64,000 bases of DNA. It comes from Chrysoperla carnea. Taxonomy: Eukaryota; Arthropoda; Insecta; Neuroptera; Chrysopidae. Position numbers and translations under genes: made by a program. The stretch covers positions 65,479,501 through 65,543,500 of the forward strand of contig NC_058341.1 of NCBI RefSeq assembly GCF_905475395.1, in the 5' to 3' direction. Within the stretch, counting starts at the first letter, position 1. Every line of letters starts with the position of its first letter. The notes beneath the pieces were generated by a model. It was given only the letters and a program-made list of their open reading frames with translations. It made no database searches and was not told the DNA's origin. Shown here one piece after another: positions 1-64,000 of the stretch.

Positions 1-87
1 GGTAATAACAGACTCTATTTTTTATCATTGGTCACAAGGATGATATTAGTACAGGTGAATTATCATATTTTAAAAAAATTTACCCTG

Positions 88-187
88 CAGACCCAGCAGT
101 TAACACTCGATTGACCGATTGGCCTATGCTACTCGTTCACGAAATCAAACTCACTTTTTACGTCTTGAGCATGCTATTGACAAATGG
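88..187 (+). repeat. fragment of dispersed family B repeat
   Basis: A diverged piece of the roughly 550-bp repeat found again near 9.7-10.2, 25.7-26.3, 33.0-33.6, 33.7-34.25 and 46.6-47.1 kb. The shared stretch is the part reading 'gacc...ctcactttttacgtc.tgag'. Both ends of the element are missing here. Confidence 0.5.
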
Positions 188-454
188 AATTGGACTACCC
201 TGGTGGAATAGACTACCCTGGAGAGTATTTGAAGAAAAAATAAGTCTTAGAAAACTCTGAAAAAATCTAAGAAACTCCAAAAAAATCTTAGGAACTCTGA
301 ATAACTCTAAAGTAATTAATCTATCTTAAATCTACATCAGTCATGTATTTAATCGTGAGCCTGAAAAACGATCTATTCTTTTTAACAAAAAATATTTTTT
401 TCGAAAACGCCATTTAAATTGGGATGTACGTAACATAAAACAGAATTTTCATAC

Positions 455-700
455 CTGAATTTCGTCAGATTTCGTTGCTAGAGTACCATAGAACATAGCT
501 TCAAAAACAGCACTCCTAGCAGCTAAAATAAGTTTGTGTGCTGAAATCCGTTGTTGATTATCCCTTCCAATAATAAATTGAATATCCGAAAATTTTGGAT
601 TGTTTACCAGAAATTCAAAAGGTTTTATTTGATTTCGTTGATCTTGCGAAATTCTTTTTAGGACTGTGAATGTACTACATAAATTATTTGTTGTAGTCAT
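455..700 (-). CDS. BTB/POZ domain protein, first coding exon (partial)
   Basis: This is an 82-codon 5' exon starting at the ATG at 700-698 and ending in a consensus donor (AATTCAG|GTATG) at 455, phase 0. Residues about 30-82 match the start of a BTB domain: SDIQFIIG, then RISAHKLILAARSAVFEAMFYG, the signature of the BTBD1/2/3/6 group. These proteins are typically Cullin-3 adaptors or developmental regulators with BTB-BACK-PHR architecture. The rest of the BTB fold would lie further left, outside the window, so the exact family member cannot be named. The start codon sits in an A-rich context typical of insects. No bacterial or transposon features are seen, and I take it as a host gene transcribed in the same direction as adenosine kinase. 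Confidence 0.75.
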
Positions 701-1040
701 TTTATTTTAGTTTAAACTAAAATGATTCCTAACAAAATATAATATTTAAAGAAAATTAATATGTAAAGTCTATTGGAGTCAGTATACTGGTTTTCACTTT
801 AATGTATTTCGTGTTTATTAAATATTTGATGTTTTTCACAGCTGATTAACAAGAATGGACGTTCAACAATGAAAAGAGAATATATCTGTAAAACAGAAGC
901 GAAAGTCAATGTAAACTTTTATCGCATGGAATTTAATGCCATCTCTGTATGTACCCACAAAATAAATTAGTATAATCGACCAAATAGATCTCGTTTTTAT
1001 CTCATACAATAAGGTTCTTATCTTAAATAAAAGGTTAATG
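701..1040. other. intergenic, upstream of the BTB exon
   Basis: AT-rich sequence with no open gene or recognisable repeat. It should contain the 5' UTR or promoter of the BTB gene, but I see no diagnostic TATA/Inr arrangement. Confidence 0.4.
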
Positions 1041-1230
1041 TCATTATTATTCTACTTGCACCACATTAGAAAACTTATAGTATTTAATTAACTTTGAAAA
1101 CTAATTTATAAAATTCAATTATAATAGTTAAGTTGCATGTAATTTAAAAAATTTAATTTTTTAGATAATTTTTCAAAGTAAATTAAATATTTTAAGTTTT
1201 CTAATGTGGTGCAAATAGAATAAATATCAT
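1041..1230. mobile_element. short foldback (MITE-like) element
   Basis: Long terminal inverted repeats: the left arm, running through 'cttgcaccacattagaaaac', is answered by 'gttttctaatgtggtgcaaa' at the right, each about 60 bp. No coding capacity. Superfamily not determined. Confidence 0.6.
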
Positions 1231-1622
1231 TTTCATACAAGCTGATTGATCACTTTATTTTGTGATGAACCTGAAAATAATAAATTGAAACAAAGAGGCT
1301 TTCTTTTTAAATTATTTATTTCTGTATTATGGAAAATACTTCGCGGTCGAAGAAAATATCGTGGAAACCAACCAAGAATAATTAAAATTATGATTGAAGG
1401 TTGTTTCTAAGTGATTTCATGAACACCTACCTATGCCAAAATCTTGTTCGTAGCATCAATATTTTTAAGCGTTATAAACTTGGGACAAAACTTAAGCGTC
1501 AGTAAGTCACGCCCAAAAAAAAGAGACAAAACGTACGTCAGAGCATCGTTCTCTTTTTACCGAGTCTGGAATCCCACTTACACGATCGTCCGTTACTAGC
1601 GTGGTCTATTCTTATATGTCTA

Positions 1623-2103
1623 CTAGCTGTGAACTACCCGCTTTGCTGGGCAACATCCCCACTTGCACCCCTCCCTCCACATTTCCTTGCGTGGGATAAC
1701 AGTTTTGTAATGTACACGTCATGCTCTTTTATTTGATACCCCACTTAGGTATATTTGTAAATATTCGATAATTCCTTCCCACTTTCTCGCTACACCTTTC
1801 TACCCTCCGAAGGTTAAAAGTAGATAAAAACAATAGATCTTTGAAGCTGGTTGTATATCGTGTCAATATTTGAGCTTAATCGATGCACAACTTTTTTAGT
1901 TTTTGAAGCATATCCCTTTCAACCCCTATTTCAGCCCCTTACTCTACTATAATATGGATGTATTATACATAAAAACCTTCCTCTTGAATCACTCTATCTA
2001 TTAAAACAAACCGAATCAAAATCCGTTGCGTAGTTTCAAAGATTTAAGTATGCAAAGGGACATAGGGACAGAGAAAGCGACTTTGTTTTATACTATGTAT
2101 TGA
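1623..2103 (-). mobile_element. non-autonomous Helitron, copy 1
   Basis: Read on the minus strand, the 481-bp element begins with TC directly after an A and ends with CTAG directly before a T, the A|T insertion signature of Helitrons. The internal text ('ACAAAGTCGCTTTCTCTGTC...', 'AACTACGCAACGGATTTTGA') resembles a short rolling-circle family common in arthropod genomes, as I recall it. A GC-rich segment (CCCAGCAAAGCGGG) sits just before the terminus, where Helitrons carry a hairpin. The 3' half is shared with 29470-29650. Confidence 0.7.
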
Positions 2104-2700
2104 TGGTACGCACTTGTATTGATAGAAAATGTAGTACCGTTTGTAACATGATGTATAGGACCGTGTTCCGGCAAAGTTAAATCTAAACAAAATAACTATT
2201 AGCTATTAAGAATGACTGTTTTTTTTCTGACCAGTATACGTTTAATAAGCAACTCAGACAGGCTAGTTACGTTGCTTAGGTCTGATATTGCAATTAAAGG
2301 TTAAATTCTAGATCAATAAAACCATAAACTAAAGTTTATAATGTAACTCATGTAATGTAATACATTAAATTTTCCTTTTAGATATTTAGTTTAATTGTAC
2401 TATATACTACAGTAGCGGATCCACCCATATGGGCATGATGGGTATCGTCACCTAAATAGACTTATGATTTAATAAAATTAAAAAAAAAAAAAAAAACAAT
2501 GAATCGCTTTAAATAGTTAGTCTATTGTTCCTAATTTTATACTAAACCCCCATCTGATAATTTTTAGGGGAAACAATTCTAGCGAAATCGGTAGAAGAGT
2601 ACCATGAACCAAATGTTGGTGTCAAGTACTTGAGTATCGATATTTAGGCAGTGACAAAATCGATTCAGATGTACCGACGATTCATTAATGATAGTGAATT
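2104..2700. other. non-coding AT-rich stretch
   Basis: No gene seen. It contains an A-run near 2478-2497 and scattered repeat-like text only. Confidence 0.3.
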
Positions 2701-2769
2701 AATTATTATAAATGAACATCGACTCTGGATGGTCAAATAGAAAACAGAATGTGAAAATAATTACGCCAT

Positions 2770-3034
2770 ACCGGAGTTAGTAGCTCATATGATTGAAGCA
2801 TGCGACCAAGATTTGTACCGTAACTTTTTCGACCAGCGTAGCTACCGCAGAGTGATCGTTTTCTATACTTCTTCGGGGGTAAAATCTTGGTTGCGTGACT
2901 CAATGGGACAGGAAAGATTATTCGGGCTTGCTTTTCTAAACATCTGGAAATCGATGATATCGTCAATGCTTTCGCGAAAAAAACGAAGGCTTGAATTTGT
3001 TATTCAAGTAAAGAACCTATATAAAATTATTTAA
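2770..3034 (+). pseudogene. hAT transposase C-terminal remnant
   Basis: The conceptual translation contains LRDSMGQERLFGLAFLNI followed by KKRRLEFVI. This is the pattern of the hAT dimerisation (C-terminal) domain, where 'LRSTMGQERLNGLALLNIHR' and 'KKRRL' tails are usual. The segment before it (ELVAHMIEACDQDLYRNFFDQ) is not joined correctly, so an internal deletion is likely. There is no start and no catalytic part. It is unrelated in sequence detail to the hAT fragment at 5 kb, so it represents another hAT family. Confidence 0.55.
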
Positions 3035-3176
3035 TGCAAAATGTATACTGGTTTTGAACTTAATTTGAAGTTGTAAAAATTTTATCAAAATTGGTTCAGT
3101 AGTTGAGAGGTGACATTGTGATGTGTAAACAAACGCACATTTACTTTTGTAATTTTTGTGAGCGAACAACCGACAT

Positions 3177-3370
3177 TTTACGGGTTTATTAATTTACAAA
3201 TACACTTTACAAAATCTTGGTCGGGGCCTCATATATTTGTAAAAAACTCCTTGGAATGCACTATATCGATCGTGAGCGAGTTCATATTCCGATTCGTATT
3301 TGGCCGATTTTCGGGTGCTGTGTCGTGGCCATAACCCATTTAAAGGAATGGATCCGCGCTTGATATACTA
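3177..3370 (+). repeat. dispersed repeat, inverted relative to 26300-26490
   Basis: The text running from the 'ttaatttacaaataca' region to 'cgtgtcgtggcc' is matched in reverse complement near 26300-26490 (for example 'cgattcgtatttggccgatttt' against 'aaaaatcgaccaaatacgaatcg'). No coding capacity. Confidence 0.5.
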
Positions 3371-3691
3371 TCTGTTTGCTTCAATATTCAAAGGTTTACA
3401 TCAATTTGAAAATAAAATAAAATACTATATGCAAAAGAAAATTTTAATAAACAACATTATTAAACAGTTAAATCATACAAAATTGTATAATGAATGTACA
3501 AAATAAATTTTAATGTCGATGTCGATGTAGCAAGCGCTTGATAAAGAAGCCAGCTTCTTTACTATTTACGTATTGTTGAATGCATCTCTTGTTTTACTTT
3601 AATATGTACAATTTATTTATTACTGATAGATAACAATTAAATAATAACAACGTTACGTCATAACATCGAACATGAACAGGTAATGTTCATG

Positions 3692-23534
<19,843 letters not shown>

Positions 23535-23929
23535 TTCCGATTCATGAAATAATTCGCAAAATACATTATAATTTAATTGACAAACATTTAAAAAGACATG
23601 TCAATCAAATTAGACCAATAAAAACTAGCAAAAACAATAAATTATGTGGATAATTTTGAAACAAGATTTTTTTCTGTTGTAGAGAAATAGAAAAGGATAC
23701 AAATTAAGCCCCCCCCCCCTTTTTTTAGATTTGCCAATCCAGACCGATCAAAGTGATACCAAATAGATGAAAACCTTTTTTTTTTGTAATTTTCCAAAAT
23801 TTTTGTTTATATTTAAATATAGTGGAGAGCTGTAAGATTTATACCTCGGAATCCGAGAACAGTCGATGAATCTTTATAAAAACTGTGCGAATGTATGGTT
23901 TAAAGCTTACTTAAAGAAGTTAAAAACAA

Positions 23930-25000
23930 AAATTTATGCGATCATGCGCAGATAATGGGAGCCACCCCTTCTTGAAGGTGGAAAAATTTATGCTGAAAAT
24001 GACAACGGGAATCGATATAGGAATGATTTCTGAGCAAAAAGAGTCATCGAAACATATTTCGAAAAGTCAATACTTTCCGAGTTATTGGCGATTGAAATTC
24101 GGAGTATTGAACGAAAAATTTGATTTTTTGAAAAAAGTATATCATACACTTTTTAACGTACTATGAAAAACCTTGAAAAAGAAAAAAGTTTCAAGTCATT
24201 TGCTGAAAACTGAGTTAAAATATTTTGTTTTCCAATCTTTTTTTTTGTAATTTCATTTTTTTTCGAGTAATTTAACGATAAAGCCATTTTTTTGTTTTTT
24301 TCGAAAACTTTGTTTACATTTAAATTGCAATATTTAAAAAAATATTTATCCGAAAGTGCTAGATTTTCTTGAGCCTGCTGTCAGTACCTAAATAAAGTTA
24401 ATTGGAAAGCAGCAAGCATTAATTTTAGTTCCCGTGGAAATTTCATTAGTTTTTGAACTGAATAAAAAATAAAAACAAAGGTCCGATAAACTTTGTTTTC
24501 ATCATAGCTCCGTCAATTTTGATGCAAATAATTTGAAACTTTGTTCATTTTCAAGCTTTTGTACAGTATTTTAAAAAATGGATGATTCACTTTTTTCAAA
24601 AAATCAAATTTTTCTATTATTTGACGTTAAATACTCCGAATTTCCATCGCCAATAACTCGGAAAGTATTGATGTTTTATTCTTGTGCTGAATAAAACATA
24701 AAAAAATGGTACGAGAAACTTTCTTTTCGTTATAACTCTTAATTTTCTTACAAATGACTTGAAACTTTTTTCATTTTCACGATTTTTATGGTACTTTAAA
24801 AGTTTAAAAATTACTTTTTTCAATAAAAAGTAAAATTTTTGAGTTATTACGTTAAATACTCCGAATTTAAATCGTCAATAACTCGGAAAGAATTGACTTT
24901 TCGAAATATACTTTAATGATATTTTTAGCTTAGATTTCATCACTCTATCGATTCCCGTTGCAATTTCAATATATATTTTTTTACCCCCTAGAAGGGGTGG
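23930..25000. repeat. degenerate foldback repeats
   Basis: 'actttccgagttattggcga' near 24070 is repeated inverted at about 24645 and again at about 24870, along with 'aaattcggagtatt' and its complement. Outer pieces 'ccaccccttcttgaagg' and 'ctagaaggggtggtt' are also complementary. No ORF. Confidence 0.5.
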
Positions 25001-25369
25001 TTACAATTTTCGGCGCTTGTATGCCGAAACTATTTAGTTTATGAAAAAAATGGTCTGGACATAAATTGTAGGAAATTTTTTCTAGTTTAATTTTGTATAC
25101 ATATTTTCCTCGTAAAACAATTCGGAAAAGAGATATCGTCAATAAACTGCTTTTGACACCATTTTTATAATAAGGCGCGAGCGGCAAGGATACGAGGTAG
25201 CAAAGTGGAAATTCGAAAAGAGCACATCAAAATCTATAAAATCACACATTTTCAAAACTTCCGGAAAACTTTCCAGGTAACCCATTTTTTATAACCAAAT
25301 GATTAGAATATAATGTTATGTTCTGAACTAATTTGCGCTCTTACGGTTAAACAGTGATGTTTGGATTTC

Positions 25370-25470
25370 TATCAGACCAAAGTGGCACTGCGAAAGAGAT
25401 ATATATGTATGTGCACTCATATTCACACTCTCTTTTGCTCAGTGCCACTTGATCTGATAAATATACGTAA
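25370..25470. repeat. hairpin (possible MITE core)
   Basis: 'ttctatcagaccaaagtggcactg' pairs with 'cagtgccacttgatctgataaa' about 45 nt away. It is inserted in a family B fragment (25325-25620). Confidence 0.6.
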
Positions 25471-25737
25471 AAATATTTCAAACGAAAGTTGTTTATTTTT
25501 TTGATAATGAACATTTTTTACATTTAAACTTTTTTTCTATCTCTAATGGTTTACAAGATGAGTCCTTTTTATATGATTGAATAAGCATAATAAACCCTTC
25601 AAAATTGACATTAAGCGATGGAGAGATAGTCTTGTAAGCTACACAGGAGGAATGTGGAAAAGACTCACCATTGATCATAAAAAGTGGAGGGATTTGGGGG
25701 AGGCCTTTCTCTGATATGGACTCATTAATTAATTATT

Positions 25738-26270
25738 ATTATACCATGTATATATGAAATATACACAGTATATTAAGTTTAGTCCCAAGTTTGTAACGCT
25801 TAAAAATAATGATGCTAGGAAAAAAATTTTGTCATAGGTGTTCATAAAATCACCTAATTAGTCCATTTCCGGGTGTCCGTCCGTCTGTGGACACGATAAC
25901 TCAAAAACGAAAAAAGATATCGAGCTGAAATTTTTACAGCATACTCAGGACGTAAAAAGTGAGGTCAAGTTCGTAAATGAGCATCATAGGTAAATTGGGT
26001 CTTGGGTCCGTAGGACCCATCTTGTAAACCGTTAGAGATAGAACAAAAGTTTAAATGTAAAAAATGTTCCTTATCAAAAATTAAACAACTTTTGTTTGAA
26101 ACATTTTTTCGTAAACATCACTGTTTACCCGTGTGTTTATACTTGATTAACAGTTATGCATGTGTCACATGTTTGTATGTGTAATGTGATAAAGAAATCA
26201 ACACTGACTATGCATGGTATTTCAACAATTAACTCAGTCAATTGTTTGTTTTCACTTGTTATTATTCTAT
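25738..26270 (-). repeat. family B dispersed repeat (copy in minus orientation)
   Basis: Begins with the 'taccatgtatatatgaaata' end and finishes at 'actcagtcaattgtttg'. Contains 'gtccgtccgtctgtggacac'. Same family as 9665-10195. Confidence 0.7.
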
Positions 26271-26584
26271 CTTTAATAATAATAAAAAGGATCGGTAAGA
26301 CCAAGCGCGGATCCAGCCCTCAAAAAAGGTGATGAACACGACACAACACCCAAAAATCGACCAAATACGAATCGGAGTATGAACTCGCTCATGATCAATA
26401 TAGTTCATTCTTACAAAGGAGATGTTTACAAAATATATGACGCCCTGGCCAAGATTTTGTACAGTGTATTTGTAAATTAATAAACCTGTAAACTGTTAGT
26501 CTGAAAATATGAGGGAGGGGTTTCCCGATTATTCAAATAAATAAATGACTTCAAAAGTAGGCTTATTTAACATTGGTTTTATGA

Positions 26585-26946
26585 AACAAAAAAAAAAACC
26601 CGTTGAGTCTGACTAAGGATGTATGAGCACAGTAGTGGGGATATAAATTTAAAAAATATATATTTTCAATTTTGATGGTGAATTATGTTAAAACTTGAAA
26701 ATATAAGACGAAAAGTAAAAATACAATTTTTCGACACCTGGAGTAATTTTCAAAATATCAAAAATTGAAAAATTTAATTATTTAGCTTTCGATATTTCGA
26801 AAACCAAGGCAGATATCAAAAAATTTTATTCTTATTTTTCGTCTAAATTCATGAAGTTATAACAAAATTAATCACCAAAGTTGAAAATAAGGTAAACATA
26901 ATTTCAACCCTAAAGCTAAAATTGCCTGATGTTCGTACTACCTTAA
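26585..26946 (+). mobile_element. family A repeat, TTAA-associated (copy 2)
   Basis: Close copy of 11590-11973, ending GTACTACC-TTAA at 26936-26947. Lies just after a family B copy and a short repeat, a neighbourhood partly mirrored near 47.9-48.4 kb. Confidence 0.6.
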
Positions 26947-26959
26947 TTATTTCTTTTAA

Positions 26960-27305
26960 AATAATCATTGCATAATTATTGAAATGGAAATGATGATTAT
27001 AGCTCTGGCCGCCGCGTCAGGGTTCGATCGAAGAACGATAAGAATTTATTACAAATGTTATCTAATTTGCCACAGGCTAATTTTTAACTTATCATTTACA
27101 TTTTTTTCTTTACGAAAATGGCAGCTATTGGGAGCCGTCGAAAAAGTATGACTTTCGTAATAGACTCTTCGAAAATGATAGGTTTTAAAAATTAACCTGT
27201 ATAAAAAAAAAAAAAATCATGTAACAAATTATTTAAATCGTTCTTCGATTAGGCCCGACGATCAGGGCTATGAACGTTATTTTTCTTTCGATAATTACGT
27301 AACTT
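26960..27305. mobile_element. foldback element
   Basis: Left 'ggttcgatcgaagaacgat' is answered by 'atcgttcttcgattaggcc'; inner 'ggctaatttttaac' by 'gttttaaaaattaacc'. About 340 bp, non-coding. Confidence 0.55.
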
Positions 27306-28750
27306 AACTTGGACTAACGGATTACCACACTGTAACAAATAGTTTATAATTTGATATCAATCTCTAAATCTATGGGTTAATTTCTGTAAAAGCAAGTGAT
27401 AGTTGTAAGGAATAATTTTTCTTCCCTTATAACCAATTTTTGTAAATTTTACTTTCCTCACTACAAAAGCGTAGATTTTTACTAGCAAAGGCGCCAATGG
27501 CAGACAACAAACTATCTTTATGTAGTTTTAACTTTTACAAGTTTGTGTAAAAACAACATATTTTGTGCCCCTCAGCTCCTGGGCTAACTTACTATCATCG
27601 AAACTTTTTTAATGTTTATGATAGTACCCATATAGAATTAACAAAAGGTACTATTTTAATATTAGAAAGATTAAAAACTTAGAATTACATTCAACAAAAT
27701 TTGTTTCTCATTAACTTATTTAAAAGATTTCGAACTGTGATTTTTTTTCCTCATTTTTTCAATTTAAGGTTAAAAACACCTTTAAATAATGGGAAAAAAC
27801 TTGGAAAAATTTTAAATAATTAAAACATTTTTATAAAATAATTGATTTAAAAATATTTTAAATATTTTGATATATCCGAAATAAGTAAATTTATGAACAA
27901 AGTGTTGTGTATAACCTACTTCAAAAATATTAAATAAAACTTACTTTAATTCCACCATAATATAAACAAACGAAAAATTGATTTTTTAAAAAAAGAAAAC
28001 ACTTTTGCCAATAAAGAACATTTAAATTTATAAACTTTTTAATTCAATTAATATAGCGACTGTTGGGATTTCTGTATGTAACTCAAATTAAATATGTATT
28101 CAACCAATAATGCGACAACATGGTCTGTGAACATGAAAATTTTAACATGCCTATATAAATATTTTTTTTTGTATTTCGTTAAGAATATATTTATGTAACA
28201 AGGCAGGGACATCTATTGCATAAAATTGGAGTAATTAAATTATCAACATTTCGATTTTATCAGCTGAGAAAACATATTTTTTGAAAGTGAGCCACCTAAT
28301 GGAAATTCATGTACCAAGAAATCCAAGGAGAATCCGAACAGAGTGGCTGCTGTGACTATGCGAGTCATTCTCATTTTGTTATCTTTTTAAGCGCCAACAG
28401 GAATATGTTAAGCACTGATAGAACTTTTCTTTTAAAAAAAGTGATTACCTTTTATATTGGACAGTTTGTTAAAAAACTAATGTGATAAAATGAATAACAA
28501 ATATGTTGTATCTTTGTCCAACTTATTACTGTCTGCCTGAAACAATAACGAATCGTAATTGAAATAAAAAGGTATAGAGGGCTTTTCATTTTTATTACGA
28601 TTCACATTTGTTTCAGACTAAATGATTTATAGCCAATGTGCTAAATGTATAAAATGAATACCAAATATCTTCTATCTTAGTCTAACTTATTGCTGTCAGT
28701 TCGAAAAATTTAACTCTGCACTTGCGCTTATGGCATGATGAAAAGGTGTA
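27306..28750. other. long non-coding AT-rich stretch
   Basis: No gene recognised. A weak inverted pair around 'gtttcag' and 'ctgaaac' lies at about 28540 and 28610. Confidence 0.3.
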
Positions 28751-28759
28751 CACAAGAAC

Positions 28760-30400
28760 ATATATTTAAAAAGGCAAAATTCATCATTGAGCATGATTAA
28801 TTTTCGCATGGAAAATTTTTGCATGATTCCGTTTAAAACATGCTCCTGAACGTAAAAGTGCCGGTTGCCGGTAAACTAATCTTTTAAAAAAAATAAGTAA
28901 TGTTGACCGAATCGCTTTAAAAAACGTTTCTTCATATAATTGGGGTGAAAATTTACAAAAAAATTTCTTAGATATTATTCTCTAAACTCTCCAGTTTTCG
29001 AAAAACAAATTCGTAAAATTTTAAAAAAACGCGATTATTACATATTAGTCAACATCCCACAAAAATTTTTGTCCCAGTTATATTTAAAGTGCTTGATTGT
29101 TAATTGTTAAGAGAGCGCGGGACCGTCCAAAAATAACGATTTTATGTTCTATACATGCTAGAAAGATAGGATTTTATTATATTTTAGATAGGTATATCTA
29201 TAAATATATAGGAGACTTTCTATAGATCTATATAGATAGATAGTCACTCATCACGATATCTCTGGAACTATAAGACCTACAGACTTGACATTTGGCAGGA
29301 ATATTCCTTTTGCCAAGTAGAGGTCAGCTAAGAACGGATTTTACGAAATTCAACCCACAAGGGGGGTTGCGGGGGTGTTCATGAATAAAAAATTCATATT
29401 TTTCAATTATGGCTTTTAATAGTTCAAAACTTGGTCAGAATGTTTTAAATTACATTTAGAAATTTTTTTAACCTTCGGAGGGTAGAAAGGTGTAGCGAGA
29501 AAGTGGGAAGGAAATATCGAATATTTACAAATATACCTAAGTGGGGTATCAAATAAAAGAGCATGACGTGTACATTACAAAAACGTTATCCAACGCGAGG
29601 AAATGTGGAGGGAGGGGTACAAGTGGGGATGTTGCCCAGCAAAGCGGGTATATTTTACGCCACGCAAAGCGGGCGGGTAACAGCTAGTTTATTTATATAT
29701 TAAAAATCTGGTTTTTCATACACTTTTTGAGGGACAAAAATCGTAATAATCGCGTTTTTTTAAATTTTACGATTTTTTTATTCGAACACTGGAGAGTTTA
29801 GAGAAAAATATCTAAGAAAATTTTTTCTTAATTTTGACACTACTGCATTATATGATGAAACTTTTTCCGAAATTTCATTTTCCACATCTCAACCCCGCGG
29901 AAAATCGGAAAAACGGTTTTTCCATCTATCCCGGTGTTGGGTTGTGGAAAATGTTAATTTTCGAACTTTTTTGTTAATTTGACTTTATTTCGAATCGATT
30001 AGTGAAAATCAAATCTTTCTAGCATATATAGAACAAAAAATCTTTATTGTTTGGTGGTTTTACGCGCGCTCTCTTAACGATACAAAAAAAAATTAAATTA
30101 TATATTAAAAATCTGGTTTTTTCATACACTTTTTGGGGGTCGAAAATCGTAATAAACGCTTTTTTTTAAATTTTACGAATTTTTTATTCAAAACTGGAGT
30201 TTTTGTTACTTTTGACCCCAATTATATGATGAAACTTTTTCCGAAGCGATTCGGTCAATATTATTTATTTGTTAAAAAAGATTAGTTTAAACAATTTCCT
30301 ACAATGTTATACCTTTCGGCAAACTGCACTTTTACGTTCTGGAGCATGTTTTATACGGGATCATGCAAAAATTTTCCATGCGAAAATTAATCATGTTCAA
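28760..30400. mobile_element. large foldback element carrying a Helitron
   Basis: Outer arms: 'acatgctcctgaacgtaaaa' near 28850 against 'ttttacgttctggagcatgt' near 30330. Inner arms share 'aaaaaaacgcgattattac' and 'ctctaaactctccagt'. Part of the right arm is duplicated in tandem (29690-29800 and 30095-30200). The Helitron at 29227-29687 sits near the centre. Confidence 0.6.
29227..29687 (+). mobile_element. non-autonomous Helitron, copy 2
   Basis: Begins TCTATATAGATAGATAGTCA after an A and ends GGGTAACAGCTAG before a T. The 3' half (from 'ccttcggagggtagaaagg') is nearly identical to the minus-strand element at 1623-2103, while the 5' part ('tatctctggaactataagac') differs, so the two share a 3' end with different 5' ends. 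Confidence 0.65.
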
Positions 30401-30429
30401 TGGTCCTTTTGGGTTGGTACTTTACTCTA

Positions 30430-30570
30430 AAAATGGTCTAAAAATGTACCGCTTAGGAAAAAACACGCTAGGCAAATAATTTGAACGAAAAATATCATAA
30501 ATTAATATAAATTTAAATAATAAACTTATCAGACAAATATGTAAGTTTTTACAGATGCTCTTCTAATACG
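30430..30570. repeat. dispersed repeat shared with 15260-15405
   Basis: Same direction and sequence block as at 15.3 kb, with small indels. Confidence 0.55.
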
Positions 30571-31645
30571 ATAAAATATATATTTTTTAAGTTAATTTAC
30601 CAACAAATCAGAGATAAATTAACCATTAAGTTTTTATGCCATCTAGCATATCTACAACGTATTACCGGAGCTAATAAGCATAAAAAGCGGGATATATAAA
30701 TTATAAATGTTAAATGAAATGTATTCCTTTTTTTTAGTTTTCTGAATCAAAATTGAATTGAATAAATGATTTCAATAATGATTCAGTTTGCATTTGTGAC
30801 ATATTTAATGCCACCCACAATAACAACATTTTCCATGTATTATATTCTTTTTATCTAACACTTTCGTGAAATGATTCCAAAATGAAGATTTAGATTTTAG
30901 AGGCTTTGCTATATTTAAATTTTTAATTTCTCACATGTTTATTGTCTTCAACTTAAAAGATTTTAGAAAGAATGCGTATACGCCATTTGCATTTTGTGTT
31001 TAACGTTTGAAAAAAAAAATTAATCAGCCTGCAAACTGCATTATCGATTGAATAAAAATGCATAGACTGAATGCATAGAGTACATACATAGACTGGACAT
31101 CGCCTATCTTCCCGTACAGTGAAAGGTGTGCCAGAGTCTAAGGTAATTGCTTGGGTTAGCTAGGGACATTTATCAAAAAAATACATTTATCAAAAGAATA
31201 CAGGGACATTTATCAAAAATATATACATTGAATATAGGGACATTTATCAAAAAACATACATTGAATGCCAAATTATCATATCACAAAATGTTTTGCTTAA
31301 AACATCATGATTTCATTGAAGTTTTTCGCTTTTTGATTTAAAAAAATATCTAGCACGAATCATTTTACATTTTTTCTTACGAATGTACAATGAGAAGTAT
31401 GGCAACAAGATTTTGTTTTGACATTTCTACACCACTATATTGATGGATTTGACCTAAGCAATTACCTCAGATGTTGATATTCTTCAAATATTTGACGCTC
31501 AGTCTATGTAACTTAATGGTCTAAGGTGTATAGATATGATTCATAGAGATTTGATTTTATCACAACAAAATATTATATGTAATGTTTGTCAGAGAATATA
31601 TCGGTTTACTGATATAGTCTCTGTGTTTGGGAAGGTAAAAAAAAA
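30571..31645. other. non-coding region upstream of the THAP gene
   Basis: No gene seen. It includes a short tandem array at about 31164-31270 where 'agggacatttatcaaaaa' is repeated about four times. Confidence 0.4.
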
Positions 31646-31647
31646 AA

Positions 31648-34600
31648 ATGAAAAAGTGTTTAATATGTAGATTTCCATATTCTCCAATTTGTGGCCGCAG
31701 TTTTCACAAGTAAGTAATAAAATAATACCTGCCGCCACATTTGACAATTTTTTTTAACAATACCTCAAAAACTTCGTATTTTTGCCGATCAATCACAAAA
31801 ATTTTTTTTTTTCATTCTTAACAATGAAAATAATTACATTTTTTTAGATTTCCTTCTAATGTAGACATGCAGGGCAAATGGCTAAAAGCCCTAAACTTGT
31901 CAACTTTACCAAATTTGAAAACCAGCTACATCTGCAGTGATCACTTCTCAGAACACAATTTTTATGACTGTGAAGAGTCCAGAAAAAAACCGAAACTACT
32001 GAGAGATGCCATCCCTCAAATTTTCAACACCAGTTTAACAAACGATGAGGAGTTGCGTGAGGTGGTTAGTGAACAGAGTATGAAGCTTGATGTTTGTATC
32101 ACTTCATCCGCACGTCAAGCTGTGACAAATTCAGTGGCGGATGGCTTCAATGAAGATGTAACAAAAATTTCTCAAGGTATTATTAACATTAATTAATAGT
32201 GGAGTACCTGGGATTTTTGACCTCGGATTTCCGTAGGTAATAGTGAATGAATTTGTGTGGTCGAAGTGGGATTGTATTTTTTATTGCATAAATTTCAACG
32301 TTTACCACTTATTTTTGTGCTCTTGATTAAAAGTACTTCTATGTTTACCGCTTTTTTGTGTGCTCTTGAGTAAAGTTTACACCGTTAGAGATAGAACAAA
32401 AGTTTAAATGTAAAAAATGTTTCTTATAAATAAATAAACTTTTGTTTGAAACATTTTTTCGTCAACACCACTGTTTACCCGTGAAGGCGCAAATTAGGAC
32501 AAAACTTGGGAACCAATTTCTTCAAAACTATAAAAGATAGGAAGTTGAAAATTTGCAGGAAGCATCAACTAATAGTTTTGTGAAACACTCTCGAAAAACG
32601 GAAAAACATTTTTGAAAGTATCTTCTAGACGCCTTCACAGGTAAACAGTGATGTTAAAGAAAAAATATTTCAAATAAAAGTTGTTTATTTATTTATAGGA
32701 AATAACTTTTACATGTAAACTTTTGTTCTATCTCTAACGGCTTACAAGATAGGTTCTTTTTTATTTAATTGAATGAGCAGTCGATCAATTTTGAAGCTAG
32801 AAAGTTGATAAAAATCAAATTTACGAAAACCAAATAAAAGGCAGAGACCATAATTGTGTTGGTTATTTAATTTTGAATCTTTGGATTTATCGTTTAAACG
32901 GTAGTTCTACCATTTTTCATCATTTCAATCGTTCTACAGGGTGTTTTCTGAATCTACCGTTTTTTAGAAATTTTTTCAGTAAATAAACAAGTGAAAAAAA
33001 AACAATTGACTGAGTTAATTGTTGAAATACCATGCAAAGTCAGATTTCTTTATCACATAACACATACAAACATGTGACACATACATAACTGATAATCAAG
33101 TATAGTACATATTATAAAAATTCCGCCTAATTGGCGCCCTCACGGGTAAACAGTAATGTTTACGAAAAAATGTTTCAAACAAAAGTTGTTTAATTTTTGA
33201 TAAGGAACATTTTTTACATTTAAACTTTTGTTCTATCTCTAACGGTTTACAAGATGGGTCCTACGGACCCAAGACCCAATTGACCTAAGATGCTCATTTA
33301 CGAACTTGACCTCACTTTTTACGTCCTGAGTACGCTGTAAAAATTTCAGCTCGATATCTTTTTTTGTTTTTGAGTTATCGTGTCCACAGACGGACGGACG
33401 GACGGTCGGACGGACGGACGGACGGACAACCGGAAATGGACTAATTAGGTGATTTTATGAACACCTATGACAAAATTTTTTTCCTAGCATCATTATTTTT
33501 AAGCGTTACAAACTTTGGACTAAACTTAATATACTATGTATATTTCAAATATACATGGTATAAAAATAGGAAAATGAGTGATATATAAATAATGAAAAAT
33601 ATTTAAATAAACAAGTATTATTTTTTCCGATTTCTGTTTCTATATAAATATATAGCTTTAACATGTATTAGACCATTTGAATTATTGCAATTATTAATTT
33701 ATTTTTATACCATGTATATGAAATATACCAAGGTATACTAAGTTTAGTCCCAAGTTTGTAATGCTTAAAAATATTGATGATATAAACAAAATTTTGGTAT
33801 AGGGGTTCATAAATCATCACCTAATTAGTCCATTTCCGCTTGTCTGTCTGTCGTCTGTCATCACGATAACTCAAAAACGAAAAGAGATACCAAGTTGATA
33901 TATTTATAGCGTGCTTAGGACCTAAAAAGTGATGCCAAGTTCGTAAATGAGCAACATATGGTCAATTGGGTCTTGCGTCCGTAGGACCCATCTTTTAAAC
34001 AGTTAGAAATAACAAAAATTTAAATGTAAAAAAATATTCCTTATAAAAAAATAAACAACTTTTGTTTGAAACATTTTTTCGTAAACATCACTGTTTACTC
34101 GTGACAGTTATACAAATTGTATAGTATGTATTATATGGGAATATCAGTTATATATGTGTGACTTGTGTGTATGTGTTATGTGACAGAGTAATCAACACTG
34201 TCTATATATGGTTTTTCAACAATTAACTCAGTCAATTGTTTGTTTTCACTTGTTCAATATGAAATTTACAAAATTTAAAAAAAAAACTGACAAATGTTTC
34301 GGGTACGGAACCCTAATCTCGCATTTAAAACATGGCTGAGAACACTCTCCATTAAATTACCTTTGTAGCTCCTTTCAAATAATTCCTTATAGCAAATATA
34401 AATTCGTTATAGCTCTCTCCAAACTGGACCGATTTTGATTATCATCGCCTCTTTTTTAGTTGTGTCGGGTACGGAAACCTAAACGCGCACTTGAAACATA
34501 ACTAAGAACACTCTCCGTTAAATTACCTTTCAAACAAACAAACAAAATCAAAATCGGTGCATTTGTTTAATAGCTACAATGCCACAGACAGGCACGTATA

Positions 34601-35530
34601 GCGGTCAAACTTATAACACGCCTCCTCGGGGGGCTATAAATCGAGAGCACAATTTTTTAAGAGGTAAAATTTTTCATTTATATTATTAGACAACATTCTA
34701 TATATTTTTTTAATTTTTCATTCACTATTTCGGATATCCGAGCTTTTTATGTTTTTAATACTCCAGGAACTCCACTATAAACCGTATATTGAATATGCCT
34801 GCTCGAAACATTCATTTCGACTTTTTATTACAATGCAGAAAGCTCTGGTGTTCCCATTGCTGCAGATGATATTAAGAAAGAAGTCTTACAGTGCAGTGCA
34901 GAAAGCTCTGATGTTCCCATTGCTGCAGATGATATTAAGAAAGAAGTCTTACAGTGCAGGGCAGAAAGTTGTGATGTTCCCATTGCTGCAGATGATATTA
35001 AGAAAGAAGTTTTACAGTGCAGAGCAGATGAAAATGCCATGAATTACGTCGACATGGATATAATCGACTCTAATATCTCGACTGAAGTAACACAGTCATA
35101 TACACCCACACCTGCATGGACAAACGAGCCTGGGCGTACAACACTTAACAGCCCAACGATGAAAAGGTAACAATAAATAGAAATCATTTTTATTATTTTT
35201 CCCGTGTTATAGTGAGAGCTAGTAATTTAATTTAGCATCATGCTTATTAACCTTATTTTTTTTAGAAAAAAAGTTATATTAAATGGTAAAATTGTCAAAA
35301 AAGTGAAATTTAGAGTGGGTCCACGAACAGAGTACTTCTCAAGAAATGATTGCATATCAGATGAGGCTTGGCAAAAGTTTTTGCAGCTGTATCGACAACA
35401 GGAACTACGAATTGCAGCCATTAGAAACCAGAACTGCCGAAAACAAAAAAAAATTGACAGTTTAAGCAGTTTGATTCAAAATTTAAAAGCAAAGGGGGCA
35501 GATTCTGTTGCTTCGTACGTTAAGGTTTAA
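31648..35530 (+). CDS. THAP-domain / P-element-type transposase, 5' exons
   Basis: Four exons join in phase: 31648-31709, 31848-32176, 34839-35166 and 35266-35530 (984 nt, 327 aa). The first two encode a THAP zinc finger: C4-x2-C7 at the start, FHKFPSN, the invariant Trp in GKWLKAL, then YICSDHF (the C-x2-H pair). THAP domains bind DNA. Exon 3 carries three copies of a 21-residue unit ending DDIKKEVLQC. Exon 4 ends in a basic, probably coiled-coil segment, as after the THAP domain of P-element transposases. A GT donor (AAG|GTTTAA) just before the stop could splice, in phase, to a P-transposase piece at 38854. I therefore read this as the 5' part of a P-family element or a gene derived from one. 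Whether it is still expressed is unknown. Confidence 0.7.
32375..32775. repeat. inverted pair of family B cores
   Basis: 'aaaatgtttcttataaataa' and its reverse-complement counterpart near 32690 flank a loop, repeating the design of the 8120-9060 foldback. Lies in the large THAP-gene intron. Confidence 0.5.
32985..33570 (+). repeat. family B dispersed repeat, complete copy with (GGAC)n
   Basis: Runs from 'aacaagtgaaaa' and 'caattgactgagttaattgt' to 'atttcaaatatacatggtat'. Contains a block of about nine GGAC units at 33385-33428. It is the fullest copy in the window and lies head-to-head with the copy at 33705-34252. Confidence 0.7.
33705..34252 (-). repeat. family B dispersed repeat, inverted copy
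   Basis: Mirror-image neighbour of 32985-33570, with the same ends in reverse order and the GGAC block reduced to a few units. Confidence 0.7.
34835..35030 (+). repeat. 63-bp coding tandem repeat (three copies)
   Basis: Three near-identical 63-bp units within THAP exon 3. The unit length keeps the reading frame, adding 21 residues per copy. Confidence 0.9.
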
Positions 35531-35661
35531 TTTTATTTACATTTCCTTGTTTATGCAACTACTGTACGTTTAATTATTTTTGTGGATAACTTTAACTTTT
35601 GTTGTGGATATTGTATTTGTAATTGTAATTAATATTGTATTAATTGTAAATAATATTTAAT

Positions 35662-37335
35662 GTAGGAAACGAAACATTTGACTCAGGAAATACTCCGCAT
35701 CAACTAATTTTTATGGGAACCGGTGGAAAATGTTCGTCTGAGTGTCCTCAACAAAATCATATTCATGAGAACTTGTGCAGTGCATTTTCAATTTACGCCC
35801 ACTGAGAAGTTCCCTTCTCACGGACATCATTTTCTCCTTATTTAACATTAAAAAAACTATTAGATTTTATAGTTTGGACAATTCTTAGCATTTTTTAATT
35901 TTTGATATTTTTTATCTAACCTCACCGTTTTCGAGACATATTCATTGGGAAAAAAAAAACGAAAATTTTGCACGAAAAATCGTTATTGACGAAACTAAAG
36001 ATTATTTTGTGGTTTCGGTCAAAAATTTAGTTTAAAAGCCATTAGTTATTAGGACAATTTTAAGTATTTTTTGACTCGTGACAATTTTCAATAAAAATTA
36101 TGGTAGAACTAGACATAAAAATCAAGTGTTCGATATACAGGGTGTCTAGCTAAGTTGAGAACATATGGAAAATTGTTTTTATTATAAGGTTTACGAAAAA
36201 AAGTTATTCTTTATAAAAAGCTCTGCTTTCAAAAATATTTACGTTAAGCTATTCACTGTTGACATAGAATGTATAGGGTGTTCACAAATTGGGTAAGTTC
36301 GATGGGAATGTTAATGGTCGTTTATTTAGAAATGTAGACCATTTTGAACGGATAATAAGGGAAACGGTTCAAGAAATCACTCCTGAGATATGTAGGAGTA
36401 TATTTAAACAATTTTGTAAAAGTACAATTGCATGTATGGAACGCGAAGTTGGATACGTTCAGTCAAAAACGTACCGAAGATAATTGTTTTTACTTACGTC
36501 AACAATATAAACTTTAACGTAATGAATGAAAAATAAATGTTCTGTATTAATTATTTTGTTATAAATTTTTCTAATTCGCAAATAAACATTTTAATTACGA
36601 TGACTGATTAATTTGAGTAACAGATAACGTAGGAAACGCAAAATTTAATAATTGGTAATAGAAGTGGTCAAAACATTCCCATTATTAACTATTCATTCCT
36701 GAACAGTTATCTTTAGTTCGTTTTTGCCTTAACGTATCCACCTTCGCGTTCCGTACATGCAATTGTACTTTTACAAAATTGTTTAAATACACTCCTACAT
36801 ATCTCAGGAGTGATTTCTTGAACCGTTTCCCTTATTATCCGTTCAAAATGGTCAAAAATTTGATTTGAAAACCATATGATATTATATTTTGAATTATTTT
36901 AAACACTTTTTGACTTTTGACATTTTTTATCTTACCTCTCCGTTTTCCATATATTGACGAATAAGTGTTTGAAATAAATCGCGTATTTAATCGGCAATTT
37001 CAGCTATACCTAAAAAAGTAAATATTTTTTAATATTTTATTTTATTTTTTCAAATGCTTATACATCGAAACCGGTGAGGTTAGATAAGGAATGTCAGGGT
37101 TCAAAAAATGCTTAGAATTTTCCAAAATATAAAATCCAATTTTTGTTTAAATGTTAAATAAAGAGAATATGGTCACTGGGGAACTTTTACTCCACCCCAT
37201 GGGCGTAAATCGAAAATGGACAAGTTCTCATGAATATGATTTTGTTGAGGTCACTCAGACAAACATTTTCCACTGGCTCCCATAACAGTTGGCGCGGAAT
37301 TTTTCCTGAGTCAAATGCTTCGTTTACTACATTAA
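35662..37335. mobile_element. family C foldback transposon (copy 2)
   Basis: Long terminal inverted repeats: TTAATGTAGGAAACGAA with 'catttgactcagg' at left, and the complement ending TACTACATTAA at right. Arms of about 400 bp share 'tcatgagaacttgt' and 'cgaaaacggtgaggtt'. A second inverted pair is nested inside at 36136-36870. It lies in the intron between THAP exon 4 and the decayed transposase exon. Confidence 0.65.
36136..36870. pseudogene. Tc1/mariner-like DDE fragment in inverted duplicate
   Basis: A plus-strand ORF (36289-36483) reads ...HFERIIRETVQEITPEICRSIFKQF..., resembling the C-terminal tail of Tc1/mariner-like DDE proteins. The same sequence recurs on the minus strand at about 36715-36860. 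The left flank 'cagggtgtctagctaagttg' recurs near 45890, consistent with an element end. No DDE catalytic part. Confidence 0.4.
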
Positions 37336-37494
37336 TTGTATTAATTGAAATTAATAATAATATTGTAGTTCGAGCGCCATTCATTAACCTAGCAGTCGTG
37401 GATTCTTTAATTATATACATATAAAACCTTATTTATAACACATTCAGTAGCACAACATACAATTAATCCAGTCATTACGTCGTAAAAACGGGAT

Positions 37495-38800
37495 AGATAA
37501 GAAAATGAACTTAACAAGCAAGTTAAATTTTTGATTTTAAGCGGAGGAGGCCTAGAAAAGCTTAACTTCGAATTGTCGATCAAAATTTCCTTGTCAGTTT
37601 TTCGCCATCTTGAAAAAAGGGTTAAATTCAGTTTTTTCATAATAACTCGGTTCTCCGTTGAGATACAAAAATATTAATGCAATACTATTTTGTTGCTTTT
37701 CTCACGATCTACAATTAAGGCACTTTACATTTTTGACCTATCGTCCATCGTTATTGAGATATCGATCGAAAAAACCATAAATTTGGGAAGTGAAATTTTT
37801 TTTTGCTGTTTTATTTTTTCTCGTGAAAGATAACGAACAAATGTCTGGTATCAAACTTGTAGATCGTGTTCAGACCTACAAATTCTGGTGATTGGTTCTT
37901 CTTAGAACGTCGTGCTCTTTCCGGAGTTTTAGTTCCCGCGAGTCTCATGTCAGTCGGATAACTGTCGAATACAATTGTCTCATTTTCTGTTGTGTTGTGC
38001 AGAAGGAAACCACTGTCGATTATGTGATAATGTCTGCCACCAGGTTGTAAATGTTCTGTCAAAGGTTCGAAGGCATTGTATAATAGCGACTTTGTTCCTT
38101 TTCGCATTCCTTCTTTAGTGAACAAAGATAATGAGAACGGAGCGAGCTAGTATGCCAGAAAATGTTTCAGGTCAGTCTCAATTTTTCGCTATGCACATTC
38201 TTTGGTAAAGCAACAATGGATTGATCGTAAATGGATTGATAAAGAGAGCACTTGATCCTTCCTTGACAAAGACCCGAAATCCGCTCCTATGATTCCAGTC
38301 ATCATTTCGCGACCAATTTCGTATGCACGATGACAAATATTCTGGTTTGTAATAACTCCTGTACCGATAGGCATAAATTCTTTATTCTCATGAAAAGGAT
38401 TACCATTCTCGCAATTTTCGAGAAATTCGCGAGGGTTTCACCAAATTTTCAAACACGTACGCTCGTTTAAAAAGACTCGAGATAACTGAAAAAATTAAAA
38501 AAACGAATTTGTAATTTTTTTCGATCGATATCTCAATAACAGTGGACGATAGGTCAGAAATGTAAAGGACTTTAATTTTAGATCGTGAGGAAAGCAACAA
38601 AAAAAAGTATTGCATAAAAATTTTCGTATCTCAACTGAGAACCGAGTAATTATGAAAAAACTGAATTTAGTAATTATGAAAAAACTGAATTTTTTCAAGA
38701 TGGTGGAAAATTCACTAGGAAATTTTGGCCGACAATTCGAAGTTAAGCTTTTCTAGGCTTCCTCTACGTAATATCAAAAATTTAGCTTATTAAGTTCATA
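37495..38800 (-). mobile_element. transposon with 300-bp inverted repeats and unrecognised ORF remnants
   Basis: Arms 37495-37800 and 38480-38800 are inverted copies ('aagcttaacttcgaattgtc' against 'gacaattcgaagttaagctt'). Between them two minus-strand ORFs (38374-38189 and 38125-37811) look coding, with phrases such as YHIIDSGFLLHN and NICHRAYEIGREMMTGI. They may be parts of one broken protein. I do not recognise the family. Confidence 0.5.
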
Positions 38801-38853
38801 TGCATACCCAAATGTATATAATGACTGGACTAAATATGTCTTTCCATTTGTAG

Positions 38854-39660
38854 GATTTACCGCAACATGTTCAGGACCTCATCATCAGAATGAAAAACGG
38901 GAAGACATCGTCGAAGCCATCCTGAAATCATTACCTTGCATTCAAACTTTGAATAAGTGATTAAAAAACTGCCTTTCAACCAGGAATCTCTCACGAAGTT
39001 ATTTGAAAACTGTCAGAAATAGTTACTGAACAAGCTCAAACAAGGAAAAAAGTTTATTTTTAGTTTGACATTCGACGAAATGGAAATAAAGCAGCACGAG
39101 AAGTGGGACAGCGTTACATACTCTTTTAAAGGTCTTGTGGACTTGGAGGGTCAGTTATCAGAAGTAGATGGACAGGATAGCAGCCAAACTGCTTTCACAG
39201 TTTTTGTTTTTGTACTTGTCTGTTTAAATGGTGCTTTCAAAGCAGCTGTGCACATTATCTGATACACTCTCTGAATGGGATTGAGAAATCCATTCTTATC
39301 AAAGATTTATTGTTACACTTATAAGAAAAGTATATAACTGTTGTTAATTTGACGTTTGAAGGAGACGTCGCACACAAGACCGCCTGCGAAAATTTGGGAG
39401 CTAATTTGAACTACAAAAACAAAAATAAATTCAAGCCATACTTTCGGCACTCTGTTTATTGAAACTTTGCAGAAGTTACTTTGCTCGAAAAAGCCCACTT
39501 ATTTATGATAAGAAAGATGATATTCAAGATGATTTGTTTGTTGTATCAGAGGCAACTGAAATATTCTGTAAAAATTTCAACGATATTTTTGATCTGCTAA
39601 ACATGCGCAGTAAGTTCAACAAGAATGCTTATTGGTTTTACATAACAACAGAAATTTAAT
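38854..39660 (+). pseudogene. decayed P-element transposase exon
   Basis: Begins after an acceptor (TTTGTAG) with DLPQHVQDLIIRMKNGKTSS and later holds YSFKGLVDLEGQ, GDVAHKTACENLGANLNY and FNDIFDLLNMRSKF, in different frames. This succession matches the P-element/THAP9 transposase (the RNase-H-like region, with the 'FNDLFD.MNSRS' box near its end). Several frameshifts and stops break it. It follows the THAP exons on the same strand and is interrupted downstream by a family C MITE. Confidence 0.65.
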
Positions 39661-40072
39661 GTAGGAAACGACGGAGCATTTGGCTGAGTAAAAATTCCGC
39701 GCCAGCTGATGTTTATGAGAGCCGGTGAAAAATGTTTATCTGAGTAACCTCAACAAAATCAGATTCATGACATTTTTGACCTTACCTCACCGTTTTCGAT
39801 ATTAGCGTTTAAAAATAAATACGGGTTTTTCCGAAAATTTGCTTTGCAAATATAGGTGAAGTGCTTTGAAAATATAAAATCCAATAATTTTTTTAAATGT
39901 TAAATGAACAGAATATGGTGTTCGGGTGTAGGAAACTTCTGCCCGATTCAATAGGCGTAAATCGCAAAATGAACAAGTTCTCATGAATATGATTTTGTTC
40001 AGGACACTCAGATAAACATTTTTTACCGGCTCCCATAAAAATCAGATGACCCGGAGTTTTTCCTGAGTCAAT
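39658..40072. mobile_element. family C MITE (copy 3) inside the P-element remnant
   Basis: Left end ATGTAGGAAACGACGG..., right end TTTTTCCTGAGTCAATAA. The arms share 'tcatga' and 'aacctcaacaaaatcagattcatg' with its complement. Non-coding, 415 bp. Confidence 0.65.
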
Positions 40073-40089
40073 AATAACAGAAGTTATGT

Positions 40090-40420
40090 TGGAGGATCAT
40101 GATTATTGTAAACTTTAAGACGCTTGGAATAATTTGTAAATGCACTGACGGTGTTTTGCAGCTTAACAGAAATATTTTTGTTAATAATATTTACGCGAAA
40201 ATCTTATCAGTCATTCCAACAACTGTATTCAACGACGATCACTATTTAAATCAAGAACCATTGATGGATCTTCGCAGACAACTTATAATACTAATTGTTG
40301 GTAAATACACTGATTTGCATTAAAACATCAAGCTACTTTGCTAAATGACCAAAAAGAAAGAGTTCGTATGCGTAATAATAAGATAAAAAATTTTCAAGGC
40401 CAATTTTAATTAGATTATAA
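40090..40420 (+). pseudogene. probable P-element transposase C-terminal remnant
   Basis: An ORF with FNDDHYLNQEPLMDL and IVGKYTDLH, then (after a stop) KHQATLLNDQKERVRMRNN, resembling the extreme C-terminus of P-family transposases. It continues the remnant on the other side of the MITE. Weak, as no catalytic motif is present. Confidence 0.35.
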
Positions 40421-40739
40421 TACATAGTCTTACACTGAGATACACAATTTGTTTTAAATAATAATTAATCTCAATAAAACTTTTAGATAATTTTATTAAA
40501 AAATGTGAAAATTATTAATATTTTGTTTGTTATGTAAATAAAGTTTCTTTACACGTTTGTACTTTTTGAATTAATTTTAATGTATTAAATATTAAATAAT
40601 ATTTCATAATTCTTTTTTAACTATTTACTTAATAGCAATAATGTAAACAAGGCTCCTGCTAGGCTAAGACCCGGTATTCTAAATATATTCCCTCATATTA
40701 TGTTAATTGATATTACAACTAGTGTAGGCGCTGAGTAAG

Positions 40740-41900
40740 TTTCATCGTATTTTGACCCGCTGAATACGAATTTTCAATTTTGTATCATTTATACCTACAT
40801 GAAAAAACAAATATTTTTTTTTTTTTTTGTTATTCGTCTTGATACGACCAATAGAACCGGAGATATGATTAAAATTGTAAACAAAAAAAATATTGCATAA
40901 GATCGGCGCGCAGCGCTTAGTTTAAAACGTCCATAGAATGGCTAATAAATAATATTTTTGTACTTTAAGGTACTCATTTTAAAGTTATATTTGAGTCTAT
41001 ATTTTAATTTTATGCACATAAAAATACGTTTTATGCAATAGCAACGAAGCCAACCCTTAGCGAAAGAAAACCCCACATAATTATATATGAGAAAATTGCA
41101 AATTTGTTCTAGTTTAAGAATCTTTTTTTATTTTTGCAAATATCTCTATTAAAACTTGAGTTATTGCAACCGAATGCGAATGTATGAATTGATTCTGATT
41201 CAATCAAATTAAATATGAAAAGGGGGTGAACGTTGCATCAAATCAAGCATGTTTGTTTTTTGATATTTTTTTGCAATGTAAAGGCAAAGTTAAATCAAAG
41301 TTTGACTTCGGTAAACAACCGGATCATGCCGAAAAATAAGAAAAACCTCGAAAATTTGACCTTATTTCAGTTTTTGCCGATTATGACACGAAAGAACTGG
41401 TTTTCCTCTAAAAATATTTTTTTAAAGAAAATTAAATTTGCAATAATTTGAGATCAAGCCGGTTTTTGTAGGAACGATAGTTTCGGAGATACAGCTTTTC
41501 AAAGTTGGCCAATTTTTTCAAGCGATTTTACGCAAAATTTCTTCATTCGCGTTCGGTTGCAATTACTCAAGTTTTAATATAGATATTTGAAAAAATATAA
41601 CTAGAACCAATTTTCAATTTTCTCATATATAATTATTTGTATTTTTCTTTCACTATAGATTCGCTTTCGACTTATAAATTAATAGCGGACCGGAAAAATG
41701 ACAAAATTTAATACATACAATCGTGCTAGCTTCGTTGCTATTTCATAAAACCTATTTTTATATGCATAACATTAAAATATAATTTATTGGCAATCTACGG
41801 ATGTTTCAAACACAGCGTTGCATAACTCCGTTTCTATTGGCCGTATCAAAACGAATGAAAATGATGGTACAGAAGTGTTTGGTAAAATTTTCTCTAGTTT
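40740..41900. mobile_element. long foldback element
   Basis: 'gttattcgtcttgatacgac' and 'aatagaaccggagatatg' at left are answered near 41820-41865; 'tacgttttatgcaatagcaa' by 41730-41755; 'aaacttgagttattgcaacc' by 'ggttgcaattactcaagttt'. More than 1 kb long, with no gene. Confidence 0.6.
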
Positions 41901-43730
41901 AGGAGCTATGTTAATTAATTTGTTTATAAAACATTTCCCCCACTCTGAGAGATGAGCAAGTTGAAAATTCGGATTTAGTGGGTCGAAATACGTCGAAATA
42001 CACTCCTTGTTCGGTGGGACCTGTAAATGCATGCGAAACCCACTCAGCACGAGCTACATCGCTTACAAGAAAGCAAACAAAAATGAATTTGAGCCTGGCA
42101 GGTGATTTTAATTTGCAATTTTTCCTACGCAAAAAATGTTCTTGAGGCACTTTGAAACTTACACCATTTTAAAGTCTAATATTCAATCATACGAAATATT
42201 ATCGCCTGGCATGATTTTGTGGGGCCTAAAATGGCCTGGCAGGTGACTTTAATTTGCAATTTTTCCTATGCAAATTAAAAATTTCATAGGTCCCTAACGC
42301 TCCCCAACATCCCAGCCAGGTTGTCGATTTCACCATCCACAAATTCGCAAGTTATCAACTTTAATATTTTCAATGTGCCTCAAATATGGACTCAAAAAAG
42401 CCACTCTGCTCTCCAGTTAATATATATATGTTGCTGTTATTATTATTTGTTTCAAATTTTGCATTATCTTTCCAGTAGATTGTTTAATATGTGTCTAACG
42501 AAAAAAAGTGCATAGGACCTTTTTGTAGCGAATTTTATTCTTTAAACAAATTTTCTCGGCACTTTTTTCGCTTAAATTAATAACGTAGCAGTTATTGCAA
42601 AAAAAAAACAACTTTAAACCAAGATGGCGGCCTTCCCCTAATAGGTAGCATCCCGCCTTTTCAAATTTAAACTTATCTTTAATCACCCTAATCGTAACCA
42701 AAAATTCGAGTTTCCCCAAAAATTCGATTTAAAAATCTAGGATGATTGTACTATTTATATAATTTTCAACAAAATTTTTGCTGTCAAAAATTGTTACGTT
42801 AACCTCTTTTATATGCTTTTATGGTAGGTATGGTATGCTTTTATTATGTTTATGTATGGTTTACAAGATTGTATACCACATTTCCGTTAAATTCTTTTTT
42901 CTATCGCTAGGTAGAGCCTTTCTTAGCATTAAAATCCAATAAATGCTTAATATTAATATTAATTATTCTCAATAACAAAGCAACAGAGTATTTGAATAGT
43001 GAATACTTGAATGCAAATGTGCCGACGGCGACACCTCATTGCAATAGGGTTTTTCATTTACAAAATGATTCTTTTTTGTTTCGGACTGTTTTCAATCAAG
43101 TAAAGACATATCTTATATCTTCTATCCTTGTCAAAAAGCGCTGCTTGAAAAAGATTAAATATATTTAACTTCCTTAGGTTGAATAGTTTTTTGAAAACTG
43201 TCCGAAACAAAAGCAAATCGATAAAAAGGCCTATTACCAGTAGATATAGTAGTCCAGAATTCTCTCATGGCCATGGCCCACTTAACAAGATTACACTGCA
43301 TATCAAAGAATTATCTCGTCTATTTGTCAGGTTGATAATGAAAAGATAATTTACTATTCTAATACAAATATTAAAATAAATAGTTCTTTGTTGGTAGATA
43401 CGTGTTTTTGTGAATAGGGAAAGGTTGTGCACAGTAAAACATTTACTCAAAATAAATAATTAAATAAATGGTTAACAGCAGTTTAACGATTAGAAATGGT
43501 TAAGGAGGTTATAAGAAATGTAAAATAAGGTTATCTCCCAGCAGCAAAGTTGTTGGATGTTTTTGGGGGTGGAAAATTGGAAGGAAGTGGAAAATGGTAA
43601 AAACCGTCTTTTTTTTTGTTTTTTATTTCTTATTTGTCCAAAAATAGAAAACCCTTTTTGTGTCCTTAATAACCGCAATTTTTTTCAAGTAATACTATCG
43701 AGTACTTTTTGATATCGTTTTTTTTTTTTA
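41901..43730. other. non-coding region with small duplications
   Basis: Contains a direct repeat 'gcctggcaggtga.tttaatttgcaatttttcct' at about 42090 and 42233, and a hairpin built on 'tttcggactgttttcaa' and 'ttgaaaactgtccgaaac' at 43080 and 43190. No gene recognised. Confidence 0.35.
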
Positions 43731-43799
43731 AATGAAAAATGTACTTCAGAAATCATCGTACAGGGTTCATTCAGTGTTCATACCTATACTAACCATCTT

Positions 43800-44540
43800 A
43801 AAACACGTCCAAAAAAATACGAAAAAACAAAAAATTAATTTTTTAATAATTGTTGACAAATTGCTTAAAATTTTTGGAAAATGCAAAAAGTAATTACACC
43901 AATGAATTCTATGAAAAAATACAAAAAAATGTTTTTTATTATTTGACGCGAAACAAAATATTTGCCGAGGCCGCAATGATATTGCTAGGAAGATTAATCT
44001 AAAATACTATATAGTCACAACTTAAATTGATTGACTTATTTGCCGATACAAATTCTACAGCACTTCTAGACATTAAGTATGACCCAAAATTAAGCATGAT
44101 TTTATTTCTAGTCGAGTCGGCGTTTTTCCAATTTTCCAGGGGGGGGGGTGTGGCAATGAAAAAGATGAAGTTTTTCGAAGTTTCCCGTAGGTTTCCGCAA
44201 TTTTGCGTCGAATGCCGAAAACCGCATCTTTCTAGCATGTCTAGAAATGCTGTAGGATTTTTATCGGTAAGTGAGTCAGTCAATTTTAATTGTGACTATA
44301 TAGTATTTTAGATTAATCTTTCTAGCAATATCGTTACGGCCTCGGCAAAAATTTGTTTCGCGTAAAATTATAAAACACATTTTTTTGTACTTTTTCCATA
44401 GAATTCAATGGTATAATAATTTTTCCAAAAATTTTTGTTAAAATGCTTTTTTCATCTTTTTTTTCCAAAACCATCTTTCTGATTTTTTAATAACTTCCTA
44501 CACTCCAATTTTTTCCAAATAATTTTTTGTTAAACACTAC
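43800..44540. mobile_element. foldback element immediately upstream of dapD
   Basis: Near-perfect arms of about 250 bp ('cctatatagtcacaa' and 'gattaatctaaaatactata' at left, complements at 44290-44330; 'gacgcgaaacaaaatatttg' against 'aaatttgtttcgcgt'). Symmetric ORFs on both strands here are artefacts of the palindrome. The element ends about 190 bp before the dapD start codon. Confidence 0.65.
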
Positions 44541-44732
44541 TATTTTCTCCAAATTATCGCTTAGAAAAATCGAACGTGTTAATTTTTTTTTAATACTGAA
44601 GTATTTTGCACCGTAGATACTGCACTCTTCCCCTATTTGTCTAATCAGTATATTCACTATCATTAAAATTAGTATTAATATGATATCCTAATTAAAAATT
44701 AATCTATGTTAGTTTAAATAAAACGAAATAAA

Positions 44733-45548
44733 ATGTCGCTACAATTAATTATCGAAGAAGCTTATGAAAATATAAAAAACATTAATTCGAATACCGTTAG
44801 TTTTGAAACTAAAAAGGCGGTAGAAGAAGTTATTAGTGCTTTAGATTGTGGACGTTTAAGAGCTGCTAATAAAAATAATGGGCAATGGCAAGTAAATGAT
44901 TGGATAAAAAAAGCAATATTACTGTCTTTTAGAATTAATGATAATCAATTAACAGGAGATAATGTTAATAATTATTTTGATAAGATTCCTACTAAATTCT
45001 GTGATTGGAAAGCAGAACAATTTCAATTAGCTTCTAATCGTGTTGTGCCCGGAGCTATTGTCAGGCATGGTTCATTTATTGGAAAAAATACTATATTATT
45101 GCCTTCTTTCATCAATATTGGTGCATATGTAGGTGAAGGGACTATGGTTGATACTTGGGCTACAGTTGGTTCTTGTGCTCAAATTGGTAAAAATGTTCAT
45201 TTATCTGGGGGTGTTGGTATTGGTGGTGTTCTAGAACCTTTACAAGCATCTCCAACGATTATTGAAGATAATTGTTTTATAGGAGCTCGCTCAGAAATTG
45301 TTGAAGGGGTAATTGTAGAAGAAAATAGTGTTATTTCTATGGGGGTTTATATTGGCCAATCAACTAAAATTTACGATAGGGAGAACGATACCATCAGTTA
45401 TGGACGAATACCAACTGGTTCAGTTGTTGTTTCTGGTAGTTTACCATCCAAGGATGGAAAATATAGCTTATATTGTGCGGTTATTGTGAAAAAGGTAGAT
45501 AATAAAACCCGTTCTAAAGTAAGCATTAATGAATTATTGAGAGACTGA
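44733..45548 (+). CDS. dapD: bacterial-type tetrahydrodipicolinate N-succinyltransferase
   Basis: Enzyme of the succinylase branch of diaminopimelate/lysine synthesis: succinyl-CoA + tetrahydrodipicolinate gives N-succinyl-2-amino-6-oxopimelate. The 271-aa frame is uninterrupted and close to the usual 274 aa. An N-terminal helical domain ([19 protein letters not shown]) is followed by a left-handed beta-helix of hexapeptide repeats (about residues 105-230), including [28 protein letters not shown] and [15 protein letters not shown], and a conserved tail ([14 protein letters not shown]...INELLRD). Asp140 and Glu188 align with the catalytic Asp141/Glu189 described for mycobacterial DapD. Overall wording is closest to enterobacterial DapD as I know it, so a gammaproteobacterial donor is inferred. 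Animals lack this pathway. No intron; A at -3 of the ATG; no convincing Shine-Dalgarno. Insect-type repeats lie on both sides, so either horizontal transfer or a chimeric contig. Confidence 0.95.
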
Positions 45549-45555
45549 GAGGTAT

Positions 45556-45561
45556 AAGGTG
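45556..45561 (+). promoter_or_regulatory. Shine-Dalgarno-like AAGGTG
   Basis: AAGGTG lies 6 nt before an ATG (45568), 8 nt after the dapD stop. In a bacterial genome this would be a good ribosome binding site for a second, translationally linked gene. Confidence 0.45.
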
Positions 45562-45567
45562 TTTAAT

Positions 45568-45627
45568 ATGGTTTATGGTGATATAGTTAGTGCTTTAAGT
45601 GATCGTCAAATTATCCGTTGTTTGTAA
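45568..45627 (+). pseudogene. 19-codon ORF behind dapD, possible bacterial operon scar
   Basis: ATG to TAA, starting 20 nt after the dapD stop and behind AAGGTG. The product begins MVYGDIVSALSD. I do not recognise it. Reading on in another frame stays open to about 45729 (KVDGDTTESITALFSHK...). It may be the 5' stub of a bacterial gene cut or frameshifted after transfer, or chance. Confidence 0.35.
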
Positions 45628-45682
45628 AGTTGATGGGGACACAACTGAATCGATTACAGCGCTGTTTTCTCATAAAATTTGC

Positions 45683-45688
45683 AATAAA
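45683..45688 (+). terminator. candidate poly(A) signal AATAAA behind dapD
   Basis: AATAAA 135 nt after the dapD stop, followed by T-rich sequence. If dapD is expressed by the host this is the nearest signal; AATAAA is frequent in such AT-rich DNA. Confidence 0.3.
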
Positions 45689-45710
45689 TCACTCGTTTTA
45701 TTTAAATTAA

Positions 45711-46416
45711 TAGTAAATGTCAAATAATAATTAATTAAATAATAATAATTAACTGTGGCATTAGAAATTATGAAAAATAAAAGACGAAATTGCATAAATA
45801 ATATTTCTTAAATGTAAATTAACATAATAACTTTTTTAAATTTGTAAGCAAATAATGTTAAATTTTCAATGTAAATCATATACAGGATATTTAGCTAAGT
45901 TAGCTACATACGGAAAACTTTTTTATTAAGTTTACAAAAAAAATTTATTCTTTATAAAAAGCTCTGCTTTCAAAAATAAAATATTAACATTTATAAAATA
46001 TTAACATACAATTTTTAACTAACATTATGACGTTACACGATCTTTTACGAACATTTTTTTTGTCGGGCGTTTTCGTTTCTTTTTTGAAGAGTTCTTTTAA
46101 AACTGTCTGTAGCTCTAAAATTATCATGAAAAAATAAAAAATGATAACAGTTTTGCAATAAAACTTATATATAATCTTTCCATTTTTGTTTTAAAAAAAG
46201 TAGAAAAAATTTTTTCGTTTCAAAATCCCAATTGGTATAGTAAATATCAAATAAAAATTAATTAAATAATAATAATTAATTAAACTTATGGCATTAGAAA
46301 TTATGAAAAATAAAAGACGAAATTGCATAAATAATAATTTTTAAATGTAAATTACAATAATAACTTTTATAAATTTGTAAGCAAATAGTATTAAATTTTC
46401 AATGTAAACCATATAT
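45711..46416. repeat. pair of 175-bp direct repeats downstream of dapD
   Basis: 45711-45882 and 46238-46416 are near-identical and in the same orientation ('ggcattagaaattatgaaaa', 'gacgaaattgcataaata', 'aaattttcaatgtaaa'). The 355-bp spacer begins with 'acaggatatttagctaagtt', the putative Tc1/mariner-like end also seen at 36136. This looks like a duplication accompanying an insertion. Confidence 0.7.
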
Positions 46417-46639
46417 GTACAAAAAATAGATTCATATATTCATAAATATTAATAAAATATAGTGTGTCATTCCCATGGAAACTCCTGAAATAAAAATTAT
46501 GTAGGTTGCGAATTATTAATGTTTATCTGATGTTAAATTTTTTTAAATAATAAATGTTATACAACGATAATTCTTAGTTAATTATTTTCTTAAGCTCTGA
46601 TAGTAGATGGTAATTTTTTTAATGAATTAAATATCTGTT

Positions 46640-47855
46640 TTTTATACCTTTTATATGTATGTATGTATGAAATATATACCAAGAAATACTAATTTTAGTC
46701 TGAAGTTTGTAACACTTAGGAATTGATGGATGATTGAATAGAATTGATGATACAGACAAAATTTTGGCACCATAAAAGCACCAAATTAGTTCATTTCCGT
46801 TTGTCCGCCCGTCTGTCCGTCCGCGATCACGACAACTCAAACACGAAAAAAGATATCAAGCTGAAATTTTTATAAGGTGCTCAGTACATAAAAAGCAAGT
46901 TTGAGTTTGTAAATGAGCAACATAGGTCAATTGGGTCTTTGGTCCGTAGGGCCCATTTGTAAATCGTTGGATATAAATAAAAGTTTAAATGTAAAAAATG
47001 TTCTTTATAAAAAGGTAACAACTTTTGTTTGCAATATTTTTTCGTAAACATCACTGATTACCCGTGAGTGCAAAAATTAGGACAAAACTTTTGTGTGCAT
47101 TTTCTCCAAAACTATAAAAGTTCGAGAGATGAAAAGACCTGGCACAAATTAGATGTAATCTGCATTTCGGTCAAACTTTTTCAAATTTTGTCAAATGATA
47201 GTTTAAGTCATTGTAAAGAAAAGTTCCCATGGTCACAAGTCATGAAAATGACAGGATTTCATGTTATAACTAAATTAAAAATGGAAAATGTACTTGTTTG
47301 TATAATAAATGCCTATGTGTGTATAGGCAAATACATATACAGATATGTATAACTACATGCATACGTGTATTTTTTAATGTAAGGGTGTTGTTTTTTAATT
47401 CTTTAATTTAGTGGATCAATAATATGAATTGTTAAGATCAATATTTTCAGGTACATATATCCGTACATGATTTTTGACAATTAAATTATAATAATTTTTT
47501 TTATATAAACAAGTACATTTTCCAATTTTAATTTAGCGATAACTTGAAATCCTGTCATTTTTATGATTTGTGACCATGTGAACTTTTATTCAGAATGACT
47601 TAAACTATCATTCCCCAAAAAGTTTGACCGAAATTCAGATTACATATAATTTGTGCGAGGTCTTTTGTAGGTACTTTTAACTATTGAGCCTTAGGAATAA
47701 AATATGGAAGAAAAGTTTTCTAGAAAATATTTTCGATAACTAGGTCAAATTTTTCTAATTTATTAAAAACAATACAAGCACCTATATTCAACATTGTCTT
47801 ACAGGGTATTTCAACAATTAGGTCAGTAAATTGTTAATTTTCACTTGGTTTTTGT
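46640..47855 (-). repeat. family B repeat split by a foldback insertion
   Basis: 46640-47105 holds the '...catgtat' end through 'cgtaaacatcactgattacc'. The other end ('tatttcaacaattaggtcag') resumes at 47803. The interval is taken by the foldback at 47125-47680. Confidence 0.6.
47125..47680. mobile_element. foldback element inside family B
   Basis: Left 'agacctggcacaaattagat' against right 'atataatttgtgcgaggtct'; also 'gaaaatgacaggatttcatg' against 'cttgaaatcctgtcattttt'. Arms about 190 bp, non-coding. Confidence 0.65.
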
Positions 47856-47945
47856 GAATCGCTGTCGTCTATACCGACATTACACATTGAATTTCCAGAA
47901 TGAATTCTAATTGTTTGTCTCTTCAGCTATTAAATAATAATTATT

Positions 47946-48440
47946 AAGGTATTACGAGCGCCAAGGCAAGTTAAGACTTGTGGTTGAAATTATTTGTAGG
48001 TACCTTTTTTTCAACTTTGATGATAAATTTTGTAATAACTCCATGAATTTAGACGAAAAATAATAAACAAATTTTTCGACATCTGCCTTGGTTTTCGAAA
48101 TATCGAAAGCTAAATAATTAAACAAAATTTTCAATTTTCGATATTTTGAAAATTACTCTAGATAACAAAAAATTTTATTCTTACTTTTCGTCTTATATTA
48201 TCAAGTTATAACATAATTCACTATCAAAATTGAAATAAATTTTTTTTTAAATTTTTGTTCCCACTACTTCAATTTAAATAATTTTTATTATTATTTTTTT
48301 TTAATTTCCACCGATTAGTTTTGGAGAAATTTTTGAAAACATATCATCGATCTACCGTTTTTCCATAATACCAAATTAATATAATAATAATAAGTTAAAT
48401 GTCTACTTTTGAAGTCATTTATTTATTTAAATAATCGGGC
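47946..48440 (-). mobile_element. family A repeat, TTAA-associated (copy 3)
   Basis: Opposite-strand copy of 26515-26946. It starts at TTAAGGTATTACGAGCG and extends to 'ttgaagtcatttatttattt', which matches 26520-26560 in reverse complement. Confidence 0.6.
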
Positions 48441-48574
48441 ATACTACTAAATATTTTCAAAAACCAACTTCACTTTTCTGCCCATCCAGTGAGAATTCAT
48501 TACCTGAAGTGATAAAAATATTTAGTAAACATCCCTATTAAAGTTTCCTTCTTGTTTGTTTTTTTTTTTTTTTT

Positions 48575-49295
48575 CAGCTAAGTCATATGATCAATATAGC
48601 CATATAACTGAGATACATTTCATCTTAGCAATGAAGGCAGAAAACGAAATTATCCTATCCATCAAGCTGAGATAAATTTCATTTGGACGATATGATATAT
48701 TTCTTTTTCTTAAAAAAGAAACAAATCATCTCAGGTTTAAAGTCCAGAAGGTAATCATCCTAGTCAACCACCGAGAATGCATATATTTCATTTAGGCCAT
48801 ATGGTCAAGACAATCTATTTCTTTGCTTTATGGATAAAATGAAACTTCTCCTTGCGATAGCTCTGATATACATTTTATATGTGTAGGGAGGCCAAGAAGA
48901 AAATCATCTTAGTCGTCGAGTTGAGATACATTTCATCTCGGCCATATACGGCTTAGATGAGAAAATTTGTTTGTCTTAAGGACGAAATAAAATTCAGAAT
49001 TCATCTCAGCAAGAAGGCCAAAACGGAAATCATGGCTAGGGGCTGTGGTACATTTTATCCCAGCTATGTGGCTAAGATTGATATAATTCTTCGTCTTAAG
49101 AACTAAATAAAACTCAACCTAGCCATAGCACTTTTTTTCATCTGAGCATACATTGATACATTGCTGAGATGAAATTTTCATGCTATAGGGCCAAGATGCA
49201 AGGGGCTAAGATACATTTCATCTTAGTAAAGAAGGCCGAGAATAGAATTGGGCTGAGATACATTTCATCTTAGTCATATGGCCGAGATGATTAGA
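48575..49295. repeat. degenerate 29-30 bp palindromic minisatellite, part 1
   Basis: Tandem, diverged units close to GCCATATGGC plus TGAGATAAATTTCATCTCA. Each half of the unit is itself a dyad. Interrupted at about 49295 by a retrotransposon 3' fragment and resumed at about 49895. Confidence 0.75.
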
Positions 49296-49895
49296 TAAAA
49301 GCTTTTTATTTAAATACTCTTAAACGTACACAAAGTTTACAAAATTGGAGCAAGTACAGGAACTAGTCGAGTATAAGTCCAGTATGAATAAAAAATAATA
49401 AATACATTTTAAAAGAAATTGTTATAAATTAAAACTTATATAATAAATAAAGGGACTATTTAACATTTAAAAAAAAGAGATCACTGAATTTAAAATAACA
49501 TATTAAAAGACAAAAAAAAAGAACAGTAAGGAACACATTAAAAGAAAAGGAATTAAAAACAAAATAGAGCATAGCATCACAGTTTTAAAAACATCACAAA
49601 AATTATCATACGTTATTACAGATGCACAATATCAATTAACTTGTACTGATGATGGAAGGGGGATGGCTCAGAAGTTCGGGCGATCCAGTACCTTGCTTGG
49701 TCACGGGGTCAGATCATGGTACTGCCTCTGTCTAGTTAGATCTTCGATGTAAATGCCGAGCAACCAGCGGATCGTATCTAACACCATCAACCGAGCCATG
49801 GTCTGCGTATACTTTGGTGCTAATCCCAAAGACTTCGCAACCCCATATCTCTGAGCTAGCCAGGATCCGAGTGAACAACGACAAATGCGTTTCTG
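49296..49895 (-). pseudogene. R2-type LINE, 3'-end fragment inserted in the minisatellite
   Basis: Minus-strand C-terminal codons GSWLAQRYGVAKSLGLAPKYTQTMARLM...QRQYHD (49872-49703) match the ends of the copies at 53.2 and 54.1 kb. They are followed by a 3' UTR ending in 'atttaaataaaaagctttta'. The element is 5'-truncated, as expected of target-primed reverse transcription. Confidence 0.8.
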
Positions 49896-50515
49896 TTTTT
49901 TAAGAGCGAAATAAAATTTTTCAAGGCCGAGATAAATTTCCTCATAACCATACAACCGAAATGAAATTTCTATTCCATAAGAATAGAAATAGAGATAGAG
50001 ATACATGTCATCTTAATCAGAAGGCCGAATAGAAAATCATCCTAGCCACCATAAACAGATAAATTTCATCTCAGCCACATTACCAAGATGATATATTTCA
50101 TTTTTTACGGGCGTAAACAAAATTGATTTTAGCCATGAGGCAAAATAAATTTCATCTCAGCCATAAGGCTGGGATACATTTCATCTCAGCCAAACAGGTG
50201 AGATACATTCATCTCAGCCATTTGTTTTTTAAGGACAAAATATATTTTTGTTCCTCATAAGGAAGAAATAAAATTCGTCATAACAATAGAGCTGAGATAA
50301 ATTTCATTTCAGCCATATGGTCGAAATGTAATTTCCTACAGAATGCTATTCAGCCATAGCACCTGGCTGGGATACATTTCAACTCGGCCACATGACTCAT
50401 AAGCAAGAAATAAATTTCATCATAGCCATAGGAATAAGATGCATTTCATCTCAGCCATATGCTATAAGCCATGGAATTTCCATGGTATAAGCCAAAATTC
50501 AATTCATTCTAGAAA
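49896..50515. repeat. degenerate palindromic minisatellite, part 2
   Basis: Continuation of the array with better-preserved units, for example 'gccataaggctgggatacat' and 'ttcatctcagccaaacagg'. Unit spacing about 28-30 bp. Confidence 0.75.
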
Positions 50516-51530
50516 GATATCTAAGTCCTTTGACCGCAAAACCAGTTAAACTTTCATAAACAGTAGTCAATATAAACGATTCTTATATTAATCAGGTGAC
50601 ATACACAAACCGAAAAATAGTAGCTATAAGTAATATATAATAAATTGGCTCAAAAGAGATGTATTTGGACGCCGTAAAAGTTAGTAATTATTACAAGAAG
50701 TATAGGAATGCGTCCAATAGAAGGGGTACTTTTCTGCCGTTTAAATAACGTAAACGTAAAAGAAAATTAGATTTATAAATAAATAATTTCGAAAATTAGA
50801 GAATTATGAATGTAGAGCAGTTGAGGTTGTTTGTAAGAAGAACTCTATTGTAATTGTATGCATTATAGATCATCTTCAGGGCCATTAAAAAACATGTGTT
50901 TCCAAACAGAGCTAACTTCTCCCTGGTGGAAATAAAGCTCTTCTGGAACTCAGAATACTTAGTTCGAAATTCAGAAAAAACTATGAGAAATATAAAACTA
51001 TCTCTGAAAAAGTCTGAAAATATTAAATAAGTTATTAATCAATCATTTAACGACAGATAATGATAATAGATTGAGACTCTTTCGGAAGAATTATTCAGAG
51101 TTACAAAAAAGTTTTCAACAAATTCAAAGATGGAGAAATTAATACTTTTTCCGAGTTTCCTATTTTTTCAAGATTTAAAAATACTTTTGAATCTTAAAAA
51201 AGAGTCCTTAAAAATACTTTTTCGAAGATTTTCAGAATTTATAAAATGACTACAAAATTAATACATTTATGATCGCAATCATTTTTTTATAAAATAAGTA
51301 AGTGCATTTATTAATTGCGTTTCAAAAATAATAAAATAAACTTCAAAAATAATAAAATAAACTTCAAAAATAAAGACCCCGTCGACTACAAAATCACGCT
51401 CTTAAAATTATGGTAACAAGAAAACATTTTCATCTGAAATTGTTATAATAAGTAAAATCATCATTACAGTCAGGGAACCTCTAAAATTAAAAAGTTTTCC
51501 ACAGGACGGAAAAGAGGTCCTCCAAGGCCA
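50516..51530. other. non-coding spacer
   Basis: No gene. It contains a short tandem block at 51322-51375 where 'cttcaaaaataataaaataaa' occurs about three times. Confidence 0.35.
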
Positions 51531-51534
51531 AGGA

Positions 51535-53588
51535 TCCTGAACCAGCTATTAGAAGACAGTGACGACGAACCACCTACCATCAACCCGACAAGTGCCACTC
51601 AACAGCCCCCGCCCCTTAAAACCGATAACGGCACAGGGGCTGCTCTTGGTACTGTAACTGAAAGGTTATGTCACGATGTATCGATGGATCTCCACACTGA
51701 TTTAGACCCACCGCACAATATAACCCTGTGGACGCGGCGAAGATTCAGAAACTATACAAGATCAATAAAAAAAAGCCATGACCAGCATACTGAGCGATCC
51801 AGTATAAAGTTCCAAACTCCGAAATACGCCTCACTGCACGTTGATTGCAGGCGAAGACGGGAAGTCTTTCCTACGGAATTTACCATCCAAGGAGGAGGAC
51901 TAACGGTTTTAAAAGACGGGGAAGAGTATCAACATCTCGGTGTACCAATGGGCTTCCGTGTGGCCCAAACCCCCCCTGATGCCCGGGCCATCAAAGAGGA
52001 CGTTCAGAAGGTGCACGATTCTCTTCTCGCACCCTGGCAAAAATTGGAAGCCACAAATATGTTCATCCTTTCTCGGCTAGACTTTATTCTGCGAGGAGGC
52101 AATGTCAAGAAATGGATGAGCCACGTTGAGGTCTCTCCGGAAATTCTTTATATTCCATCTTACCGTAGGGCACGCTTTTAGACTGCTGACCTGCAAAGAC
52201 ACCATTGTCAGGGAAACGGCCTGCTCCTGCCTAAAACGTGTAGTGAGACGTTGTATCGGAGAAGATCCAACCGAGGATATGCTTGCCAAGTATCTGTCTG
52301 GCTCACTAGAGGGTCGATTAGCCCGCGACGGGGGAGACATTTCTAGTTTGTGGTCACAAGCTAGAAATGCGTGCCGTCGCCTAAACAGCAAATTTGGGTT
52401 TTCATTGGTGCATTGGTGCACAATCAACCGTCCTGGGCAAACACCGGAGCGTATAATTGTCCCGGAGACGGCGCGATCCGTTGTTGTTCGTAAGCTACGT
52501 TCAGCACTTCGAACATTCTACCTTGCTAGACTTCTAGGAAAACCAGATCAGGGAAAGGCGTACTCTTGTACAAATCTTAGGGAAGCGAGCAACCACTTCC
52601 TGCTGAATGGGCGGTACACTCGATTTTGTGACTACCGCTTTATCCACCGAGCCCGACTCGGCGTCGTTCCATTAAATGGAGCACGTCGATTCGGAAACGG
52701 GGATAAACGGTGCCGACGTGTGGTTATGTCAATGAGACATTACCACACGTACTGAATCATTGTACCGTCCATTCAGCGGCGTGGCAACGGCGACATAATG
52801 CCGTCCAAGACCGGCTTGTTCGCGGATCGCGGTTACCCCCGGGTGCTATCTTAAATATCAATAGACAATTACCTGGCGTGACCTGGTGGTTCTGGATGAG
52901 GCTAGTAGGGAAGTTAAAATCGTAGACATCTGCATCCCATTTGAGGGTGCCCCAGATGCCCTCGAGGTGGCTTGGCAGCAAAAGCTCGATAAATATAACC
53001 AACTTGCTGCTGAGTTTTCCTCGAAAGCCAAGAGGGTCTCATTGGATGCTTTTGTCGTTGGTTCGCTCGGGTCCTGGCTAGCCCAGAACTATAGGGTTGC
53101 GAAGTCTTTGGGAATATCTCCAAAATATACGCAGACCATGGCACGGTTGATGGCGTCAGACACGATCCGCTGGTCACGTGACATTTATATCGAACATCTA
53201 ACCGGACAGAGACAGTACCACGATCAGCCTCTGTGACCCTGCACACAGGTATGGATGGCCCGAACACCTGAGCCATCCCTTCCCACAACCATCTGTGATT
53301 TAAGTGCTTGTGATATGTGTGTGCTGTGCTATTTTATTAAATAATTGTTATGACTGTGATATGTGACACTTTTTATTCTTCTGTTTTAAAAACTCTTTTA
53401 AATTCTTTATTGTGTTTCTCCTTTTAATGTAGTGTAGTCTAATTTTTTTATTTGTTTTTAATTATTTTAACTCGTTTTTATTACTGTTTATATTCTACTA
53501 CACTATGTTGCGATTATATAAGTCTATATTGTATATTTTAATTTTTTATCTTTTAAGATTATAAAAATAAACGCTTTAATCTGTATCA
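51535..53588 (+). pseudogene. R2-type (restriction-like endonuclease) LINE, copy A
   Basis: Begins with N-terminal domain text (TSATQQPPPLKTDNGTGAAL) and jumps at about 51712 to the region found near 60345 in copy C, a deletion of about 460 bp at a short 'ccgcac' homology. It then carries a thumb/C-terminal part of the reverse transcriptase (QHLGVPMGFRVAQTP), a C-x2-C-H-C knuckle (PTCGYVNETLPHVLNHC), and the endonuclease region (SREVKIVDICIPFEG). The last ends at QRQYHDQPL, followed by a 3' UTR. At least three frameshifts. No YADD-containing palm is present, so it is internally deleted and dead. Confidence 0.8.
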
Positions 53589-54440
53589 AGAACAGGGATA
53601 AACGATGCCGACGTTGTGGCTATGTCAATGGGCTTTGCCACACGTACTGAATCATTGTACCATTCATTCAGCGGCGTGGCAACAAGACCGTCTTGCTCGC
53701 GGATCACGTCTACCCCCGGGTGCTGTCTTAAATATCAATAGACAAGTACCCGGTGTACGGAGTACTCTTCTTCCTGACCTGGTGATCTTGGATGAATCTA
53801 GCAAGGAAGTAAAAATCATCGACATTTGCATTCCATTTGAGGGTGCTCCTGATGCGTTAGAGGTTGCTCGGCAGCAAAAGCTCGAAAAATATAACCAACT
53901 TGCTGCTGAGTTAACCACGAAAGGCTACAGAGTCTCATTGGATGCATTTGTCGTTGGTTCGCTCGGGGCCTGGCTAGTTAATAACTATAGGATTACGAAG
54001 TCTTTGGGAATAGCACCTAAATATACGCAGACCATGGCTCGGTTGATGGTGTCGGACACAATCCGCTGGTCGGGCGACATCTACATCGAACACCTAACAA
54101 GACAGAGGCAGTACCATGATCAACCCCCGTGACCAAGCACAAAGGTATTGGATGGCCCAAACACCTGAGCCATCCTCCCCGATATACATCTGTGTGAAGT
54201 TCTGTGATAGTGAATCTTTTGTGATATAAAAACTGTGATTTATGACACTTTCTTTGTTCTGTTTTTTCATTTTAAATGTGTAGTGCCATTTATTTATTCT
54301 ATATGTTACTTTTTATCAATTTTATTTTAAATGTTTTTTAAATTTGTACTACACTTGTTCGATTATTTCCTGTTTATTGATCAAATTTTTACTATGTATT
54401 TTTTAAAGATTATTTAAATAAAAAGCTTTAATCTGTTCTT
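53589..54440 (+). pseudogene. R2-type LINE, copy B (5'-truncated)
   Basis: Starts abruptly inside the CCHC knuckle, head-to-tail behind copy A, and stays open to the stop (53605-54132). It includes LLPDLVILDESSKEVKIIDICIPFEG, the PD...K restriction-like endonuclease motif, and QRQYHDQPP. The 3' UTR ends 'aaataaaaagctttaatctg'. Truncation at the 5' side is usual for LINE insertion. Confidence 0.8.
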
Positions 54441-54721
54441 ATCAGCTTAATTTTATTCAACGACAAAAGTTAACGTGGAAGTGAAGATTTTCATCAAATT
54501 ATGGATTAAAGCTCTTAAATCGACTGAACCAACAAGATAGGTCAGTGAACCAGGCTGGGAAGAGAAGCAGAGGAAGAAGTAAGTGTTACAATATTACTCT
54601 CAAAATCAAACGACCCACCACCATCTTTGGGTCGTCGCACGGGATACTTATAGGAGTGTGAAACAAACTTTGATAGTGGATTATGTTATTGTCGTCTATT
54701 ATATTGTAACTTAACTTCAAG

Positions 54722-54803
54722 TGCTTGGTGGCTTATTGGATAGAGTATCAGCTTCCCATTATTAAAACCATACAACGCTTGAGTTCGAATCCTGCACGTG
54801 GCT
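54722..54803 (+). ncRNA. degenerate tRNA-like / Pol III promoter-like segment
   Basis: A-box-like TGGCTTATTGG (54729-54739) and a near-perfect B box GTTCGAATCC (54783-54792), 43 bp apart. T-arm and acceptor stems pair poorly, so it is not a functional tRNA. It may be a tRNA-derived piece in the LINE 5' UTR. Confidence 0.4.
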
Positions 54804-54870
54804 ATTGATCAATTGCCTTTATTTATTTTTTTAAATTTTGTTTTTTTGCTTTTATTCCGACCTATTTATA

Positions 54871-55476
54871 ATGGATTTAAATGAACAAAATAAAATCATG
54901 CTTGATGCTATTCTTAAGAGGTTTGATGAAAATGAAAAGAGATTAATGGAAGAAATAAATAGCTTAAAAGTGGCGAATGAAGGGTTAAGAAACAGGGTTG
55001 ATGTCATGGAAAAAACTGTTCAAAATCAAAAAGAAGTTATTTTGCAATTAGAGAAAAGGTTGAACTCTAATAATATAATCATTCATGGCGTTGATGAAAA
55101 CAAAGATGACACGGGCTTAGAGGATGCTTTAATTGATTTACTTAACAGTAAATTGGCTGTCAATATAAAAAAACATGATGTTCAGCAAGTATATAGGCTT
55201 GGTAACAATAAATACAACGCTCGGCCGATTAAAGTTTTGTTAAATAATCATAAAACAAAGCTAAGTATTATGAAAGAAAAGAAGAAGCTGGCTGGAACTC
55301 CTATATTTATAACCGATGATCTGCCCAAGGAACTAGGAATTAGAGAAGCAGACGAAAGAAGAAAAAAAAGAGAAGCTTACAGCAAGCGTGGAAGTAAACG
55401 ACCTGTTGCCCAATCTTCAAGCGAAATGGATGATACGGTTGACAAGATTACTCAAGATATAAAGCGAAAAAACTGA
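54871..55476 (+). CDS. LINE ORF1 protein (coiled coil plus RNA-binding)
   Basis: 201 aa from the ATG at 54871, the first methionine in an open frame. Residues about 8-70 form a strong heptad coiled coil (RFDENEKRLMEEINSLK..., VMEKTVQNQ). A short RRM-like region follows (NNIIIHGVDEN; PIKVLLNNH; ITDDLP) and then a basic tail. This is the layout of L1-like/insect LINE ORF1 nucleic-acid chaperones. It ends AAA-AAC-TGA at a perfect A-AAA-AAC heptamer (55467-55473), and ORF2 lies in the -1 frame. The frame is intact. Confidence 0.8.
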   Translation: MDLNEQNKIMLDAILKRFDENEKRLMEEINSLKVANEGLRNRVDVMEKTVQNQKEVILQLEKRLNSNNIIIHGVDENKDDTGLEDALIDLLNSKLAVNIKKHDVQQVYRLGNNKYNARPIKVLLNNHKTKLSIMKEKKKLAGTPIFITDDLPKELGIREADERRKKREAYSKRGSKRPVAQSSSEMDDTVDKITQDIKRKN

Positions 55477-58400
55477 GAATTACATTTTGGAATATAGAAG
55501 GCCTTAAGAAGAAATTTTCAAATGGAAAAGTTATGGAATATCTTAATAAATTTGATATTGTAGGGTTAATGGAAACATGGACTGCTTCAGATGAAATACC
55601 TTGTTTACTAGGCTATGAATGTATTAGTAAGGGTGGCGTGAGGGATACAAACAGAGGTAGATACCCTGGTGGTTTGGCTGTCTTCTATCGAAGTAGCATG
55701 AAAGGTTTGGTAAGTGAGGTTAAAAGTGGAATGAAAGAGATCGTGTGGCTATTAGTTGAGAATGAGGGGAATCAAATGTTAGTGGGTGTAGTTTACTTGC
55801 AGCCTATATACTCAAAATACTCTAACGACATGTTTTTCACAATTTTAAGAACGGAAATATGCGATCTGATACAGAGATATCCAAATGCTTCTATAATTTT
55901 GGGTGGGGATTTTAATGCTAGAATTGGGGTGGAGTTGGATCATATGGATTTTGAATGTGACTTACTAGTACCAAGGCATAGTATGGATGAATGTGTAAAT
56001 GCGTACGGGAAAAAATTTTTAAGTATGATTAAGGAGTGTGATTTTGTGGTTTTGAACGGAAGGGCATCGAGTGACAAATGTGGCGAATGGACGTATGTTT
56101 CGAATTTGGGTAAGAGTGTAATTGATTACGTATGCGTAACGAAGGACTTGTGGTATAATCATATTGACTTGAAAGTTGGCGAGATAGTTGAGTCTTCTCA
56201 TTTTCCTCTTGAAGTGACAACAAACTTTTTTAACACAATAGAAAAAGAAAATTTAAATGATGGTATCGTACTGACGAGATACAAGTGGGATTTAACAAAG
56301 GAATCGGATATTATAAATAGGATTAACAGTAAAGAATCTCACTTGTTTCTAATCGGTTTGAAACATCTGATTGCAAGTGATAAAATCAACGAAGCGACGG
56401 TGGTACTACAAGAATGGGTTGCATTTATTAGCAAAGACTTGGAAGTATGTAGGTATCGTAACAGTGCAGTTTCTTATGTCGACTGATACGATATCGAATG
56501 TAAAAATAAAAGGAAAGAGTTGAAAAATAAATTGAGGAAAATGAGGAGAAATAAAACTGACTTGACACTGAAGCAATATTTAGATTGCAAGTCTTCGTTT
56601 ACAGATCTGTGTGTGCGTAAAAAGGAAATGTATGAATCGGACTATGTGCAGAGAGTGAACGAGGCTGCGAATGAAAACAATTCTAAGCTATTATGGAAGA
56701 TACTTAGTTTTAAGAATAAATATGTTATGAGTGATGGAATAAGTTTGGATGAATGGCAGAATTATTATAAGCAATTGTATAGCCAAGACGATAAAAATGA
56801 GAATACAGTGGAAGAAGGAGTGAGGACAGATGCCCAGAATGATGACTTTGATCTGGCTTTTGATGATATGGATATACCTTCGGTTATAGTTACGGCAAGG
56901 GATAATAAAGCACCGGGGCGGGATGGAATTTTGAACCAAATTATAAAATTTTTATATAATAAATGTCCAGAATTCGGCCCGATATTAAATATATTATTCA
57001 ATGCTATGACTGTAAATCATGTATATCCAAGAATATGGTCCACGGGAGTCATCAGCAACCTATACAAAGGGAAGGGTGAGGTTAATGATCCCACTAACTA
57101 CAGGGGTTTAACGCTAATGCCAAATTTGAGCAAGCCATATACAAAGCTCTTATCTGATCGACTATGGAGGTGGTTTGATGAAAGCAATATCATTAACCAC
57201 ACACAGGCTGGATTCCGTAGGGGCTATGAAGTCATGGATAATGTCTTGGCCTTGAAAGCAATCATTGACAAATCACTAAGTATTAAGAGATCCAAGACAT
57301 ATCTATGCTTCATAGACTTCGAAAAAGCCTTTGATAAAGTAGACAGGCATTTATTGTGGCAAAAACTTTCATCCATCGGCTTACCATCAAACTTCATAAA
57401 TGTTTTTAAATCTATATACAAGTTTACATCTTGTTGCATTCGATCAGGTAATGGTGGTGTAAGCTCAAATTTTGGTACGCACAAAGGCTTAAGACAGGGT
57501 TGCCATTTGTCATCACTCCTTTTCCTACTGTACATTAATGATTTGTATGTGTGGATGGATAACGTAAGTACAACGTCTCCATGCATCAGCGGTGCAGAAA
57601 TAAAGGTATTATTTTATGCAGACGACGTTGTACTTACATCAAAAACAGTTGGTGGGATGCGCAGAAGCCTGGAAGCGCTAGAGAAATATTGTGAGTTGTG
57701 GAAGCTAAGTGTAAATGTGAAAAAAACGAAAATGATGATTGTAAGTAATGGGCGAAAGAGCAGTGCAAATGAGGTATGGAAATTTAAAGAACATGTGATA
57801 GAGAATGTGGGAAACTTCGAGTATCTGGGTGTGATATTATCACGGAATGGGAGTTGGAATGAGCATGTGGAACGAATGTGTGATAAAGCGCAAAGAGTAT
57901 TAATGAGTGTTAGGCGGTATGTGTATAGGTATGAGAATTTTCCCGTAAACGTGATTGTAAAAATGTGTAATGCCTTGGTACTACCAATCCTTACTTATGG
58001 CTGCGAAATTTGGGTGAATAATAGCGCCAAATATAAGGATCACTTTAAAAAGGTTAATGTTGTTATGCATAACTTTTTTAAAGAAATCTTATGTGTACCT
58101 AAATCCATACCTAATTCGGCAATTAATTTAGAGTTGGGAACGAAAAGTGTGGAATATCTTTGTATACAGAAAGCTATAAATTATGGTTACAGAGTACAAA
58201 CCAGCGACAAAAATCTGCAAATAAACTGTATGAATGAAGAATCAATGGGTAAGCTGGATGAATTATTGGATGAACGAGGGCTGAATGAGTTGCACGAATG
58301 TAATAAATTATTAACAAAAAAAATAATTAAACAACTTGCTCTTAGTGAGTACCTGAGTGATATCAGCGTAAAGGAATCCTTGCAAATATTCACTATGTTA

Positions 58401-58760
58401 CACCACTACGAGCAAGGAGCAAGGTATCTGAGTATAAGTGAGAGGAGTGAAAGGTATGTGATTGCAAGTTTTCGTATGTATGGGTTTAAATGGAACAGCA
58501 AGAAAGAAGAGGGTGTTAGAGTGTGTGCCATGTGTGACGCGGTTGAAAGTATAAAACACTTGATAGAAGATTGTCCTGGAACTGCAGGTGTAGAAAGAGA
58601 TGAGCTTATTCGCCTAAACATATACTCTGCCACAGATATTTTGAATGTGTCCGAACAGGCTAAAATAAAACCCGTGGTAGCCTACCTTAAACACATCTTA
58701 AAAAAAAGAGGAATCGTACATCAAATGAAGCCGTCTATGTTTCCATTTTTATTAGAATGA
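55473..58760 (+). pseudogene. LINE ORF2: AP-endonuclease plus reverse transcriptase (one nonsense codon)
   Basis: About 1,095 codons in one frame, interrupted only by TGA at 56484-56486. The endonuclease half begins LRITFWNIEGL and carries GGDFNARIG, SVIDYVCV and SSHFPLEV (the GDFN, S-IDY and S-H-P boxes). The reverse transcriptase half carries TNYRGLTL, QAGFRRGYEVMDNV, FIDFEKAFDKVDR, GLRQGC and FYADDVVLTS (catalytic YADD), then NFEYLGVIL and PILTYGCEIW. A C-terminal CAMCDAVESIKHLIEDC knuckle follows. The first ATG (55533) lies after the FWN box, so translation is expected to enter from ORF1 by -1 frameshifting or reinitiation. Clade not certain. Confidence 0.88.
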
Positions 58761-58972
58761 TTATTTTCATTAATTTTTTTTTTTTTATTTTTTTCTGTCC
58801 GTCTTTGTATAATTTCTATTGCAATTAATGTTTTATTTCTATTATTAATATTATTTTTGTTATTTATTTTATTTTTAAGTTTTCATTTTGATTGATACAA
58901 GTTTATTTTCTTTTATTTATTGTATAAATTGATTTTTTACGTCAAATAAAGTTAAATATATAAATATATATA

Positions 58973-60475
58973 GGAGTGTGCATCTCCTAGTGAGAGTGTA
59001 CACTCCCATCTACTATGGATGCCGTCACGAATAACAGCACCAACTGTGGGGTCAGGACGACTTCTTAGTCTCTTGACCTCACTTTCGTAGTTAAAAAAAA
59101 AAACATCTATTTTATCACGAGACCAGGACTTCTCACATCTAATGTCCTCGGCAGAAGACGTGGCAGTTGTACCTGCAGGGACGGTTAACACGACCATCAT
59201 GTTTCCGTTCCCTGCAGAGTTTGGCTGCGAGATGTGCTGGGCTGTCCCGGATACGCATCCGGCAGGTCGGGGTGGTGCTCTTCGTTCCATCTTTAAATAT
59301 AAGAGCCACTCCGACCTTAAAAAACATATAAAGTCTCACCACGGCACACCGATCTTCACTTTTGAATGCGCGGAATGTGGATTCCAGCCCGAGTCTCTTA
59401 AGATTTAAAAAAAAAACCACCTGACTCATCAACCGGGTGCGGCCCCTGCACCACATAAGACAGCCGCACCCCGGAAACAACCAGCAAGGGCTTCCCGTGC
59501 ACAACCGCCACCAACTAGGTTGGCTTCCACACAAGCTGCCCAGAGCTCACCGGAATCCCAAACTACGATATCCCGCCAAGGCGAATTACGCGCGCAAGAT
59601 CGGTGTCCCAGTCAGGAGCTTCAACTAGCACCACCATCATCGCTCCACCATCTGGGCCCCAACCCAGCACATCCACCGGATTTGACATAACTACGAGGAT
59701 ACTACATCAACTATTAGAAGACAGCAGTGACGACCAACCACCTATTACAACCGTCAACCCAACAAGTGCCACTCAACAGCCCCCGCCCCTTAAAACCGAT
59801 AATGGCACAGGGGCTGCTCTTGATTCTGTAACTGAAAGGTTGTGTCACGGTGTATCGATGGATCGTCACACTGATTTTGACCCACCGCATTCAGATTGCT
59901 TGGTTGGCATAAACTCTTATCCACTAGGATCACCACCCCAACCACTCAGCCGAACTAGATCACCCGCTGAGCTGAAGGTGCCACCAACATTATGCGAGAA
60001 ATGGGGATCGAACTTCCACCGGTTGCTACAGTCAACCCAAAACCAACCAGACCTTGTTACCATTGATCCCGGCGCTACCCCGGTAGTTGCCGGAAACAAT
60101 GTTGACGAGTTGCCAACACCAATTCCACCCGCCGACTTGGCCGATAGTCAACTGACTAAAAACCAAGTTCGGTGGCTCGCACTATTGAATAACGCTGCCA
60201 GCTGGGAGGAATTTGAGGCGGCAGTAGCAACCGTCACAGCAGACCTTGCGAGAGGCTCTCCAGGCCATGTGGCCGAAAGACCACCCCCAAATGTGCAGCG
60301 TTTTCAAAATAGGCCTCGGCCTATGAGGAACCTCCCCCGCCGTGCACAATATAACCCTGCGGACGAAAAAAAAAGGCCCGTCCAACAGGCCGAGAAGAAA
60401 CAAATAAAACGTAAGTGTCAATTACTTAAAATTCGATCCAACACAACCTCTGGGCCAGTCACACGGACCACTGAC
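58973..60475 (+). mobile_element. R2-type LINE, copy C (5' half)
   Basis: Starts with a 5' UTR (GGAGTGTGCATCTCC...ACACTCCC) directly after the APE LINE tail. Coding text: CEMCWAVPD...KSHSDLKKHIKSHH and FECAECGF (two C2H2 fingers, 59225-59400). A proline-rich linker (59603 on) follows, then NQVRWLALLNNAASWEEFEAAVAT and a basic NPADEKKRP segment. This is the N-terminal DNA-binding half of an R2-clade protein. It is broken by frameshifts and stops near 59405 and ends before any reverse transcriptase. Copy D begins at once after it. Confidence 0.7.
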
Positions 60476-61805
60476 GGAGTGTACACTCTCTCCTTGTGTG
60501 CACTCCCATCGTCCATATGGCGCTGACAGCTCAATCAGTGAGGTCAGGTCACGCTCAGTCAGGTTAAGTTTCCTGACCTCACTTAATTAATAAAAAAAAA
60601 AAATCATCAAACCAAAGGCAAGGACTTTCATCGAAATATATCCTCGGCAGAAGACGAAGCGGTGGAAGCTGCAGGGACGGTTAACACTACCATCATGTTT
60701 CCGTTCCCTGCAGAGTTCCGTTGCGAGATGTACTGGGCAGATGTCCCGGATACACTTCCGGCAGGTCGGGGTGGTGCTCTTCGTTCCATCTTCAAGTATA
60801 AGAGCCACTCCGACCTTAAATAACACATCAAACATCACCACGGGACACCGATCTTCACTTTCGAATGCGCAGAATGTGGTTTCCGGTCTGGGTCTCTCAA
60901 AATTCTCAAAAAACACTTCTCGACTCAATAACCGGGTGCGGCCACTGCTCCAACAAAAAAAGCCGCACCCTGGAAAAGGCTTCCACCAGCCAGCAGCCAG
61001 CCAACAACAACCAGGTCGGCTACTACTACCAATATTGAGAGCTCACCGGAACCCCAACCTACTTCACCGCCTAGACGCGTTACACGCTCAAGATAGCGTC
61101 CCAGTCAGGAGCCATTACGCCAAGGACAACAGCTCAAAAAAATTTATCATTTGGGCCTCAACCTAGCACATCCACCGGATTCAAACATAATATTAGAGGG
61201 ATCCTACATCGAATAGTAGACAGCAGCGACGACAACGAAACAACTGCAACCGTCCCGACAAAAGCTCAACAACTCCCCCTCCCCCAAAACCGATAATGGC
61301 ACAGGGACTGCTCTTGGTACTGTCACTGAAAGGTTGTGTCGCGATGTACCGATGGATCCTCACACTGATATAGACCCACCGCGTTATGATCACTTGGTTG
61401 GCATGGACTCTCGTCCACTAGGATCACCACTCCAACCACTTAGCCGAACTAGATCGCCCGCTGAGCTGAACGATGTCACTAACATCACGCGAAATGAGAA
61501 TGAAACTCCACCGATTGCTGCAGTCGCACAAATCAAACCGGACCTTGTCATCATTGATCCTAGCACTACCCCGGTAGTTGTTGGAAACAATGTTGACGAG
61601 TTACCTACACCTACTCCACCCACCGACTTGGCCGAAAGTCAACTGACCGAAAACCAGGTTCGGTGGCTTGCGCTTTTAGATAACACCGCCAGCTGGGAGG
61701 AATTTGAGGTGGCAGTAGCAACAATTACTTCAGACTTTGCGAGAGGCACTCCAAGCCATGTGGCCTAAAGACCACCCCCAAATGTGCAGCGTTTTCAAAA
61801 TAGGC
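60476..61805 (+). mobile_element. R2-type LINE, copy D (5' half)
   Basis: Same order as copy C: 5' UTR (GGAGTGTACACTC...GCACTCCC), YKSHSDLK, FECAECGF-like finger text, then TENQVRWLALLDNTASWEEFEVAVATIT. It stops at 'gcagcgttttcaaaatagg', where C continues for 150 bp more. More frameshifted than C. C and D form a head-to-tail pair of 5' halves. Confidence 0.65.
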
Positions 61806-62074
61806 GTTTTTATTTAAATAAACTTATTTAAATAAAACTATTTTTTGATTTATAAGAGCATTATTACAACAAACATTAATGAAGTATATGATCATATCTA
61901 CAGTCTACACTAGTATGAATTTTTTGATTTTATGACAGTGGGTGGTAACCTTACTCGCAGCAGAGAGCGTATCGTTTTAATTTTAATTTTTAAATTAAGC
62001 TTCTTCTTTCTCTAAACATGTTTTATATGTTATGTTTAGGTGTTTTTTTTACATGTGCTACACTTGTATACGTA

Positions 62075-62080
<6 letters not shown>
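61806..62080. other. spacer before the LTR element
   Basis: AT-rich, no gene; 'atttaaataaac' duplications at its start resemble the R2-type 3' UTR. Confidence 0.3.

Positions 62081-62153
<73 letters not shown>
62081..62153. repeat. (TA)n microsatellite, insertion site of the LTR element
   Basis: About 73 bp of TA. The LTR-like sequence starts exactly at its right edge. Confidence 0.9.
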
Positions 62154-62156
<3 letters not shown>

Positions 62157-62626
62157 AAGCGACGCCGCCATTGACCAACATTAACTTACACTATTCAAAT
62201 AATAAGTACGCCTATGGATAGTTCACTATTTCGCCATAGTGAATTCATACTTTATAACCGAACTATGTTCGTGTCAACATACGAACATACACGAACATTA
62301 ATAATTATTAGTCGATAATCAATAAGAGTAATAGAAGGAAGCCATGTTGAATAAAAATAATTAATTTATTTAATTTATGTATAATCATTTTTATAATATA
62401 ATTGTTTTCTATGATTAAGTGTTATTAAAGTGTAATACCCCTATCCTGACACCTCAACTCCCTTACAACCTCAGAAGTGGGATAAAAAGTCCATTTTCAC
62501 TCCAAAAGGTAAAAAAAATTTTCCCTCCATTTTTAACATCTCCGTCATCATACATTTCCTCCTATTTTATTCGTGTTTTGAATCCGGGATTCAATCGCTG
62601 GTGTATTTATCTAGGATAAATCAACA

Positions 62627-63664
62627 ATGCCGCCGAAAAAAGACAATAAAATAGACGAAGATGTCGCAAATGTTATCAGTGAGCTACAAAACCAATTGGT
62701 CAAAATGCGAGCCGAATTGAATCTATTACAATCAAGTCAATCAACACCAAGAATTCAAACCGAGTCTCAATAAGGTGAGTTAATCGACATTCTACACTCA
62801 ATTATTCAACATTCACCGGAATCCTCAAAAACTATTCCCAATTTCGATCCACAAAGTACAACTGGACTTACACCAAAACAATGGATAGATGTTGTAGAAA
62901 ATGTTTCAAAAATGTTCAAATGGAATGACACATTTACAATTCTACAAGCAAGTTCTAAACTTAAAGAAGCAGTGAAATACTGGTTCGACACCGTCAGATC
63001 TACTATAAATTCTTGGAAAGATTTTAAAAAGGAGTTCATTGCAAGTTTTCCAACCGTAATCGATGAAGCTGACATTCACGAACAACTTTCAAAACGCCGC
63101 AGACGCTTTAACGAATCAATAGAATCGTATGTTTACGAAACTGTTGCCCTAGCAAAACGTATCGAATTAAATGAACAAACAATTATAAAATACATAATTC
63201 GTGGCCTAAACGACAACGAATTAATAAAAATTATTTCTCTTAACAACTATAAATCTCACCGCGAAATACTCGCACACATAAAAAAATATGAATCGCTAAC
63301 TAAATACAATAAAAGTGATCATAATTACTCCAGTAACTCAAAACAAAATTATAAATTAACAGAAAATCTAAATCAAAACAAACCTCAAGCTATTACCAAA
63401 AATATTACTAATAATAAAAGTGAAAAATGTCCTAATTGTCTAGAACCTGGACACACAGTGGGACGTTGCCCTCAAATAAAATGTTTTAAGTGTCTCAAAA
63501 ACGGACATTTAGCCAGAAATTGTTTAATAACAAACAACAATAATAAAAACAAAAATTCAATCGATCAAACTAAAAATAATAGTGTTGACTCAACAACAAC
63601 CGTAAATATGGTTCAAACAAAAAAACGTTCAATCAAAAAACTTTATCAAAAACATTTGTGTTAA
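62627..63664 (+). pseudogene. retrotransposon gag (one nonsense codon)
   Basis: Frame from the ATG at 62627 (MPPKKDN) with one in-frame TAA at 62771-62773, otherwise open to 63664. The core has the retrotransposon-gag pattern (LKEAVKYWFDTVRS, W-KDFKKEF, RRFNESIESYVYE). Two zinc knuckles follow: C-x2-C-x4-H-x4-C at PNCLEPGHTVGRC and CFKCLKNGHLARNC. It packages element RNA into particles. The remainder of the element lies beyond 64000. Confidence 0.8.
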
Positions 63665-63937
63665 CAACGAAACTATCGAAGCACTCATAGACAGTGGTAG
63701 TGATATAATATAAGTTTAATGACAATAGAATGTGCTAATCAACTTAAAATATATTTTTCAAAAGATACAGTAAATCAACGAAACATAAAAAAAACTCATC
63801 TTATCTCTATAAACTCATCAATCACGCGAACACTAGGTGTAACGTACTTACCTATAAACATCGACAATAATGAATTTGAAGTTGTAACAAAAAGGAATTT
63901 TAGACCGAAATCGGGTTATCTGATTGATATTTATTGA
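63665..63937 (+). pseudogene. retrotransposon protease start, frameshifted
   Basis: In a frame overlapping the end of gag, EALIDSGSDII gives the aspartic protease active site (D-S-G). A two-base slip at about 63711 then breaks the frame, and the rest continues at 63719-63937 (LMTIECANQL..., TLGVTYLPI). Non-functional in this copy as read. Confidence 0.65.
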
Positions 63938-64000
63938 TTCGAAATTACGAAGAGCGTTTGAACTCTAAGACCGGGTATTACCATGTTAAACGGTTCGCAG

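Follow-up and report, generated by a model that had tools for sequence, protein, structure and literature searches.

Larger insertions of bacterial DNA, of the Wolbachia type, are known from insect nuclear genomes, and transfers of genes for diaminopimelate (DAP) or lysine synthesis are known from sap-feeding Hemiptera besides Bemisia tabaci. In B. tabaci itself, the nucleus carries bacterial dapB, dapF and lysA acquired from different donors; dapB and dapF are intronless. Ten cryptic species have kept the catalytic sites, and the encoded proteins were found in bacteriocytes and restored E. coli strains that had lost the corresponding genes (PMC8659303). Where the excerpted text of that study mentions dapD, the gene belongs to the symbiont Portiera (PMC8659303), and the term diaminopimelate does not occur in the main text of a paper on 163 ant genomes (PMC13320244). 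The original prediction for the present locus had held that the known sap-feeder transfers do not include dapD, and no earlier insect case was found in the literature searched, a scope that leaves most subscription papers outside. Here we describe a dapD gene that, judging from sequence comparison, was probably transferred into the nucleus of an insect and kept there by selection.

The dapD frame and its place on scaffold C5

The DNA analysed, referred to throughout as the window, is a 64-kb stretch of Chrysoperla carnea NC_058341.1 (scaffold C5), positions 65479501-65543500 of the plus strand, and its features are collected in Table 1. The product of the dapD frame matches the DapD model TIGR00965 at 471.8 bits (cut-off 375.4), spanning residues 3-270 along the whole model (positions 2-269 of 271), and in Pfam it matches THDPS_N_2 (the THDPS N-terminal domain) together with hexapeptide repeat models. 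The agreement of all these models excludes chance similarity and bears out the predicted complete, intronless DapD. The predicted extent of the feature was too long, as the range 44733-45627 contains stops and its end lies beyond the dapD stop, at the point where another, short frame terminates.

Among solved structures, the best 10 matches are all DapD-type succinyltransferases. Residues 2-270 align at equal length to residues 3-271 of 1kgq, and this offset of one identifies D140 and E188, which are invariant in a 12-row DapD alignment, with D141 and E189 in 1kgq numbering. We take the latter two to be the catalytic acids of DapD; on that assumption about their role, both acids are present as had been claimed. 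The protein can thus be assigned to DapD by family membership, from which succinyltransferase activity is predicted.

Table 1. Positions of features within the 64-kb window
Feature	Positions	Strand	Remarks
Host adenosine kinase	3695..22766	-	at least 4 exons: ~22276-22766, 7386-7544, 5494-5760, 3695-3814
Host foldback	43867..44435		arms 43867-44073 / 44237-44435, ~85% complementary
Left dispersed host repeat	44438..44630		copies on C1-C6, 73-84% identity
Candidate 3' splice acceptor	44625..44648	+	pyrimidine-rich tract and CAG, 84 bases before ATG
Gap from left repeat to ATG	44631..44732		~100 bp; no Shine-Dalgarno-like motif by eye
dapD ORF	44733..45548	+	start ATG at 44733, stop codon ends at 45548; 271 aa plus stop, intronless, GC 33%, GC3 18%
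60 bp after the stop, outside host repeat	45549..45608	+	short frame 45568-45627 begins here
Right dispersed host repeat	45609..45882		right bound of foreign segment
Second local copy of 45710-45882	46237..46415		90% identity
Host repeats with more copies in window	46612..47135		68-83% identity in pieces

A protein search of the host assembly (559.5 Mb in 337 contigs, 21 of them listed, with C1-C6 at 39-140 Mb and C5 at 76.4 Mb) returned a single DapD match, C5:65524233-65525045, and no second dapD copy in the 559 Mb. When 44436-45709 was used in a DNA search of the assembly (40 of 461 candidates scored), copies of the left flank, on C1-C6, extended to ~44626-44630, and five copies of the right flank, on C1-C3, began at ~45609. 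Because the left host-repeat copies stop at ~44630 and the right ones start at ~45609, the foreign DNA can be delimited to ~44631-45608, about 1 kb, bounded on both sides by dispersed host repeats that leave ~100 bp upstream of the ORF and 60 bp downstream. The flank-copy alignment draws on 20 of the 39 places other than the dapD locus; in two left-flank copies, L157 and L164, a weak alignment continues to 44698 and 44744. The gene had been said to lie between foldback elements. This description fits the left side, where a foldback is followed by a dispersed repeat, but not the right, where the neighbouring element is a dispersed repeat. On that side there are also two direct copies of a 173-bp piece of dispersed host repeat, separated by 527-533 bp.

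A bacterial gene in a eukaryotic assembly always raises the concern that a symbiont fragment, or contamination, has been fused into a host contig. Here we regard such a chimera as very improbable, since host repeats on the same contig reach to ~100 and 60 bp from the ORF and there is no N nearby: the sequence contains no N base in the window or in the 10 kb past each end (84 kb in total). In addition, host genes are present on the same scaffold, the foreign part is just ~1 kb and dapD matches nowhere else in the assembly. The ORF is complete, flanked on either side by host repeats and placed far within a 76-Mb scaffold; the gene is very probably a physical part of the insect nuclear genome, in support of the original prediction that an intact dapD of bacterial origin is embedded in insect DNA.

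The short stretches between the ORF and the repeats carry few signals of their own. In comparisons with 80 and then 123 dapD loci (tblastx, blastn), the DNA leading up to the ATG and that following the stop gave nothing beyond chance, and the same was true of 44631-44732 against the 123 loci. Translated pieces of the downstream DNA matched no Pfam family and a single NCBIfam row, at E 0.043, far under the cut-off; the 60 bp after the stop may nevertheless be residual bacterial DNA. The candidate acceptor is 79% pyrimidine, and 19 sites on the plus strand of the 64 kb reach at least 0.78. The first AATAAA downstream of dapD, at 45683, lies inside the right host repeat. Together, the acceptor pattern and this AATAAA offer hints of host-type expression only.

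In the host sequence around dapD, reading frames carry BTB, THAP, endonuclease, reverse transcriptase and gag domains. A LINE-type element at 55443-58757 has long open frames, the first for an endonuclease and the next, of 757 aa, for a reverse transcriptase. Among named species, the joined adenosine kinase exons are most similar to those of beetles (Onthophagus 73%, Tribolium madens 72%, Popillia 71%), with other orders close behind (Bradysia 69%, Anabrus 68%, Athalia 67%); in a 36-row tree the host sequence falls outside the sampled Cucujiformia and firefly clades and otherwise has no firm place. The gene had been viewed in the setting of sap-feeders, and these nearest neighbours leave a sap-feeding hemipteran host unsupported. 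A protein from a 1263-base SRA contig (P0121) is 97% identical to the host adenosine kinase; as the host exons span 19 kb, the contig probably represents spliced mRNA from a closely related species.

Bacterial affinity and base composition

Among the best 120 of 8000 scored proteins, the organism names shown are Neisseriales, at 72-75% identity. In a scan of genome contigs, two Neisseriales loci and one Gallibacterium (Pasteurellaceae) locus top the matches listed at 72%, and the Enterobacterales loci among those matches reach 68-71%. Within the order of Chromobacterium, 242 of the 250 sampled genomes contain a dapD match, the best at 74%. A match was also found in 73 of the 82 genomes of a family that we take to be Neisseriaceae, since its members are interspersed with named Neisseria and Snodgrassella proteins in a 55-row tree; one of these matches is weak (G271), one is in pieces (G325) and the rest range from 69 to 75%. 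The fragmented matches, on G325:C12, comprise three pieces, one with an internal stop, and possibly represent a broken dapD.

The gene groups with bacteria in the tree. A 75-row tree, from which P0001, P0003, P0013 and many other listed proteins and loci were omitted for size, left the placement of the window gene open. The three named proteins are DapD sequences with an internal duplication, encoded on short contigs, and are probably artefacts of assembly or prediction. The 55-row tree comprises the window gene, P0002 (a closely similar protein from an SRA contig), 48 of the 122 located proteins, whose positions were obtained by tblastn, and 5 listed P proteins. Here the window gene and P0002 join 21 Neisseriaceae rows with support of 98/84, on a stem of 0.57 changes per column. 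In AU tests, forcing the pair to join the gammaproteobacteria costs 13.0 log-likelihood units (p-AU 0.17) and forcing it to join the Enterobacterales costs 21.8 (p-AU 0.098), so that neither placement is formally rejected. The gammaproteobacterial, and more narrowly enterobacterial, donor originally proposed is less well supported, being disfavoured both by the Neisseriales names at the top of the protein search and by the Neisseriaceae grouping. From these comparisons we infer that the donor was likely a betaproteobacterium related to Neisseriaceae.

Base composition sets dapD apart from host coding sequence. At fourfold sites its GC content is 0.19 (21/109), whereas that of the adenosine kinase exons is 0.41 (49/119; Fisher p 0.0005); the gap to local noncoding DNA, at 0.24-0.31, is smaller (p 0.026 against 0.29). 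FYMINK residues make up 0.32 of the window DapD, compared with 0.21-0.25 in 31 Neisseriaceae. Such a composition fits an AT-rich symbiont donor, and host drift could add to it. Six SSU matches were obtained in the assembly (5 of 2048 candidates scored). Of the three examined, one is alphaproteobacterial-like and two are host 18S, and no Neisseriaceae symbiont was seen.

Constraint on the coding sequence

The relationship with P0002 permits an examination of how the sequence has changed. This protein, from a 935-base contig, is identical in length to the window DapD and 92% identical in sequence. Column variability was derived from 122 located and 7 listed bacterial DapD proteins. The 23 differences between the window and P0002 occupy columns with a mean entropy of 1.28, against 0.76 overall (permutation p 0.003). 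Bacterial conservation reaches 97% or more in 116 of the 271 columns, and these contain 3 of the 23 differences (hypergeometric p 0.0016). At those three columns it is the window that has the common bacterial residue. Because the differences sit mostly at sites that vary among bacteria, purifying selection is suggested. Restricted to the five changes that can be attributed clearly to the window, the conserved-column test gives p 0.06, and P0002 may itself be a bacterial gene, in which case some of the signal could have arisen before the transfer. We regard selection on the host copy as likely, if short of proven.

These considerations bear directly on another explanation, in which symbiont DNA with dapD entered the nucleus recently and has not been under selection, the gene being functionless and its ORF intact simply for want of time. 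We accord this possibility real weight, though well short of an even chance. In its favour, P0002 could be the donor lineage's own gene, the window-specific changes give p 0.06, the fourfold GC content is still under host values, 60 bp of possible bacterial DNA persists past the stop and the genome contains other bacterial DNA with broken genes. Against such an origin, just a gene-sized piece remains, tightly framed by host repeats, its ORF is complete at both ends and the changes relative to P0002 avoid conserved columns.

Pathway context and comparison with known systems

Four other DAP genes, dapA, dapB, dapE and dapF, were sought in the host assembly, as the original prediction had proposed. 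Searched exon by exon, an approach by which absence is not absolute, dapB and dapF gave no match, and dapE gave a weak match alone (47 bits over 66 positions, under the cut-off). The one match above the cut-off for dapA, C1:139156230-139157000, has an internal stop and adjoins an ilvE-like frame. The surrounding DNA looks Rickettsia-like in its gene order and palindromic repeats, and it is suggested to be a decaying nuclear insert, or several. That it holds a broken dapA indicates that bacterial DNA does decay in this host genome.

About 225 kb from this dapA (L176), in the same 140-Mb host scaffold, lies a 1325-bp 16S-type gene, C1:139382497-139383821 (L172). In a plasmid collection, the alphaproteobacterial records among the 30 of 571 listed match it at 84-85%, and one record outside those 30 matches at 90-95%; in a phage collection, one record outside the 10 listed matches at 99% or more. 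By eye, transposase-like repeats surround the 16S gene, frames at 139.30 and 139.40 Mb have a bacterial look, and one of BIR type at 139.35 Mb resembles host sequence.

On this evidence, and among the genes searched, the host appears to lack a pathway of its own around DapD; nor was a symbiont devoid of DapD seen. A lone DapD in an insect cell has no substrate, which counts against a retained gene. Since no other intact DAP gene was found among those searched, the enzyme would make sense only alongside the pathway of a symbiont. The same search results could be accommodated if the gene were retained but repurposed, being expressed and selected for a role outside DAP synthesis such as the transfer from succinyl-CoA to another amine. 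We consider this quite unlikely, as the residues taken to be catalytic are kept and the window departs from the bacterial residue at 7 of the 116 conserved columns, all in common with P0002, with five of the departures being hydrophobic exchanges and R14I and G101S being the two that are not.

We favour, with modest confidence, a retained nuclear dapD derived from a Neisseriaceae-related donor and acting only together with a symbiont pathway. According to this model, a single dapD would have moved from an AT-rich relative of Neisseriaceae to the insect nucleus and been kept as a working coding sequence. Its product would form the DapD trimer and succinylate tetrahydrodipicolinate with succinyl-CoA, and a symbiont would supply the substrate and then take up the product or the enzyme, DapD thereby completing the symbiont's pathway to meso-diaminopimelate for its wall or to lysine. 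Expression of dapD and complementation of a symbiont are hypothetical. In a more specific version, which we put forward tentatively and think rather doubtful, the nucleus encodes a DapD that the symbiont has lost and delivers the enzyme, so that the symbiont's wall or lysine supply depends on the host gene; the host-encoded DapD may stem from a former Neisseriaceae symbiont. With a retained dapD, the known transfers of DAP and lysine genes would come to include a further insect order, a new pathway step and a different donor group, and it could be tested directly whether a host controls the cell wall or lysine supply of its symbiont.

The encoded protein resembles the bacterial DapD of Snodgrassella and Neisseria in length, domains and presumed catalytic acids, at 72-75% identity, but it differs in its location on an insect chromosome, its AT-biased composition and the long stem (0.57) that it has in common with P0002. 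With the Wolbachia-type insertions and the Rickettsia-like DNA on C1 it shares the presence of bacterial DNA in an insect chromosome; those insertions span several genes, broken ones included, whereas here there is one intact gene. The closest parallel is the B. tabaci system as described in the excerpted account, which likewise features intronless bacterial DAP genes in an insect nucleus (PMC8659303). In contrast to that system, the C. carnea locus would contribute a different enzyme, DapD, from a likely Neisseriaceae donor, with no intact partner gene found among those searched.
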